The position numbers and the translations under genes are program-made. Of a DNA stretch of 64,000 nucleotides, positions 1 to 64,000 are shown one piece after another. Below the pieces are notes generated by a model. That model worked only from the letters and a program-made list of their open reading frames with translations, ran no database searches and had not been told where the DNA came from. Within the stretch, counting starts at the first letter, position 1, and each line of letters starts with the position of its first letter. The DNA comes from Pyruvatibacter sp. HU-CL02332. Its GTDB lineage: Bacteria; Pseudomonadota; Alphaproteobacteria; CGMCC-115125. The stretch is from the NCBI RefSeq assembly GCF_040362765.1, contig NZ_BAABWK010000002.1, positions 496,001 through 560,000 on the forward strand, read 5' to 3'.

Positions 1-754
1 GCTTTGAGAGCACGACTTCTTCGTAGAATTTGCGGATACGGCCTTCGACCATCTTGCCGATGATCTCTTCAGGTTTGCCACTTTCGCGTGCTTCAGCGGA
101 GAGCACTTCGCGCTCCTTTTCCACGACGGCCTGGTCAAGATCAGCCTCGGTCAGCGCAAGTGGATTTGTGGCGGCAACATGCATTGCAACCTGACGGCCC
201 AACTCGTTGAGCTTTGCTGCGTCCCCGGTAGATTCAAGTGCTACCAGCACGCCGATTTTGCCAAGACCAGGGGCAACCTGGTTATGCACATAGGCTGCAA
301 CCGCACCTGCACTCACCTCGAGGCTATCGCTGCGGCGCAGGGTCATGTTTTCACCGATGGTGCCGACCATGGCCGTCACGTGATCTGCGACCGACTTTCC
401 GGCACCTGGGAACTCAGCACTCTTGAGCGCTTCAAAATCACCGCCGGTAGAAGCAGCCACGCCAGCAATGCCGGAGACCATTTCCTGGAAACCTTCGTTG
501 CGAGCCACGAAATCGGTTTCTGAGTTTACTTCCAGAACAATGCCGCGTGTGCCTTCAACGGCAACAGCAACAAGGCCTTCAGCAGCAACGCGGCCGGACT
601 TCTTGGCAGCTTTTGAAAGACCTTTGGTGCGCAGCCAATCAATGGCGGCTTCCATGTCGCCGTCGGTTTCCTTGAGGGCTGCCTTGCAGTCCATCATGCC
701 CGCGCCGGTAGAGTCGCGGAGCTCTTTCACCATGCTGGCGGTAATATTGGCCAT
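1..754 (-). CDS. tsf: Elongation factor Ts, 3' end outside the window
   Basis: Guanine-nucleotide exchange factor that recycles EF-Tu-GDP during translation. The ATG at 754 opens a frame starting [20 protein letters not shown], the family N-terminal domain, followed by [16 protein letters not shown] and the [10 protein letters not shown] core motif near residue 80. The frame is still open at the window edge (last residues [11 protein letters not shown]), so 251 residues are present and about 50-60 C-terminal residues are missing. It lies 137 nt downstream of rpsB in the usual rpsB-tsf order, with a perfect hairpin in the gap. Identity is very secure. Confidence 0.97.
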
Positions 755-848
755 TGGGTGATCCTCTTTGGTGTTTGTCTAAATGGGGTTTGGGCACCTT
801 GCGCCTGACAATTCCTCGCCATGGCCTTAGCGTCCGGATGCGTCGCCA

Positions 849-881
849 GCGTGACACTCTGCGCATAGCAGAGTGTCACGC
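849..881 (-). promoter_or_regulatory. Perfect 14-bp hairpin between rpsB and tsf
   Basis: A perfect inverted repeat (arms GCGTGACACTCTGC and GCAGAGTGTCACGC, 5-nt loop) begins 10 nt after the rpsB stop. No T-run follows on the minus strand, so it is not a standard intrinsic terminator. It may be an attenuator, an mRNA processing site or a 3'-end stabiliser that sets the S2:EF-Ts ratio. The function is inferred; the structure is seen directly. Confidence 0.7.
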
Positions 882-891
882 GGCAAAAGCG

Positions 892-1707
892 TTAGGCAGT
901 TTCAGCAGGTGCTGCTTCTTCTGCCGGGGCCTCAGCAACTGCTTCGGCCACTGGTTCTTCAGGAAGCACTTCCGCAATTGGTTCGTCAGCTTCGCCTGGG
1001 TCAAACGCGGCACCGCCCTGACTGCGCGAGATACCATCAAGCACAGCGCGGGATGCCAGGTCGCAATAGAGCGAAATAGCGCGAGAGGCATCGTCGTTGC
1101 CCGGGATCGGGTAGGTAATGCCGGAAGGATCTGAGTTGGAATCAAGAACGGCAATCACTGGGATGCCGAGCTTTGCTGCTTCCTGAATAGCAATCTGTTC
1201 CTTGTTGGTGTCCACAACAAAAATCAGGTCAGGCACGCCGCCCATGTCCCGGATACCGCCAATTGCCTGGTCAAGCTTGTCGCGGTTACGTGTGAGAACC
1301 AGACGCTCTTTCTTGGTGAGGCGCAGGCTTTCATCAGCGAGCTGCTCATCATATTCGCGCAGTTTCTTGATGGACGCGGATACGGTCTTCCAGTTGGTCA
1401 ACGTGCCGCCAAGCCAGCGGTAGTTGATGTAATACTGGGCGCAGCGACGTGCAGATTCCGCAATCGGGTTAGACGCCTGCCGCTTGGTGCCAACAAACAG
1501 TACACGGCCGCCACCGGCAGCAACGTCACTCAGCGCAACGAGGGCCTGGTGCAGCAACGGCACGGTCTGGGCAAGATCAATGATGTGGATGTTGTCGCGG
1601 ACGCCGAAGATGAACTGGCCCATTTTCGGGTTCCAGCGGTGGCTTTGGTGTCCAAAATGCACGCCTGCTTCCAGCAGTTGGCGCATAGAATATTCTGGCA
1701 GGGCCAT
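892..1707 (-). CDS. rpsB: Small-subunit ribosomal protein S2
   Basis: Protein S2 of the 30S subunit. The start [20 protein letters not shown] is the family signature, with [14 protein letters not shown] and the core motif [16 protein letters not shown]-like ([17 protein letters not shown]) further on. The final 30 or so residues form an Ala/Glu/Pro-rich acidic tail ([14 protein letters not shown]...), an extension common in alphaproteobacterial S2 and probably disordered. The ATG is preceded by AAGGAG at good spacing. It heads the rpsB-tsf transcript; a candidate promoter lies about 170 nt upstream. Confidence 0.97.
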
Positions 1708-2038
1708 GTGCCTTGCTCCTTTTGTTTTCCGGTTCAGCCTCTGCGAGGGAGGAAGAGCGGCTGGCTAAAAGCCCGGACCGCACCGGATGGACTGGCAGGA
1801 ATGTGTGCAAATGCGCCAAAAACTACGCATCTACGGGCCCTGACACCCCGTCCCTCGCATGTGGATTACGAGGCGGTATAAGGGGTTAGAGCCTGCGGCG
1901 CAAGGGCTGGTGCTTTTAGCTTCAGACCTCGGCTTTGGTGATGCTCGGGGTCATCTTGTAACGCGGAGCTAGCGCCAAACACTTTACGTGATAAACTGTT
2001 TTTTCAAGAAACAAAAATAGCCTTTTGGGGAACAACCT
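1708..2038. other. Divergent intergenic region, rpsB leader and promoter
   Basis: No gene is seen in these 331 nt between divergent rpsB and the molybdopterin oxidoreductase gene. The rpsB side would carry a leader of about 160 nt. S2 is autoregulated through its leader in other bacteria, but no known leader motif was recognised here. The frames that cross the region have no ribosome binding site and no family features. Confidence 0.5.
1875..1903 (-). promoter_or_regulatory. Candidate housekeeping promoter for rpsB-tsf
   Basis: On the minus strand, TTGCGC (1903-1898) and TATACC (1880-1875) are separated by exactly 17 nt. The -35 has the TTG core and the -10 is a TATA variant. It would start transcription near 1868. 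Only partly consensus, so tentative. Confidence 0.35.
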
Positions 2039-4270
2039 ATGGATCACGTCAGGACCACCTGCAGCCTTTGCGAAGCCTCCTGTGGGGCAGTCATGACCGT
2101 CGAGGATGGCCGGATACTCAAAGTAGCGGCGGACCGCGAAGACGCCCTGTCGGGCGGGTTCATCTGTGCCAAGGGCGCCGCTATTCCTGACCTCGAGGCT
2201 GACCCGGACCGCGTCCGCACGCCGCTTCTCAGAAAAAACGGAGAGCTGATGCCTGTAAGCTGGGAAGAAGCGTATGCGTTCATAGACGATCGACTAAGCG
2301 CAATCCTTGCGGAGCATGGGCCCCAGGCCACGAGTGTGTATGTCGGCAATGCCGCTGCTCACAACCTGAATATCATCACCAATTTTGAAGATTTGGCGAA
2401 AGCACTTGGCACCACCAACCTGTTTACTGCGGCAAGCCTTGATCAGAACCCAAGGCAGGTCATGTCTGGCCTCTTGTACGGGGACGAATTTGCCCTCTAC
2501 GTGCCGGACATCGACCGCAGCCAGCTTGTCTGGATCATGGGAGCCAACCCCGCAGAATCCAACGGCAGCATGATGGTTGCACCTGGCTTTCTGGGCCGGA
2601 TGCAAAAAATGCATGAGCGCGGCGGACGGACGGTCGTGTTTGATCCCCGACATACAATGACGGCATCTCGCGCAAGCGAATATGTTCCCATTACGCCTTC
2701 CGGTGATGCTGCCTTTCTGGCTGGTGTGGCGCATACCCTACTCAAGCTTGGACCGCCGAAAACCACAGCGCTCTCGCTTGTTGACGATGTGGCAACAATA
2801 GAAGAGTGGCTTGCTCCCTTCACGCCTGAGGCGGTCGCGGAGGCGTGCGGCATCGATGCGGATACAATCACCAGACTCGCCACAGAACTAAGAGACACAC
2901 AGGCTGCGGCCGTTTATGGCCGGTTAGGCACAACCACACAGCTTTTCTCTTCGCTCACCTGCTGGTTGATGGACATGGTCAACATTTTCGCCGGCAACCT
3001 TGATGTGATCGGTGGGTCCATGTTCCCCAAGCCGCTTCTTGCTCAGCCCAACACCATTGGTCCATCCGGTGTGGGCGCTGGCTTCACGGTCGGCAAATGG
3101 AAGTCCCGTGTCAGTGGCGCGCCTGAGGTCGTGGGACAGATGCCAATGGCTTGCATGGCAGAGGAAATGGACACCCCGGGTGAAGGGCAGATACGCGCAC
3201 TTTTTTGCCTGGCAGGAAATCCGATTACCGCAAGCCCTGATACTCAGAGAATGGCGGCAGCCATTGACGGGCTGGATCTACTGGTTTGCCTGGATATCTA
3301 TCAGGGTGAGACAGCATCAAAAGCAGATGTCGTTCTACCATCGCCGCCCAGGCTCGCACGAGCCAACTACGACGCCTACCTCTACAGGTTTACGGTTCGC
3401 AATTACGGGCGATACACACAACAATACCGGCCTCTGGAAACCCACGAACGTAGCGATCGAGAGACGTTGCTACGGCTTATGGCAATTGCTCAGGGGCACG
3501 GTTGGGATGCCGATATTGATGCTCTGGAAGATGCAACGCTTGCAGCAACGGTTGAGGCGATGACGCAAGTACCGGAGTCTGCAATCGAGGGCCGCGATCC
3601 GGCGGACATCATGACTGCCCTGCGTGCCCTTCAACCGATAGAACGGCGCATGGATTTTGGATTGCGCATTGGACCATTCGGAGACGGCTTTGGCAGTCGC
3701 GAAGGTATTTCGCTGCAAACTCTCAAAGACTCTCCGCAGGGCGTTGATTGCGGGCCACTCGTGTCACGTCTGCCAGAGTCGCTGCGCACGACGTCAGGGC
3801 GGATCGAGGCAGTGCATGACATTATTGGGGCAGAGCTGAACCGTCTGACGAGATGGCTTGGCGAAACTCGACCACGCTTCACTCTTATCGGACGGCGCCA
3901 GTTGCGCTCCAACAACTCTTGGTTTCACAACCTGAAGAGGATGCAGCACCCAACACGGGAATGCACCGCGCAGATCAGTCCGCAAGATGCAGCCAAGCTT
4001 GGCGTGACGTCAGGCGATCTATTGTGTGTATCGACGCCGAAGGCCGCGATCGATATTCCGGCGGAAGTGAGCGACACACTCTCACCCGGTGTTGTTTCCA
4101 TTCCCCATGGCTGGGGGCATGAAATGCTCGACGGCAAGCTGAGTGTTGCGAGCGCAAACCCCGGGGTCAACGTCAACAGGATCGTCAACTATGACGAGGT
4201 TGATCCGCTGACATGGAACGGAAGGCTGAATGGAATGCCGGTGGATATCGCCAAGCTGGAAACGAATTGA
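2039..4270 (+). CDS. Molybdopterin (bis-MGD) oxidoreductase, orphan catalytic subunit
   Basis: Predicted member of the DMSO reductase/formate dehydrogenase superfamily of Mo or W enzymes. The N-terminus carries the [4Fe-4S] motif C8-x2-C11-x3-C15-x27-C43 (CSLCEASCG ... FICAKGA). A molybdopterin domain follows (VSWEEAYAFIDDRL, WIMGANPAESNG), then the C-terminal dinucleotide-binding domain (GRRQLRSNNSWFHN, DAAKLGVTSGDLL). There is no twin-arginine signal, so it is probably cytoplasmic. No iron-sulfur, membrane or FdhD-type partner gene is adjacent, so electron donor and substrate cannot be told. It is the only plus-strand gene between rpsB and dnaE and converges with dnaE, with 7 nt between the stops. 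Family is secure, function unknown. Confidence 0.88.
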   Translation: MDHVRTTCSLCEASCGAVMTVEDGRILKVAADREDALSGGFICAKGAAIPDLEADPDRVRTPLLRKNGELMPVSWEEAYAFIDDRLSAILAEHGPQATSVYVGNAAAHNLNIITNFEDLAKALGTTNLFTAASLDQNPRQVMSGLLYGDEFALYVPDIDRSQLVWIMGANPAESNGSMMVAPGFLGRMQKMHERGGRTVVFDPRHTMTASRASEYVPITPSGDAAFLAGVAHTLLKLGPPKTTALSLVDDVATIEEWLAPFTPEAVAEACGIDADTITRLATELRDTQAAAVYGRLGTTTQLFSSLTCWLMDMVNIFAGNLDVIGGSMFPKPLLAQPNTIGPSGVGAGFTVGKWKSRVSGAPEVVGQMPMACMAEEMDTPGEGQIRALFCLAGNPITASPDTQRMAAAIDGLDLLVCLDIYQGETASKADVVLPSPPRLARANYDAYLYRFTVRNYGRYTQQYRPLETHERSDRETLLRLMAIAQGHGWDADIDALEDATLAATVEAMTQVPESAIEGRDPADIMTALRALQPIERRMDFGLRIGPFGDGFGSREGISLQTLKDSPQGVDCGPLVSRLPESLRTTSGRIEAVHDIIGAELNRLTRWLGETRPRFTLIGRRQLRSNNSWFHNLKRMQHPTRECTAQISPQDAAKLGVTSGDLLCVSTPKAAIDIPAEVSDTLSPGVVSIPHGWGHEMLDGKLSVASANPGVNVNRIVNYDEVDPLTWNGRLNGMPVDIAKLETN

Positions 4271-4277
4271 TATCCCG

Positions 4278-7200
4278 CTACAGATCTTCAACGTGCGCGA
4301 CGCCGTCAATTGCCTTGAGTGCACCGCGCGCTTGAGGGGTTACCTCAAAGCGTCCAGGCAGCGTGATTTCCACTTCCTTCTTGCCACCTTCGGCATCGAC
4401 AATAAGGCTCAATTGTCCCCTGCCCTTTGGCGGTAGGCAGGCCTGAATGCTGGTGAGGGCTTTTGGGTCATCCACGAACAGGCGCAAGCCGTTTGATGTC
4501 TCCGACGCAACCTTGTCCACTGGCTGAACAGTCGCAATCTTGAGCCGAACGTCATCCCCGTCCACCTCGGCCTCAACGCCGACGACCACAGACATGTTTG
4601 GTTCAAGAAAGTCGCGTGAAACAGCCAGCGCATCCGAAAATATCACTGCCTCAAATTCACCTGTGCCATCTGACAACCCCATAAAGGCGAAGCTGTTGCC
4701 GCTCTTGGATCGACGCTCCTGCTTGTAGGCCACCGTACCGGCCAGCTTGCCGACACGTGGTCCACCGGATGCAATAGCCTGCACAAATTCTGCATAGGGT
4801 TTGACGCGGGCGCGCCGCAAGGCATCACGATAATCATCCAGCGGGTGCCCGGACAGATAGAAGCCGACGGCTTCCATTTCGTGACGCAGCCTTTCCATCG
4901 GCATCCAGTCGCGCTGGTCTCCCAGTCGCAGATCAGGGGCCACACCCGGCCCATCGCCAAACAGACTTGATTGTGAACTTTCGCGCTCTGCATCAGCACG
5001 GCTCATCTCAGCCATGGCCTTATCGGCGGCGCCATGAAGTCGTGCGCGGTTTTTGTCCACCACGTCGAATGCACCCGCGCATGCGAGATTCTCAATAGCG
5101 CGTTTGTTCACAAATTTTGGAGATACGCGAGAGGCAAAGTCTGCGACAGACTTGAAGGGGCCGTTCGATTGTCGTTCCTCCTCCAAGTGATGCATGGCCT
5201 GCTTGCCTACATTGCGAACTGCCGCAAGCGCATAGGAAATCGCACCGTCAATCACCGTAAATTCTGCACCGGACTGGTTTATGTTGGGCGGGTAAACCTC
5301 GATTTCCAAGCGCTGCGCTTCGCGTCGGAACGTATTCAGTTTGTCCGTATTGCCCATATCAAGATTCATTGAGGCCGCAAGGAACTCCACTGGGTAGTTG
5401 GCCTTGAGCCAGGCAGTTTGATACGCGACGAGAGCATAGGCAGCTGCGTGACTCTTGTTGAAGCCATAGCCGGCGAATTTATTGACCTGCTCGAAAATGC
5501 CAGCGGCCTGCTTGCCGTCAACCTTGTTCGCTTCCGCGCCCTCGACAAAGCGGACCTTTTGCTTGTCCATCTCTGCCTGGATCTTCTTGCCCATGGCACG
5601 GCGCAACAAATCAGCGTCCCCGAGTGAATAGCCGGACAGGACCTGGGCAATCTGCATCACCTGTTCCTGGTAGATCATGATCCCATAAGTTTCGGTCAGG
5701 ATCGGCTCAAGACTTGGATGCAGATAGTCGGGTTCTTCGTCGCCCTTCTTCACGGCGAGATATTTGGGAATGTTGTCCATCGGGCCGGGACGATAGAGCG
5801 CCACCAGAGCGATGATGTCCTCAAACCTGTCCGGCTTCATCTTGCGCAGGATGTCGCGCATACCGGAACTTTCGAGCTGGAACACGCCCACAGTCTCACC
5901 GCGCGAGAGCATCTCGTAGGTCCCGACATCATCGAGCGGCAGCGCCTCGATGTTGACGTCAACGCCGCGGTTTTTCAGCAGCTTCAGCGCACGCTCAATG
6001 ACCGTGAGGGTTTTCAGTCCAAGGAAGTCGAATTTGACGAGCCCCGCCGGCTCCACCCACTTCATGTTGAATTGGGTGACCGGCATGTCAGAACGCGGAT
6101 CACGATAGAGGGGCACCAGCTCCTGCAGTGGTCGGTCGCCGATCACCACGCCCGCTGCATGGGTGGACGCGTGGCGGTACAGACCTTCCAGCTTCAAAGA
6201 CATGCTGATCAACCGGTCGACAATTTCTTCAGACCGACGTGCTTCCTGCAGCTTTGGTTCGCCCTTAATGGCTTCGCCGAGCGTTACAGGATTTGCAGGA
6301 TTGTTCGGCACAAGCTTACATAGACGGTCAACCTGGCCATAGGGCATCTGCAAGACGCGCCCGACGTCACGCAACACAGCACGGGCCTGCAACTTACCGA
6401 ATGTGATGATCTGGGCGACCCGATCACGCCCGTATTTCTCCTGCACATAGGAGATCACTTCATCGCGACGGTCCTGACAGAAATCAATATCAAAGTCCGG
6501 CATGGATACGCGTTCGGGGTTCAAGAACCGTTCGAACAGCAGACCAAATCGCAACGGATCAAGGTCTGTGATGGTGAGCGCCCAGGCAACCACTGACCCG
6601 GCACCTGAACCACGTCCCGGGCCTACGGGTATGTCGTGCTGCTTTGCCCACTTGATAAAGTCGGCAACGATCAGGAAGTAACCAGGGAAGCCCATGTTCT
6701 GGATAACGCTGAGTTCAAACTCCAGCCGCTTCCAATAGTCTTCCTCCGGTGCGTAGGTCCCAAGTGCTTCAAGGCGGGCTCGCAATCCCTCTTCAGCCTG
6801 ACGTTTGAGCTCAGCAGATTCACCTTCAACGCCATCCAGCCCTTCAAACCGCGGAAGGATTGGGTCAATGATGCGCGGGCGGTACGCACACCGCTGGGCG
6901 ATCTCAACAGTTGAAGCGATTGCTTCAGGCAGATCAGCAAAAAGCGCTGCCATTTCGGCGCCTGATTTGAACCGGTGATCCGGTGTCATGCGGCGGCGGT
7001 CTTCCTGCATCACATAGGCACCGTCCGCCACACACAAAAGCGCATCGTGGGCTTCGTAATCATCAGCTTCAAAGAAGAAGACTTCATTGGTCGCCACCAA
7101 AGGCAAATTCTGGTCATACGCAATGTCCAGAAGTACCGGCTCGGCCGTAGCCTCCTCAGCCATACCGTGTCTTTGGAGTTCGACATAAAGCCGATTGGGG

Positions 7201-7754
7201 AATGATCTTGCCAGTGTCCGCGCAAGCTCTGCACCCGCGTCTGATTGCCCGGAAACGATGAGGCGGTTTATCGGGCCATTTGGTCCACCGGTGAGGCAAA
7301 TGAGCCCTTCGGCATGGCTGGCCAATTCATCGAGTGAAATGTGCGGCTGCTCGGTACCGTCGGTCCCCAGATAGGCCTCAGAGGTGAGGGCCATCAAATT
7401 GAGATAGCCGACTTCGTCCTTCGCAAGGAGCGCGATTGTTGGGTCTGGCGGACGGACACCGCCGCCTCTTACAGGTTCAACCTCGAGGTCCAATGCGAGG
7501 GTGCACCCAATGATGGGCTGGACGCCTGCGCCGGAGAGTTTTTCTGAAAATTCAAGAGCACCAAACAGATTGCCGGTATCGGTGACGGCCACCGCTGGCA
7601 TGTCCATTGCCTGACACCGACCGGCCAAATCCGGCACTCGCACGGCACCTTCCAGAAGGGAATAAGCCGTATGAAGCCTCAGGTGGACAAAGACAGGATC
7701 TTTGAACTGCCGGATCTCATCCGGCGTCGCGTCTGCGCTCGATTCGTCACTCAT
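4278..7754 (-). CDS. dnaE: DNA polymerase III alpha subunit (replicative, DnaE1 type)
   Basis: Catalytic subunit of the replicative polymerase. The N-terminal PHP domain starts FVHLRLHTAYSLLEGAV. The palm carries the catalytic aspartates in MPDFDIDFCQDRRDEVI (about residues 419-421). The fingers and tau/beta-binding regions follow (GYGFNKSHAAAYALVAYQTA), then an OB-fold near residue 1000 (RVGKLAGTVAYKQERRSKSG). At 1158 residues it has the length of the main replicative DnaE rather than error-prone DnaE2. It lies 87 nt downstream of the micropeptide gene and may share that gene's SOS promoter. The ribosome binding site is weak (TTAGG). Confidence 0.97.
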   Translation of the reverse strand: MSDESSADATPDEIRQFKDPVFVHLRLHTAYSLLEGAVRVPDLAGRCQAMDMPAVAVTDTGNLFGALEFSEKLSGAGVQPIIGCTLALDLEVEPVRGGGVRPPDPTIALLAKDEVGYLNLMALTSEAYLGTDGTEQPHISLDELASHAEGLICLTGGPNGPINRLIVSGQSDAGAELARTLARSFPNRLYVELQRHGMAEEATAEPVLLDIAYDQNLPLVATNEVFFFEADDYEAHDALLCVADGAYVMQEDRRRMTPDHRFKSGAEMAALFADLPEAIASTVEIAQRCAYRPRIIDPILPRFEGLDGVEGESAELKRQAEEGLRARLEALGTYAPEEDYWKRLEFELSVIQNMGFPGYFLIVADFIKWAKQHDIPVGPGRGSGAGSVVAWALTITDLDPLRFGLLFERFLNPERVSMPDFDIDFCQDRRDEVISYVQEKYGRDRVAQIITFGKLQARAVLRDVGRVLQMPYGQVDRLCKLVPNNPANPVTLGEAIKGEPKLQEARRSEEIVDRLISMSLKLEGLYRHASTHAAGVVIGDRPLQELVPLYRDPRSDMPVTQFNMKWVEPAGLVKFDFLGLKTLTVIERALKLLKNRGVDVNIEALPLDDVGTYEMLSRGETVGVFQLESSGMRDILRKMKPDRFEDIIALVALYRPGPMDNIPKYLAVKKGDEEPDYLHPSLEPILTETYGIMIYQEQVMQIAQVLSGYSLGDADLLRRAMGKKIQAEMDKQKVRFVEGAEANKVDGKQAAGIFEQVNKFAGYGFNKSHAAAYALVAYQTAWLKANYPVEFLAASMNLDMGNTDKLNTFRREAQRLEIEVYPPNINQSGAEFTVIDGAISYALAAVRNVGKQAMHHLEEERQSNGPFKSVADFASRVSPKFVNKRAIENLACAGAFDVVDKNRARLHGAADKAMAEMSRADAERESSQSSLFGDGPGVAPDLRLGDQRDWMPMERLRHEMEAVGFYLSGHPLDDYRDALRRARVKPYAEFVQAIASGGPRVGKLAGTVAYKQERRSKSGNSFAFMGLSDGTGEFEAVIFSDALAVSRDFLEPNMSVVVGVEAEVDGDDVRLKIATVQPVDKVASETSNGLRLFVDDPKALTSIQACLPPKGRGQLSLIVDAEGGKKEVEITLPGRFEVTPQARGALKAIDGVAHVEDL

Positions 7755-7841
7755 GGCCTAAGTGTACCGCCAAGTGATCCGGCCCGGTTACAGGGGTTTC
7801 AGTTATCCCCAGAAAAGACGCCTGACGCAGCTGCTTGTGGA

Positions 7842-7940
7842 TTATCCGGCGGCCTGCGCAGCGGCAGTCAGTGCAAAGCCACTCCACATGACAGCACCAA
7901 GAACGAAGAGAGCAGCGGTATCTTTGACCCATTCAGACAT
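7842..7940 (-). CDS. 32-residue single-pass membrane micropeptide, SOS-regulated, SidA-like
   Basis: A very small gene with unusually good signals: GGAGG (7951-7947) sits 6 nt before the ATG at 7940 and the frame ends in TAA. The peptide starts MSEWVKDTAA, has a hydrophobic helix over about residues 9-28, and ends AAQAAG. A charged N-terminus followed by one membrane span fits an inner-membrane micropeptide. The promoter upstream has a perfect LexA box in its spacer. By architecture (size, single span, SOS control, place next to dnaE) it resembles SidA, the 29-residue SOS-induced division inhibitor of Caulobacter that acts on FtsW/FtsN. Sequence homology to SidA was not tested. That the gene is real is likely; the division-inhibitor role is inference. 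Confidence 0.72.
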   Translation of the reverse strand: MSEWVKDTAALFVLGAVMWSGFALTAAAQAAG

Positions 7941-7946
7941 ATCCAG

Positions 7947-7951
7947 CCTCC
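7947..7951 (-). promoter_or_regulatory. Consensus ribosome binding site of the micropeptide
   Basis: The minus strand reads GGAGG, then CTGGAT, then ATG, a 5-base Shine-Dalgarno core at 6-nt spacing. It is one of the better initiation sites in the window and is the main reason for calling the 32-codon frame a gene. Confidence 0.75.
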
Positions 7952-7975
7952 AGCTGTAACGTTCAATGTGGAGGC

Positions 7976-8005
7976 ATCATGTTCTCTTTTTGTTCTTTTG
8001 GTCAA
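7976..8005 (-). promoter_or_regulatory. Promoter of the micropeptide (and possibly dnaE)
   Basis: On the minus strand, TTGACC (8005-8000, five of six consensus bases) is followed after 18 nt by CATGAT (7981-7976, four of six). Transcription would start near 7969 and give a leader of about 28 nt ending in the GGAGG site. The LexA box fills most of the spacer, so bound LexA would block RNA polymerase. Confidence 0.55.
7981..7995. promoter_or_regulatory. LexA (SOS) box, GTTC-N7-GTTC
   Basis: The plus strand reads GTTC TCTTTTT GTTC, an exact match to the direct-repeat LexA operator known in alphaproteobacteria such as Caulobacter and Rhodobacter (GAAC-N7-GAAC on the other strand). It lies between the -35 and -10 of the micropeptide promoter. 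A further single GTTC occurs at 8017-8020 at unsuitable spacing. The eight fixed bases alone would occur by chance now and then in 64 kb; the promoter position and downstream gene make it convincing. Confidence 0.65.
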
Positions 8006-8107
8006 GTACCTATTTTGTTCTTTTTATCAAAGATCCCATGCAGTGTCGACTTCAGCAATTTCTGACTGAAATTCAGCGGTTTTTCTCAAGGCCACCAGAG
8101 AAACTGA

Positions 8108-8812
8108 TCAGAGTTGGTTGCCTGCAATGTCAGCGCCATCAACCAACAGGCCTTCATGTAGAAGGACCACCCGGTCCATTTCACGGGCCAGATCGAGGTT
8201 ATGTGTGGCAACGAGTGCGGCAACACCTTCACCACGGGTCAATTGGACGAACTCATTGAAGACACCGCGGGATGTCTTTGGATCAAGATTGCCCGTTGGT
8301 TCATCCGCCAATAAAAGCCGGGGCCGATTGGCCAGCGCGCGGGCAATTGCCACCCGTTGCTGCTCGCCGCCTGACAGTTGCGCAGGCCGATGCTCCAGAC
8401 GTTCTTCGAGGCCAAGCCTGCCCAGCAGACGCTCCGCCACAGCAATGGCTTCCTTGCGTTTCACGCCAGCAATGAGTTGCGGCAGTACGACATTCTCGGT
8501 CGCGGAGAATTCGGGAAGCAGATGATGTGCCTGATAGACGAACCCGACCTCAGTTCGGCGCACGCGCGTCTTCTCTGAATCCGAGAGCCCCATGCATGGA
8601 ACGCCGCCAATTTCGACCTCGCCTGCATCAGGCTGTTCCATCAGCCCCGCAATGTGAAGCAACGACGATTTGCCCGCGCCGGACGGACCAACCAAGGCAA
8701 CCAGTTCGCCAGGCTGAACGGATAGATTGGCACCGCGGAAAATCCGCAGCTCATCCTCACCCTGCATGAATGTCCGTTCGACACCCTGCAATTCCAGTGC
8801 GGCATTACTCAT
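8108..8812 (-). CDS. lolD: Lipoprotein-releasing ABC transporter, ATP-binding subunit
   Basis: ATPase that powers release of mature lipoproteins from the inner membrane to LolA. It has a Walker A motif (GPSGAGKSS), the signature [15 protein letters not shown], Walker B ([12 protein letters not shown]) and the switch histidine (VATHNLD). The frame extends upstream, but the start is placed at [15 protein letters not shown]: it gives 234 residues, the family length, and overlaps the permease stop by 8 nt (ATGAGTAA), a normal coupled arrangement. The next minus-strand gene downstream is the SOS micropeptide, 167 nt away and with its own promoter. Confidence 0.93.
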
Positions 8813-10130
8813 ATCGCAGTGCCTCCACCGGATCGAGGCGAGCCGCGCGCCAGCTTGGATAGATCGTCGCAAGCAAGGACAGAACAAGCGACATCACCAC
8901 AACTGAAATGACCTCGCTCATTTCCATTTCGGCCGGCAGCTCATTGAGGAAGTAGATGGCGGGATCAAACAACTGGGCACCCGTCAGGAAAATCAACGCC
9001 TGACGAATGGCCTCAATGTTTTCGCAAAACAGCACGCCGATGATGAAGCCCGCAATTGTTCCCAAAACGCCGATGGCAGCGCCGACAATCAGAAAGACCC
9101 TCATCATGGCGCCACGCGTGGCGCCCATGCTGCGCAGGATGGCAATGTCTGGCCCCTTGTCTTTCACCAGCATGAACAAACCCGAAATGATGTTGAGCGC
9201 TGCGACCAGGAGGATCAGCGTCAGAATGATGAACATCACATTGCGTTCAATCTGGAGGGCATTGAAGAACGTGCCGTTCATTTGCTGCCAGTCATAGACA
9301 TTGGCAATATCCCCGGCAGCAGCCTTGATTGACGGCGTATAGTCCTTCACCTGATCCGGTTTCTCGATCATGACCTCGATACCAGACACGGAACCGTTCT
9401 GTCGGAAGAAGCTTTGCGCTTCGCCCAACGGCATAAAAATGAAGCTTGAGTCATACTCAGACATTCCAATCTGGAATGTCGCAGCCACGATGTAGGCTTT
9501 TACGCGCGGCGTTGTTCCAAAGGGTGTGGACGCCCCTCGTGGGGATAGCAGCGTGATCTTGTCACCGACACCTACGCCAAGCGCCTGAGCAAGGCGCGCA
9601 CCCAGCAGCAACGGGCTTTGGCCATCTGCTTCCAGATTGCGGTAGGTGTCCAGTGAGCCCCCCTCAATGCCTTTGGCGATTATATCGAAGTTCGCCAAAT
9701 TCTCCGTCGACATTCCACGCACCAAGGCACCGGATGCAGTCTGGCGGGCTGAGGCCATGACCTGCCCCTCAACAAGCGGTGTCACACGCACCACGCCATC
9801 CACTTCGCGGATGCGAGCCGCTGCGTCCTCATAGTTGATGAAAGTGCCGGTTGCCGATTGCACCATCATGTGGCCGTTCAGACCAAGAATGCGCCCGATA
9901 AGTTCCGTACGGAAACCATTCATGACCGCCATGACGATGATGAGGGTGGCAACACCCAGCATGATGCCAATGAAAGAGATCAGCGCGATAACGGAGATGA
10001 AGCCTTCCTTGCGGCGAGCACGCAAGTACCGTCCTGCAAGGAACCACTCAAATGCCGAGAACGGCATTGTCGACCGGCCGGACGCCCTGTCTGCTTTGGT
10101 CCAGTCGGTCTGTTCAGCCATCTCGGTCAT
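8805..10130 (-). CDS. lolC: Lipoprotein-releasing ABC transporter, permease subunit (LolC/LolE family)
   Basis: Membrane subunit of the Lol lipoprotein exporter. It has the family layout: an N-terminal span ([20 protein letters not shown]), a large periplasmic domain (about residues 50-270), then three spans with the FtsX-like core ([40 protein letters not shown]). Only one permease gene is present, as in many alphaproteobacteria where a single LolC/E-type protein serves as a homodimer. ATG at 10130 is preferred; an in-frame TTG two codons earlier is the alternative. It starts 7 nt after proS and overlaps lolD. Confidence 0.92.
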
Positions 10131-10137
10131 AGACAAA

Positions 10138-11457
10138 TTACCCGATCAATTTGTTAAGAGCCGCGTCGATCGTCAGTTCTTCTTTTTCACCGGTGGCGCG
10201 GCGCTTGAGTTCGACGGTACCATTCTTCAGGCCACGAGGTCCGATAACCAACTGCCAGGGCAGCCCGATCAAATCCATGGTTGCAAACTTGCCACCGGCG
10301 CGTTCATCACGGTCGTCATACAGCACATCCAACCCGGCATTGGTGAGTTTCGCGTAAACATCCTCACAGGCGGCATCGGTTGTATCGTCGCCGGTTTTCA
10401 GGTTGATCAGCCCTACATGGAACGGCGCCACGGCTTCCGGCCAGATGATGCCGTCATCGTCATGGCTGGCTTCGATGATTGCCCCCATCAAGCGGGACAC
10501 ACCGACACCGTAGGATCCTCCATGCAGCAGGACTTCCGAACCTTCAGGTCCCTGCACTGCTGCCTTCATGGGCTCAGAGTATTTGGTGCCGAAATAGAAA
10601 ATGTGTCCGACCTCGATGCCTCGTGCGGTCAAACGCTTGTCTTCCGGCACTTCGGCTTCAAAACGTTCTGGCTCATGCATTTCGTCGGTTGCGGCATACA
10701 AGTTTGTTCGGCCGGCGACGATATCAGACAGATCGCTGTCGAAATCTGTGTCTTCGCCGGGAATGTCCATGTCCACCAGGTCGCGATGGCAGAAGACTTC
10801 ACTTTCGCCCGTATCCGCCAGAATGATGAACTCGTGCGACAGGTCACCGCCGATGGGACCTGTATCCGCACGCATGGGCACAGCCTTGAGGCCCATGCGT
10901 CCGAAGGTACGCAGATACGCCACAAACTGCTTCTGATACGAAATACGTGCGGCCTCTTCTGTCAGGTCGAACGAGTAGGCATCTTTCATCAAGAACTCGC
11001 GACCGCGCATCACACCAAAGCGGGGACGGATCTCGTCGCGGAACTTCCACTGGATATGATAGAGCGTGAAGGGCAGATCCTTGTAGGATTTGATATCGCG
11101 CCGCACGATATCCGTAATCATTTCCTCATTCGTCGGACCGTAGAGCATATCGCGCTCATGGCGATCCTGAATGCGAAGCATCTCCTTGCCATAGCCCTCA
11201 TATCTGCCGGACTCTCGCCACAGATCGGCTGACTGAAGCGTTGGCATCAGCAGTTCCACCGCCCCTGCCCGCGCCTGCTCCTCACGGACGATCTGCTCGA
11301 TCTTGCGCAGCACCATGTGGCCAAGCGGCAGCCAGGCATACATCCCGGCGCTCATTTGGCGGACCAGCCCCGCCCGCAACATTAGGCGGTGGGATACAAT
11401 TTCGGCTTCCTTCGGGGTTTCACGAAGGATAGGCAGGAAGAAACGACTGAGGCGCAT
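10138..11457 (-). CDS. proS: Prolyl-tRNA synthetase, short alphaproteobacterial form
   Basis: Class II synthetase charging tRNA-Pro. Class II motifs are visible ([40 protein letters not shown]), with the C-terminal anticodon-binding domain ([20 protein letters not shown]). At 439 residues it lacks the about 180-residue editing insertion between motifs 2 and 3, as is normal for alphaproteobacteria. Editing of Ala-tRNA-Pro must then be done in trans by a separate YbaK-type protein, which is not in this window. First gene of the proS-lolC-lolD cluster. Confidence 0.96.
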
Positions 11458-11590
11458 GGGGGCTTAATTCGCTGTTTTTGGGCAGGACTCGATATGGCGT
11501 CCTGCCATGTCTGAATTGTGGCGGGACTATAAGCGATTGAACACAAAAGCGAGAGAGGGAATTGCGAGCCTGAAATAAGAGGTAATTGGG

Positions 11591-12058
11591 GTGTTCGGCC
11601 AGAATGGCCAAATTGGCCTCATGGAACAGATTCTCACCGCGCTTACGCTCATGGCCGAAATGGGCGACTACATACCGGAGCACGTCGCTCCATGGCTCAC
11701 ATGGATGCAGATCGTTCTGATCGCACTTCCCTTTGTATTCATCTATTACCGCGCGGCCCGGATGATGATCCTGGCGCAGCTCGTGAATTTCCTGATCGCG
11801 ACAGTCGTCTTCATGGCGGAAGGAAATCAGGTCACCCGTCTTTTCGGATTGGGTCATGTCGCATGGGTCTATCCAATGATCCTGTACTACAAGGATATTC
11901 ACTCCGAGTACTGGAAGCCGTACAGGGTCTATGCCGCCATTGCGGCAGCAACGATTGCCATTTCTCTGGTGATGGATGTTCGTGATGTGGCGTTGTGGGT
12001 GGGCGGCGATCGTGAATCCACACTTGTTGGCCTCCCGGAAGGATACCCCGCCCGATGA
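11591..12058 (+). CDS. Four-span membrane protein of unknown function
   Basis: Not recognised. It has about four hydrophobic segments (MQIVLIALPFVFIYY, MILAQLVNFLIATVVFMA, LGHVAWVYPMILYY, AAIAAATIAISLVMDV) with short polar linkers. The GTG at 11591 is chosen because AAGAGG lies 8 nt before it; the ATG at 11621 has no ribosome binding site but would leave all spans intact. Its stop overlaps the start of the following hydrolase gene by 4 nt (ATGA), so the two are translationally coupled and probably act together. It is divergent from proS. Confidence 0.75.
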   Translation: MFGQNGQIGLMEQILTALTLMAEMGDYIPEHVAPWLTWMQIVLIALPFVFIYYRAARMMILAQLVNFLIATVVFMAEGNQVTRLFGLGHVAWVYPMILYYKDIHSEYWKPYRVYAAIAAATIAISLVMDVRDVALWVGGDRESTLVGLPEGYPAR

Positions 12059-13035
12059 AGCGCGTTGCCCTATATGTAGCCGGCCTGATTGTCGGCCTAC
12101 CGCTCACACTTTTGGTGCTTGGCGGTATCTATCAGTTGGCGGCGGCCGCCTTGGATCGCTCGGCCTACCCCATGGCTGGCGAGTTGGTGACTGTGGATGG
12201 AGTGGACCTTCATCTTCATTGTTATGGTGAAGCCAATGCCGGGCCGACAATCGTATTGCTGACTGGGATGGGCAGCCTTTCGTCTGCCTGGCAACCCGTT
12301 ATGGACGGTCTGGCAGCGACGCATCACGTTTGCACATATGATCGCGATGGCACTGGCTGGAGTTCTGACAGCGGCAAACCACGTGATGCCTTGGTCGCGG
12401 TATCCCGCCTTCGGGACCTTGCCGCCAACAACGGTTTTCGCGGCCCTTATATTCTGGTCGGACATTCATATGGTGGCGTCGTTGCACGAATTTTTGCTGA
12501 CACGTATCCGCAACTGACCGGCGGCATTGTGCTTGTTGACTCCGCCCATCAGGACATGGGTCAGCGTTTTCCGGAAGAGGCGCAGGTTGCCTTTGCCGAC
12601 CTTCTCTCCAGTTTCGGTTTGGTGGAGAAACTCAACTACACGGGCATTCCACGCGCCTTCTCGCTCATGGCGCCCGCGGTTGATGGGCTGGAGGGCGAAG
12701 CCCTGGCGGCCAGCATGAGTAGACTCAATACCGTGGAGCACATGCGTGGCTCAGCGGCAGAAGCTGAAGGCTGGGAGCGCAGCGCATCTCGAGCGCGGCA
12801 GGTCACGACGTTTGGTGAGATGCCGATGTATGTCCTGGTTGCAAGCGACTGGCCCGAATTCATGGTCCCCAGTTGGCTTGAAATGCAAAGTGAGCTTGCC
12901 GCGCTCTCGTCGAACAACAGAATTGATGTTGTTGAAGGTGCCAACCATTCCCAGATTGCGATGGACAAAAGATATGCCCCTCGCGTCGTCGCGGCGATCC
13001 GCCATGTTGCAGATCAAGCTGCGAGGACAAACTAG
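12055..13035 (+). CDS. Membrane-anchored alpha/beta-hydrolase
   Basis: Predicted serine hydrolase (esterase, lipase or haloalkane-dehalogenase-like fold). An N-terminal signal anchor (about residues 5-31) should place the catalytic domain in the periplasm. The oxyanion strand LLTGMGSLSSAWQPV and the nucleophile elbow GHSYGG (Ser138) are clear; the catalytic His is probably in EGANHSQIA near residue 305. The substrate cannot be predicted. It is coupled to the upstream membrane-protein gene and converges on the glutathione transferase gene, the two stop codons sharing the palindrome CTAG. Confidence 0.85.
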   Translation: MKRVALYVAGLIVGLPLTLLVLGGIYQLAAAALDRSAYPMAGELVTVDGVDLHLHCYGEANAGPTIVLLTGMGSLSSAWQPVMDGLAATHHVCTYDRDGTGWSSDSGKPRDALVAVSRLRDLAANNGFRGPYILVGHSYGGVVARIFADTYPQLTGGIVLVDSAHQDMGQRFPEEAQVAFADLLSSFGLVEKLNYTGIPRAFSLMAPAVDGLEGEALAASMSRLNTVEHMRGSAAEAEGWERSASRARQVTTFGEMPMYVLVASDWPEFMVPSWLEMQSELAALSSNNRIDVVEGANHSQIAMDKRYAPRVVAAIRHVADQAARTN

Positions 13036-13643
13036 GCCTTTGCACTCTCGCGAGCTGACATCATTTCATGCCATGTCTTGATGTTGGTGTGTTCCGCTTT
13101 GTAGGGAACTCCCACAAGAGTAGTGATGAAATCGAGGGTGGGGAGCGCCACGCTTTCGACGATGGAATAACGATCGGAGGCAAGAAATTCTTTGCCCTCC
13201 AACGCCTTGTTCAAGATGTCATAGAAATAATACGTCCGTGCACGACCGAACTCAGCGGTGCCAGGGTTCTGCTCGAGCAAATGGGCGGTCAACTCGTTGC
13301 CATGAATCCAGACAAGCCCGGCAGGAGACATCAGATACATCTCGATACGCCGTAGCCACATGTCCATTTCAGCAATCTCACTTGGTGTCGCACCAAACAG
13401 GTTGGGATGAGGATGGAGGGCTTCAAAATATCGGCAGATAGCTACCGACTCCGAAATGTGAGTTCCATCATCCAGCTCAAGCACCGGAATCCCGCCGAGG
13501 GGATTTTTTTCTAGGAATGCCTCTGTTCGACCTTCCCGCTTGCGGATGTCGATTTGCTCGTACTCAGCCTCGATGCCTTTTTCGTGCAGAAAAATGCGCA
13601 CACGCCTCGGGTTCGGCGCCATGCCGTAATCATAGATTTTCAT
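13032..13643 (-). CDS. Glutathione S-transferase family protein
   Basis: Cytosolic GST fold. The N-terminal thioredoxin-like domain starts MKIYDYGMAPNPRRVRIFLH and contains the glutathione-binding turn GGIPVLELDDGTHISES, with the cis-proline in GIPVL and the SES gamma-glutamyl contact. An all-helical domain follows from about residue 85. At 203 residues the length is typical. The substrate is unknown; such proteins serve detoxification or isomerisation. It is transcribed alone or with the downstream secreted-protein gene and overlaps the convergent hydrolase stop by 4 nt. Confidence 0.92.
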   Translation of the reverse strand: MKIYDYGMAPNPRRVRIFLHEKGIEAEYEQIDIRKREGRTEAFLEKNPLGGIPVLELDDGTHISESVAICRYFEALHPHPNLFGATPSEIAEMDMWLRRIEMYLMSPAGLVWIHGNELTAHLLEQNPGTAEFGRARTYYFYDILNKALEGKEFLASDRYSIVESVALPTLDFITTLVGVPYKAEHTNIKTWHEMMSARESAKA

Positions 13644-13655
13644 GGATGTACTTTT

Positions 13656-15392
13656 CTACAGAGAGGGCTGACTGGCGGGCATCTGAGACGGCGTCACATT
13701 GTAAGCTTCAACCTTGGTTTTGAGGTTGCTGGCCAGCAGTGCCGGAATATTCACTTCAGGAGGCGCCTCCACGCCACGGCCTGAGTAGAGCCCTTTGCCC
13801 GGCGCTTGCAGGCTTGCGAGATCATGGCCCATATCCACGTCATAGGTCCGATCAATCTGGAAGCGCAGATGTTGCTCCGCCTCATACCATGCTGTTTTCA
13901 CAGCACCATCTTTGCATGAGGCAAGCTCCTGCGGGTCTGTCGCGCCCCAGCGGCGTTCCACACAGTGATAGGGGTCGAAGGACATATCCCACAGACGATT
14001 CATGACGTCCTCTAGGTTGAGGCGAACCTGCTGCGCGTTGCTCTTGCGGTATGTCACTTCACACGCATGGCTTTCTTCATAGAACGCAGCCATCAGGTCA
14101 GCAGCCAGATCGGTTCCCTCATAGCTCAGTTTTGGATCACCGGATGCGTGCATATCCAGAAGCTGTTGAACCAAGTCATAAGTCTCTTTGAAGGACGTTT
14201 TGAGGCGGGCATCTCTGGAAGGAGTTGAGTAGCTCTCCCAGGTCCCTTCCGTGCCGTATATGTTATCCGGCAACTGGCGCGGCTGGTTGTATCTATGGAC
14301 GCCTGTCTTGATCGCGATGTCGACAGCATGTTTACGGGCTGAGATGTCCTGACATAGCGACGTCATCATCGCTCGCAATTCACGGACCGGACGATACTTA
14401 AGGTCACCGACCGAAAGCGAGGCACGCACCCACTCGTAGTAGTTCAGGTTCTGGCCTTTGACCACAAAGGACGGTTCATACCACTTGGTAAAATTGAGCA
14501 CTTCGGTTCCGGCATATTGCTCAAGCGAAAAATCTGCCAACTCGATGTTGGCCGCACCCGTTACACGGCCGCCGTAAAGCACGCCATTGGCTGCACGCTT
14601 GTAGCCTTCCAGCCGGATTGGTCGCCAGTTCTTGAAGCCTGTGCCGAGTTTCGCCTGGGTGCGCAAAAAGTTGCGACCGAAGTAGCTACGAGAAAGGGAC
14701 TGGTCAGGGTGCGCTGCAAGGGTGAGCACACGACCATCTTCTGTTACCTTGTAAACCATGGTGACGTGGCCGTTGACGTCATACACCACCGTACCTGGAC
14801 GAATGGTGTCCCGATTAATGTCCGGTGAATAGTGGTCGGTAAAGTATGGAGCGGCTTCTGCTGCCGCGTGGTGCCGGTACATCCCTGTGGAGACCGCGCC
14901 GATGTAGCGAATAAAGTTCACCGCATTTATGCCGGTCTTGGCATTGCGACGTGCCACAACCTGATTGCCATCCAACGAATAGCGGATGTCGCTTCCCGGT
15001 CCATCGCCCGACCGCATTGCTGTCTGGTGCGAAAAGGGAAGCCCGTTCTTCCACGCATAATAGGCGCGCAACATGTAGGGCATGTCCGCGCAGTCTGCCC
15101 ACCACTTCACATAGGGATCAGTCGCACGATAGGGATTGGCTGGGCTCTTCAGACAATCATTCATGGTGAAGCAGTCAGCTTCCCCCAGCGCGGTTATGAA
15201 CTCACTGAAGCCGCGCTCATCTGATTCACTCCAGTGGTCTTTTGTAATGACCCATTGAGAGGAACGTGCTGCCTGAGCGGCACCCATAAATGATGCCGTC
15301 AAGGCAACAGCACCCGCAGCTACTAAGGCAGAGCGCGCCAGTGCCTTGAGCGTGGAGAACGGCGCTGTGTTCAGCGCATGAAAATCTGGCAT
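13656..15392 (-). CDS. Secreted protein with a papain/NlpC-like Cys-His arrangement
   Basis: Not assigned to a named family. A long Sec signal (about residues 15-41, ending GAAQA) predicts export. The mature protein has WWADCADMPYMLRAYYAWKN (Cys101) and later DVNGHVTMVYKV (His209), the spacing and context of an NlpC/P60 or papain-like hydrolase active site, followed by about 350 residues of unknown helical sequence with paired cysteines. It may act on cell wall or periplasmic amides; this is an inference from two motifs. Start chosen at ATG 15392 because it directly precedes the signal; a GTG lies 7 codons upstream. CTGTCAC repeats lie about 250-300 nt upstream. Confidence 0.75.
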   Translation of the reverse strand: MPDFHALNTAPFSTLKALARSALVAAGAVALTASFMGAAQAARSSQWVITKDHWSESDERGFSEFITALGEADCFTMNDCLKSPANPYRATDPYVKWWADCADMPYMLRAYYAWKNGLPFSHQTAMRSGDGPGSDIRYSLDGNQVVARRNAKTGINAVNFIRYIGAVSTGMYRHHAAAEAAPYFTDHYSPDINRDTIRPGTVVYDVNGHVTMVYKVTEDGRVLTLAAHPDQSLSRSYFGRNFLRTQAKLGTGFKNWRPIRLEGYKRAANGVLYGGRVTGAANIELADFSLEQYAGTEVLNFTKWYEPSFVVKGQNLNYYEWVRASLSVGDLKYRPVRELRAMMTSLCQDISARKHAVDIAIKTGVHRYNQPRQLPDNIYGTEGTWESYSTPSRDARLKTSFKETYDLVQQLLDMHASGDPKLSYEGTDLAADLMAAFYEESHACEVTYRKSNAQQVRLNLEDVMNRLWDMSFDPYHCVERRWGATDPQELASCKDGAVKTAWYEAEQHLRFQIDRTYDVDMGHDLASLQAPGKGLYSGRGVEAPPEVNIPALLASNLKTKVEAYNVTPSQMPASQPSL

Positions 15393-15636
15393 ACGGTTGC
15401 CCCCAACAAACACCCGTTAGATCCGTTTTTGGACCCGCGCTGCATCAAGCCTGTTCCCCCGCTTCCAATACCCGGAAACGCCATTCGTGCAGCAGCATGC
15501 AAGAACAACAGGCGTTGCTGCACAACAGCCTGTTTACGCTGCGTCGGCAAGTCAAGTGAGACCTCAGCCTTAACGGTCAACTGCGTGATTTCGCGGCACA
15601 GTGCGACAAAATTCATCACTGAGTTGCAAAAAGCAC

Positions 15637-15694
15637 GTGACAGGGTGTCGCGCCTCTTGTAATAGTGCTGTCACAATAAAAAGGGGGCTGTCAC
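15637..15694. repeat. Three copies of a CTGTCAC box
   Basis: GTGACAG at 15637-15643 (inverted copy), CTGTCAC at 15668-15674 and CTGTCAC at 15688-15694. The last two are exactly 20 bp apart, about two helical turns, as expected for a regulator bound on one DNA face. No regulator gene is adjacent. Confidence 0.5.
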
Positions 15695-15834
15695 GGGCGT
15701 TTTTCGCTCCAAGATGGCCCAAGTTTAGGGAGGAGAGCTTCCCCCTACCAAGGTCACTAAGGGCAAACCCAAGGCCATTTTCGCGCGGCGATCTAACCGC
15801 TTGCTCGCAGCGATAGGGGAAGGAAGCAAACTAG

Positions 15835-15866
15835 AAAGCAAGGTCCTTACGGGCCTTGCTTTTTTT
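15835..15866 (+). terminator. Strong intrinsic terminator, partly bidirectional
   Basis: Arms AAAGCAAGG and CCTTGCTTT with an inner CC/GG pair and a TTAC loop, followed on the plus strand by seven T. On the minus strand only TTTCTAGTTT follows, so it can also end the nuo-birA-coaX-rnj-DUF1467 transcripts, less efficiently. There is no plus-strand gene for it to serve, hence the suspected small RNA. Confidence 0.75.
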
Positions 15867-15930
15867 CTTCCTGCTTCTGTTGTTTGCACCCCGTCGACGG
15901 AATTCAGCTGGCCCCTGCGTCAACTTCCAG

Positions 15931-16209
15931 CTACTTCGGTTCCTCGAAGCGGGGCAGGAACGGCACATCGTCCAAGGCAATCAGCCTGTACTCCAGTACG
16001 GCAAATGCAACCGACCAGATGGCTAACGAGATTCCGGTCGTTATGAGAACTTTGCGCAAGAGCTGCGGCTTGGCTGGCGCACTCTCTGCGGCACCTTCGA
16101 CAAGCGTGTCACCTGCTTCGGCACTTGTGCGCACGCCGAATGGAAGCACTGCAAAAAGCACCAAAAACCAGATCAGCCCAAAAATGGCGATACCGCCTGC
16201 CAAAGACAT
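15931..16209 (-). CDS. DUF1467 family small membrane protein
   Basis: A 92-residue protein with two membrane spans: GGIAIFGLIWFLVLFAVLPF, directly followed by the GVRTSAEAGD turn typical of DUF1467, and LITTGISLAIWSVAFAVLEY. The start is set at MSLAGGIAIF because AGGAGG lies before it; longer frames have no such site. The function of the family is unknown. It closes the birA-coaX-rnj cluster, 23 nt after rnj, an order conserved in alphaproteobacteria. Confidence 0.88.
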   Translation of the reverse strand: MSLAGGIAIFGLIWFLVLFAVLPFGVRTSAEAGDTLVEGAAESAPAKPQLLRKVLITTGISLAIWSVAFAVLEYRLIALDDVPFLPRFEEPK

Positions 16210-16232
16210 TTGCTCGTCCTCCTGTTGTCTGC

Positions 16233-17918
16233 CTAGACCCGCGTTACTAGAACGCGCACCGGGGGCTTCTTGTCCCACAAAAAACGGAGGCGCCCGCGTA
16301 CCGCACGCCGGGCCGCTTCAGCCACAGCATCGTCATCTCGCCTGGCAGACTTTCGCATGCGATTGACCGCGTCTTCAGCCGCCTCCGCACATGTGTCTTC
16401 GATACTCAGATCATCTTCAAGGTCTGGAATACCGGTTGCGGCAACATCAGCATCTGCAAGCAACTGACCATCATCATCCACCACAAGTGATATAACGACA
16501 TTGCCAGCGAACGACATCTGACGACGCTCGCGTAGGGGCGCCTCTCCAGCGCGCACCAGTACGCGGCCATCAAGATGCAGCCGACCTGCCGGCACATCAT
16601 CAATGACCTCTGCGGGGCCTGGCGCTATGCGGGCCATGAGACCATTACGAAGAACCAGTTGCTCGGGCACCTGAAGTTCTTCTGCGAGCTCCGCGTGCGC
16701 CAGCAAATGACGAGGCTCCCCATGCACAGGTATGGAAAGTTCAGGCCGTATCCACTGATACATCATGGTCAGTTCATCACGGCAGGGATGTCCGGAGACA
16801 TGCACGTCATGATCTTTTTCTGTCAGCACATCTATGCCTCGCTCTGACAAGCGGTTGTGCAATTCGAAAATTGGCAACTCATTGCCGGGAATGATTTTCG
16901 AAGAGAAAATCACCGTGTCGCCTTCACTCAAAGAGATATGACGATGACTATCATCGGCAATGCGCGATAGAGCAGCGCGCGCCTCGCCCTGGCTGCCGGT
17001 GCATAGGTACAGAACGTTGTCAGGAGGCAGGTAACCGGCGTCATCTTCAGCAACCGGGAGCGGTATTCCCTTCAGGTATCCTGTTTCCCGAGCTGCAGCA
17101 GTGATTTTGTGCATGCTTCGGCCAACCAGAACCGTGCTGCGATCATTTGCAGCAGCGGCCTCCATGATAGTTGCAAGACGCGCAAGGTTTGATGCGAAAG
17201 TCGTCACAGCCACACGGCCACTCAGCGTTCCGATCAGAGCGGTCAGGTTCTTGCGTACGTCAGCTTCAGAGCCAGAACGCCCCGGAGACAGGACATTCGT
17301 ACTGTCACACACGATTGCGCGAACACCCTCATCGCCAAATGCCTTGAGCGTCGCAATATCAGTGGTATCACCAATCAGCGGGTTGTCGTCGATCTTCCAG
17401 TCACCTGTGTGCATGACGTTGCCGAGCGGCGTTCGGATGGCGATTGCGTTGGGCTCTGGAATGGAATGGGTCAGTGTCACAAACTGCATCTCAAAGGGAC
17501 CGAGTGTCAGGTCACCTCCGAGGGGAATCTCGTGAAGCGGCACCTCATTGAGCAGTCCATGCTCGGCCAACTTTCCGCGCAGCATGGCGGCGGTAAATGG
17601 CGTTGCGTACAGGGGGCACTTCAGCCGTTCCCAAAGATGCGGGACTGCACCGATATGGTCTTCATGGGCATGAGTGAGAACCAGACCCAGCAGGTTCTCC
17701 CGTTCGCCTTCTATGAACATCGGGTCTGGTGTGATGACGTCTATACCTGGCTCCGTAGCATCAGGAAACGTAATCCCCAGATCGATGGCCAGCCACTTAC
17801 GGTCTTTTGCAGGCCCGTACCCATACAGATTGAAGTTCATGCCGATCTCGCCGGTCCCGCCTAGAGGCAGAAACACGAGTTCGTCATTGATACCGGCGGT
17901 CCTTTTGGATTTTGCCAT
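16233..17918 (-). CDS. rnj: Ribonuclease J
   Basis: Metallo-beta-lactamase/beta-CASP nuclease with endonuclease and 5'-3' exonuclease activity in RNA decay and rRNA maturation. The zinc motif HAHEDH is at residues 83-88 (LTHAHEDHIGA). The beta-CASP motifs follow (VCDSTNVLSPGRSGSE; GSQGEARAALSR; HVSGHPCRDELTMMYQWIRP). At 561 residues it has family length with the C-terminal domain. Its ATG overlaps the coaX stop by 1 nt (TGATG), so it is translationally coupled. Confidence 0.96.
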   Translation of the reverse strand: MAKSKRTAGINDELVFLPLGGTGEIGMNFNLYGYGPAKDRKWLAIDLGITFPDATEPGIDVITPDPMFIEGERENLLGLVLTHAHEDHIGAVPHLWERLKCPLYATPFTAAMLRGKLAEHGLLNEVPLHEIPLGGDLTLGPFEMQFVTLTHSIPEPNAIAIRTPLGNVMHTGDWKIDDNPLIGDTTDIATLKAFGDEGVRAIVCDSTNVLSPGRSGSEADVRKNLTALIGTLSGRVAVTTFASNLARLATIMEAAAANDRSTVLVGRSMHKITAAARETGYLKGIPLPVAEDDAGYLPPDNVLYLCTGSQGEARAALSRIADDSHRHISLSEGDTVIFSSKIIPGNELPIFELHNRLSERGIDVLTEKDHDVHVSGHPCRDELTMMYQWIRPELSIPVHGEPRHLLAHAELAEELQVPEQLVLRNGLMARIAPGPAEVIDDVPAGRLHLDGRVLVRAGEAPLRERRQMSFAGNVVISLVVDDDGQLLADADVAATGIPDLEDDLSIEDTCAEAAEDAVNRMRKSARRDDDAVAEAARRAVRGRLRFLWDKKPPVRVLVTRV

Positions 17919-18682
17919 CAGGAGTTGCGGCCATAAATCTCAAGCAGGCCAACGCTCGTGACGTCCGGGTCAAACACATCGATCTTGTCGGTAGCCCCAT
18001 CAAAGAGAGAGGCGACCCCCCCAGTGGCCACAACCTTCATCGGCTTTCCAAATTCAGCCTTCACGCGATCAATCAGTCCTTCGATCAAACAGATGTAGCC
18101 CCAGAACACACCGGACTGCATGGCCTCAACCGTATTGCGCCCAATGGTCTGCTCTGGACGCTCAATAGCAACTCGGGGCAGTTTGGCGGCCGCATCATGC
18201 AATGCCTGCATTGATAGGTTGATGCCGGGTGAAATGATGCCACCTTGAAAGGCGCCCTTCTCATCAACAACATCAAATGTGGTCGCTGTGCCGCTGTCTA
18301 CTATCAGAAGTGGGCCACCGTGGGATACGAACGCACCCACAGCGTTGACCAACCGATCAGCCCCGACCTCGCGGGGATTATCCATATCAACCGCGACCCC
18401 AAGCTCCACGTTTTCGCCGATGACTTTCGGCTCGATATTCAGATACCGACGGCTCAGGTTGCGCAGGTTGAAAAGCGATTGCGGTACAACGGTTGAAATG
18501 ATGCAGCCCGTGACATCGCTTATTTCCAATTGCTGCATGCGCATCAACTCAGACAGCCACACAATGTACTCGTCGGCAGTGCGACCAGTCGCTGTGGATG
18601 TCCGCCATTGAGCGCGCCATTCCTTGCCATCATGGATGCCAAAGACCGTGTTGGTATTGCCGGTATCAATTGTCAGCAGCAT
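17918..18682 (-). CDS. coaX: Type III pantothenate kinase
   Basis: First step of coenzyme A synthesis: phosphorylates pantothenate with ATP. The ASKHA-fold phosphate motif [15 protein letters not shown] is at the N-terminus, with [14 protein letters not shown] and [16 protein letters not shown] in the middle and [18 protein letters not shown] after them, all type III hallmarks. The start is supported by GAGG, which overlaps the end of birA. It sits between birA and rnj, the standard alphaproteobacterial order. Confidence 0.97.
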
Positions 18683-18690
18683 GATCTACC

Positions 18691-19482
18691 TCAGGCTGAA
18701 TTGCGGGATGTGGTGTCGGGAAAGAACACATCGCCCGCCGAAATTTTGCGTAGTGTATCACCAGCTCGTATCTCTAGTGCACCATCGGTATCAAGAGATA
18801 CAAACTCGCCTTCAATCACTTCATCATGAAGGCGGATGGTGATTGGTCCGCCAACGCCGCGTGCACGCGCGAGCCAATCATTGCGAATAGAGTCAAAGCC
18901 GGCGCCCTTGTTCCACTGGGCTGCACGGTTCTGAAACGCCGCTGCAAGCTTGGCAAGCAGGTCCAGCGGCGTGATCTCTACGCCATGCCCTATCAGGCAA
19001 GTTGCAGGATAGGGCGTGTCATCCGGTGCTGCGGTTATGTTTATGCCAACCCCTATCGCAACGAGAGGGTCTGCACTTGGATGGCCGCTCGGTCCGGGCG
19101 CTGATTCAATCAGTATCCCGCTTACTTTTGCATCATTGATCAGAAGGTCATTTGGCCATTTGAGGGCGAGGCCCTGAATACCCAAACCTTCAACCGCATC
19201 ATGCACTGACAGGGCTGTAACGAATGACAGTTCAGCTGCCCGTGGCAATGGGCATTCGGGGGCATAGAGGTGGGTGCAGAAAAGGTTTCCGGGCTCCGAC
19301 ATCCAGGCCCTACCCCGGCGTCCACGTCCAGCGGACTGTGTATCCGCACATATCCACGCGGGACCACGTGCGCCACTGCTGGCAAGCCGGCGGGCTTCTT
19401 CGTTCGTTGAGTCAATTTGAGCGTGATGATGCAGGCCTAAACCGGTTGGCCATCCATCTGGTCGTGATGTGTGCGTGCTCAG
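18691..19482 (-). CDS. birA: Biotin--[acetyl-CoA-carboxylase] ligase, probable CTG start
   Basis: Attaches biotin to carboxyl carrier protein. Extending the frame upstream of the first ATG (19302) restores the conserved substrate motif IDSTNEEARRLASSG and the ATP/biotin loop GRGRRGRAW, which an ATG start would cut off; KWPNDLLINDAKVSGIL follows. From the in-frame TAG near 19510 to IDSTN there is no ATG, GTG or TTG. The best start is CTG at 19482, which overlaps the nuoN stop as CTGA, the place where ATGA is normally found. It gives 263 residues and no N-terminal HTH, so it is a pure ligase without the repressor domain. Confidence 0.88.
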   Translation of the reverse strand: MSTHTSRPDGWPTGLGLHHHAQIDSTNEEARRLASSGARGPAWICADTQSAGRGRRGRAWMSEPGNLFCTHLYAPECPLPRAAELSFVTALSVHDAVEGLGIQGLALKWPNDLLINDAKVSGILIESAPGPSGHPSADPLVAIGVGINITAAPDDTPYPATCLIGHGVEITPLDLLAKLAAAFQNRAAQWNKGAGFDSIRNDWLARARGVGGPITIRLHDEVIEGEFVSLDTDGALEIRAGDTLRKISAGDVFFPDTTSRNSA

Positions 19483-20921
19483 AACAGCGAGCCTGCAGCC
19501 GCTGCCGCGCTATCGAGTAGCGGCGACGGGTATATGAAGAAGAGCGTCACAAAAGCTGCGGCGATGGTGAGCACAAAACGAATGTCGCCTGGTATCGGCT
19601 TCTCAAATGGGACTGCCGGTTCATCGAAGTACATGACCTTGATGACGCGCAGATAATAGTAAGCCCCGACGACGCTTGCGAGGACACCAATGATCGCCAG
19701 GACATAAAGACCTGCCTCGATCGCCGCGAGGAACACGAAGTACTTTGCGAAGAAACCGATGAAGGGCGGAATGCCTGCAAGCGAGAACATCAAGATCGCC
19801 AGTACCGCCGCCAGGATAGGCTGGTGACGGGACAAACCAGCCAGATCGTCAATGCTCTCTACGGCACCTTCAGGGCGACGCATGGTGAGAATGCAGGCAA
19901 ACGTGCCGATTGTCATCGCAACATAGGCAGCCAGATAAACCAGAACACCCGTAACGCCCTCCTGAGTGCCTGCAGATAGGCCAATCAGAATGAAACCCAC
20001 ATGACCAATCGAGGAATAGGCCATCAGTCGTTTGATATTGTTCTGACCGATTGCAGCGAAGGCACCTAGAAGCGTTGACGCAACCGCCATGAAGAAAATG
20101 ATCTGTTGCCACTCTGCCATCAGACCGGGGAAGGCTTCGATCAGCGCGCGAACCAGCATTGCGACAGCAGCAACCTTGGGTGCTGCCGCTAGGAATGCCG
20201 TTGCAGGTGTCGGTGCGCCTTCATACACGTCCGGTGTCCACATATGGAATGGAACGGCGGAAATCTTGAATGCCATGCCGGCCATAAAGAAGACCAGCCC
20301 AACGACTACACCCATTGATGCGCCGTCTGATAGCGCAGTGCCAAGACCGACGTAGGAGACTGTTCCGGCGAAGCCATAAATCAAAGAAGCGCCATACAGG
20401 AGCATGCCGGAAGACAATGCGCCCAGGACAAAGTACTTCAACCCGGCCTCTGATGACCTCAGGCTGTCGCGCTTGAACGCCGCCACCACGTAGAGCGCCA
20501 GGCTCTGCAGTTCGATGCCGATGTAAAGAGCGATCAATCCGTTGGCCGAGACCATCATGAACATGCCAAGTGTCGCCAGAACCAGAAGCACCGGGTACTC
20601 GAAACGGTTGAGATTGTCGGCCCGCATGGACGAGATGCCCATCAACAGCGTCGCGCCAGCGCCGACGAGAATGAGGATCTTCACAAACCGCGCAAATGGA
20701 TCTGCGATGAAGCTAAAGCCAAAGGTGGTGGCTGTTTCGCTCGGCGCCATCACAATCGCAGCGCCCGTGATGATAAGCAGCGCGATCGCCCCCATGGCGA
20801 CGGGACCGGCATCATCGTCTTTGCGGAACACGCCAAACATCAACAACGCCATGGCGCCAATGGCGAGAATGATTTCCGGCAGGGCCGGTGCAAGATCAGG
20901 CATGACAGAAGCGGCTTCCAT
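19479..20921 (-). CDS. nuoN: NADH-quinone oxidoreductase subunit N
   Basis: Antiporter-like proton-pumping subunit of complex I in the inner membrane. About 14 spans, with the conserved lysine/histidine channel segments (YIGIELQSLALYVVAAFKRD; NNIKRLMAYSSIGHVGFIL; FKISAVPFHMWTPDVYEGAP). The last complex I gene; its TGA overlaps the presumed CTG start of birA. An internal ATG six codons in (MPDLAPALPEI) is an alternative start. Confidence 0.97.
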   Translation of the reverse strand: MEAASVMPDLAPALPEIILAIGAMALLMFGVFRKDDDAGPVAMGAIALLIITGAAIVMAPSETATTFGFSFIADPFARFVKILILVGAGATLLMGISSMRADNLNRFEYPVLLVLATLGMFMMVSANGLIALYIGIELQSLALYVVAAFKRDSLRSSEAGLKYFVLGALSSGMLLYGASLIYGFAGTVSYVGLGTALSDGASMGVVVGLVFFMAGMAFKISAVPFHMWTPDVYEGAPTPATAFLAAAPKVAAVAMLVRALIEAFPGLMAEWQQIIFFMAVASTLLGAFAAIGQNNIKRLMAYSSIGHVGFILIGLSAGTQEGVTGVLVYLAAYVAMTIGTFACILTMRRPEGAVESIDDLAGLSRHQPILAAVLAILMFSLAGIPPFIGFFAKYFVFLAAIEAGLYVLAIIGVLASVVGAYYYLRVIKVMYFDEPAVPFEKPIPGDIRFVLTIAAAFVTLFFIYPSPLLDSAAAAAGSLF

Positions 20922-20935
20922 TTGCCCCCTCCCCT

Positions 20936-22465
20936 CTACTGCAGACCGGCGACGGACGATGCCGCACCGGTTGCGTTGTGGGCCTCAATGGCAGCATTCG
21001 CATTCGTCAGCAGATTTTCCACGGACACAGCGGTGACATCGAGAATGGGAGACGGATATACGCCGAAGAAGATCACCAGCAGTACCAGTGGCACCAGGGT
21101 GATCAACTCACGGCGATTGAGATCAAGAATATTCTTCAGGCTGTCTTTTTCGAGCTCGCCGAAAATCACGCGCCAATACAAGAACAGCGCGTAAGCGGCG
21201 GACAGAATGACACCTGTTGTCGCAAGAATGGCTACCCAACTATTGACCGCGAAGACACCGACAATTGTCAGGAATTCTCCGACGAAGCCACTCGTGCCGG
21301 GCAAGGCAACATTTGCCATCGTGAACAGCATGAAGATGGCTGCGTAGACGGGCATGCGGTGAACCAACCCGCCATAGGCTGAGATGTCGCGCGTATGCAT
21401 GCGGTCGTAAATAACGCCGACACACAGGAACAATGCGCCGGAAATAAACCCATGGCTGATCATCTGGAAGATGCCACCCTGCACGCCCTGCATGTTGATG
21501 GCAAAGATACCCATCGTCACAAAGCCCATATGGGCCACCGATGAATAAGCTATGAGCTTCTTGATATCGGTCTGCGCCAGTGCCACCAGCGATGTGTAGA
21601 TGATCGCAACAATCGAAAGACCAAACACCATTGGCGCAAACAGGTCCGATGCGATCGGGAACATGGGCAGCGAGAAACGCAGGAACCCATATCCACCCAT
21701 CTTGAGCAGAATACCCGCAAGGATAACGGACCCAGCTGTTGGCGCCTCAACGTGCGCGTCGGGGAGCCAGGTGTGGACCGGCCACATGGGCATTTTAACT
21801 GCAAAGCTGGCAAAGAATGCGAGCCACAGCCATGTCTGGATGTCCGCTGCGAACTCATGATTCAGCAGGGTTGGAATGTCCGTGGTTCCAGCTGTCCAGT
21901 ACATCGCCATCATGGCCAGCAACATGAGTACTGAGCCAAGGAGAGTGTAGAGGAAGAATTTGTAACTCGCGTAGACGCGGTTGGCACCGCCCCACACACC
22001 GATGATCAGGAACATCGGAATGAGCGCTGCTTCAAAGAACAGATAGAAAAGTACGAGATCCAGCGCACTGAACACGCCGATCATCAGCGTTTCCAAAACA
22101 AGAAACGCAATCATGTATTCCTTCACGCGTTTCTTGATGCTGGTCCAGCTTGCAAGGATACAGGCAGGCATCAGCAGCGTGGTCAGGACGATAAACAGCA
22201 CCGAAATGCCATCAACACCCATGTGATAGGACGCAATACCGCCCAGCCATGCGTGCTTCTCAACAAACTGGAAATCAGCTGTTGTGTAGTCGAAATCGAT
22301 CCAAAGGATAAGCGAAATGGCGAACGTGATGAGCGTTGTCCACAGCGCCACAAACCTTGCATTGCGAGCAGCTACATCCTCTTCCCCGTTGGGGATGAAC
22401 ATGATGAACAGCGCGCCCAGCAACGGCAGAAAAGTGACAAGAGACAGGATTGGCCAGTCAGACAT
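20936..22465 (-). CDS. nuoM: NADH-quinone oxidoreductase subunit M
   Basis: Second antiporter-like proton-pumping subunit of complex I. Landmarks are [20 protein letters not shown] with the channel glutamate, [20 protein letters not shown], and [20 protein letters not shown]. 509 residues, 14 predicted spans, typical. It begins 3 nt after nuoL. Confidence 0.97.
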
Positions 22466-22468
22466 GGC

Positions 22469-24394
22469 TTAGTTGGCCCCCATCAGCGAGTAGTAGGTAA
22501 TAAACGCAGCGACGCCGTTCAGCATCGCGAAGGCGTAGTGATAGACGTAGCCGGTCTGAAGCTTCACGACGTTGCGCGTGATGTCCATCACGCGGGCGGC
22601 GATGCCGTTGGGTCCAAACCCGTCGATGACAAATCCATCGCCCCGCTTCCACAGGAAGTTGCCCAGCCACATGGCAGGTCGCACAAAGATCAGATTGTAG
22701 AGCTCGTCGAAGTACCACTTGTTGAGCAGGAACTGATACAGCGGCTGCTGCTCTCGGGCGAGGTTCTTTGGAATGTCAGGACGAGCTATGTAGAACAGCC
22801 ATGCCGTAGCGAAGCCTAGGGACATCATCACAAATGGCGACCACACAACCCATGCAGGTGCGTTGTGGAAGGTTTCCATAATGTCAGTCTGATTGAGGAC
22901 AACCCCATTCCAGAACTCGTCCTGGTGATGACCAATAAAGAATTCAGTGAACGGGAACCCAGCCAGCACCGTGCCGATTGAGAGTACGATCAATGGAATG
23001 AGCATCACCCACGGGCTTTCATGCACATGGCTGATGACATCATTCGACGCTCGGCTTTCCCCATGGAATGTCATGAAGATCAGGCGCCATGAGTAGAAGC
23101 TGGTCATGAGAGCAGCAATGACCGTCATGGCAAATGCGTACCCCGCCAATTCGGTGTTTGCCATGTAGGCTGCTTCAATGATCGCGTCCTTGGAGAAGTA
23201 CCCAGCCAGATACGGGAACCCGGTCAGCCCCAGTGTGCCGATAATCATCATGATCCAAGTACCCGGGATCATTTTGTAGAGGCCACCCATTTTTCGCATG
23301 TCCTGTTCGTCAGACATGGCGTGAATGACGGAACCCGACCCAAGGAACAGAAGTGCCTTGAAGAACGCATGGGTGAACAGATGGAAGATGGCGATCTGGT
23401 AGGCACCTAGCCCAAGCGCAACGAACATGTAGCCAAGCTGTGAGCAGGTTGAGTATGCGATCACACGCTTGATGTCATTTTGAACAAGACCAACGGTCGC
23501 CGCAAAGAACGCAGTGGTCGCGCCAACAAGTGTCACAACCCAAAGCGCATCCGGGGCAAACTCGAACATCGGAGATGTACGTGCCACCAGGAAAACACCT
23601 GCTGTCACCATGGTAGCTGCATGAATGAGAGCAGAAACTGGCGTCGGCCCTTCCATCGCATCCGGCAGCCAGGTGTGCAACAGGAATTGCGCTGACTTAC
23701 CCATGGCGCCCATGAACAACAGCAGGCAGATGGTCGTCATGATGTCCAGCTGCATACCGGCGAAATGGAAAGTCTGGCCGGCGACTGTCGGCACCAACTC
23801 AAACACTGTGTCGAAGTCGAGCGATCCGAAGACCATGAAGATGCCGGCCAGTCCAAGGATCAGGCCAAAGTCACCCACTCGGTTGACGACAAACGCCTTC
23901 ATGGCGGCAGCATTGGCGGACGGCTTTTTGTACCAGAATCCAATGAGCAGGTATGACGCGAGGCCCACGCCTTCCCAGCCAAAGAACAGCTGTACGAAAT
24001 TGTTGGCCGTCACCAGCATCAACATGGCGAAGGTAAAGAGTGACAGATAGGCAAAGAACCGCGCCCGGTGCGGGTCATGGCTCATGTAGCCAATCGAATA
24101 CACATGCACCAGCGAAGAGACAGACGTCACAACAACAAGCATGACGGCAGTGAGAAAATCGACCCGGATCATCCAGTCGACTTCAAGTGCGCCGGAATCA
24201 ATCCAGCGTAATACGTGCACCTGGTCAGTGTGACCACCGATGGCAACGTCAAAGAAAGCAATCCATGACAGAAGCGCAGTCAGGAGCAACAGCGCCGTGG
24301 TCACGATTTCAGCACCACGGTGGCCGATCACCCGGCCAAAAAGGCCGGCGACAAGGGCACCGATCAGGGGCAGAAAGAGAATGGCTGAATACAT
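22469..24394 (-). CDS. nuoL: NADH-quinone oxidoreductase subunit L
   Basis: Distal proton-pumping subunit of complex I, carrying the long lateral helix near its C-terminus. Motifs: [60 protein letters not shown] and [20 protein letters not shown]. 641 residues is the normal length. It is separated from nuoK by 13 nt. Confidence 0.97.
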
Positions 24395-24407
24395 GGGGAG
24401 CGCGCCT

Positions 24408-24719
24408 CTAACCCTTCATGAGGTTGACGTCCTCAACCGCGATCGATCCGCGATTTCGGAAGTACACAACCAGGATGGCAAGGCCGATGGCTGCTTCAGC
24501 AGCGGCAACGGTCAAAACGATCATCGCAAATATCTGCCCGACGAGATCTCCAAGCTGTGTGGAAAACGCGACGAGGTTGATGTTTACGGCAAGCAGCATC
24601 AACTCGACGGACATCAAAATGATGATGATGTTCTTCCGGTTGAGAAAGATACCGAAGATGCCGAGCGTAAACAGCAGTGCTGCGACAGTAAGATAATGGC
24701 CAAGGCCGATAGCGATCAT
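24408..24719 (-). CDS. nuoK: NADH-quinone oxidoreductase subunit K
   Basis: Small three-span subunit of the complex I membrane arm (ND4L homologue). It has [20 protein letters not shown] and [20 protein letters not shown] with the two buried glutamates used in the proton path. 103 residues, as expected. It follows nuoJ by 12 nt. Confidence 0.97.
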
Positions 24720-24731
24720 GTCCTTGTCCCC

Positions 24732-25346
24732 CTAAATGCCCTGGCCCGGTTTTACATCTTTGAGCTCGACGGCCTGCTCACGTGTGCGGGCAACCTGCTG
24801 CGCAATAGATTGACGTTTGACGCCTTCCTTGTGGCGCAAGGTCAGCACGATGGCACCGATCATTGCGACCAGCAGGATCATGCCTGATGCCTGGAAGTAG
24901 TAGACGTAGTCTGTGTACAGCACACGCCCAATGGCTTCGGTATTGGTGACATCGGTCAAAATGGGTGTTGGTGATGCAGCAAGTGCCGCTGCCTCAGGCG
25001 CAATAGTCCAAGCCCCAACAACCAGCAGCAATTCAAGCAGAAGAATGAAGCCGATGAGGGCGCCAAACGGCATGTACTGTAGGAAGCCTTCGCGCAATTC
25101 CGCAAAGTCCACATCCAGCATCATCACCACAAACAGGAACAGCACCGCGACCGCGCCCACATAGACGATGACCAAAATCATCGCCACAAACTCAGCGCCC
25201 ATGAGCACAAAGAGGCCCGCAGCGTTGAAGAAGGTCAGGATCAGGAACAGAACCGAATGCACAGGGTTGCGTGCTGCGATCACCATCACAGCAGACGCCA
25301 CCGCGATAAACGCGAAGACGTAGAACGCAATCGTTGCAACGATCAT
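24732..25346 (-). CDS. nuoJ: NADH-quinone oxidoreductase subunit J
   Basis: Five-span subunit of complex I (ND6 homologue). It has the helix-3 segment EFVAMILVIVYVGAVAVLFL, whose pi-bulge couples quinone reduction to pumping, and RNPVHSVLFLILTFFNAAGL. 204 residues. It is separated from nuoI by 86 nt, one of the two widest gaps in the operon; nothing was recognised in that gap. Confidence 0.97.
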   Translation of the reverse strand: MIVATIAFYVFAFIAVASAVMVIAARNPVHSVLFLILTFFNAAGLFVLMGAEFVAMILVIVYVGAVAVLFLFVVMMLDVDFAELREGFLQYMPFGALIGFILLLELLLVVGAWTIAPEAAALAASPTPILTDVTNTEAIGRVLYTDYVYYFQASGMILLVAMIGAIVLTLRHKEGVKRQSIAQQVARTREQAVELKDVKPGQGI

Positions 25347-25432
25347 CTTATTTGAGCCCCCCGGCCCGGTTCAAAAATGGTGCAAGCAAACGGCCTGCAT
25401 ATCAGTCAAATCTCTAGACGTGCACACCGCGG

Positions 25433-25924
25433 TTAACGGTACGGCGCATCCAATTCCATGTTCTTCGAAATCTCACGTTCCCAGCGGTCACCGTTACTCA
25501 GCAAACGGGCCTTGTCATACATCAGCTCTTCACGTGTCTCGGTCGCAAACTCGAAGTTTGGCCCTTCCACGATTGCATCCACCGGACAGGCTTCCTGGCA
25601 GAAGCCGCAATAAATACACTTCACCATGTCAATGTCGTAGCGCGTGGTGCGACGAGTACCGTCATTCCCGCGCGGTGCGGCTTCAATGGTGATGGCCTGG
25701 GCCGGGCAAATGGCCTCACACAGTTTGCAGGCAATACATCGCTCTTCGCCGTTCGGGTAGCGACGCAACGCATGTTCTCCCCGAAAACGTGGAGAGATAG
25801 GCCCCTTCTCGAACGGGTAGTTCAGTGTCGGCTTCGGCTTGCCCATATAGCGCAGCGCCAGGAAGAAACTCGACACAAACTCGGTCAGGAAGAGTGACCG
25901 GGCGGACTGATCTAGCCATGCCAT
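25433..25924 (-). CDS. nuoI: NADH-quinone oxidoreductase subunit I
   Basis: Ferredoxin-like subunit carrying clusters N6a and N6b. Two [4Fe-4S] motifs are seen: [12 protein letters not shown] and [32 protein letters not shown] is the usual lead-in. 163 residues. It links the peripheral-arm clusters to the N2 cluster in NuoB and starts 14 nt after nuoH. Confidence 0.97.
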
Positions 25925-25938
25925 TTTCGTGTGTCTCC

Positions 25939-26964
25939 TTACGCCGGCAACAGGTCGAACGCGACAAGCACGCCGGCCGTGGCCACGAGATAAAACAGCG
26001 ACAGGGGCAGAAATACTTTCCAGCCTAGACGCATCAACTGGTCATAGCGGTACCTTGGCACCATCGCCTTCACCATCGCGAAGATGAAGAAAATGAAGAT
26101 GACCTTGAACCAGAACCAGAAGAATCCGGGAATCCAATTGAACGGCGCAATGTCGACCGGCGGCAGCCAGCCACCCAGGAAGAAGACGGTGATCATCGCG
26201 CACATCAGGAGGATCGCCACGTACTCCGCGAGGAACAGCAGCATGTAGGGCGTAGACGAGTACTCTGTCGCAAAGCCCGCAACGAGCTCTGCTTCTGCCT
26301 CCGGCAGATCAAACGGAGGCCGGTTGGTTTCAGCCAATGCCGAGATAAAGAAAATCACGAACATCGGGAAAAGCGGAATGAAGAACCAGTTCAACAGTCC
26401 GTAGTTACCATCCTGCGCGCGCACGATGTCTGAGAGGTTCAGTGACCCTGCGACAAGGAGCACCGTGACGATTACGAAACCCATCGACACTTCGTAGGAC
26501 ACCATCTGAGCTGCAGAACGAAGTGCACCCATGAACGGGTACTTAGAGTTGGATGCCCACCCGGCCATGATGATGCCGTACACACCAAGCGACGAGATCG
26601 CAAAGATGAAGAGCACGCCCACATTGATGTCTGCCAATGCCCAGCCATCTGCCATCGGAATAACCGACCATGCAGTCAGGGCCAGAACAGCGGCAACAAT
26701 AGGTGCAAGAATGAACACACCCTTGTTCGCACCCGACGGAATAACAAATTCCTTGAAGACGAATTTCAGAAAGTCGGCGAAGGTCTGAAGCAGACCGAAT
26801 GGACCCACAACATTGGGGCCCCGGCGCAGAGCGACAGCTGCCCAGACCTTGCGGTCCGCATAAAGAAGAAATGCGATCAGCAGGAGCAAACCAACGATGG
26901 TGAGCAGTGTCTGCCCAACAATGATGGCTCCGGTCAGACCGTATGTGCTCAGGAAATCAGCCAT
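25939..26964 (-). CDS. nuoH: NADH-quinone oxidoreductase subunit H
   Basis: Eight-span subunit that with NuoB and NuoD forms the quinone chamber. Motifs: [60 protein letters not shown]. The frame is open further upstream, but [20 protein letters not shown] is the family start; it gives 341 residues and overlaps the nuoG stop by 8 nt. Confidence 0.96.
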
Positions 26965-29071
26965 TGGTGCCGGTCGCCTCTTTTGAAGTCGTGTCCTGTG
27001 CAACGCGATGAGTTGCCGCCAATGACAGGTCAGCCATTGTCTTACTGGCTCTCGCAATCGGGTTGCTCAGGAAAAAGTCAGAAATCGCCAATTCAAATGC
27101 CGCAGAGTCCATGTCCCCTGTTGCCAGTGTCGGCATGTCACCGGCTTCAACCTGACCGATGCGCATCATGTGAGGCGCATCCTCATACATGGCTGCGCGC
27201 AACTGAGCGAGGTTGTCGTAGGGCAATGTCTTGCCAATGGCATCAGAGAGTGCCCGGATGATTGACCAGTCTTCACGCGCATCGCCGGGTGGGAACGTCG
27301 CGCGTCGCCCTTGTTGAGCGCGCCCTTCGGTGTTGACCCATGTGGCCGATTTTTCCGTGTAGGCAGCGCCGGGCAAAATCACATCCGCACGATGCGCGCC
27401 TCGATCGCCATGACTACCCTGATAGATGACAAAAGCATCGCCAAAATGGGTGCCATCGATTTCGTCGGCGCCAAGTAGATAGACAACTTCGACATCGCCC
27501 GAACGCGCTGCGTCCAGAATGGCTGCTGTGTCCTTGCCGCCTTCGCCGGGGACGAAGCCAAGATCAAGGCCCGCAACACGGGCTGCTGCAGTATGAAGTA
27601 CGTTGAAGCCATTCCACTCGCCAGAGATCGCACCGACGCTGTGGGCCAGTGTCATGGCGCTTGCCAAAACAGCGGCACCGTCAGCCCGCGTCAGGGCGCC
27701 TTGGCCGATGATGATCATTGGCTTCTTGGCGTCTTTCAAAACCTGCGCAAAGGAATGCGTGCCCGCTGCGACTTCTTTCAACGTGTCGGGACCTGCTCCC
27801 AATTCCGTCACTGGGTAGGTCAGATCGCGTGCTGGACCAATGTTACCCACCTGCATGCCCGTTTCACGCCACCGGCGGCGCAGGCGCGCATTCAGTACCG
27901 GTGCTTCGACGCGCGGATTTGAGCCGATGAGCAGGACAGCGTCGGCTTCATCAATGCCCTCAATACCGGAATTGAAAAGATACCCACCTCGGGCTCCGGC
28001 TTCGAGTTTGGTGCCATCCTGACGGCAATCAATATTGCTACTACCGATTGCCGCCGAGAGATCTTTGAGTGCCTTCATGCTCTCGGAGCAGGCAATATCC
28101 CCGGCAAGGGCCGCAAACTTTGTGCCGTCCAATCCATCAAGCCGCTCGGCTATTGCCGCAAACGCTTCGTTCCATGAAGCCGGCTTCAGCTTGCCGTCCT
28201 TGCGCACATAGGGTTGGTCCAAGCGCTGGCGGCCCAGGCCATCCCACACAAAACGCGTCTTGTCAGAAATCCACTCTTCATTGATGTCGTCTGCATTGCG
28301 CGGAATGATCCGCATGACGGCTTTGCCCCGCGCATCAACACGGATGTTGCTGCCAAGGGCATCCATCACATCAATGGTTTCGGTCTTCTTCAGTTCCCAA
28401 GGTCGGGCCTGATAGGCGTAAGGACGAGAGGTCAATGCACCAACCGGGCAAAGATCAATGACGTTACCCTGAAGCTCGGACGACATAGCTTCTTCAAGGT
28501 AGGTGGTGATTTCCATGTCTTCGCCGCGGCCAATGGCGCCCAGCTCGGCCACACCTGCCACTTCCGTCGCAAACCGAATGCAGCGGGTGCAATGGATGCA
28601 ACGGGTCATGATTGTCTTGACCAGCGGACCAATATGCTTGTCTTCGACCGCGCGCTTGTTTTCCGCATAGCGCGAGCCATCGGTGCCATAGGCCATGGCC
28701 TGATCCTGCAGGTCACACTCTCCGCCCTGATCGCAGATCGGGCAATCCAAAGGATGATTGATCAGCAGGAATTCCATCACGCCCTCGCGGGCGTCTTTCA
28801 CCATCTTGGTATTGGTGAACAGCTCTGGTGGCTGACCTTCAGGGCCAGGACGCAGGTCTTTGACGTTTTGAGCACATGAGGCAACAGGCTTGGGCGGGCC
28901 GCCCTTTACCTCAATGAGGCACATGCGGCAGTTACCAGCGACCGACAAGCGCTCGTGATAGCAAAAGCGAGGAATTTCCTTGCCTGCTTCTTCACACGCC
29001 TGCAGCAGCGTGAGATCGCTATCGACCTCAACCTCTTCGCCGTCAACCTTGATGGTGCGCAGTTCGCCCAT
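26957..29071 (-). CDS. nuoG: NADH-quinone oxidoreductase subunit G
   Basis: Largest peripheral-arm subunit. The N-terminal [2Fe-2S] domain has [15 protein letters not shown], the His-ligated [4Fe-4S] site has [18 protein letters not shown], and a further cluster motif is [11 protein letters not shown] catalytically inert molybdopterin-like domain follows from about residue 220. At 704 residues it is the short alphaproteobacterial/mitochondrial (75 kDa) form. 20 nt separate it from nuoF. Confidence 0.97.
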
Positions 29072-29091
29072 GCTCGTGATCCGTATCCTGA

Positions 29092-30396
29092 CTATTCCGC
29101 TGCGACCGCTGAACCACCGCTGGATGCGGTAGCCTTGCGGGCAGCAATTCGTGCTTCAAATTCCGGCCGGAAGTGGCGAATAACGCCCTGCACTGGCCAT
29201 GCGGCGGCATCGCCAAGCGCACAGATGGTGTGGCCTTCGACCTGCTTTGTGACTTTGAGGAGCGTATCGATCTCCTCTATCTCAGCTTCACCCTTTGCCA
29301 TGCGTTCCATGACACGCCACATCCAACCTGTGCCTTCGCGGCATGGGGTGCACTGACCACAGCTTTCATGCTTGTAGAAATAGGACAGACGGGCGATCGC
29401 TTTGATGATGTCCGTCGACTTGTCCATGACGATCACAGCCGCTGTACCCAGCCCAGACTGCACGTCCTTGAGCGCGTCAAAGTCCATCAGAACCGTGTCG
29501 CAGATGTCTTTGGGAAGTAGCGGAACAGAAGACCCACCAGGAATGACCGCCAACAGATTGTCCCAGCCACCACGCACGCCGCCTGCGTGTCGCTCAATCA
29601 GCTCCTTGAGCGGGATCGACATTTCTTCTTCCACATTGCACGGATTGTTCACGTGCCCGGAGATCGAGAAAACCTTGGTGCCGGTGTTGCCGGGGCGACC
29701 AAAGCCGGCGAACCAATCACCACCACGACGCAGGATCGTGGGCGCCACAGCAATGCTCTCGACGTTGTTGACGGTCGTCGGGTTGCCATAGAGGCCCACA
29801 TTGGCAGGAAATGGCGGTTTCAACCGCGGCATGCCCTTCTTGCCTTCCAGGCTCTCAAGCAACGCTGTTTCTTCACCGCAGATATATGCGCCTGCTCCAT
29901 GGTGAACGATTACATCAAACGGATAACCAGAGCCGCATGCGTCTGGTCCGATGAGGCCTGCCTCATAGGCTTCGTCAACCGCGTCCTGTAACCGGTCGCG
30001 CTCGAAAATGTACTCACCGCGCAGATAGATATATGCGTGGTTCGCGCCCATGGCGAAGCCGGCTACCAGGCACCCTTCGATCAGCTTGTGCGGGTCATGC
30101 CGCATCATTTCCCGGTCTTTGCAGGTGCCGGGTTCGGACTCATCGGCATTGACCACAAGGTAGTGAGGACGACCGTCACTTTCCTTTGGCATGAAAGACC
30201 ATTTCAGGCCGGTCGGAAAACCCGCACCGCCGCGTCCGCGCAGACCAGATTTCTTGACTTCCTCAATGATCCAATCGCGGCCCTTGGCCAGCAGTTCCTT
30301 GGTGCCGTCCCAATCGCCGCGCTTGCGAGCGGCTTCCAGGTTCCAGCTTTCAAAGCCATACAGGTTCGTGAAGATGCGGTCCTTATCTTCAAGCAT
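29092..30396 (-). CDS. nuoF: NADH-quinone oxidoreductase subunit F
   Basis: NADH- and FMN-binding subunit where electrons enter complex I. It has the nucleotide-binding glycine motif [20 protein letters not shown], the FMN region [15 protein letters not shown], and the N3 cluster ligands [12 protein letters not shown]. 434 residues (51 kDa homologue). It begins 2 nt after nuoE. Confidence 0.97.
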
Positions 30397-30398
30397 GA

Positions 30399-31025
30399 CT
30401 AAGCTCCCTCACCTTCTGCAGACATGTGCGGAACATCCTGAAGCGTCGTCGCGCCGCCTGCTGGTTCAGATGACTTGCGGCCGGTCTGGGAGCCAATGCT
30501 GACATCACGTCCAGCAGCGAGATCGTCCAGCAGTTTTTCAAAATTCTCTGCACTCAGATCTTCGTAGTAGTCATCGTTGATCTGAACCATTGGCGCGTTG
30601 GCGCAGGCGCCGAGGCATTCAACCTCAAGCCACGAGAAGTTCCCATCGGTGGAAACCGTGCTTTGCTCGCCGATCCGCTTGCGACAGACTTCTTTTAGAT
30701 CGTCAGCCCCACGCAGCCAGCAGGGTGTCGTGCCGCAAAGCTGGATGAAGTGCTTACCCACGGGCGACAGATTAAACATCGTGTAGAAGGTCGCTACCTC
30801 AAGCACGCGGATGTAGGACATGTCCAACATCTCCGCGATAACTCGAATAGCTGGTTCTGGCAGCCAGTAGTCGTGCTGCTTTTGCGCCTGCCAAAGAAGT
30901 GGAATGACTGCGGACGCCTGACGGCCGTCAGGGTACTTCGCAATCGTCTTTTTCGCCCACTCCAGGTTTTCAGGAGTGAATGCAAAACTTTCAGGCTGGT
31001 TGGGATCCAGACGCCGGACGCTCAT
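30399..31025 (-). CDS. nuoE: NADH-quinone oxidoreductase subunit E
   Basis: Thioredoxin-fold subunit with the [2Fe-2S] cluster N1a. The four ligands lie in [11 protein letters not shown] and [12 protein letters not shown]. At 208 residues it is longer than the core family (about 160-170); the extra C-terminal 35 residues (starting about [15 protein letters not shown]) are polar and probably disordered. It overlaps nuoD by 4 nt (ATGA). Confidence 0.96.
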
Positions 31026-32245
31026 CGGTCCACCTCGCCAAACACAATATCAAGGGAGCCAAGAATGGCAGACACGTCCGCCAGCATGTGGCCTTTACAC
31101 AAATGATCCATCGCATGCAGGTGCGAAAAGCCCGGTGCGCGCAACTTGCACCGGTAAGGCTTATTGGACCCATCAGAAACCAGGAACACGCCGAATTCAC
31201 CCTTAGGCGCTTCCACCGCTGCATACACCTCACCGGCAGGCACGTGATAGCCCTCGGTATAGAGTTTGAAGTGATGGATCAGCGCTTCCATGGAGCGTTT
31301 CATCTCACCGCGTTTGGGCGGCACAATCTTGCCATCAGTAGAAGAGACCGGTCCCTCACCCTCAGGACTCCGCAACTTTTCGAGGCACTGCTTCATGATG
31401 CGGATGGACTGGTGGCACTCCTCAACGCGGCACAGATAACGGTCATAGCAATCACCATTCTTGCCAACCGGAATATCGAACTCCAGCTCTGAGTAGCACT
31501 CGTAGGGCTGCGACCTGCGCAGGTCCCACGCCATGCCGGACCCGCGAACCATCACGCCGGAGAACCCCCAGGCAAGTGCATCCTCTTTGGTAACAACCCC
31601 AATATCGACATTGCGCTGCTTGAAAATACGGTTGCCCGTCAGCAATGCCTCAATGTCATTCATGACCTGCGGAAACTCGTCGCAGAAGACCATGATGTCA
31701 TCCAGCAACTCGTTGGGCAGGTCCTGATGCACGCCACCTGGACGGAAATAGGCTGCGTGCATGCGGCTGCCTGATGCACGCTCGTAAAACACCATCAAGC
31801 GCTCGCGCTCTTCGAAGCCCCAAACGATCGGTGTCATAGCACCCACGTCCAGCGCCTGCGCCGTGATGTTGAGGATGTGAGACAGCAAGCGGCCAATCTC
31901 GCTGTACAGTACCCGAATGAGCTGGCCACGCTTGGGAACGGTAATACCATGCAGACGTTCGACGGCCATCGCAAAGGCGTGTTCCTGGTTCATTGGGGCC
32001 ACGTAATCGAGGCGGTCCAGGTACGGCACGGCTTGCAGGTAGGTCTTCTGCTCCATCAACTTTTCAGTGCCGCGATGGAGAAGGCCGATATGCGGATCGA
32101 CACGCTCGACCACTTCGCCATCCATCTCGAGCACGAGGCGCAGCACGCCATGAGCAGCTGGATGCTGAGGACCGAAATTGATTGTTATGTTATCGGTCTT
32201 GTCGGTGTCGTCGCCGGGGGAGACATTTGTCGGGGCAATGTTCAT
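31022..32245 (-). CDS. nuoD: NADH-quinone oxidoreductase subunit D
   Basis: 49-kDa homologue that lines the quinone site. It begins the conserved domain with [20 protein letters not shown] (quinone-head histidine) and ends with the family terminus [28 protein letters not shown] lies mid-protein. 407 residues, stand-alone rather than fused to NuoC. It overlaps both neighbours by 4 nt. Confidence 0.97.
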
Positions 32246-32874
32246 TTGGGCTGCTCCGCCTTCTCATCCCCTGGAAGGACGTATTCAGCACCTTCCCACG
32301 GGCTCATGTAATCAAAGCTGCGGAATTCCTGCATGAGCTTTACAGGCTCATAGACCACTTTCTTCTGTTCGTCGTCATAGCGAACTTCGTAGTAGCCGGT
32401 GAGTGGGAAGTCCTTGCGCAACGGATGCCCCTCAAAACCGTAATCGGTGAGAAGACGACGAAGGTCCGGGTGGCCGGCAAACTGAACGCCGTACATGTCC
32501 CAGATTTCACGCTCTTGCCAGTTGGCTACTGGATAAACAGAAACGCAACTTGGAACCAGCGTATCCTCGTCAGCTTCAATCTTGATGCGGATACGTTGGT
32601 TCAGGGTCATTGAAAGCAGGTGATAAACCACGTCGAACCGACGCTGCCTCGCTGGATAGTCGACACCTGTGATGTCGATGAGAGTTGTAAACTCACAACC
32701 GCTTCCATCGCGCAGAAACTTCAAGACCCGGACGATCTCGCCAGCAGGTACGGTAATCGCCAACTCGCCAAAAGCGACCTCGTGGCTTTCCACAAGATCG
32801 CCAAGGCCCCCGGACACCTGCTCTGCAAGGTCCGTGAGTGTTTCTTCGCTGGGCGTCACGTCAACAACCGACAT
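32242..32874 (-). CDS. nuoC: NADH-quinone oxidoreductase subunit C
   Basis: 30-kDa homologue of the peripheral arm. Typical motifs: [40 protein letters not shown] and [20 protein letters not shown]. 210 residues. An 87-nt gap separates it from nuoB upstream. Confidence 0.97.
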
Positions 32875-32961
32875 GGCTTGCTTTCGCTGTTCTCGTTACA
32901 GGCTGCGCATCAGCAACCTTTGGGCGGGATGCACTGTGCCTAACGGCACGTGCGGGTTAGG

Positions 32962-33564
32962 TCAGCGCACGATCGTGCTTGTGCGCCGGATTTTCTTTTG
33001 AAGCTGCAAAATGCCGTAGAGCAACGCTTCAGCCGAAGGCGGGCAGCCAGGAACATACACATCAACCGGGACGATCCGGTCACAGCCGCGCACGACAGAG
33101 TATGAATAGTGGTAGTAGCCGCCCCCGTTAGCGCAGGAGCCCATGGAAATCACATAGCGGGGCTCGGGCATCTGGTCGTACACCTTGCGCAATGCCGGAG
33201 CCATCTTGTTGGTCAGTGTGCCTGCCACGATCATCACGTCTGAGTGGCGGGGGCTACCGCGCGGCGCGAAACCAAATCGCTCAACATCATAACGCGGCAT
33301 CGATGACTGCATCATTTCAACAGCGCAGCACGCTAGGCCGAAGGTCATCCACATCAATGAGCCGGTACGACCCCACGCGATAAGATCTTCCAGGCTGGTG
33401 ACGACAAAACCCTTGTCGTCCATTTCTTCAGTGATCTGCCGGACCAGTGGGTCATTGTCCGCATCGGAAGGTTGCGGCGCTCGCATCAGATAGCCGGTCT
33501 TGGGATCAATCAGACCGCCAGTGCCTTCAGGAACCAGGACACCGTCTTTGGTTTCTATTCCCAT
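32962..33564 (-). CDS. nuoB: NADH-quinone oxidoreductase subunit B
   Basis: Holds cluster N2, the last electron carrier before quinone. Ligands are in [11 protein letters not shown] (tandem Cys), [20 protein letters not shown] and [16 protein letters not shown]. The start is put at [16 protein letters not shown] (200 residues), which overlaps nuoA by 10 nt; the longer frame would add 24 residues out of keeping with the family. Confidence 0.96.
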
Positions 33565-33920
33565 TCCAGCGCACCTTTTTTCCACTCGTACACAAACCCA
33601 ATGGTCAGGATGCCGAGGAACACCATCATCGACCAAAATCCGAACATGCCGATCTCGCCTAGGGAGATTGCCCAGGGAAAGAGGAATGCCACTTCAAGAT
33701 CAAAGATGATGAAGAGGATGGCGACCAGATAAAACCTCACATCAAACTTCATGCGCGCATCGTCAAAGGCATTGAACCCGCACTCATAGGCTGAGAGTTT
33801 TTCCGGGTCAGGGTTTGACGGCGCAATAATCATCGGCGCGACCAAAAATGCGGTCACCAGCACGATGGAAATGCCGAGGAAGAAGATGATCGGCAGATAA
33901 TTGGCAAGAAGCTCAGGCAT
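33555..33920 (-). CDS. nuoA: NADH-quinone oxidoreductase subunit A
   Basis: Three-span subunit at the junction of the two arms of complex I. It has [20 protein letters not shown], the flexible loop with the conserved cysteine, and [23 protein letters not shown] at 33920 ([16 protein letters not shown]) gives 121 residues, the usual length; an ATG at 33962 would add 14. First gene of the 14-gene operon. Confidence 0.95.
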
Positions 33921-34438
33921 GGGCCCTGTCTTAAACGTGTTTGCGGGGACATGAGAAGCCATATCCCGCGACCCGGCTGTTTCGCCGCGCCTTCCGCCCT
34001 TCCCTCCGTTTCACGTCCAAAAAGTATGGCGATTCACTTGTAGTCAGGATTGGGCGCCACTATATCCCCGCGCCGCAGCATTTCAACGTGCTGAACGAGT
34101 GGTTTTCGCTGCTTTTTCGCATGTCGAGACTGCGCTAGACGCATGTGAGGGCCAATGTTGCGAGGCGTTATTAAAAACCGGCCGTTTCAGCCGGCAGAGT
34201 CAGTTCGGGGCCTCGCGCAGGCGCAATGGCTGACCCTATTGGCTGGACAAAGTTTGGTCTGAAGTTGGGTTGCCCCATGTGGCCCAATCTGCCTCAAGCG
34301 GATGGATTAGAGTTTCTGATTTTGCAGGGCCAAATCCAGCTGATCCGAGGGAAGACAAATGAGTTTTAGAAATCTATCAGCACATCTTGGTGAGCTGCTT
34401 CCTGATACGCAAACCGCCATTCTCAGACTTGCTGAAAA
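33921..34438. other. Intergenic region upstream of nuoA, after tRNA-Asp
   Basis: About 500 nt without a supported protein gene. It holds a hairpin touching the tRNA-Asp 3' end (34416-34442), an intrinsic terminator for that transcript (34173-34194), and presumably the nuo promoter in the last 200 nt. No clear -35/-10 pair was found for nuo. Confidence 0.45.
34173..34194 (-). terminator. Intrinsic terminator downstream of tRNA-Asp
   Basis: The minus strand reads CCGGC, a 7-nt loop, GCCGG, then TTTTTAATAA. The stem is only 5 bp but GC-only and followed by five T. It would stop transcription from tRNA-Asp before the nuo operon. Confidence 0.6.
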
Positions 34439-34515
34439 TGGCGGGAGTGACGGGACTCGAACCCGCGACCTCCGGCGTGACAGGCCGGCACTCTAACCAA
34501 CTGAGCTACACCCCC
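34439..34515 (-). tRNA. tRNA-Asp (anticodon GTC)
   Basis: 77 nt with encoded CCA. Acceptor GGGGGTG pairs with CACTCCC, discriminator G. D-arm is TAGCTCAGTTGGTTAGA; anticodon stem CCGGC/GCCGG with loop CTGTCAC; T-loop TTCGAGT. All arms close, and the discriminator and anticodon fit aspartate. Confidence 0.97.
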
Positions 34516-34584
34516 GCGTAAGGGTTCCGCAGGCACAGTTTTGCGCTGCGGAGCGGCGTGTCTAGGGCACCCTATAGGTAGGTG

Positions 34585-37068
34585 TCAAGCACCTGCGGAC
34601 CCTAAAGCTGTGGATTTCTCTTCCGCACCGTCTTTTGGCTTGCTGCCGCAGAGTTTGTGGAGGCTTACAGCCAGTGCCTTGACCGAAATAGGCTTGGGCA
34701 CAAAGTCGGTCATTCCGGCAGCCAGGTAGTCCTGTTTGGTACCCCGCATTGCGTGCGCCGTAATCGCAATAATGGGTAGATAGCGATCGGTATCACGTTC
34801 TTCTTCACGGATCAGGCGGGTTGCCATAACACCATCGATATTTGGCATTTGGACATCCATCAGCACCGCGTCATATGCAGTGCCACGCACAGCTTCGATG
34901 GCCTGAGCTCCGTCTTCGACAAGGTCGTAGGTGTATCCAAGCCTGGAGACCATCGCCGTGATAACCCTTTGGTTTACAGCATTGTCTTCAGCAATCAGCA
35001 AATGAGGCTTTGAAGGATCGTTGACGGCATGTTGCGCAGAAAAGGCTTCGAGTTTAGACGGAGATCGGTTGACCGCCTCATCTAGTGTTGGCATCGGCTC
35101 CGTGGAAGCATCAACATTTGCGGCCCTGACCTTCATCGGCACTGCTGTGGGTGCAGGTTCAAGATGATCATCGCCAAAAGCATCGTTAGGTTCGGCAAAA
35201 TCAATTGTGAACCAGAACGTGCTGCCCATCCCAGGCTGACTTTCCACGCCTATTTTACCGCCCATGCGTTCAGCAAGCTGCTTACATATCGCGAGCCCCA
35301 AACCGGTACCGCCAAATTCCTCGAAGGTTTTGCCGGAGGCCTGAACGTAGGGTTCAAACAGTCGCGCCTGCGCATCACCGTCGATTCCGATACCGGTGTC
35401 TTGAATTGAACATCTCAGCTTGGCCCGATTGTCCGTCCCTTCCGTCATTGACAGGTAGACATTGATCGTACCCGCGTCTGTAAACTTCAGCGCATTGCCT
35501 ATGAGGTTGGACAGGATCTGACGCAATCGTACCTTGTCAGCAACAATCGCTTCGGGAACCTGGGGATCCACATCCAGGAAAATTCCCATATCACGCTGTG
35601 CGGCACCGGGGGCAAACAGGTGGATGACCCCCTGCACCAAGTCGTACGGTCGAAACTCTACCGGGTTCAGCTCAAGTCGATTGGCGCCAAGTTTCGACAG
35701 GTCAAGCAAGTCATCAAGGATGGCAAGCAAACCGCGCGCGCTGTCGACGGCGATATCGGCAAGAGGCTGCTGGTCTGAGTTCAAGTTGGCACTTGTCAGG
35801 AGATCAAGCATCCCGATGATGCCGTTTAGAGGCGTTCGAAGCTCATGGCTTACCGTTGCCACGAATTTGGATTTGGCTTCGCTTGCTTCCAGTGCATCCA
35901 CACGCGCCTGGCGCAACTCCTCCTCGGCCTGGCGGCGCTCGGTGATGTCGCCAACGGCACATACCACGCGACCAGGTTTGCCATCACTGTTGAAAGACGC
36001 AACTGCTTTGACCTGCACCCACCCGTCCGTGCCATCAGCTCGCACGAAGCGCACTTCGCCGTCACAGCGATTACCTGTCTTAAATGAGCGGTCGATAAGG
36101 CTGTAGAAAGATTTGCGGTGTTCGGGGTGAATGAATGCTCTGACAACATCGGCGTCAAACGCATTTCCTGTTTCAGTTACGCCGAGGATTTCCTTCAGCC
36201 GCTCAGACATGAAAATGACATCGGAGCCGAAGTCCCAATCCCATAAACCGTCACGGGAAGCCTCCACCACCATGCGCAGGCGCTCTTGTGTCACCTGCTT
36301 TGCGAGGTCTTCTTCACGCTCCGATGTTACGTCGTGGAAGACGCCAAACAGTCTGGCAGCGCCGGGCACATCGGCGTTTTCGACCTCGCCTCGTGAGACA
36401 ACATATCGAACGCTCCCATCGGGGCGCAAAATACGTAGGTCAAATTCGAACGCTTCACCGGTCTCCAAACTATGGCTGATGCAGTCGCGCACGCGCTGCC
36501 GATCATCAGGATGGTACGCCGCAATGGCTGTATCGATATTCACACCTGATGGATCTGGTTCAAGACCATGGATTTCAAATACGCGGTCGGACCACAGAAC
36601 ACTTCCGGTCGAGACGTCATACCGCCAGTAGCCTGTGTTGCTTATGGTCTGGATGCGATCCAGCAATGTCTTGTAGTGACCTGTTGCCCACAGAGCTTGG
36701 CGTTCCGACGTGGTTTCCGACACACAAACGAACAGGAGGCCTTTTGTGTTGAGTGCGGGTTTGAACTCAAGCTGGAATGACCGACCAAGTTGTGTGTTTG
36801 CGGCAAGATCCATCGACAATGAGCCGCCCTTGAGGCCTGCCATGGATGCAATCCAGCGGATGTTCTCATCGGCACCGCGGAACGTGTTGATCCAGCCGTC
36901 CCCAAGAAGTGCTTTGCAGTCTAAGGAAAGCAGTTCGCAGGCACTGTCTGACGCAGCAAGGCAATCTCCCTGCGCATCTATGAGAAGCGTTGGGCTTGGC
37001 AGCCAATCGATTGGTGGCACACTTTCAGCAGCATCAGTGCTGGGTGCCTCCGGACCTGTGTCCCTCAT
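34585..37068 (-). CDS. Soluble PAS-containing hybrid histidine kinase
   Basis: Two-component sensor of unknown signal. No membrane spans or signal peptide are seen, so it is cytoplasmic. Domains in order: a PAS-like region (about 25-120), PAS (about 140-250, YWRYDVSTGSVLWSDRVFEI), PAS (about 270-390, LWDWDFGSDVIFMSERLKEI), HisKA with the phospho-histidine in ATVSHELRTPLNG (about residue 408), HATPase (NLIGNALKF, DTGIGI, FGGTGLGLAI) and a C-terminal receiver (about 690-805) with phospho-acceptor in VLMDVQMPN (about 737) and conserved KP. It lacks an HPt domain, so it must pass phosphate to an unlinked HPt protein. No regulator gene is adjacent. Confidence 0.92.
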   Translation of the reverse strand: MRDTGPEAPSTDAAESVPPIDWLPSPTLLIDAQGDCLAASDSACELLSLDCKALLGDGWINTFRGADENIRWIASMAGLKGGSLSMDLAANTQLGRSFQLEFKPALNTKGLLFVCVSETTSERQALWATGHYKTLLDRIQTISNTGYWRYDVSTGSVLWSDRVFEIHGLEPDPSGVNIDTAIAAYHPDDRQRVRDCISHSLETGEAFEFDLRILRPDGSVRYVVSRGEVENADVPGAARLFGVFHDVTSEREEDLAKQVTQERLRMVVEASRDGLWDWDFGSDVIFMSERLKEILGVTETGNAFDADVVRAFIHPEHRKSFYSLIDRSFKTGNRCDGEVRFVRADGTDGWVQVKAVASFNSDGKPGRVVCAVGDITERRQAEEELRQARVDALEASEAKSKFVATVSHELRTPLNGIIGMLDLLTSANLNSDQQPLADIAVDSARGLLAILDDLLDLSKLGANRLELNPVEFRPYDLVQGVIHLFAPGAAQRDMGIFLDVDPQVPEAIVADKVRLRQILSNLIGNALKFTDAGTINVYLSMTEGTDNRAKLRCSIQDTGIGIDGDAQARLFEPYVQASGKTFEEFGGTGLGLAICKQLAERMGGKIGVESQPGMGSTFWFTIDFAEPNDAFGDDHLEPAPTAVPMKVRAANVDASTEPMPTLDEAVNRSPSKLEAFSAQHAVNDPSKPHLLIAEDNAVNQRVITAMVSRLGYTYDLVEDGAQAIEAVRGTAYDAVLMDVQMPNIDGVMATRLIREEERDTDRYLPIIAITAHAMRGTKQDYLAAGMTDFVPKPISVKALAVSLHKLCGSKPKDGAEEKSTALGSAGA

Positions 37069-37229
37069 AAATCTCTGCCTTGAACTACGTCCCGGCTAGC
37101 AACCCGAGATTTTCGGCGCACGACTTCAAAATCGCTCCGATGTGCAACTCAACGCAATCTAGATAACAAAGGTAAATGCCCAGCTAAGCCTAAGGTGCCT
37201 GGTAGCCACGTCTGGGAGTCAAAGGCACA

Positions 37230-37305
37230 TGGTGGGCGGTGACGGGCTCGAACCGCCGACCCTCTCGGTGTAAACGAGATGCTCTTCCAGCTGAGCTAAC
37301 CGCCC
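37230..37305 (-). tRNA. tRNA-Val (anticodon TAC)
   Basis: 76 nt with encoded CCA. Acceptor GGGCGGT pairs with ACCGCCC, discriminator A. D-arm is TAGCTCAGCTGGAAGA; anticodon stem TCTCG/CGAGA with loop TTTACAC; T-loop TTCGAGC. All arms close. Confidence 0.97.
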
Positions 37306-37437
37306 ATGTGATGCCATATGGCTGACGCGCTCATTTTGTGAGGCGCGGAGGCAGGTCATACGCCACCTCGCGTCATTCGCCAAGAGGGATTTGGCTGCTT
37401 CTGGACACTTTTGGCTCATTTAGAGGCCATACAACGC

Positions 37438-37476
37438 AAAACGGCCCGGCAGCCCCTGTTGGGGCGCTCAGGCCGT
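37438..37476 (-). terminator. Terminator of hupB
   Basis: Nested arms on the minus strand (ACGGCC ... GCCCC AACA GGGGC ... GGCCGT) followed by TTTTGCG. It lies 56 nt after the HU stop. The T-run is short, but the stem is strong. Confidence 0.65.
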
Positions 37477-37532
37477 CCTGGTACCAATCAAAAGGGCTGT
37501 ACTCAGTGGTGCCCAATAGACGTCGGCTGAAA

Positions 37533-37808
37533 TCAGCTATTCACAGCGTCCTTCAGGCCCTTGCCAGCCTTAAACTTAGGCTGCTTCGACGCAGGTATCT
37601 GAATCTTCTCGCCAGTGCGTGGATTACGCCCTTCACTGGCAGCGCGTTGCGACACACTGAAAGTCCCAAATCCGACGATCCGGACTTCGTCACCACCCTG
37701 TAGGGTCTTGGTGACCTGGTCGAAGACGCTTTCAACTGCTGTTGTCGCATCGGTTTTAGACAGGCCGGTCTGTTCGGCCACTTCTGCAATCAGATCGTTC
37801 TTATTCAC
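37533..37808 (-). CDS. hupB: Nucleoid protein HU (beta-type)
   Basis: Small DNA-bending histone-like protein. It has the N-terminal dimerisation helices (MNKNDLIAEVAEQTGLSKTD), the conserved GFGTF turn and the DNA-arm region GRNPRTGEKIQIPASKQPKF with the intercalating proline. 91 residues, typical of homodimeric HU. It follows lon in the usual clpP-clpX-lon-hup order of proteobacteria, but with its own promoter region, since a strong terminator ends lon. Confidence 0.97.
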   Translation of the reverse strand: MNKNDLIAEVAEQTGLSKTDATTAVESVFDQVTKTLQGGDEVRIVGFGTFSVSQRAASEGRNPRTGEKIQIPASKQPKFKAGKGLKDAVNS

Positions 37809-38062
37809 TTTGAATGCCCCATCGCTTGGAATGTGGTGCGGTTTAGGACTTTGAGGTTAGACCCGCGCAGAAGCGCCGACCAAGGCTTTTTCCGCAGAAA
37901 TCCGGCAAAAAAGATGGTGCGGCGCACCATAGACGAAGCCGCGCACCATGTGGCTCAGAACCCTTAAACCCTTGAATTCAATCACTTTTTTGAATTGAGC
38001 ATCGCAAAATACGCTAAGCCATTGATAGACAAGCAGCTTTTGCGGCGCGGCACCATAAATCC
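37809..38062. other. hupB upstream region with repeated ATGGTGC half-sites
   Basis: No gene. It contains a near-perfect palindrome ATGGTGCG-G-CGCACCAT (37914-37930), another CGCACCAT (37942-37949), a related GCACCAT (38050-38056), and AT-rich TTGAATT repeats (37972-37997). These look like operator sites for hupB. No clear promoter hexamers were identified. Confidence 0.45.
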
Positions 38063-38098
38063 AAAAAAAAGCGGCGGGGCCAAGAAACCCCGCCGCTT
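38063..38098 (-). terminator. Strong intrinsic terminator of lon
   Basis: A perfect 11-bp GC-rich stem (minus strand AAGCGGCGGGG / CCCCGCCGCTT, 8-nt loop) followed by eight T. It starts about 40 nt after the lon stop and should insulate hupB from lon. Confidence 0.92.
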
Positions 38099-38138
38099 AG
38101 ATGGTTTTTCGAATCAGCCGCTACGGCTCGACAACGCC

Positions 38139-40601
38139 TTAATGGGCGCGAATTGCACCTTCTCCGGTGGCTCCTGCCCCCTGGGCCAGATTAGAAAGAG
38201 CCTGCTCTTCAAGCTCCGTCGTTTCTGGGTCAAGCGGTGTTACCGCCTCGACAAGGGCATGTTTTACAACTTCGTCCATGCTGGAGACAGGCACGATCTC
38301 GATTTCGTTTTTCACGTTGTCGGGAATCTCCGGCAAATCCTTGGCATTCTCTTCCGGGATCAGCACCTTTTTGATGCCGCCACGAAGAGCTGCCAAGAGC
38401 TTCTCCTTAAGGCCACCGATCGGTAGGACGCGACCTCGAAGCGTGACTTCGCCAGTCATGGCTATGTCTTTGCGCACGGGAATGCCAGTCATCAACGAGA
38501 TGATGGTGGTTGCCATGCCAATGCCGGCCGAAGGGCCATCCTTGGGCGTTGCACCTTCCGGAACGTGGACGTGGATGTCCTTGCGCTGGAAGTATGTCGG
38601 GCGAATGCCGAGCTCAACGGATCGAGACTTCACATAGGAAGACGCTGCTCCGATTGACTCCTTCATCACATCGCCAAGCTTGCCGGTGGTCGTCATCTTA
38701 CCATTGCCGGGCACCATGACGCCTTCAATGGTCAGCAGTTCACCGCCCACTTCTGTCCAAGCCAGACCGGTCACCGCACCAACCTGATCCTCTTCTTCAC
38801 TGACCCCGAAACGGAACTTCGGAACGCCAGCGTACTCCTCGATGTTGTCATTGGTGACGAGCACCTTCTCAACATCACTGGTGAGGATCTGCTTCACGGC
38901 CTTGCGGGCCAAGCCTGCAAGCTCACGTTCAAGGTTTCGCACACCGGCTTCACGTGTGTAGCGACGGATCAAAGTGCGCAGGCCATCATCGTTGATTTCC
39001 CACTCGCCCTTCTTGAGACCATGAGCCTTGAACTGGCGGTCGATCAGATGACGTCGGGCAATTTCGACCTTCTCGTCTTCCGTGTAACCGGCAATGCGGA
39101 TGATCTCCATGCGATCCATCAGTGGCTGCGGCATGTTGAGCGTGTTGGCCGTTGTAACAAACATCACATTGGAGAGGTCGTAGTCGACTTCCATGTAGTG
39201 ATCAGCAAACGACGCATTCTGTTCAGGATCCAGGACCTCAAGCAGAGCAGAAGCCGGATCGCCCCGGAAGTCCTGCCCCATCTTGTCGATTTCATCGAGC
39301 AGGAAGAGCGGGTTCACCGACTTCGCCTTCTTCATCGACTGGATGATCTTGCCTGGCATGGAGCCGATATATGTCCGGCGATGGCCACGGATTTCAGCTT
39401 CGTCACGAACACCACCAAGCGACATGCGCACGAAGTCACGGCCCGTTGCCTTCGCAATCGATTTGCCAAGCGACGTCTTACCAACACCGGGAGGCCCGAC
39501 GAGGCACAGGATTGGTCCGCGCAGCTTGTTTGTCCGCTGCTGGACTGCAAGATACTCAAGGATGCGCTCCTTGACCTTCTCAAGACCGAAGTGGTCGTCG
39601 TTGAGAACTTTTTCTGCGGCGTTCAGGTCCTTTTTGACACGACCCTTTTTGCCCCAGGGGATAGACAGCATCCAATCCAGATAGTTGCGCACTACCGTGG
39701 ACTCAGCTGACATCGGGCTCATCTGCTTGAGCTTCTTGAGCTCCGCATTGGCCTTTTCCTTGGCTTCTTTGGAGAACTTGGTCTTCTCAATACGCTCTTC
39801 GAGTTCAGCAATATCGTCCTTGCCGTCTTCGCCTTCGCCCAGTTCCTTCTGGATCGCCTTCATCTGTTCGTTGAGATAGTACTCGCGCTGCGTCTTCTCC
39901 ATCTGAGTTTTGACGCGCTTGCGGATCTCCTTCTCAACCTGAAGGACGCTGATCTCGCCTTCCATGAAGCCATAGATGCGCTCCAGCCGTTCGCGCACGG
40001 CGATCAGCTCAAGCAGCTCCTGCTTTTCAGAGATGCGGATATTGAGGTGTGACGATACCGTATCCGCCAGCTTGGAGGCTTCGGTGATCTGGCCAACTGA
40101 AACCACAACTTCAGGCGGAACCTTCTTGTTGAGCTTCACATATTCTTCGAAATGACCGGTCACAGAACGCTTGAGTGCGTTGATCTCAGCCTCTCCGCTT
40201 TCGTCGTCTTCCAAAACATCCATCTTGGCCTGGAAGAATTCATCATTGGCGACCCATTCGGTCACCTTGGCGCGGCGAACGCCTTCGACGAGAACTTTGA
40301 CAGTCCCGTCAGGCAATTTGAGAAGCTGCAGAACGGTCGCGACCGCGCCGATGTCATACATATCATCAGTAGACGGATCATCGTCTGATGCGTCTTTCTG
40401 AGTGAGCAGCAAAATCTGCTTGTCTTCCGCCATCACGTCTTCAAGGGCGCGAACGGATTTCGGGCGGCCCACAAAAAGCGGCACCACCATGTGCGGGAAC
40501 ACAACAATGTCACGCAGCGGCAAGACCGGGAGGCCTTCTGGCCGCGGGGTCACAATGCCCGTGCTTCCACTGCTTTTGGGTGTATCGGTGCTCTCAGTCA
40601 T
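38139..40601 (-). CDS. lon: ATP-dependent protease Lon
   Basis: Homohexameric AAA+ protease degrading misfolded and regulatory proteins (in Caulobacter also DnaA, CcrM and SciP). N-terminal substrate domain starts [20 protein letters not shown]; Walker [14 protein letters not shown] near residue 370; Walker [12 protein letters not shown]; protease Ser in [12 protein letters not shown] near 690, with the partner lysine in [14 protein letters not shown]. 820 residues, full length. It is transcribed separately from clpX, 225 nt downstream of it. Confidence 0.98.
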
Positions 40602-40782
40602 ACAAAGTCACCTTTTATCTGACGGACCCTAGCTTGAGGCGTCCTGGCGGGCTTTATGCAGACACACGACATGAGAGTGGTCGGTGCCAAAAACCCAGAT
40701 TTCAACCATTTTGGGGAGCAGCGGCCGTACAGGACGCACCGCGCTTCACCTCAATATCTGGTGCGCAAGAGCCGTGCTTCAA

Positions 40783-40810
40783 GGCCATATGTTGTTGTCG
40801 ACATATGGCC
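40783..40810. promoter_or_regulatory. 10-bp inverted repeat between clpX and lon
   Basis: GGCCATATGT and ACATATGGCC flank an 8-nt loop, 17 nt after the clpX stop. No T-run follows on the minus strand, so it is either a weak clpX 3'-end hairpin or a protein-binding palindrome ahead of lon. Confidence 0.45.
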
Positions 40811-40826
40811 TCAGGGCTTTGCGCAC

Positions 40827-42101
40827 TTATGCGCTGGCGTCAGCTTCTTCAGCTTTGCGCTCGGCATAGATGTAGAGCGGCTGGGCGCGGCCTTCGACCA
40901 CATCGCCGGAAATCACCACTTCTTCCACACCATCAAGACCAGGCAGCTCAAACATGGTTTCCAGCAGGATTGATTCCAGAATGGAGCGCAATCCGCGGGC
41001 ACCCGTCTTACGTTCGATCGCCTTGAGGGAAATAGCCTTCAGCGCTTCTTCGGTGAAGGTGAGCTGGGTGTCTTCCATCTCGAACAGACGCTGGTACTGC
41101 TTCACGAGAGCATTCTTAGGCTCGGTAAGGATTTTAATCAGCGCATCGGAATCAAGATCTTCCAGCGTTGCGAGAACCGGCACACGACCAACAAATTCCG
41201 GAATGAGACCGAACTTCAGCAGATCTTCCGGTTCGATGGATTTCAGAAGCTCGCCAGTCTTGCGATCATCTTCAGCTTCCACCTGTGCAGCGAAGCCGAT
41301 TGACGTGGACTTGCCACGACTGCCGATGATCTTTTCCAGACCGGCAAATGCACCACCGCAAATGAAGAGGATATTGGTTGTATCTACCTGCAGGAATTCC
41401 TGCTGTGGATGCTTGCGGCCACCCTGGGGAGGCACACTTGCAACTGTGCCTTCCATGATTTTGAGCAGCGCCTGCTGAACGCCTTCACCAGACACATCGC
41501 GCGTGATGGACGGGTTGTCAGACTTACGGGAAATCTTGTCCACTTCGTCGATATAGACGATGCCGCGCTGGGCGCGTTCCACATTGTAGTCGGCGGACTG
41601 CAGCAGCTTGAGAATGATGTTCTCAACGTCTTCGCCCACATACCCCGCTTCGGTAAGTGTGGTGGCATCAGCCATCGTGAACGGCACATCAAGAATACGT
41701 GCCAGGGTCTGCGCGAGGAGCGTCTTACCGCAGCCGGTTGGACCGATCAGAAGAATGTTTGATTTTGCCAGTTCCACTTCAGAGTTCTTGGAAGCGTGGC
41801 CAAGGCGCTTGTAATGGTTGTGCACGGCAACCGCCAGGACGCGCTTGGCGTGGGCCTGGCCGATTACGTACTCATCGAGCACTTCATTGATGTCGAGTGG
41901 CGTAGGGACGCCATCGCGGGATTTCACCAATGAGGATTTGTTCTCTTCACGGATGATGTCCATGCACAGCTCAACGCATTCATCGCAGATGAATACCGTC
42001 GGACCAGCAATCAGCTTGCGCACCTCATGCTGGCTCTTGCCACAGAAAGAGCAGTAGAGAGTGTTTTTGGAATCGCCACTGCCGCCGCTGACTTTGCTCA
42101 T
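40827..42101 (-). CDS. clpX: ATP-dependent Clp protease ATP-binding subunit ClpX
   Basis: AAA+ unfoldase that delivers substrates to ClpP. The N-terminal zinc domain has Cys17, Cys20, Cys39 and Cys42 (CSFCGKSQ ... [10 protein letters not shown]). Walker A is [13 protein letters not shown], Walker [12 protein letters not shown], and the ClpP-docking IGF loop is present in [10 protein letters not shown]. 424 residues, full length. clpP lies 306 nt upstream rather than directly joined. Confidence 0.98.
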
Positions 42102-42407
42102 AAAAACCTACCCAAAAGGGTTCCTCGATATCGGCCTGGCAGCGGAAAACTCCGCGCCATGCGCTTGTTGGTGCCTGAACCACCGTCCCTATCTGCCCCT
42201 CGAACTGCAAACGCTACGCCAGCCAAGATGAATGGAAGGCAACAAGGAGGGGGGATTCAGGCGAATCCCGTCTTTTTCATTCGACCACGATAGCCGAAGG
42301 GCAATCAACACCCGGTTAAGACCAACGTGGAGCCGCATTTACCTTAGTCAAGGTGCCCCAAAATCAGGCAACCTGACATTTCGGACAAAAATTGGCCGAA
42401 ATTGGGG
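42102..42407. other. clpP-clpX intergenic region
   Basis: About 300 nt with no gene. It contains a 7-bp inverted repeat GGGATTC/GAATCCC (42252-42269). clpX probably has its own promoter here, but no convincing hexamers were found. The clpX start is served by GGTAGG. Confidence 0.4.
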
Positions 42408-43046
42408 TTAGGCAGCCTGTGCTTCATCAGCGGGATCACCCGGACGGCTGTCCATGACAGCGTCTATGAGCCCGAAATCCTTAGCAGATTCAGGTGTCAT
42501 GAAGTTATCGCGCTCCAAAGCTTCCTGAACCTTGTCAATTTCCTGGCCGGTGTGCTTCACGTAAATCTGATTGAGCCGCTCACGCAGAGCGAGCACTTCG
42601 CGGGCATGAATTTCAATATCAGACGCCTGACCCTGAAAGCCGCCAGATGGCTGGTGAACCATGATCCGTGCATTTGGAAGTGCGAATCGCATGTCCTTTT
42701 GGCCTGCGGCCAGCAGCAAAGAGCCCATGGATGCGGCCTGTCCGATGCACAGCGTGGAAATCTGAGGACGGATAAACTGCATGGTGTCGTAGATCGCCAT
42801 GCCGGAGGTCACAATGCCGCCAGGAGAGTTGATGTACATGGCAATCTCCTTTTTGGGGTTCTCTGACTCCAAAAAGAGCAGCTGCGCTGTAATCAGGCTG
42901 GCCATGCCATCTTCGACAGGTCCAGTCACAAAAATGATCCGCTCCTTCAGGAGACGGGAAAAGATGTCGTAGGACCGTTCGCCCCGGCTGGTCTGTTCGA
43001 CCACCATGGGCACGAGGTTCATGTAAGTCTCGACGGGATCATGCAT
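42408..43046 (-). CDS. clpP: ATP-dependent Clp protease proteolytic subunit
   Basis: Serine protease barrel partnered by ClpX. The catalytic Ser106 lies in GQAASMGS and His131 in MVHQPSGG. The N-terminal axial loop region ([20 protein letters not shown]) is the standard one. 212 residues. It lies downstream of tig, but a strong terminator in between suggests its own promoter. Confidence 0.98.
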
Positions 43047-43120
43047 CTTCAGTGTCGTCCTTGGTGCGAATTGGCGGGTTCAACAGACTGGGTTTCTTCG
43101 CATTCCCAGCATGCCAAACG

Positions 43121-43158
43121 AAAATGTGGGGTGCCGTGAATCACGGCTACCCCACATT
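43121..43158 (-). terminator. Intrinsic terminator of tig
   Basis: Arms AATGTGGGGT and ACCCCACATT enclose an inner stem GCCGTGA/TCACGGC with one unpaired base; on the minus strand TTTTCGTTT follows. It lies about 80 nt after the trigger factor stop and separates tig from clpP. Confidence 0.85.
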
Positions 43159-43238
43159 AGATAGGTCTTGCTGGCCAAACCGTAAAGACGGACCAGACTT
43201 ATCCACAGAAAGAGACGGATTGGCGAACCAATTGAGGC

Positions 43239-44732
43239 CTATTTGTCGTCCTTGCTCTTTTTGTCGTCTTTCTTCTTGGAAGTGGCCTTTTTCTTAGTGG
43301 CAGCCTTCTTTTTGGCAGCAGCCTTCTTCTTCGGCTTGTCTTCCTTCGCATCAACAGCTTCTTCAGCCGGCGCATCCGGATCTTCCAGAAGCGCTTCGCG
43401 GGTCACTGTTTCGTCGGTGACTTTGGCTAGCTCGAGGATGTAGTCGACCACCTTGTCTTCAAACAGAGGCGCCCGGATCTGTGCCTGAGCCTGCTGGTTC
43501 TGCGTGTAGAACTGGAACACCTGCTGTTCCTGTCCCGGGAAATTACGGGCCTGTTCAGCAATGGCGCGGTTCACTTCGTCCTGAGTGACCTGAACCTCAT
43601 TGCGCGTTCCCACTTCGGACAGAAGCAGACCAAGGCGCACGCGGCGTGCGGCGATTGTCTTGAACTCTTCTTTTTCCTCATCGGAAATTTCGACGTCTGA
43701 ATGGTCGTGGTCATGATCCTGCTCAGGATCATAATCTTCAGCGCTATGCGCTTTCTCAGACTGGGCCTGCTGGATGATCTGCTCGATCTCCTGCTCAAGC
43801 ATGGTCGGTGGCAATTCGAAATCCAAAAGGCCATCAAGTTCATCAAGCAATGAACGTTTTACCCGGTTTCGAGAGATACGACCGTAGTCCTCACCGATGC
43901 GGCCTTTGAGAGCTTCCTTAAGGGCATCCAGGCTTTCAAGGCCCATCTGCGTGGCGAACTCATCATCAATCTTTGTTTCGGCGGGGCCAGCGACTTCCTG
44001 GACCTTCACGTCGAAAACAGCATCCTTGCCCGCGAGATGCTCAGCACCATACTCGGCTGGGAACGTCACATTGACGGTCACGTCGTCGCCAGCCTTGGCG
44101 CCAACGAGCTGTTCTTCAAAACCAGGAATGAACTGCCCAGACCCAATCACCAGCGACGCGCCTTCTGCAGTGCCGCCTTCAAAGGCCACATCATCGACCT
44201 TGCCGAGGAAGTCAATTGTGAGGCGGTCGCCGTCTTCTGCTTTTGCCTTCTCGTCCTTTGGCTCAAAGTTCTGCTGCTGTGCAGCCATCTGAGTGATGGA
44301 CTCGTCTACTTCTTCATCGCTGACTTCCACCACAGGGCGGGAGAGCTTGAGAGCTGAGAAGTCAGGCAAATCGAAATCGGGCATGATTTCGAATGTGAGC
44401 TTGTAGGTGAGGTCAGACTTGCCCTCAATAACCGGCTCTACATCGCCTTCAAGCTCAATGTTGGGCTGCAGCGCCGGTTTCAGTTCGCGCTCTTCGATTG
44501 CCTTCTGGGACGTTTCACCAACGGTCTCCTGAATGACATCGCCCATTACGGACTTGCCGTAGGTCTTCATGAGGTGCGACTTGGGCACTTTGCCCGGGCG
44601 GAAGCCCTTGAGCTGAACCTGGCCTTTGATTTCATCTAGCTTGGCATCCAGGCGGCCAGCGAGGTCCGCAGCTTCGATGACAACCATAAATTCGCGTTTC
44701 AGCCCTTCAGAGAGGGTTTCGGTGACCTGCAT
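43239..44732 (-). CDS. tig: Trigger factor with a lysine-rich C-terminal tail
   Basis: Ribosome-bound chaperone and prolyl isomerase. The N-terminal ribosome-binding loop contains the signature GFRPGKVPKSHLMKTYGKSV. The FKBP domain spans about residues 160-245 (DRLTIDFLGKVDDVAFEGGT), followed by the helical arms. The last 35 residues are almost only Lys, Ala, Thr, Ser and Asp (PKKKAAAKKKAATKKKATSK onward), like a histone-H1 tail and absent from the E. coli protein; total 497 residues against about 430 there. The tail may add RNA or ribosome affinity. It stands next to clpP/clpX as in most proteobacteria. Confidence 0.96.
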   Translation of the reverse strand: MQVTETLSEGLKREFMVVIEAADLAGRLDAKLDEIKGQVQLKGFRPGKVPKSHLMKTYGKSVMGDVIQETVGETSQKAIEERELKPALQPNIELEGDVEPVIEGKSDLTYKLTFEIMPDFDLPDFSALKLSRPVVEVSDEEVDESITQMAAQQQNFEPKDEKAKAEDGDRLTIDFLGKVDDVAFEGGTAEGASLVIGSGQFIPGFEEQLVGAKAGDDVTVNVTFPAEYGAEHLAGKDAVFDVKVQEVAGPAETKIDDEFATQMGLESLDALKEALKGRIGEDYGRISRNRVKRSLLDELDGLLDFELPPTMLEQEIEQIIQQAQSEKAHSAEDYDPEQDHDHDHSDVEISDEEKEEFKTIAARRVRLGLLLSEVGTRNEVQVTQDEVNRAIAEQARNFPGQEQQVFQFYTQNQQAQAQIRAPLFEDKVVDYILELAKVTDETVTREALLEDPDAPAEEAVDAKEDKPKKKAAAKKKAATKKKATSKKKDDKKSKDDK

Positions 44733-44873
44733 CGCCGTCTCAATTCCGTTTCATGTTGCGCATCTCAGACTCATGGAGATCCATGGACTTGAAATGCCAA
44801 TACACCGCACTTTTCAAGGGGCCGGCGCCTCATGCGCGCCCCCAAAAGGCAGCAAATCTGTTGTGTCAGGATG

Positions 44874-44958
44874 TGGTGCGGGCGAAGGGACTTGAACCCC
44901 CACGCCTTGCGGCACAAGAACCTAAATCTTGCGTGTCTACCAATTCCACCACGCCCGC
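44874..44958 (-). tRNA. tRNA-Leu (anticodon TAG)
   Basis: 85 nt with encoded CCA and a long variable arm. Acceptor GCGGGCG pairs with CGCCCGC, discriminator A. The D-arm has the leucine type GGTGGAATTGGTAGACACGC; anticodon stem CAAGA/TCTTG with loop TTTAGGT; variable arm TGCCGCAAGGCG; T-loop TTCAAGT. Confidence 0.97.
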
Positions 44959-45067
44959 ATACCTGCCTGACAGGCGGAGCGCTTTCTACACCATGAATCA
45001 CAAAGCGCAAACAGGCAGATACTCGGGATTTATGCCCGGTTGGCTCCGTTCATGCCGGATGGGCTCA

Positions 45068-46102
45068 TCAGAGCGTCAAAACCTCATCTTTTCGCAAGGT
45101 CAATGCGGCCGGCGGTGCGTTGCTTGTGAAATCATATGTCTGCAATCGCCCGGTCCGTTTTGCCCACTGATAGGCTGATTTTCCGCAGGCATTCTGGTGG
45201 TGCCATATGAAATTCGTAAGGCGGCTCAACCGCTGAATCCAGAAGCGCTCAGGAATGGTCTCCCGTGGCGGAGTCCCACCGAGTTCAATGTCGGCAGTGA
45301 TGACACCTGCGCCTTCTGAGTAGTGCATAGAAGCAACCAACTCGCCTTCCCCATTTATGATTTGCGTGTCACCCATCAATTGAGTGCGGGTCCCAACGTT
45401 AAAACGGGAGCCCGGCACCATGAGGTAGCCGCCCTCGAGGGTGCCTGTGTGACCTGCATGCAGGATCGGTGCCCCAATCATTGCCGCCAGTCGGCCCGGC
45501 GTGCGGTGCATCATGCGACCATTGCCTTCATGAAACGACTTTGCGATGGGCTTGAAGACCCACCAGCCCGGGTCTGACCACCAGTGTGATCCGGTCATCA
45601 GCAGGTCAACTTTACCGATGAGCCGCTTGGGCGTCTGTGTGCGGACCATTTCCCAACACACAGCTGCACCGATACGACCCTGGGATGTTTCGATGCAGCC
45701 GTCGTCGCTGCCTCCGACATAGAAAGCGTTCTCCACCATTGTGGGTAGATCTTTGTCGTGGCGGTGGACCGTCCCGTCAGGTTCAACGAGCACATAGGTG
45801 TTGTACACATCGCCGTCGCGCATCTCGAGGTAGGAGCCGCCAATCATCACCTGATTGCGGGTTGCCTTCGATACGAGCATGTCGAGCGCAGGGTTCTCCG
45901 GCGGCAAGGAACACGCAAACAACCGCTCGTCATAAACGATGCGTGTTGTGAAGAATTCAGGGATCGCGATGACCTTCGCGCCCCTTGCAATCGCTTGATC
46001 GATAAGCCGCGACGCCTGTTCGATGTTGTACGGGACATCAGCAACCCGCGCCTCCATCTGCACCGCCGCAACTCGTGTCGTTTCAAATGTCTCCTGAGAC
46101 AT
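45068..46102 (-). CDS. Nitrilase-superfamily carbon-nitrogen hydrolase
   Basis: Predicted amidase or nitrilase with the Glu-Lys-Cys triad: Glu49 (IAIPEFF), Lys117 (HRHDKDLPT) and Cys149 (GAAVCWEMVRT). The TGSHWWSDPGWW stretch after the nucleophile and the Cys-Trp-Glu context suggest an aliphatic amidase/carbamoyl branch; the substrate is open. 344 residues; AAGGAGG precedes the ATG. It follows the small membrane-protein gene by 21 nt, and both are divergent from a TrmB-type regulator that probably controls them. Confidence 0.88.
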   Translation of the reverse strand: MSQETFETTRVAAVQMEARVADVPYNIEQASRLIDQAIARGAKVIAIPEFFTTRIVYDERLFACSLPPENPALDMLVSKATRNQVMIGGSYLEMRDGDVYNTYVLVEPDGTVHRHDKDLPTMVENAFYVGGSDDGCIETSQGRIGAAVCWEMVRTQTPKRLIGKVDLLMTGSHWWSDPGWWVFKPIAKSFHEGNGRMMHRTPGRLAAMIGAPILHAGHTGTLEGGYLMVPGSRFNVGTRTQLMGDTQIINGEGELVASMHYSEGAGVITADIELGGTPPRETIPERFWIQRLSRLTNFIWHHQNACGKSAYQWAKRTGRLQTYDFTSNAPPAALTLRKDEVLTL

Positions 46103-46123
46103 GGGGCAGACCTCCTTTTGCGC

Positions 46124-46504
46124 TTATCGGGTAAGCCACGCACCAACGAGCCACAGATAGGCGGTCGTCATGATGATGAAGGATATGATCGAGAACACCC
46201 GCATACCGCGCTGCTCAGGCAGCGGCTTGGTGGAACAGGCCATGTAGAGGAAGGGCATCGGGTTGGTCCAGGAGCCCACAAGCAATAGCCACCCCGCAAC
46301 CACGGGCATCTCAGGGAACACTGTTGCAATCACCATCTGCAAAATGCCCATGAACACATTGTCGAGGTGATATTGCAGCACCCTCTTTGTGTGACGAAGC
46401 GGTCCGACCTGCTTCCAGCCAGAGTGCATCAGGGCCAAAGGCCACCCCAGCAACACAGCTACTGTGACCTGTATCAGGCCAGATGTGATCAGAATTTCGC
46501 TCAT
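46124..46504 (-). CDS. Small four-span membrane protein, first gene of the nitrilase operon
   Basis: Not firmly recognised. About four hydrophobic segments: SGLIQVTVAVLLGWPLALM, DNVFMGILQMVIATVF, VVAGWLLLVGSWTNPMPFLY and SIISFIIMTTAYLWLVGAWL, with LQYHLDNVFMG between the first two. Size and layout recall hydroxylaminobenzene mutase (HabA)-type proteins, but that is a weak resemblance. Placed directly before the nitrilase, it may handle the same nitrogen compound, by transport or isomerisation. Confidence 0.75.
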   Translation of the reverse strand: MSEILITSGLIQVTVAVLLGWPLALMHSGWKQVGPLRHTKRVLQYHLDNVFMGILQMVIATVFPEMPVVAGWLLLVGSWTNPMPFLYMACSTKPLPEQRGMRVFSIISFIIMTTAYLWLVGAWLTR

Positions 46505-46524
46505 GAGCCGTTTATTCCTGTCGA

Positions 46525-46558
46525 ATTACTTGGACACTTTTTTGTGTCTGGATTACTT
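46525..46558. promoter_or_regulatory. Candidate operator in the nitrilase/TrmB divergent promoter
   Basis: An inverted repeat GACAC-TTTTTT-GTGTC (46533-46548) is flanked by a direct repeat ATTACTT (46525-46531 and 46552-46558). It lies centrally in the 89-nt gap between the divergent genes, where the TrmB-type protein could control both directions. Confidence 0.5.
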
Positions 46559-46593
46559 ATTTTCAATATATTTGGAGATTATATCGGGTCGCA

Positions 46594-47340
46594 ATGTCTA
46601 AATTTTCCGACAGTATTGAAGGCAGTCTGGCCTCTCTTGGCCTTAGCGGCAAGCTGGGGCGTTTCTATGTGGCCGCTCTGAAACTGGGCAGCGCGCCGGT
46701 GCAGCAAGTGGCTCGGGAGGCGGGGATCGGACGCACCACGGCCTACTCGCTCCTTGAAAAACTCAAGGACGAGAAGCTCGTCACCCTCGTCCAGAAGGGT
46801 GGCAAGACACACATGGTGGCCGAAAACCCGGACGTGCTGGCTCGCAACCTGGACGACAAGCAACGCGCGCTATCAGCGATGCTGCCAGATTTGCGATCCC
46901 TATATGACAAGGGCGAAAGCACGCCGCGTTTTCAGGTCTACGATGGCGTCGACGGCATCTCGACGGTGCTGAACACAGTGCTCACTTCGGATGCGGACAC
47001 TGTCCGTGGAATCTTGTCCATGCAGGAACTGCTTGCTTCGCCGGGACGCGATGTCATTGATCGGTTTGTGGCCCAGCGTGTTGCGGCAGGAAAATGGCTC
47101 CATGTCCTGCGATCCAAGGCGGAAGAGACTGACGACATTTGGCAGGACAGTGATGAAGAGAAGCGTCGTGTCCGCTACACCTCTGCTACGGAACCATTTG
47201 TGATGACCCTGTTCCTGTTCGACAACAAGGTGGGCCTCATCTCATCCCGAAAGGAGAACTATGGCCTCATTATCGAAAGCAGCGAGTTCGCCAAGGTGCA
47301 GAAAGCGTTGTTTGATGTGATGTGGCAGGCGAGCGTGTAG
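46594..47340 (+). CDS. TrmB-family transcriptional regulator
   Basis: N-terminal winged helix (about residues 15-75: LGRFYVAALKLGSAPVQQVA, GIGRTTAYSLLEKLKDEKLV) followed by a coiled linker and a C-terminal ligand-sensing domain of the TrmB type (about 100-245, RFQVYDGVDGISTVLNTVL). TrmB proteins are common in archaea and less so in proteobacteria, where they often control neighbouring metabolic genes. The only plausible targets here are the divergent membrane protein and nitrilase genes. The ribosome binding site is weak. Confidence 0.85.
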   Translation: MSKFSDSIEGSLASLGLSGKLGRFYVAALKLGSAPVQQVAREAGIGRTTAYSLLEKLKDEKLVTLVQKGGKTHMVAENPDVLARNLDDKQRALSAMLPDLRSLYDKGESTPRFQVYDGVDGISTVLNTVLTSDADTVRGILSMQELLASPGRDVIDRFVAQRVAAGKWLHVLRSKAEETDDIWQDSDEEKRRVRYTSATEPFVMTLFLFDNKVGLISSRKENYGLIIESSEFAKVQKALFDVMWQASV

Positions 47341-47350
47341 CCCACTTGCG

Positions 47351-47848
47351 CTACAGCACGCGGTCGTACCATTGCACATCCCAGTACTTGTCGAATTTGA
47401 AACCGACCTCGTGAAACAGGCCACACGGCTCGAATCCATGTTTTGCATGCAACGCGTCTGATGCCTGATTGGGCACTGTCATACCTGCCAGCAATCGGTG
47501 GACCGGCGCACCTTCAAGGGCCGCAAATAGGGCCTCGTAGAGCTTACTTCCCAACCCCTGCCCGCCTGCATCGCCCCTCAGATATACCGTTGTCTCAACC
47601 GATTGGGCATATGCCGCTTTTGGCCGAAACGGCATTGTTCCGGCGTATCCCACTATGTCGCCGTCAGCCTCAGCTACCAGAAGCTGATGTGGCCCGGCAT
47701 CACCAAACTGGTCAAACCAGCCGCGACGCGTTTCAACCGTATACGGATCTATGTCAAACGTGATCGCAGTGTTGATCACATAGTGGTTGTAGATCTCCAC
47801 GATCTGCCCGAGGTCTGACAATCGAGCGCGGCGGATATCGGCAGCCAT
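47351..47848 (-). CDS. GNAT acetyltransferase, phosphinothricin-acetyltransferase-like
   Basis: Acetyl-CoA-dependent N-acetyltransferase. IRRARLSDLGQIVEIYNHYV is the typical start of the PAT/Bar/YncA branch; the acetyl-CoA loop is RGDAGGQGLGSKL, and HGFEPCGLFHEVGFKFDKYW is the usual C-terminal motif. 165 residues. The substrate may be an amino acid or analogue. Its ATG overlaps the upstream ribbon-helix-helix stop by 1 nt (TGATG). It ends the six-gene operon. Confidence 0.92.
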   Translation of the reverse strand: MAADIRRARLSDLGQIVEIYNHYVINTAITFDIDPYTVETRRGWFDQFGDAGPHQLLVAEADGDIVGYAGTMPFRPKAAYAQSVETTVYLRGDAGGQGLGSKLYEALFAALEGAPVHRLLAGMTVPNQASDALHAKHGFEPCGLFHEVGFKFDKYWDVQWYDRVL

Positions 47849-48063
47849 CAGACGCGCGCCTTTTCCAGCATGTCGTTGACGCAGCGCTGGAAAGCGACAG
47901 GGTCAACGAGTTCATCGGCATATTCCAGAAGAGTGGTCAGCACATAGTTGTTGGACAGGTTCGTATCACCTGCGAAGCGGCGCAAAGTGGCGTAGGCCTC
48001 GTCTGTCACAGCAACATTGAACCGCTTGGGAAGTGGTTTTCTGAACTTCGGTTTCTCAGCCAA
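47848..48063 (-). CDS. Small ribbon-helix-helix-like protein, TTG start
   Basis: 71 residues with a predicted beta strand (RFNVAV), helix (TDEAYATLRRFAGDTN), turn and second helix (YVLTTLLEYADELV), the pattern of an RHH DNA-binding domain, then a short helical tail. The start is set at TTG 48063: GGAGG lies 6 nt before it and the overlap with the nnr stop is 8 nt. An ATG 9 codons upstream lacks such a site. It may regulate its own operon. It is translationally coupled to the GNAT gene. Confidence 0.72.
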   Translation of the reverse strand: MAEKPKFRKPLPKRFNVAVTDEAYATLRRFAGDTNLSNNYVLTTLLEYADELVDPVAFQRCVNDMLEKARV

Positions 48064-49561
48064 TGTAACCCTCCAGTTCTTCCAGAACATCAGGCAGCAT
48101 CTCGGGCAAATCCTCGGCTATCAACCCCGGACCAAAATGCGTGGCGGCTTCACCGTGCAGCCAGACACCGATGCAGGCCGCCTGGAATGCCGGTACACCT
48201 TGCGCCAATTGGGCAAGTACAAACCCAGCCAGCACATCGCCGGAGCCGGCGGTAGCAAGTGTTGGCGGTGCGTTTGCATTGATAGCAATGTGACCCTGAG
48301 GATCAGCAATCACCGTATCTGGTCCCTTGAGCACCACAACGGCCCCGGATCTTTTCGCGGCTTCGCGCACACGACCGGGCTTTCCATCCGGATGGTCTTC
48401 AAGGTCAGGGAAAAGACGCTTGAACTCCCCTTCATGGGGAGTGAGGACGACCTGTCGGTCCGGCAAATTGAGGATCGCCGACCAACACACGTCAGGAAAC
48501 TCCTGGAAGGACGTCAGAGCATCTGCATCCAACACCACGTCAGTGTTGCTCTTCAAAACCGCAAGCGTGCGGGCCCGTGTGAAGGAGCTGACGCCTGATC
48601 CCGGTCCAATCAACACAGCATTCTTGCGCTTGTCCGCCAGTATGGCCGTGATACCCGGTGCACCATCAAATTCTTCAAGCATAACTGCTGTCAGGTGCGC
48701 AGCATTTGCAGCAAGTGACTCTTCAGGACTTGCGACTGTCACCAACCCCGCACCTGCGCGCAACGCGCCTCGTGCAGCCAACCTCGCCGCACCGGTAGAA
48801 GTCGCGCCACCGCTCACAACCACCGCATGCCCGCGACTGTATTTATGTCCATCGTTGCGCAGGAACGGAAAATGAGGCGCCCAAAAGTCAGGACTGTTGT
48901 GAAATGCTGCGGGGCTTACGTGAGCAATTGAGGCGTCGGGAATACCAATTGGTGAAACCACAAGCTCACCGCATCTAACGCGTCCCGGCATCAACAGGTG
49001 GCCCGGTTTGGCACGATGGAATGTGACGGTCAGATCTGCCGCAAATGCCTGACCGCGGTCTGCACCGGTGTTGCCATCAATGCCGCTTGGTACATCCACA
49101 GACACATGGGGCACATCGCTTACATGACTTGCGGCTGCAAGTTTGGCTGGCACGCCTTCCAATGGTCGGGTCAGTCCTGCGCCGAAGAGCGCATCGACAA
49201 CCAATGCAGCTCCTTCGGTACAGTTCTCCGTCAGGGGATGCGTCTGTCCCTTCCAGTCCGATGCGGCAAGTGCCGCATCGCCAGTCAACTTGTCCAGACC
49301 ACCAAGCAGGTACAAAGTCACCGGCCAACCGCGCTCGCCGAGCAGGCGGGCAATGACGAACCCATCACCACCATTGTTTCCCGGACCGCACAGAACTGCA
49401 GTAGCGCGGACATCCCACCGATCACAAATGGCGTCGGCAACGGCAGCGCCTGCCGTTTCCATCAGGTCCCTGCCAGGAGTACCCGCAGCTATCGCAAATG
49501 CATCAGCACGATACATTTCGTCTGTCGTCAGGAGCTCGGGCCCGGGCAGGTCAGAATTCAT
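48056..49561 (-). CDS. nnr: Bifunctional NAD(P)H-hydrate epimerase / ADP-dependent dehydratase
   Basis: Repairs damaged NAD(P)H. The N-terminal epimerase (YjeF_N, about residues 1-215) shows LCGPGNNGGDGFVIARLL and VVDALFGAGL. The C-terminal ribokinase-like dehydratase (about 230-500) shows KYSRGHAVVVSGG, NAVLIGPGSG, VLDADALTS, LTPHEGEFKRL and the catalytic ATAGSGDVLAGF. 501 residues, full-length fusion. Confidence 0.96.
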   Translation of the reverse strand: MNSDLPGPELLTTDEMYRADAFAIAAGTPGRDLMETAGAAVADAICDRWDVRATAVLCGPGNNGGDGFVIARLLGERGWPVTLYLLGGLDKLTGDAALAASDWKGQTHPLTENCTEGAALVVDALFGAGLTRPLEGVPAKLAAASHVSDVPHVSVDVPSGIDGNTGADRGQAFAADLTVTFHRAKPGHLLMPGRVRCGELVVSPIGIPDASIAHVSPAAFHNSPDFWAPHFPFLRNDGHKYSRGHAVVVSGGATSTGAARLAARGALRAGAGLVTVASPEESLAANAAHLTAVMLEEFDGAPGITAILADKRKNAVLIGPGSGVSSFTRARTLAVLKSNTDVVLDADALTSFQEFPDVCWSAILNLPDRQVVLTPHEGEFKRLFPDLEDHPDGKPGRVREAAKRSGAVVVLKGPDTVIADPQGHIAINANAPPTLATAGSGDVLAGFVLAQLAQGVPAFQAACIGVWLHGEAATHFGPGLIAEDLPEMLPDVLEELEGYIG

Positions 49562-49582
49562 GAGGTGCTCCGCAAACAGGGT

Positions 49583-50164
49583 TCAGCGGACGACAGTATC
49601 CGCCTCACGGCCCAGCGACACCACCTTCAATCCTGCATCGGTCACATCGAACTCCGTTACGGAGCAGTTGTCGGGCCGAAAGCAGACAACCCGGTCATCA
49701 CCTGTGGCGCCGCCGACAGCCGCATTGATGGCAATGAAGTGGCTAAAGATCACCGTATCCTCAGAGATAGACTGCAACCGAGCAACCAAAGCGTCACGCC
49801 AGCCTGTGAAGTCGACATCACCGGAGACTTCATCTTTGGCGATGTCCGTCCACGTTCCTGGCATCACCCGACGCAGCCATGCGGCACGTTCGTCCAAGTC
49901 TTCGGTCGGTGAAGGTATCTCACTTACCGCCACCTCAACTTGAGGTACAGCCGACCATATACGTGCAAGTGGCATGCTTGTTTCACGGCATCGTTTTAGA
50001 GGGCTAGTCACCAGCGGTAGACGCGCGGCGTCCCCAACTTTTTCGATTATTTCTTTCGCGACAGCCTCAGACTGAGCTTGGCCTTCCGCATCAAGACCGG
50101 GATCTGCGTCAGCGCCCCACCCTGCTGCAGCCTTGCCATGGCGGATCATGTAAATGCGCGGCAT
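49583..50164 (-). CDS. Histidine phosphatase family protein (SixA-like)
   Basis: Phosphoglycerate-mutase-like fold. The catalytic RHG motif is at the N-terminus (YMIRHGKAAAGW), the second arginine in SPLKRCRET, and the second histidine in FSHFIAINAAV. 193 residues, close to SixA-type small phosphatases. The phosphorylated target is unknown. It is 13 nt after the metallo-hydrolase gene and 21 nt before nnr. Confidence 0.9.
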   Translation of the reverse strand: MPRIYMIRHGKAAAGWGADADPGLDAEGQAQSEAVAKEIIEKVGDAARLPLVTSPLKRCRETSMPLARIWSAVPQVEVAVSEIPSPTEDLDERAAWLRRVMPGTWTDIAKDEVSGDVDFTGWRDALVARLQSISEDTVIFSHFIAINAAVGGATGDDRVVCFRPDNCSVTEFDVTDAGLKVVSLGREADTVVR

Positions 50165-50177
50165 TGGGATACTCCCG

Positions 50178-51164
50178 TTACTCTATTGTTGTGAGATCGC
50201 GGCGGATCGCTTCGCCGGCCCACTGCGTGGGCTCATGTCCAAAGACAAGGGCAACACCTGGCATTGCATCCGCCAAGGCGGTGAGCTTTGAAATACTGTC
50301 TGAGGCTACCTCAAGGTCTGCACCAAGACCGCCGGGAGCATTGTATCGATAGGTTGCTTCCAGGTGTGCTGCATCAAAGGTCATCAGGATTGGACCTGAC
50401 GAAGCATTGAGGAAAACCGACATGTGCCCGGGCGTATGGCCAGGCGTTGCTAGCAACCAGACAGACCCATCTGCGAACAAGTCTGCAGCTTTGCCGATAT
50501 AGGGCATTTCGAGGAAACCGTTGTCCGCTGCTTCAACCCGCATGTCAGCTGCGAACTGTTCATAGCGATAGCCTTGCGTTTCGCGCAGTGGACTCTTCAG
50601 AGCTTCGATCTCATTTGAGGAAGCTAGGACAACGGGATCATAGCGCTCAATGACCGGGCCTAGTCCACTGGCGTGATCGCCATGAAAATGAGTTGCGACC
50701 AGATAGTCGATCGTACCGATGCCATCACGGGACAACTGGGAGACGACATCCTGTCCCGGCTTATTGCGACAGGGGAAATCCAAGACGATCAAAATCTGAT
50801 AGCCGCACTCGCCCGCCCGTACACCTGAATCCAGAAGTACGTTTTTGCCGGATGGGTGCTGCACCAGATAGGAAAGTGAGGGGACCCATCGATCCTCTCC
50901 CAGACCTTCAGGCACACCGTCGACACCAGGGTCAATCAGGACACCACCGCCGGCAAAAACTTCTCCGGTGACATATGCGGTCACCTTGATGTCGGTGGGG
51001 TTGGCAATAACTTCGGACCACCCTTCGGGCGCATCCGCCTCTGCCCGCCAACCTGCCTCTGTGACATCCGTAATTTCACCTATGTCACAGGCAGCAAGCG
51101 CAACCGATGCAGCAACTACAAAGGCTAGTCCTGCCACATGCCGAAAACCGCCGAGCTTCACCAT
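50178..51164 (-). CDS. Lipoprotein metallo-beta-lactamase-fold hydrolase, AHL-lactonase-like
   Basis: Signal peptide with lipobox LAAC (Cys26) predicts a lipid-anchored envelope protein. The zinc motif ATHFHGDHASGLG lies near residues 156-165 and a second zinc histidine in TPGHTPGHMSVFL. The linker GVRAGECGYQI and the overall layout resemble N-acyl-homoserine lactonases (AttM/AiiA branch), but other esters or lactones are possible. 328 residues. It begins 2 nt after the thiolase-like gene, so the two are surely cotranscribed. Confidence 0.85.
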   Translation of the reverse strand: MVKLGGFRHVAGLAFVVAASVALAACDIGEITDVTEAGWRAEADAPEGWSEVIANPTDIKVTAYVTGEVFAGGGVLIDPGVDGVPEGLGEDRWVPSLSYLVQHPSGKNVLLDSGVRAGECGYQILIVLDFPCRNKPGQDVVSQLSRDGIGTIDYLVATHFHGDHASGLGPVIERYDPVVLASSNEIEALKSPLRETQGYRYEQFAADMRVEAADNGFLEMPYIGKAADLFADGSVWLLATPGHTPGHMSVFLNASSGPILMTFDAAHLEATYRYNAPGGLGADLEVASDSISKLTALADAMPGVALVFGHEPTQWAGEAIRRDLTTIE

Positions 51165-51166
51165 GG

Positions 51167-52726
51167 TTAGACAGCCGGAGTGAAGGTGTTGGTCCCAAGC
51201 TTTCCATCCGCACCAGCTTGCGCAGGTTTTACGTTGCCGGACGCGCCGAGCATCTCTTGTGTCTTCATGGTCTCAAGCAGTGCCTTGTCGGCAGGTACAT
51301 GTGCCACAAAGCGATGGCCTGTATCATTCATCCGACCCAGCACCATGCCAAACTGTGCGCCCTCGCGGCCATGAACGACCGTGTAGGTTTCAATCTTGGC
51401 ATCACCGTTAGGCATCTCGTCCACAACAGGGTGATCCATCGCATCAAGCTCAGCCTGGTAAGTGGCCGGATTTTCGCGCTCCCACAGCCCTTCCTTTGGC
51501 GTTGTCGAATAGATACCGATCGAGTGTTTGGTGACAAACCACCCATTGGCGGTGCACAGGCCTTTTGATCCAGGCTTTGCACGTACCTTGTCGAGCATGG
51601 TGGCAATGGAATGCATGACGTAGTTGTTCCCTGCCCCACCAAAATACGGAAGGCCACCTGTCACGGTGAAGTCGCGCGGGTCATCGAGGCTTATGCCCAA
51701 CTCCTGCGCCCCAATCTGGACGGCGGAGGGGAAGCATGAGTAGAGATCCAGATAGTCCATCTCATCAATGGACATCCCTGCCATGCCGAGGGCTTTCTGG
51801 CCCATGGTGCGGATGGCAGGTGACGAGTGATAGTTCACTCGCTCGGTCACATACCAAAGGTCGTTGGCATCCGCACAGCCGTGCAGATAGACCCAGCGGT
51901 CTTCCGGGATACCAAGCTCACGTGCTTTTTCCACGCTCATCATGACCACTGCCGCGGCCTGATCTACTCGGATGATGGAGTTGAGATACTTCGTGTACGG
52001 AAAACCCACATAGCGGTTGACCTCGGTCTCCGTCGCAATCTCTTCCGGCGACCGATATGTCGGGAACCATGCATGTGGGTTTTCGGACGCAACTTTTGTG
52101 AACTTCGAAAACAGCTTTCCAAGTTCCAGCTGATGATCTTTCACCGTGCGTCCCAGCTGACCTCGGATCGCATTTTCAAACATGGGGTAGGTGTTAACCG
52201 GGAAGAACATGGCATGGCGCCGTTCCATCTCATTCACACCGGGTTTTTCAACGCCAATATGGGTCGGCTCACCACCGGGCTCATCACCCCAATCAAGTTC
52301 CTGCCCCTGATTGAGTGCGGACAGGATCGAATGCAGCCCTTCTGAACCTGCAAGCAGAACGCAATCTGCTTCACCATTGGCGATTTCTTCAGCTGTTCTG
52401 TTCACAAGCCACTGGGGCGTATTGCCACCTGTTGCCGTGTACAGCTCGCGGTCCGGTCGAGCGCCCACCGCGTTAGCAAGCGTGCGTGGCGCGTTGGTGT
52501 ATTGACCAAAGGAGAGACGACCCGCTTCGGGACTATCCGCTGTGAAACGCACGACAGCCACTGTATCGAGTTGCTGTGCCAAAGCGTCACCGCCCTTTGC
52601 ATCCGCCAGCGCGCGCTTTGCGGCTTCTGCCATGAGGGCCATCGGTGACAACGCGTCTGCAACAGCAACTCCGCGCTGGGTGATCTGACCACCGCCAACA
52701 AGGATGGGTGTGTTTGCTTCGGGCAT
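51167..52726 (-). CDS. Thiolase-like acetyl-CoA acetyltransferase without the active-site cysteine
   Basis: Thiolase superfamily protein (N-terminus TPILVGGGQITQRGVAVADA). Where thiolases carry the acyl-accepting cysteine, this one has TATGGNTPQWLVNR (about residues 97-110). The C-terminal half keeps GGLPYFGGAGNNYVMHSIAT, a motif of this subfamily, and LCTANGWFVTKHSIGIYS. The C-terminal 100 residues form an OB-like extra domain. 519 residues. It may still be a C-C bond enzyme using other residues, or a non-catalytic acyl-CoA binder. Likely linked to fatty-acid or sterol-like catabolism. Confidence 0.85.
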   Translation of the reverse strand: MPEANTPILVGGGQITQRGVAVADALSPMALMAEAAKRALADAKGGDALAQQLDTVAVVRFTADSPEAGRLSFGQYTNAPRTLANAVGARPDRELYTATGGNTPQWLVNRTAEEIANGEADCVLLAGSEGLHSILSALNQGQELDWGDEPGGEPTHIGVEKPGVNEMERRHAMFFPVNTYPMFENAIRGQLGRTVKDHQLELGKLFSKFTKVASENPHAWFPTYRSPEEIATETEVNRYVGFPYTKYLNSIIRVDQAAAVVMMSVEKARELGIPEDRWVYLHGCADANDLWYVTERVNYHSSPAIRTMGQKALGMAGMSIDEMDYLDLYSCFPSAVQIGAQELGISLDDPRDFTVTGGLPYFGGAGNNYVMHSIATMLDKVRAKPGSKGLCTANGWFVTKHSIGIYSTTPKEGLWERENPATYQAELDAMDHPVVDEMPNGDAKIETYTVVHGREGAQFGMVLGRMNDTGHRFVAHVPADKALLETMKTQEMLGASGNVKPAQAGADGKLGTNTFTPAV

Positions 52727-52772
52727 GGTTTCTCCTGAACAGACTTTTGTGTTTAGCGAATATCAGTCCAAG

Positions 52773-53939
52773 TCAGCGCAGATAATGCGAGAGGCGATTG
52801 CATGCTTCTTCCAGCACCGCAGGCTGCTTGCAAAAACAAAAACGAATGAAATGGTGTGACTTGTGATTTGAGTTGGGCGCATAAAACGCGCTGATGGGCA
52901 CCGCTGCAACCTTTGCTTCAGTTGTGATGCGTTTGCAGAAGGCAATATCCTGTTCATTGCCCGCAACAGGCCGGATATCAGCCGTCAAAAAGTAAGTGCC
53001 TTGGCAAGGGCTGATTTCAAAGCCTATGGCTTCCAGTCCTGCACGCAGAACATCGCGTTTTGACGCAAGGTCAACGGACTGTTCTGTGAAGAACTCGTCG
53101 TCTTTTCCAAGCCCGTAAGCTACGCCAATCTGCAGCCCGGGTGGTGTCGTAAAAACAAGATTTTGATGCGCCTTGGAAATCAGACTTACCAGCTCTGGCG
53201 AGCCTGAAATAAATCCAACTTTCCAACCGGTGAGAGAGAAAATCTTGCCTGCAGATTGAATTCGAACCGTCCGATCAGACATGCCAGGGAGAGTCATAAG
53301 CGGTGCGTGCCGCATCCCATCGAACACCATGTGCTCATAAACCTCGTCGCACACGGCGACGACATCGTGCCGGATGCACGCGTCTGCGATTGCTGCCAGA
53401 TCGTCCTGGCTGAAAACACGCCCGAGCGGATTGTGTGGTGTGTTCAATAGTATCAGTTTGGTCTTTGCGGAAAATGCTGCCTCCAGTTCATCGAGATCCA
53501 AACTCCAGGCCGGCGGATGGAGCGCCACACATTTGGCCGTTGCTCCGGCTGCTTCAATCACCGGCAGATAGGTATCGAAGAAAGGCTCTATCAGGATTGC
53601 CTCATCACCTGGCTTCAGCAATGCACCAAGACTTGCGGCCAACGCTTCCGTCGCGCCGGAGGTGATGAGCACCTGGCTTTGCCAATCAAGGCCCAAGCCG
53701 TAAAAGCGATCGGCATGCGACGCCACCGCCTGACGTAATTCCGGGACACCCATCATTGGCGGGTACTGATTGGGACCGTTTACAATGGCCTGAGCCGCGG
53801 CGGCCCTGATATCATCGGGTCCTTCGTCATCAGGAAACCCTTGTCCAAGGTTGATGGCCCCTGCGTCAGCGGCGAGTCCGGACATGACGGCAAAGATCGT
53901 TGTCCCTTGGGATCCGTATACGGGATTGGGGGCCTTCAT
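52773..53939 (-). CDS. PLP-dependent class I/II aminotransferase
   Basis: Fold-type I aminotransferase close to the methionine/kynurenine aminotransferase (YbdL/KAT) group. It opens with INLGQGFPDDEGPDDIRAAA; PLP-lysine in SAGKIFSLTGWKVGF (about residue 232); NTPHNPLGRVF and DEVYEHMVFDG bind the cofactor. 388 residues. The exact amino donor is not evident. It lies 46 nt upstream of the thiolase gene and may be the first gene of that operon. Confidence 0.92.
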   Translation of the reverse strand: MKAPNPVYGSQGTTIFAVMSGLAADAGAINLGQGFPDDEGPDDIRAAAAQAIVNGPNQYPPMMGVPELRQAVASHADRFYGLGLDWQSQVLITSGATEALAASLGALLKPGDEAILIEPFFDTYLPVIEAAGATAKCVALHPPAWSLDLDELEAAFSAKTKLILLNTPHNPLGRVFSQDDLAAIADACIRHDVVAVCDEVYEHMVFDGMRHAPLMTLPGMSDRTVRIQSAGKIFSLTGWKVGFISGSPELVSLISKAHQNLVFTTPPGLQIGVAYGLGKDDEFFTEQSVDLASKRDVLRAGLEAIGFEISPCQGTYFLTADIRPVAGNEQDIAFCKRITTEAKVAAVPISAFYAPNSNHKSHHFIRFCFCKQPAVLEEACNRLSHYLR

Positions 53940-54672
<733 letters not shown>

Positions 54673-54694
54673 CGCGGCAAGACTTTAAATCGCG

Positions 54695-54714
54695 GCCGGA
54701 CGCAGATGTCCGGC
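54695..54714 (+). promoter_or_regulatory. Hairpin between glnB and glnA
   Basis: GCCGGAC and GTCCGGC pair around a 6-nt loop, 22 nt after the glnB stop. No T-run follows. It may be an mRNA processing or attenuation site that separates glnB and glnA expression. Confidence 0.5.
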
Positions 54715-54791
54715 GGCAGACTGACCAGGCAACATGGCCCCGCAAATCACGGGTCCAAAGCGTTAAGACCACAAGGAAAGGAATGACGCCT

Positions 54792-56198
54792 ATGTCCGAT
54801 GCAGCTTCAATCTTGGCGATGATCAAGGAGAAAGACATCAAGTATGTCGATCTTCGCTTCACCGATCCGCGCGGCAAGATGCAGCACGTAACCTTCGACC
54901 CGGACCTCGTGGACGAAGATCTGTTCGCAGACGGAACCATGTTCGATGGTTCTTCTATTGCCGGCTGGAAAGCCATCAACGACTCCGACATGGTTCTGAT
55001 GCCGGATCCGGACACAGCGGTTATTGATCCGTTCTATGCGCAGACCACGCTCGCAATCATGTGCGATATCGTGGATACGTCCGGTCAGGCTTATGAGCGT
55101 GATCCACGCACCACCGCCAAAAAGGCACTTGCCTATTTGCAGCAGTCAGGCGTTGGCGACACAGCTTACTTCGGCCCGGAAGCCGAATTCTTTGTATTCG
55201 ACGACGTTCAGTTCTCATCGGACCCATACAACACCGGCTTCCGTGTAGACTCTGTCGAACTGCCCACCAACACCGGTACCGAATATGAAATCGGCAACCT
55301 TGGTCACCGTCCGCGCACCAAGGGTGGCTACTTCCCGGTAAATCCGATCGACAGTGCGCAGGACCTGCGCTCTGAAATGCTGACGGTCATGAAGGAAATG
55401 GGCGTCGATACTGAAAAGCATCACCACGAAGTGGCTGCTGCTCAGCACGAGCTTGGCATGAAATTCGACACGCTCGTTCGTGTTGCCGACAAGCTGCAGA
55501 TCTACAAGTACGTTGTGCACAACGTGGCGCATGCATATGGCAAGTCCGCCACATTCATGCCCAAGCCTGTTTTCGGCGACAACGGCACCGGCATGCACTG
55601 TCACCAGTCAATCTGGAAAGATGGTCAGCCGCTCTTCGCGGGTTCAGCATACGCTGATCTGTCAGAAACCTGCCTTTACTACATCGGTGGTATTCTGAAG
55701 CACGCCAAAGCGATCAACGCTTTCACAAACCCATCAACCAACTCCTACAAGCGTCTGGTTCCTGGCTACGAAGCGCCAGTGCTGCTTGCTTACTCAGCCC
55801 GCAACCGTTCAGCTTCTTGCCGCATTCCGCACGGCTCTGGCCCCAAGGCGAAGCGCATTGAGATCCGCTTCCCGGATCCAACCGCAAACCCATATCTTGC
55901 ATTCACTGCAATGCTGATGGCGGGTCTTGATGGTATCGAGAATAAGATCCATCCAGGCGAGCCAATGGACAAGGACCTTTACTCGCTGCCGCCGGAAGAA
56001 CTGGCAGAGGTGCCAACGGTTGCTGGCTCACTGCGTGAAGCCCTTGATTCACTTGATGCGGACCGCGACTTCCTCAAGAAGGGTGGCGTGTTCACTGATG
56101 ACCAGATCGACGGCTATATGGAACTCAAGTGGGAAGAAGTCATGAACTACGAAATGACTCCGCACCCAATTGAGTATGACATGTACTACTCGGTCTAA
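54792..56198 (+). CDS. glnA: Type I glutamine synthetase
   Basis: Dodecameric enzyme making glutamine from glutamate, ammonia and ATP. Landmarks: [42 protein letters not shown] (metal ligands), [18 protein letters not shown], and the adenylylation site Tyr397 in [10 protein letters not shown], which matches the E. coli numbering when the start is [10 protein letters not shown]. An ATG three codons earlier (54783) sits close behind AAGGAAAGG and is the alternative. Ends at a strong terminator. Confidence 0.98.
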
Positions 56199-56229
56199 GA
56201 TTCACTCTTAGAATCAATATTGTTGCCTT

Positions 56230-56262
56230 AAGGCCGGAGCGAAAGCTCCGGCCTTAATTTTT
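56230..56262 (+). terminator. Intrinsic terminator of glnA
   Basis: Perfect 11-bp stem AAGGCCGGAGC/GCTCCGGCCTT with a GAAA tetraloop followed by AATTTTT, 31 nt after the glnA stop. Confidence 0.95.
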
Positions 56263-56856
56263 GGTAAATTTATTTGTATACGGACAATGGCGGAAAGACT
56301 CATGTTTTGGCCGAACGGTCAGCATGGCTGACTCGATATCCCTTGATGCTGCACTGCAAAGAGATTCAGACTTTAAGCACAACAACAAGGGAGGTTTGAA
56401 CGATGACGCCACCCACGTATTGGGCACCTTTGTAGGACCAACAGGTTCTTCCGCAGACACTCTGGAATGGCGCGATACCACGCGCGCTCACGCGATTTTC
56501 GCTTAACCCATGCACAAGCCAGCGCTCATTTGTGGTTGGCACGCCGGGCCAGGCTGACTGCAAGACCCAGAAGGGGTCCTACTCACGAGCAGTATCTGTA
56601 CCAAGCGTTTGGAGGTTCGACGTCTCATACATTGGCGCATCCACATGATGCGCACTGACTGAACTGTCCGGCAGCCAGGTGGATTTAAAGGCGCTTTTCA
56701 TCGCGCAGTCCCTACCTCTGGCCCCCAAAGTTGCCCTCGCGGCAACAGGAGAGTTCAGCAGTTCCCGGCTTTCCTCGATCCGGGCGAGGTTTGACACGCG
56801 GCCTTGATTTTAGCCCGGCCCTAAGGTTGCGGGCGGGAGACATCTCCCAAAGAAAG
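56263..56856. other. Gene-free region of about 600 nt before a second terminator
   Basis: No supported coding gene. Short frames lack family features or ribosome binding sites; the best initiation site (GGGAGG at 56388-56393, ATG 56402) opens only 10 codons. Several small GC-rich hairpins occur from about 56729 to 56848, for example GTTGCC/GGCAAC and GGGAGA/TCTCCC. The region ends in a strong rightward terminator with no gene for it, so an untranslated RNA is possible. Confidence 0.4.
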
Positions 56857-56907
56857 ACGGCCCCGCGAGATGCGCTGCATCCACCAAGGCGGGGCCGTCG
56901 CTTTTTT
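56857..56907 (+). terminator. Strong terminator, rightward, possibly bidirectional
   Basis: 11-bp stem (GACGGCCCCGC, from 56856, with GCGGGGCCGTC) and a 22-nt loop followed by CGCTTTTTT on the plus strand. On the minus strand CTTTCTTT follows, so it may also end the Old Yellow Enzyme transcript, whose stop is 56 nt away. Confidence 0.75.
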
Positions 56908-56962
56908 GCAATCATGTTAATCTGGGTACGGATCAAATGATCCGCCAACACAATCTACCAGC

Positions 56963-58276
56963 CTACGCAGCCCGTGCAGCGTTCATTGCCTTAGCAGCCT
57001 TCTGCTCATTTCCCATGTACCGCCTGAGTGCTTTGAACGTGCTCATGCCGGTATCAGGATCCTGACCGTCCCCCATGCGAATAAGCTGGAGGCAATACCA
57101 ACCTTGCGCACCCCAGGCATTGAGACCACGAAAGAGATCAATCGGACTATTGGGACCAAGAATCCGGGTTGGTCCGAGGCGGAAGGTCTTTTCCCATTTT
57201 TTGGCCTCGGTCATCTTGCCATCCATCATTTGCTGCGGGAGATCAGCCTCCACACACAACGGGCGCGCGATGCCGATAACGTCTGCATCTTCTGATGCCA
57301 AGGCTTCATTCATGCCTTCAACGGTTCTGAACCCGCCGGTGACCATGAGTGGCGTATTCTTCACTGCCTTGGCCATGTCAGCGGCATATTCAAGAAAATA
57401 GGCTTCGCGCTTGCGCGTTGAAGATCGGACTTTTTCTTCATAGACAGGCTCAAAACCTTCCGTATCCATCATGACCGGCTGTTCGTAATTGCCGCCGGAG
57501 ACTTCCAACAGATCGAGCCCGGCTTCATCCAACCAGCTTGCGACTGTGATCGAGTCAGCATGACTAAATCCGCCTTTCTGGAAATCAGACGAATTGAGTT
57601 TCACGGAAATCGGGAACTCGGCACCCACCCTGGCGCGAACCGCCTTGACGGTTTCCATCAAGAGGCGCGCCCGATTTTCAAGAGACCCGCCCCACTCGTC
57701 TGTTCGCTGATTTACAAGTGGGTTCAAAAATTCCGAAATCAGATAACCATGGGCTGCATGCACCTGAACACCTGTGAACCCCGTGTCTTTGGCTACGCCA
57801 GCTGCAAAAGCAAAGCGTTCAATGATGTCTTTGATTTCTTCAACTGTAAGCGCCCGTGGTTTGCCGAACTGGCCACCTGGCATCTTCACTTCGATGGCAG
57901 ATGGCGCGACCGGTTCGCTCGTGACAGCAGCTGGTGTCTGACGACCAGCGTGGGAAAGCTGCATCCACAGATGAGTGTTGTTGCGTGTTCCCGCTTTTGC
58001 AAAAGCGGCTAACGCAGAAAGCTGTTCGTTGGACTGAGGGCCTTCGATCACTACATTTCCCGGGCGCTCAAGGTACCGACCGTCTACCTGCACATTGCCG
58101 GTCAGCAACATGCCGCTGCCCCCGTCTGCCCACCGACCATACAGCCGAGCATGCCGCTCCGTTGCTTGATTGCGCGCGTCAGCCAGACCTTCTGTCATCG
58201 CGCCTTTTGCAAATCTGTTTTTCAACACAGCGCCGCATGGCAGCGTCAGTGGTGACGAAATATTTGTCCCGGACAT
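56963..58276 (-). CDS. NADH:flavin oxidoreductase, Old Yellow Enzyme family
   Basis: FMN-dependent TIM-barrel reductase of activated alkenes or related xenobiotics. LKNRFAKGAMTEGLAD is the FMN-binding start; MQLSHAGRQ, the active-site GVQVHAAHGYLISEFLNPLV and the signature NQRTDEWGGSLENRARLL follow; the phosphate-binding MVTGGFRT and IGIARPL close the barrel. 437 residues, a single barrel without the extra FeS/FAD domains of dienoyl-CoA reductases. ATG 58276 has GGGGGA 8 nt upstream. Confidence 0.94.
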   Translation of the reverse strand: MSGTNISSPLTLPCGAVLKNRFAKGAMTEGLADARNQATERHARLYGRWADGGSGMLLTGNVQVDGRYLERPGNVVIEGPQSNEQLSALAAFAKAGTRNNTHLWMQLSHAGRQTPAAVTSEPVAPSAIEVKMPGGQFGKPRALTVEEIKDIIERFAFAAGVAKDTGFTGVQVHAAHGYLISEFLNPLVNQRTDEWGGSLENRARLLMETVKAVRARVGAEFPISVKLNSSDFQKGGFSHADSITVASWLDEAGLDLLEVSGGNYEQPVMMDTEGFEPVYEEKVRSSTRKREAYFLEYAADMAKAVKNTPLMVTGGFRTVEGMNEALASEDADVIGIARPLCVEADLPQQMMDGKMTEAKKWEKTFRLGPTRILGPNSPIDLFRGLNAWGAQGWYCLQLIRMGDGQDPDTGMSTFKALRRYMGNEQKAAKAMNAARAA

Positions 58277-58500
58277 CAAAATTCCCCCAAATTGGTCTCA
58301 TGGTTGTGTTCGCAAATGGCGATTTTGCCCGACATTACCAGAAAAAAAGCGGTCGTCGCAGGGATTGGGCAAACCCTCGCCTTGAAGGCGCGGTAAACTC
58401 GAAGCGAATCAAGTACCTCATGCCCAGCCCCACCCCACAACACTGCGGCCTAGCGCTCGTGAGCGCTTTGGCAGGCCGAGATTGAGACCACTGGAGCCCC

Positions 58501-60546
58501 ATGGCCCGCGCGACCAAGAAAACCACCGACACTAACTCTCTCGACCTTTTCGGCGGGGATGCAACCAAACCTGCCCGCAAGACATCGGCCAAAAAGCCCG
58601 CTGCCCGAAGCAAAGGTGGATATTCTGCCAGTGATATTGAGGTGCTTGAGGGGCTCGAACCGGTTCGTCGTCGCCCTGGCATGTATATCGGCGGCACCGA
58701 TGAACGAGCACTCCATCACCTGTTTGCCGAGGTGCTGGACAATTCAATGGACGAAGCGGTGGCCGGCCACGCCACGCGTATCGAGGTTGAGTTGCTGGCT
58801 GATGGCTCTTTGTCTGTTTCAGACAATGGCCGTGGCATCCCCGTGGATCCACACCCGAAGTTCAAAGACAAGTCGGCCCTTGAAGTCATTCTCACAACGC
58901 TTCACGCGGGCGGCAAATTCTCTGACAAAGTCTATGAGACATCCGGCGGGCTACATGGTGTAGGCGTGTCTGTCGTAAATGCGCTGTCTGATCGGCTGGA
59001 TGTTGAGGTGGCTCGCGATAAAGAGATTTATCACCAGCGGTTTGAACGCGGGCATCCGGTTACCAAGCTGAAGAAGGTGGGCAAGACAACCAACAAACGC
59101 GGCACGACAATTTCGTTTCATGCCGACCCTGAGATATTCGGTGCGAGTGCGCACTTCAAACCGGCGCGGCTTTATCGCATGGCGCGGTCCAAGGCATATC
59201 TCTTCGGCGGCGTGCAAATCCGATGGAAATGTGCACCTGAACTCCTGGGTGACAATGCCACGGTCCCGGCCGAAGACACGCTGCATTTCCCGGGAGGCCT
59301 TGCCGACTATCTGGCGACGACCATCGAGGGTAAGGAAACCGTTGTTGCAGAGACGTTTTCCGGCAAGCTGAAAGCCAAAGGCAGCGCGGGCACGGTTGAG
59401 TGGGCCATTGCCTGGTTGGGCAATGATGATGGATTCTGCAATTCATACTGCAACACCATTCCGACCACCGAGGGCGGCACACACGAAGCAGGCCTGCGCG
59501 CGGCGCTATCGAAAGCACTCAAGGCGTACGGCGAGCTTACCAACCAAAAGAAGGCGTCATCGATTACTGCAGACGATGTGATGGGGACCGCCTGCATCAT
59601 GCTGTCGGTCTTCATCAGAGAACCAGAGTTCGTCGGCCAAACGAAAGAGAAGCTGTCTTCTCCCTCGGCGCAGCGGCTGGTTGAGACGACCCTCCGTGAT
59701 CATTTCGACACCTGGCTCGCCTCGAAACCTCAGCAGGCATCACGTCTACTGGACTGGGTCATCGACAGAGCCGATGAACGTCTTCGGCGGCGGCAAGAAA
59801 AAGAAATCAACCGCAAGACCGCCACACGTAAGCTTCGACTGCCGGGGAAACTGGCAGACTGCAGCAATTCGTCTTCGGCAGGTTCAGAGCTTTTCATCGT
59901 CGAAGGAGATTCAGCTGGCGGTTCTGCCAAGCAGGCACGTGACCGCAAGACGCAGGCAGTGCTGCCGTTGCGAGGCAAAATCCTCAATGTTGCCAGCGCC
60001 ACGAGCGCCAAACAGGCGCAAAACCAGCAGATATCTGATCTGATCCTGGCGCTTGGGGTACAGACCCGATCGAGATATCGGGATGATGACCTTCGCTATG
60101 AAAAGATCATCATCATGACCGATGCTGATGTGGACGGCGCACATATCGCGACGCTCCTGATTACGTTTTTCTATCAGGAGATGCCCGAACTGATCCGCGA
60201 TGGTCATTTATACCTCGCTGTGCCACCGCTCTATCGCATCGCTCAAGGTGGCAAGACCATGTATGCAGTCGATGACGCGCACAAAGACCAGCTCATGGAA
60301 AAGGAATTCAACTCGAACCGGAAGGTTGAGATCAGCCGGTTTAAGGGGCTGGGTGAAATGCTGCCGGCCCAGCTCAAGGAAACGACCATGCGCCCGGGCC
60401 ACCGCACTTTGCTGCAGGTCATGGTTCCGGACGATGATCAGGATCTCACCCAGACTCGCGTCGGGGAGTTGATGGGTACCAAGCCGGAATTGCGGTTCCG
60501 GTTTATCCAGGACAATGCCGAGTTTGCCACGGATCTCGACATTTAG
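58501..60546 (+). CDS. parE: DNA topoisomerase IV subunit B
   Basis: ATPase subunit of the decatenating topoisomerase. A basic, flexible 35-residue N-terminal extension precedes EGLEPVRRRPGMYIGGTDER; GHKL motifs EVLDNSMDEA, DNGRGIP and GGLHGVGVSVVNALS; TOPRIM motifs LFIVEGDSAGGSAKQARD and IIMTDADVDGAHI. ParE rather than GyrB is favoured by the length (681) and the absence of the long insert found in GyrB of proteobacteria. No parC is adjacent. Confidence 0.95.
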   Translation: MARATKKTTDTNSLDLFGGDATKPARKTSAKKPAARSKGGYSASDIEVLEGLEPVRRRPGMYIGGTDERALHHLFAEVLDNSMDEAVAGHATRIEVELLADGSLSVSDNGRGIPVDPHPKFKDKSALEVILTTLHAGGKFSDKVYETSGGLHGVGVSVVNALSDRLDVEVARDKEIYHQRFERGHPVTKLKKVGKTTNKRGTTISFHADPEIFGASAHFKPARLYRMARSKAYLFGGVQIRWKCAPELLGDNATVPAEDTLHFPGGLADYLATTIEGKETVVAETFSGKLKAKGSAGTVEWAIAWLGNDDGFCNSYCNTIPTTEGGTHEAGLRAALSKALKAYGELTNQKKASSITADDVMGTACIMLSVFIREPEFVGQTKEKLSSPSAQRLVETTLRDHFDTWLASKPQQASRLLDWVIDRADERLRRRQEKEINRKTATRKLRLPGKLADCSNSSSAGSELFIVEGDSAGGSAKQARDRKTQAVLPLRGKILNVASATSAKQAQNQQISDLILALGVQTRSRYRDDDLRYEKIIIMTDADVDGAHIATLLITFFYQEMPELIRDGHLYLAVPPLYRIAQGGKTMYAVDDAHKDQLMEKEFNSNRKVEISRFKGLGEMLPAQLKETTMRPGHRTLLQVMVPDDDQDLTQTRVGELMGTKPELRFRFIQDNAEFATDLDI

Positions 60547-60981
60547 TTGGCCGTCAAAGATGTGACTTCCCAGCCATAGTTGCCGAAAACGTGCGGATCT
60601 TCACCTTGGATTGGCAGTTTCCCCTGCTGCTTAGTGGTTGAGTTCATTGACTTTCCAGACTTTTTTCTTATGTTGCACTGCAAATAGACGTACCTGACCC
60701 GTGCGGTCTCGTTGTTGCCCAACTACAACTAGGGTGTGCATCGGGGTACCGCCGGACACGGTTGGTGAGAGATTTCATCTTGCGTGCGACAGCGTCTGTT
60801 TTGTGGATACCGGACCGAACCGGCCCACTATTCGCGCGCCGCAATGACAAGCGCGGCGCTTTCTTTGACCGTCTGTCGATGCTCCCGGGAATACGCCCAA
60901 GCATCACCAAAACAGACTCTCGATTGACGCCAGCCGCTTCGCGTTAGCGAACCAGCCCCGTCCCTATTGAAACGAGACTAC
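60547..60981 (+). other. Long leader/intergenic region before the DEAD-box helicase
   Basis: About 435 nt with no supported gene. It contains a terminator-like hairpin (60836-60866) and further short stems such as CCGG/CCGG. A long structured leader is common for cold-induced RNA helicase genes, so autoregulation or thermosensing is possible. Confidence 0.4.
60836..60866 (+). terminator. Terminator-like hairpin in the helicase leader
   Basis: GCGCCGC and GCGGCGC around a 10-nt loop, then TTTCTTT. It lies 290 nt after parE but only 116 nt before the helicase ATG, so it could be the parE terminator or a transcription attenuator of the helicase. Confidence 0.5.
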
Positions 60982-62712
60982 ATGACATTTGACGAATTCG
61001 GCCTCAATGCCGACCTGCTAAAAGCCATCAACGAGTCTGGCTATACCGAGCCCACGCCCATTCAGGCACAGGCTATTCCAAAGGCGCTTGCTGACCGTGA
61101 CGTTCTGGGCATTGCCCAAACGGGAACAGGCAAGACTGCTTCCTTCACGCTCCCCATGATCGAGCGTTTGTCGAAGGGACGCGCCAAGGCACGCATGCCT
61201 CGCTCCCTCATTCTTGAACCGACGCGCGAACTCGCAGCACAGGTCGCTGAGAATTTTGAAAAGTACGGCAAGTATCACAAGCTTTCCATGGCGCTGCTGA
61301 TCGGCGGCGTATCCTTCGGTGATCAGGACAAGAAAATCGACCGTGGCGTCGATGTTCTCATTGCGACGCCCGGCCGCCTGCTTGACCATGTCGAGCGCGG
61401 CAAGCTGATGCTAACCGGCGTACAGACACTGGTTATTGACGAAGCCGACCGCATGCTGGACATGGGCTTCATCCCTGACATTGAGCGGATCTGCAAACTC
61501 ATTCCGTTCACACGTCAGACCATGCTCTTCTCGGCAACCATGCCGCCTGAGATTGAGAACCTGGCAAACAACTTCATGCAGGCACCTGCCCGTATTGAAG
61601 TTGCCCGTGCTTCAACAACCAACAAGAACATTACCCAGCGTGTCATCGCGTGCGGGTCGCGTGACAAGCGCAAGACCCTGACCGATATGATCAACTCTGA
61701 AACGATTCAGAATGCGATCATCTTCTGCAACCGTAAGCGTGACGTGGATGTTGTTGCGCGCGCACTGAAAAAGGCCGGCCTGGACGCCTCGCCCATTCAT
61801 GGTGACCTGGATCAATCGGTCCGCACACAGACACTTGGCAAATTTCGCGACGGACAGCTGAAGCTACTTGTGGCCAGCGATGTTGCAGCGCGCGGCCTGG
61901 ACATTCCCGAAGTCAGCCACGTGTTCAACTACGACGTGCCCACACATCCAGAAGACTACGTCCACCGTATCGGTCGTACAGGCCGCGCGGGACGTGATGG
62001 TGCCGCCTTTACGCTTGTGACGCCCGAGGACAAGAAGTATCTGGATGCCGTTGAAAAGCTGACAGAACAGAAGATTGAGCACTGGACAGGCGAAGAGGCA
62101 CCAGCCGCGTCGCCCGCCGAGGACACGGAACCTTCAACTGAAGCTGAAGTCGCTCCTGCGCAAGAGACTGCAACTACGGAGGCTGATCCAGCACCGGAGG
62201 CAGCGGACACCAATACTGCAGAAGCAGCAGACCTGCCGGAAACGACCGATGTGGTTGATGCAAAAGCGGACGAAGCGGAAACGCAATCATCTGAAGATGA
62301 TGCCGCACGTGCCCCTCGCCGTGGTCGCCGTCGCGGTGGCAGAGGGCGTGGACGCAACCGTCGCAATAAGGACGCCGATGCATCCGAAACCGGTGAAACG
62401 GACCTGGAAACATCTGGTGAAAACACAGAAGCAACCGAGTCCGGCGCCGATACTCAACCGGATGCAGAAACTCCTTCACCGCGTGGGCGTGGTCGCCGTC
62501 GTAACAACAATGACGGCGGGAATGGTCGCGGCAATGGTGGTGGCCGTCAGGAACGCATCATCGGCATGGGTGATCACGTTCCGGCATTTATCCTCCGTCC
62601 AGTGCGCCCTGCAAAAGCAGCGGCTGAAGCTGCAGCAGCGGAGCAGGCGGTCGAACAGTCTGATCCATCGACAAGCTCTGATTCCGAAACACCGGAAAGC
62701 GACGCGGCCTAA
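60982..62712 (+). CDS. DEAD-box RNA helicase with a long acidic/RG-rich tail
   Basis: ATP-dependent RNA helicase (RhlE-like). All motifs are present: Q motif PTPIQAQAIPKAL, I AQTGTGKTAS, Ia PTRELA, Ib TPGRLLD, II DEADRMLDMGF, III SATMP, V ARGLDIPEVSHVFNYD, VI HRIGRTGRAGRDG. After about residue 375 comes a 200-residue disordered tail with Ala/Glu/Thr-rich acidic stretches alternating with two arginine-glycine blocks (RRGRRRGGRGRGRNRRNK and GRGRRRNNNDGGNGRGNGGG). Such tails drive RNA binding and condensate formation. ATG 60982 is preferred over a TTG five codons upstream. Confidence 0.94.
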   Translation: MTFDEFGLNADLLKAINESGYTEPTPIQAQAIPKALADRDVLGIAQTGTGKTASFTLPMIERLSKGRAKARMPRSLILEPTRELAAQVAENFEKYGKYHKLSMALLIGGVSFGDQDKKIDRGVDVLIATPGRLLDHVERGKLMLTGVQTLVIDEADRMLDMGFIPDIERICKLIPFTRQTMLFSATMPPEIENLANNFMQAPARIEVARASTTNKNITQRVIACGSRDKRKTLTDMINSETIQNAIIFCNRKRDVDVVARALKKAGLDASPIHGDLDQSVRTQTLGKFRDGQLKLLVASDVAARGLDIPEVSHVFNYDVPTHPEDYVHRIGRTGRAGRDGAAFTLVTPEDKKYLDAVEKLTEQKIEHWTGEEAPAASPAEDTEPSTEAEVAPAQETATTEADPAPEAADTNTAEAADLPETTDVVDAKADEAETQSSEDDAARAPRRGRRRGGRGRGRNRRNKDADASETGETDLETSGENTEATESGADTQPDAETPSPRGRGRRRNNNDGGNGRGNGGGRQERIIGMGDHVPAFILRPVRPAKAAAEAAAAEQAVEQSDPSTSSDSETPESDAA

Positions 62713-62843
62713 AGCCTGCCTTGCGGTTTCCTAACCAAGAATTCACTGGATTTGCTGAGCAGACCCAGTGCATCTTGCTGTTCAAATTGTATTGGCATTC
62801 TTAGTGACATTTGTTGGTGCTCTTACCAATTGTTCACTGGACT

Positions 62844-62870
62844 AAAATAGTAAGTTGGCCTTACTATTTT
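62844..62870. promoter_or_regulatory. Perfect 11-bp palindrome upstream of the DUF1329 gene
   Basis: AAAATAGTAAG and CTTACTATTTT flank a 5-nt spacer TTGGC, 50 nt before the DUF1329 ATG and 131 nt after the helicase stop. The position suggests an operator; a weak helicase terminator is the alternative, since the right arm ends in TTTT. Confidence 0.55.
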
Positions 62871-62919
62871 CGTAATGTTGGCCTCTGAAAGATGGACTCA
62901 TCGTAGGGAGACGCGTTCC

Positions 62920-64000
62920 ATGGCTCTATTTTCATCGCGTATGCTGGCAGCAATCGCTGCATTACCGGCACTCGCACTATCAACAACTGCTTTTGCAGCG
63001 GTCCCAGCCGAGATGGCAAAGCGGCTTGATCAGGACCTCACGCCGCTTGGCTCTGAGCGCGCAGGCAATGCAGATGGAAGCATCCCGGCTTGGACGGGCG
63101 GGATCAAGGCTCCCCCCGCTGGCTTCCAGAAGGGTACCCATCACATCAACCCGTATGCGGGTGAGCAGCCTCTGTTCACAATCACACGGGAGAACATGGG
63201 CCAATACGCGGACCGGATTGCCGGACCGCAAAAGGCATTGCTGGAAAAGTACGGTGATACATTCAAGATGAATGTCTACAAGTCGTACCGTAGCTGTGCC
63301 CAACCTGAGTTTGTCTATGAGGCCAATCGCAAGAATGCTTTGACTGGCACAATCGCTGACGCTGGCAATGGCGTTGACAATGCATTCATGGGCAAGCCAT
63401 TCCCAATTCCAAACTCAGGCTATGAAGTGCTTTGGAACCATTTCCTTGGTTTTGCGAACCACAAGATTCAACGCCAGTTTGCCGCCGTGATCCCGACAGC
63501 GTCAGGTTCATATACAAAATACTCGGCTCAGGACGACGCCATCGTCCGCTGGAACGATCCAAAGTTTAAAACGGCCTCTGATCTCGATAATATCTTTGCG
63601 CTCTACATTCTCCACACGCTGGAGCCAACGCGCGTTGCAGGCAATGTGATCCTTGTTCACGAGACCCTCAACCGGCTCTCCGATCCTCGTAAGGCGTGGC
63701 AGTACTCACCAGGCACGCGACGCGTGCGGCGCGCTCCGAATATTGCTTATGACAATCCGGGCACAAATTCTGATGGTGCCACAACTTCGGATTCATTTGG
63801 CGGATACAATGGCGCCCCTGACCGCTACACGTGGACCGTCAAAGGTCGGCAGGAAGCCTACATTCCCTACAACAACTATGACCTCTACTCGAACAATCTG
63901 AAATACGAAGAGATTATCAATCCGCGCCACATCAATACGGATCATGTACGCTACGAACAGCACCGGGTCTGGCAGCTTGAAGCTAATCTCAAGCCATCCA
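62920..64000 (+). CDS. DUF1329 family secreted protein, cut by the window end
   Basis: An N-terminal Sec signal (LAAIAALPALALSTTAFA, cleavage after about residue 27) precedes a mature domain with the family hallmarks: AKRLDQDLTPLGSERAGNAD, GSIPAWTGGI near residue 60, and the YKSYRSCAQPEF region. DUF1329 proteins are exported, related to the LolB/outer-membrane lipoprotein-sorting fold, and often lie beside RND exporters or hydrocarbon/steroid catabolism genes. About 360 residues are present and roughly 90 should be missing at the C-terminus. AGGGAG precedes the ATG. Confidence 0.9.
   Translation, partial: MALFSSRMLAAIAALPALALSTTAFAAVPAEMAKRLDQDLTPLGSERAGNADGSIPAWTGGIKAPPAGFQKGTHHINPYAGEQPLFTITRENMGQYADRIAGPQKALLEKYGDTFKMNVYKSYRSCAQPEFVYEANRKNALTGTIADAGNGVDNAFMGKPFPIPNSGYEVLWNHFLGFANHKIQRQFAAVIPTASGSYTKYSAQDDAIVRWNDPKFKTASDLDNIFALYILHTLEPTRVAGNVILVHETLNRLSDPRKAWQYSPGTRRVRRAPNIAYDNPGTNSDGATTSDSFGGYNGAPDRYTWTVKGRQEAYIPYNNYDLYSNNLKYEEIINPRHINTDHVRYEQHRVWQLEANLKPS

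Follow-up and report, generated by a model that had tools for sequence, protein, structure and literature searches.

The window (the whole stretch of 64,000 nucleotides analysed here) carries between lolD and dnaE a gene for a 32-residue peptide that is very probably a SidA-family SOS checkpoint gene, the product of which would act on FtsW by analogy with the Caulobacter peptide. Comparison of sequences supports its assignment as a SidA orthologue, distantly related to the Caulobacter division blocker. The SidA-like checkpoint function had been proposed in the initial annotation and is supported by conservation in congeners, SidA-sized peptides in Caulobacteraceae, a profile from which the window's genus was excluded, synteny, and the type of operator found at lexA. 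The new aspect is how widely SidA occurs: it appears to form an old family that annotation has missed. No description of the family outside Caulobacter was found in the literature searched; the 2011 SidA paper lay outside this search, and an earlier mention is possible.

The gene, its promoter and candidate LexA operators

The frame of 32 codons, the GGAGG sequence at 6 nt, the promoter TTGACC-18-CATGAT and the perfect LexA operator in its spacer, all described in the initial annotation, were confirmed base for base (Table 1). The frame starts with ATG at 7938-7940 and is separated from dnaE, which lies on the same strand, by 87 nt. With 32 amino acids the peptide is close in size to SidA, a single-pass peptide of about 29 residues, and structure prediction gave a single helix (residues 3-31, pLDDT 95). 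The peptide has no match among Pfam and NCBIfam models, and five relatives compared with the same collections gave just two meaningless NCBIfam matches below the cutoff. Just 5' of the -35 element there is another box (GAACAAAATAGGTAC, 8006-8020), which the initial annotation had overlooked.

Table 1. Features of the lolD-dnaE region in the window; G001 and G003 are congeners of the window organism.
Feature	Position	Strand	Description
dnaE (DNA polymerase III alpha)	4278..7754	-	ORF; downstream neighbour
SidA-family micropeptide gene (probable)	7842..7940	-	32 codons and stop, MSEWVKDTAALFVLGAVMWSGFALTAAAQAAG; ORF read directly
Shine-Dalgarno sequence GGAGG	7947..7951	-	6 nt to ATG; read directly; same in G003
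-10-like element CATGAT	7976..7981	-	read directly; CATTAT in G001 with equal spacing
LexA operator GAACAAAAAGAGAAC (candidate)	7981..7995	-	perfect GAAC-N7-GAAC inside promoter spacer
-35 element TTGACC	8000..8005	-	18 nt before -10; read directly
Second LexA-like box GAACAAAATAGGTAC	8006..8020	-	one mismatch; also in G003, absent from G001
lolD (ABC transporter ATPase)	8108..8811	-	ORF; upstream neighbour

The published LexA consensus of Caulobacter is GTTC-N7-GTTC (PMC12700426). This bare motif is not significant in the 64-kb window, with 3 occurrences found versus 2.06 expected; the composite pattern TTGAC-N3-7-GAAC-N7-GAAC occurs once in the window and not at all in 100 shuffles. The lexA gene of the window genome has an operator of the same type as the micropeptide gene in its own promoter (TTGACG...GAACCAAAATAGAAC), and a LexA-type box is located about 170 nt upstream of recA. 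The genome harbors lexA and recA as well as ftsW, the latter in a dcw-like cluster.

Conservation in congeners

Among the genomes compared, the order of the window organism consists of one genus, and a search of 59 genomes with the single peptide sequence gave convincing matches in congeners only. G003 encodes the identical peptide, with 8 substitutions relative to the window that all fall at third codon positions (dN 0, dS 0.45). G001 shares about 76-78% DNA identity with the window over the region, and 17 of its 23 substitutions are at third positions (dN 0.11, dS 1.59). Its promoter (TTGACA...GAACAAAACAGGAAC...CATTAT) includes a perfect LexA box with the same place and spacing as in the window, which means that the candidate operator in the spacer is conserved in a divergent congener. 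G001 keeps peptide, promoter and operator, and the adjoining intergenic DNA does not align. Judged from these alignments the 32-codon frame is a real gene under purifying selection, since the congeners retain peptide, promoter and operator amid scrambled surroundings and the substitutions are mostly synonymous. The initial annotation had made its proposal dependent on conservation of the frame and LexA box in close relatives, and both congeners show it.

A chance ORF beneath a chance box, an explanation that could appeal to the roughly two copies of GTTC-N7-GTTC alone expected in the window, is refuted by these conservation data and was rejected; considering the synonymous-biased evolution, the conserved operator and the enrichment of boxes at dnaE junctions (see below), its probability is negligible.

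Relation to SidA of Caulobacter

C. crescentus SidA is an SOS-induced inner-membrane peptide of 29 residues that acts on FtsW (PMC4211646). Caulobacteraceae genomes were located with a DnaE probe that served just this purpose; conclusions were drawn from the fetched sequences. The dnaE loci on contigs named as Caulobacter, Phenylobacterium and Brevundimonas mostly encode a 29-residue peptide, in one case 30, under LexA boxes, for example in Caulobacter sp. (L179, 29 residues), Phenylobacterium (L186, MVRLARESLAFVSVASFVWMVCSVAGLVS) and Brevundimonas (L189, MSRWVRDLLSLASCGGFVWMVWQAALLAQ). Several of these loci have double LexA boxes. In C. crescentus the sidA locus is CCNA_02004 (PMC10769358), whereas dnaE and recN are numbered CC1926 and CC1983 (PMC1839093); recN is also CCNA_02062 (PMC12700426), and when the locus numbers are connected via recN, sidA and dnaE therefore lie within about one gene number of each other. 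The position of sidA next to dnaE, which the initial annotation gave, is consistent with this deduction. From their size, regulation, genus and position, and not from a letter match, we infer that the peptides in the dnaE slot of Caulobacteraceae are SidA.

A profile made from Caulobacteraceae peptides only is not sufficient by itself to link the window peptide to this group, as it scores 3.2 bits and about 4.6% of shuffles score as good. Searched against 6993 frames, the same profile has as its top matches outside Caulobacteraceae SOS-boxed peptides encoded upstream of dnaE in other families. Transitive extension of the profile (E<=0.05), from which the window's genus was left out at every step, added only SOS-boxed dnaE-upstream peptides and then reached the window peptide at an E-value of 0.016 (6993 frames); 4 out of 20,000 composition-preserving shuffles scored at least as high in the extended profile. 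The genus-excluded alignment (A3), which includes 7 Caulobacteraceae rows, was compared to the whole window genome and the micropeptide frame was the sole match at E<=10, with an E-value of 9.8e-4. It is thus through the genus-excluded profile that homology to the Caulobacteraceae peptides of the same locus was found.

The family core W/F-x-K/R-D/E-x-x-A-L-x-S-x-x-x-x-x-W aligns almost without gaps. The window peptide resembles SidA in length, in having a single helix, in the LexA box in its promoter and in the lolD-dnaE slot, and its N-terminal W/x-x-K/R-D/E-x-x-x-L core is gap-free against the 29-residue peptides of the named Caulobacter contigs. It differs by a low to moderate identity (10-34% to the Caulobacteraceae rows) and in that two boxes are frequent in Caulobacteraceae. 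Good conservation is confined to the N-terminal half, the C-terminal half being poorly conserved. The direct similarity to Caulobacteraceae is weak; the connection depends on intermediate sequences, synteny and the operator. Short hydrophobic helices are easily confused with each other.

Proposed mechanism and comparison with other membrane peptides

In the proposed mechanism, LexA bound in the promoter spacer would keep the micropeptide gene silent. DNA damage would activate RecA, upon which LexA cleaves itself and the promoter opens, and the 32-residue single-helix peptide would be made and enter the inner membrane. There, by analogy with Caulobacter SidA, it would bind FtsW, and possibly FtsN, holding the FtsW/FtsI/FtsN septal-wall complex inactive, and therefore division would wait for repair. 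That the window peptide is induced, enters the membrane, has this target and blocks division is inferred in each case; SidA of Caulobacter is proposed to hold FtsW/FtsI/FtsN in an inactive state (PMC4211646). Transmembrane segment 7 of FtsW is a contact predicted with low confidence (PMC13396833).

Caulobacter also has DidA, a protein of 71 amino acids that is SOS-independent and binds FtsN (PMC4211646). Like the window peptide as proposed here, it is a damage-induced single-pass membrane division inhibitor; it is longer and not LexA-controlled. The use of FtsN instead of FtsW by DidA (PMC4211646) illustrates a possible alternative, that is, a SidA homologue that in the lineage of the window has switched to another partner in the divisome or envelope. 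Such a switch would agree with the restriction of good conservation to the N-terminal half and with the variation of FtsW sequences among lineages, but the SOS checkpoint setting and the helix core are conserved, and we regard it as unlikely. Contact with FtsW is shown or predicted for YneA of Bacillus, SosA of Staphylococcus and ChiZ of Mycobacterium (PMC13396833). These, too, are single-pass proteins that are induced by SOS or damage and inhibit division at a late stage, but they are larger, some with extracellular domains, and occur in different phyla; no homology is claimed.

The window peptide could instead be an SOS-induced peptide that depolarises the membrane and slows growth without binding to the divisome, as do peptides of the TisB/DinQ type. 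The general form is equal, with an SOS promoter, about 30 residues and one hydrophobic helix. TisB and DinQ of E. coli are toxic membrane peptides under antisense RNA control and are not known to be linked to dnaE, whereas sequence and synteny place the window peptide in the dnaE-linked SidA family. Furthermore, the conserved W-x-K/R-D/E face would suit a specific partner more than a pore. Although both groups are short SOS-induced membrane peptides, DinQ being an SOS-regulated single-transmembrane peptide (PMC3567139), a depolarising role is quite improbable.

The dnaE junction across Alphaproteobacteria

Homology to the N-terminal part of DnaE was found in 370 of 387 alphaproteobacterial genomes, and 128 dnaE-upstream regions (L016-L147) were picked by DnaE similarity alone, which makes the sample skewed toward DnaE proteins resembling that of the window and not a census of prevalence in the class. 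A lolD-like frame is present in 66 of the 110 pieces fetched first, always on the dnaE strand. Forward GAAC-N7-GAAC boxes within 600 nt occur at 21 of the 128 junctions, against 1.2 expected from shuffles, and for GAACA-N6-GAACA the numbers are 19 and 0.0. Most boxes are followed by a frame of 26-47 residues with one hydrophobic span. The fetched loci have 58 perfect forward boxes upstream of dnaE; 34 of them are accompanied by a TTGAC no more than 16 nt away, which in most cases begins 10-12 nt ahead of the box.

A profile that included the window's genus (A2) was searched in six frames of the 387 genomes and gave 26 matches. As in the window, 25 of these lie immediately upstream of dnaE, in ten families, and the remaining one (G207) directly follows lolD, dnaE being located on a different contig. 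Nearly all matches have LexA boxes. The conserved but unannotated family that the initial annotation considered plausible at the lolD-dnaE junction is thereby borne out as a conserved slot across about ten families. In six genomes that had contributed no peptide to the profile, the LexA boxes are perfect in four and have one mismatch in two, an independent confirmation since the profile contains no DNA information.

These arrangements also bear on the idea that the frame is a leader peptide or attenuator of dnaE and that the LexA promoter really belongs to dnaE, for which its place 87 nt upstream on the same strand could be cited. The distance to dnaE differs among lineages and amino acids are conserved across half of the length; in G207 the relative has a LexA-like promoter and has kept its place next to lolD although dnaE is on another contig, and it is therefore not a dnaE leader. 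On these three grounds the leader was rejected as very improbable. The SidA-like gene of G207 is at about 1450-1580 of locus L287, and the gene that follows it resembles an NtrY-type sensor kinase.

On balance, it is somewhat more likely than not that SidA is the ancestral alphaproteobacterial SOS division checkpoint and no Caulobacter speciality. In this view a large part of the class would have retained it between lolD and dnaE, annotation would have overlooked it for being so short, and some lineages would have lost it or have other, unrelated SOS-controlled membrane peptides in its place. To our knowledge, SOS division inhibitors are known species by species and look unrelated, SulA of gammaproteobacteria excepted. 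With a peptide family that can be followed through sequence, operator and neighbourhood in at least ten families, the DNA-damage checkpoint of Alphaproteobacteria would become predictable from genomes. The family reveals the conserved SidA residues (W-x-K/R-D/E-x-x-A-L, then an aromatic residue further along the helix), its natural variants open the FtsW contact to testing, and annotators gain a concrete rule for a gene class that they omit.

LexA-boxed hydrophobic micropeptides with no clear match to the SidA profile are encoded upstream of dnaE in loci L021, L034, L032, L050, L090 and L134 (for example MTPTGLSLIKEMCASISLLLFAGGLLTLLSALAGG); they could be family members that have diverged or unrelated peptides that took the place of SidA. 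Finally, DnaA boxes (TTWTNCACA) occur within 250 nt upstream of dnaE in 24 of the 128 loci, compared to 3 and 5 of the 128 for the two following intervals of 250 nt; dnaE may thus be controlled by DnaA in Alphaproteobacteria. In the window, 7754-7850 contains the DnaA-box near-match TAATCCACA and GGGGATAAC.

Follow-up and report, generated by a model that had tools for sequence, protein, structure and literature searches.

A two-gene unit of a nitrilase-type hydrolase and a small membrane protein, probably related to styrene oxide isomerase, facing a TrmB-like regulator in Pyruvatibacter sp. HU-CL02332

The locus analyzed here lies within a 64,000-nucleotide stretch of DNA from Pyruvatibacter sp. 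HU-CL02332 (hereafter the window), whose genome comprises 3.4 Mb in 3 contigs. On the forward strand, trmB (46594..47340) encodes a 248-aa winged-helix regulator; on the reverse strand, mem (46124..46504) encodes a 126-aa multi-span membrane protein and is followed by nit (45068..46102), which encodes a 344-aa hydrolase of the nitrilase superfamily. The spacer between mem and nit (46103..46123, reverse strand) is 21 nt long and carries AGGAGG, the likely ribosome-binding site of nit, and this spacing, with the AGGAGG placed before the nit start, resembles that of an operon. Beyond nit comes a tRNA-Leu, beyond trmB a gene for a GNAT acetyltransferase, and the unit itself includes no transporter. 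An earlier note on this DNA had described a TrmB-type gene facing a two-gene operon, and the coordinates and the 89-nt gap proved to be as it had given them, nit being named there though located outside the span of 46124-47340 that the note assigned to the module.

The divergent control region between mem and trmB (46505..46593) contains the dyad GACAC-TTTTTT-GTGTC (46533..46548), which occurs only once in the 64-kb window and represents a candidate operator, flanked by ATTACTT repeats at 46525 and 46552. A consensus promoter scan returned one site against 1.0 expected. To the order belong four sampled genomes (G000 to G003), all of one genus, G000 being the window's own and G003 being 81% complete. 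The regulator, mem and nit are intact and identically arranged in all four, with identities to the window of 96% (G001), 87% (G003) and 74% (G002) for nit, 95%, 94% and 75% for mem, and 98%, 91% and 68% for trmB, in the same order of genomes. Both elements of the gap that had been singled out previously are present, and only one of them is kept: the dyad arms are identical in G000, G001 and G003, with G002 carrying GACA-N8-TGTA at unchanged spacing, whereas the repeats vary among the four genomes. A single-query scan of genome contigs with mem returned solely a 94%-identical protein (L007) in a contig of Candidatus Phaeomarinobacter sp.

The N-terminal part of trmB matches the TrmB family (PF01978) at 31.8 bits, against a cut-off of 25.6. 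Such regulators had been regarded as rather uncommon in proteobacteria, a view that is not confirmed in that form, given that 38 of 96 alphaproteobacterial genomes have PF01978 matches above the cut-off, with only two of the matches listed exceeding 60 bits; at this frequency the TrmB label says little, and the match is that of a generic winged helix. The winged helix is what the protein shares with the sugar regulators TrmB and TrmBL1, from which it differs in its TrmBL1 score (22.3 bits against a cut-off of 650) and in its neighbors, namely mem, nit and the GNAT gene, with no sugar genes. Its C-terminal domain is unnamed in the libraries searched and had no PDB relative at E<=0.1.

Full-length relatives of the regulator occur on plasmids of Cupriavidus, Azospirillum and Paraburkholderia (10 records from these three genera, 7 of them matching 80% or more of the query). 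Two Azospirillum records were examined, and in both the homologue faces an operon of ABC-transporter, flavin-reductase and CN-hydrolase genes (L081:2159-7699; L083:2099-7699), the ABC transporter being SsuA-like. The CN-hydrolase of the first record is Nit6803-like (203 bits against a cut-off of 502.6) and shares 29% identity with nit across 169 columns; the operon could possibly encode a nitrile or auxin-precursor pathway. A. brasilense has been noted before to possess a putative nitrilase and possibly a route through indole-3-acetonitrile (PMC3899980). The Cupriavidus homologue faces genes for an AMP-ligase, MaoC, TIGR00366 and a nitronate monooxygenase, and nothing clear surrounds the gene in the unannotated Paraburkholderia record. 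Neither of the two Azospirillum gaps contains a pattern like the dyad; the Cupriavidus gap contains a single one. It appears rather likely that the regulator controls mem and nit through the dyad. Our literature search returned no paper joining the term 'TrmB family' with nitrilase.

The product of nit matches the CN_hydrolase family at 77.8 bits (cut-off 23.2), and its catalytic triad, E49-K117-C149, is invariant in nine aligned relatives, in agreement with the Glu-Lys-Cys amidohydrolase recognized earlier. Around the nucleophilic Cys and the Lys it reads C-W-E and K-x2-P-T-x2-E, as does the solved nitrilase 8uxu and unlike PH0642, which we take to be an amidase; C-W-E is a mark of the nitrile-hydrolysing branch. 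The triad and both motifs are also shared with NIT4, the cyanide dihydratases and the Nit6803 family, from all of which nit is set apart as a separate subfamily scoring far below every NCBIfam equivalog cut-off. When the nit family profile was compared with the PDB, PH0642 and N-carbamoylputrescine amidohydrolases scored above nitrilases, and the best NCBIfam match of nit is N-carbamoylputrescine amidase, far below threshold (60.2 against 410.25). The predicted structure was poor (pLDDT 41.7). Judging from the residues around the active site, we incline slightly towards an enzyme that acts on a nitrile rather than on an amide or carbamoyl compound, nitrilase being the better guess and not a settled one. 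The pathway for an unknown nitrogen compound that had been proposed thus gains a best guess for its substrate, a nitrile.

The membrane protein matches no Pfam or NCBIfam family at E<=1, NF045734 included, and its relatives give weak matches at most. Its hydropathy profile displays three clear spans and, around residues 64-82, a fourth that is weaker, so that four spans are likely. Eight relatives conserve the first residue, L5, W21, H46, D48, P67, G77, N81, F85, A89, S108 and F109, and the presence of conserved His, Asp and Asn inside putative helices suggests chemistry or cofactor binding. A structure predicted from a two-sequence alignment (the window's protein and L007) reached a pLDDT of 56 and had no PDB fold match at E<=0.001.

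The histidine and the W-x-N pattern of mem, which resemble those of styrene oxide isomerase (SOI), provided the starting idea for a comparison with this enzyme. Since the idea came from the motif, the motif match is not independent evidence, and shuffles and decoys constitute the test. A first profile comparison, based on 8 and 5 sequences, gave a score of 15.7 that was reached by 25 of 200 shuffles and was therefore not significant, with the residues aligned. Both families were enlarged after this outcome, and the positive result reported here is accordingly a second attempt. A search of 210 genomes of the class yielded SOI-like proteins in 11 (E<=0.01), the window's own genome having two; 210 genomes drawn from the class to which G707 belongs (a genome of the phylum draw described below) yielded mem-like matches in 5, one of which we judged to be cytochrome-bd-like. 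The enlarged profiles, compared with hhalign, comprised 12 mem-like and 28 SOI-like sequences. Excluded were L046 and G079/L038, judged from their sequence to be cytochrome bd subunits, the duplicate or near-duplicate rows L065, L056:934 and L063:2026, and the frameshifted mem of G012; L045 was trimmed by 120 aa, a likely false N-terminus.

With these profiles, the comparison of SOI with mem scored 28.35 (E 4.5e-4, probability 33%), and 33.58 (E 5.7e-5) with query and target exchanged. None of 300 shuffles that kept the hydropathy class of each column reached the score in either direction. The window's mem protein alone scored 23.8 on the SOI profile, above all real membrane decoys, the best of which reached 16.7 among 32 membrane proteins from the retrieved loci (after 38 of 70 had been removed as SOI or mem relatives) and 22.3 among 29 from E. 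coli K-12. The mem relative from Prescottella equi, discussed below, reached only 14.4. In the alignment, H46 falls on SOI H58, W79 on W97 and N81 on N99, H46 and N81 being invariant in the eight relatives, while SOI N64, D95 and Y103 are replaced by M52, G77 and F85. In SOI, haem b is held by H58, and N64, D95, N99 and Y103 surround the substrate (PMC11374702); the ligand of the Rhodococcus enzyme is H57 (PMC12502698).

SOI/StyC (PDB 8pnu, 8pnv and 30tw; NCBIfam NF045734) is a trimer with bound haem b. Like it, mem is a small multi-span membrane protein, whereas mem is 30-40 residues shorter, lacks an NF045734 match, adjoins no styrene genes and is paired with a nitrilase-type enzyme. As the haem ligand is kept and N64, D95 and Y103 are lost, mem probably has an SOI fold without being a StyC. 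On the strength of the profile comparison we consider mem a likely remote relative of SOI that probably adds a new branch to a rare membrane-enzyme fold, and with somewhat less assurance we expect it to bind haem. The description of mem as an unrecognised four-span protein thus holds for its number of spans, which is likely, and for the lack of a library family, and gives way to a probable remote relationship. The two SOI-profile matches in the window's own genome lie at L053:1483-1980 (C1:2172809-2173255) and L065:1504-2178 (C1:1949743-1950228), with E values of 8e-27 and 5e-8; the one tested scored 102.6 against a StyC cut-off of 150. Judging by such matches, the SOI-like family would seem to be much wider than the styrene degraders.

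Across the class, mem was detected in 6 of 385 genomes (E<=0.001) and nit in 5 of 385 (E<=1e-20); the two draws have identical genome handles and were taken as one set. Outside the genus, mem occurs in G012 and G119; nit was found in only 1 of 381 genomes, and this genome, G119, also carries mem; its nit lies on a different contig from mem, with the gene cut by the contig end. In G012 (L005:1454-2336), the mem sequence sets in at residue 7 and that of trmB at residue 71, the two abutting back to back; mem shows a frame change near its end, and no nit was found in this genome at E<=1e-20. As we read this sequence, a single deletion took away the start of mem together with the shared promoter and the helix-turn-helix, leaving a decayed mem-trmB relic, and such joint decay of mem and trmB without nit is as expected of one unit. 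In the phylum draw, mem is present in 3 of 398 genomes, namely the window's own, G547 and G707, and no nit lies near mem in G547 or G707. Co-occurrence of the three genes elsewhere, which the earlier note had proposed to look for, is therefore found in all four genomes of the genus; beyond it, the trio does not persist as a unit and is reflected only in the decayed mem-trmB relic of G012.

Plasmids provided evidence for a different grouping. Among 72,556 plasmid records, the mem protein had one match, in p1-WH99 of Prescottella equi (26.8% identity, E 3e-4), which taken alone is weak. This mem relative lies directly after a gene annotated as 'carbon-nitrogen hydrolase family protein', with a 4-nt overlap, and a TetR-type regulator comes next. 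Independently, nit retrieved six close plasmid relatives at 34-45% identity, from Haloglomus, two Rhodococcus, Marinobacter, Prescottella and Acinetobacter, and the same six were recovered with the Prescottella hydrolase as query. Since the mem and nit queries converge independently on the Prescottella locus, a chance association is very unlikely, and since the order is reversed there (nit first) and the regulator is of a different type, nit and mem represent the conserved core.

The pairing is not general. A small membrane gene directly downstream is absent for four of the six plasmid nit relatives, and a mem relative occupies that place for one. In Marinobacter, the gene of an unrelated multi-span protein and that of the nit relative overlap by 8 nt, with an AraC-type gene nearby; as a relative of mem or SOI this protein was rejected, 31 and 138 of 200 shuffles reaching its score by the same profile method. 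The protein after the Haloglomus nit relative has 83 aa and looks soluble. Proteins resembling mem are also found without a neighboring nit, and outside Prescottella none of the mem relatives whose surroundings were read adjoins one. Scans of viral contigs with both alignments gave no relative of mem or nit. We consider it very probable that nit and mem form a functional pair, and, as judged from these loci, the pair is a unit by itself from which the regulator travels separately. For the self-contained TrmB module suggested earlier, this means that the regulator facing a conserved operon, the dyad and the Azospirillum parallel speak in its favor, whereas beyond the genus the trio is no unit, the Prescottella pair being accompanied by TetR and by no TrmB.

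Two further observations concern membrane proteins met in these searches. A second unnamed multi-span family, represented in Marinobacter, Acinetobacter and Tsukamurella (L027:8989-9432, L039:5974-6453 and L040:5956-6390), has a D-T-x-N-Q motif and His residues that are conserved in two of its helices, the Marinobacter member being the one that overlaps the nit relative. On a Methylocystis plasmid, a mem relative (L041:6001-6822) has a histidine kinase/response regulator pair on one side and a truncated haemoglobin gene on the other.

The arrangement, its conservation, the catalytic triad and the remote similarity to SOI can be seen in the sequence, and from them we infer how control, haem binding and ammonia release might be combined. 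The regulator would bind the GACAC-N6-GTGTC dyad and allow expression of mem and nit when an effector is present, which may be a nitrile, its precursor or its acid product. The mem protein would bind haem b through H46, sit in the membrane as the partner of nit, and make or activate the substrate that nit hydrolyses; nit would then release acid and ammonia (or an amide) from a nitrile. We consider the unit real and probably a regulated two-gene one, and the pair may serve as a small pathway by which nitrogen-containing chemicals are used or detoxified. As a whole, a small inducible unit of a nitrilase-type enzyme with a haem-type membrane partner is a tentative reading, credible and still short of likely.

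An analogy is offered by the aldoxime-nitrile clusters, where the nitrile formed by a haem enzyme is hydrolysed by a nitrilase, in some cases with an AraC-type regulator (NitR) beside them (PMC8955678). The unit resembles these clusters of aldoxime dehydratase, nitrilase and NitR in combining a nitrilase-type gene with a regulator and, should mem bind haem, with a haem protein, and differs from them in having no aldoxime dehydratase, a winged-helix rather than an AraC regulator, and a membrane protein as partner. Aldoxime dehydratase (PF13816) is missing from the unit and is not found above cut-off in five of six genomes. The G000 match to PF13816 (L074:1408-2103; C1:1307667-1307837; 26.4 bits, 57 aa) lies inside a protein that is mainly Monooxy_af470-like (143.5 bits). 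By analogy, mem could be a membrane haem-b enzyme of SOI fold that supplies nit with its nitrile, for instance through dehydration of an aldoxime; this is a speculative and rather improbable variant. Equally speculative is its corollary, that the unit would be a second, membrane-bound form of the pathway, which arose independently of the aldoxime dehydratases that are soluble and is controlled by a TrmB-like sensor, in a marine relative of bacteria that live with algae. Judged by titles and abstract beginnings, none of the listed papers that mention both SOI and nitrilase deals with a gene cluster of the two.

Among the other explanations, mem might be a small transporter or exporter of the substrate, the acid product or ammonium for nit, working without cofactor and resembling SOI through general membrane-helix composition. 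Its small size, its several spans and the lack of a confident fold would suit that role, as would the overlap seen in Marinobacter between a nit relative and a multi-span protein unrelated to mem, as though the kind of membrane partner did not matter, and the weak match of one of eight mem relatives to the L-alanine exporter family AlaE (E 0.014). Kinship with AlaE found no support, however, E. coli AlaE reaching only 9.7 with the SOI profile and, over 15 columns, 15.6 with the mem profile, and composition is a poor explanation of a score that no hydropathy-class shuffle reaches; His, Asp and Asn conserved inside helices again suggest chemistry or cofactor binding. We regard a transporter as unlikely.

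A little less probable still is an amidase or carbamoyl-type hydrolase serving nitrogen scavenging, with mem as an anchor or an unrelated small protein and no nitriles involved. The PDB ranking of PH0642 and the N-carbamoylputrescine amidohydrolases and the far sub-threshold NCBIfam match point that way, whereas the residues near Lys and Cys agree with nitrilases and not with PH0642, and the regulator's clade is linked independently to a Nit6803-like nitrilase. That the trio is merely an accidental neighborhood in one genus, with regulator, mem and nit not cooperating, we hold to be very unlikely: although the intact trio is confined to one genus and mem relatives outside Prescottella lack an adjoining nit where their surroundings were read, nit and mem overlap in another phylum, mem and trmB decayed jointly in G012, and the dyad is kept while the remaining gap varies.

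In SOI, the iron of the membrane haem acts as a Lewis acid (PMC11374702), which is an unusual use of haem. If the preferred reading of a nitrilase-type enzyme with a haem-type membrane partner is true, a shorter SOI branch has kept the haem ligand, lost the epoxide-binding residues and become coupled to a nitrilase-type enzyme in two phyla, so that the scaffold does other chemistry as well. The nit-mem pair offers a two-gene, easily expressed system for testing that idea, and the sensor with its candidate operator may respond to nitriles or their products. The description of Candidatus Phaeomarinobacter is based on cultures of brown algae and predicts that auxin is made from intermediates which the host supplies (PMC4110880, in whose text the word nitrilase is absent). 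The unit may bear on the traffic of nitrogen or auxin precursors between algae and bacteria.
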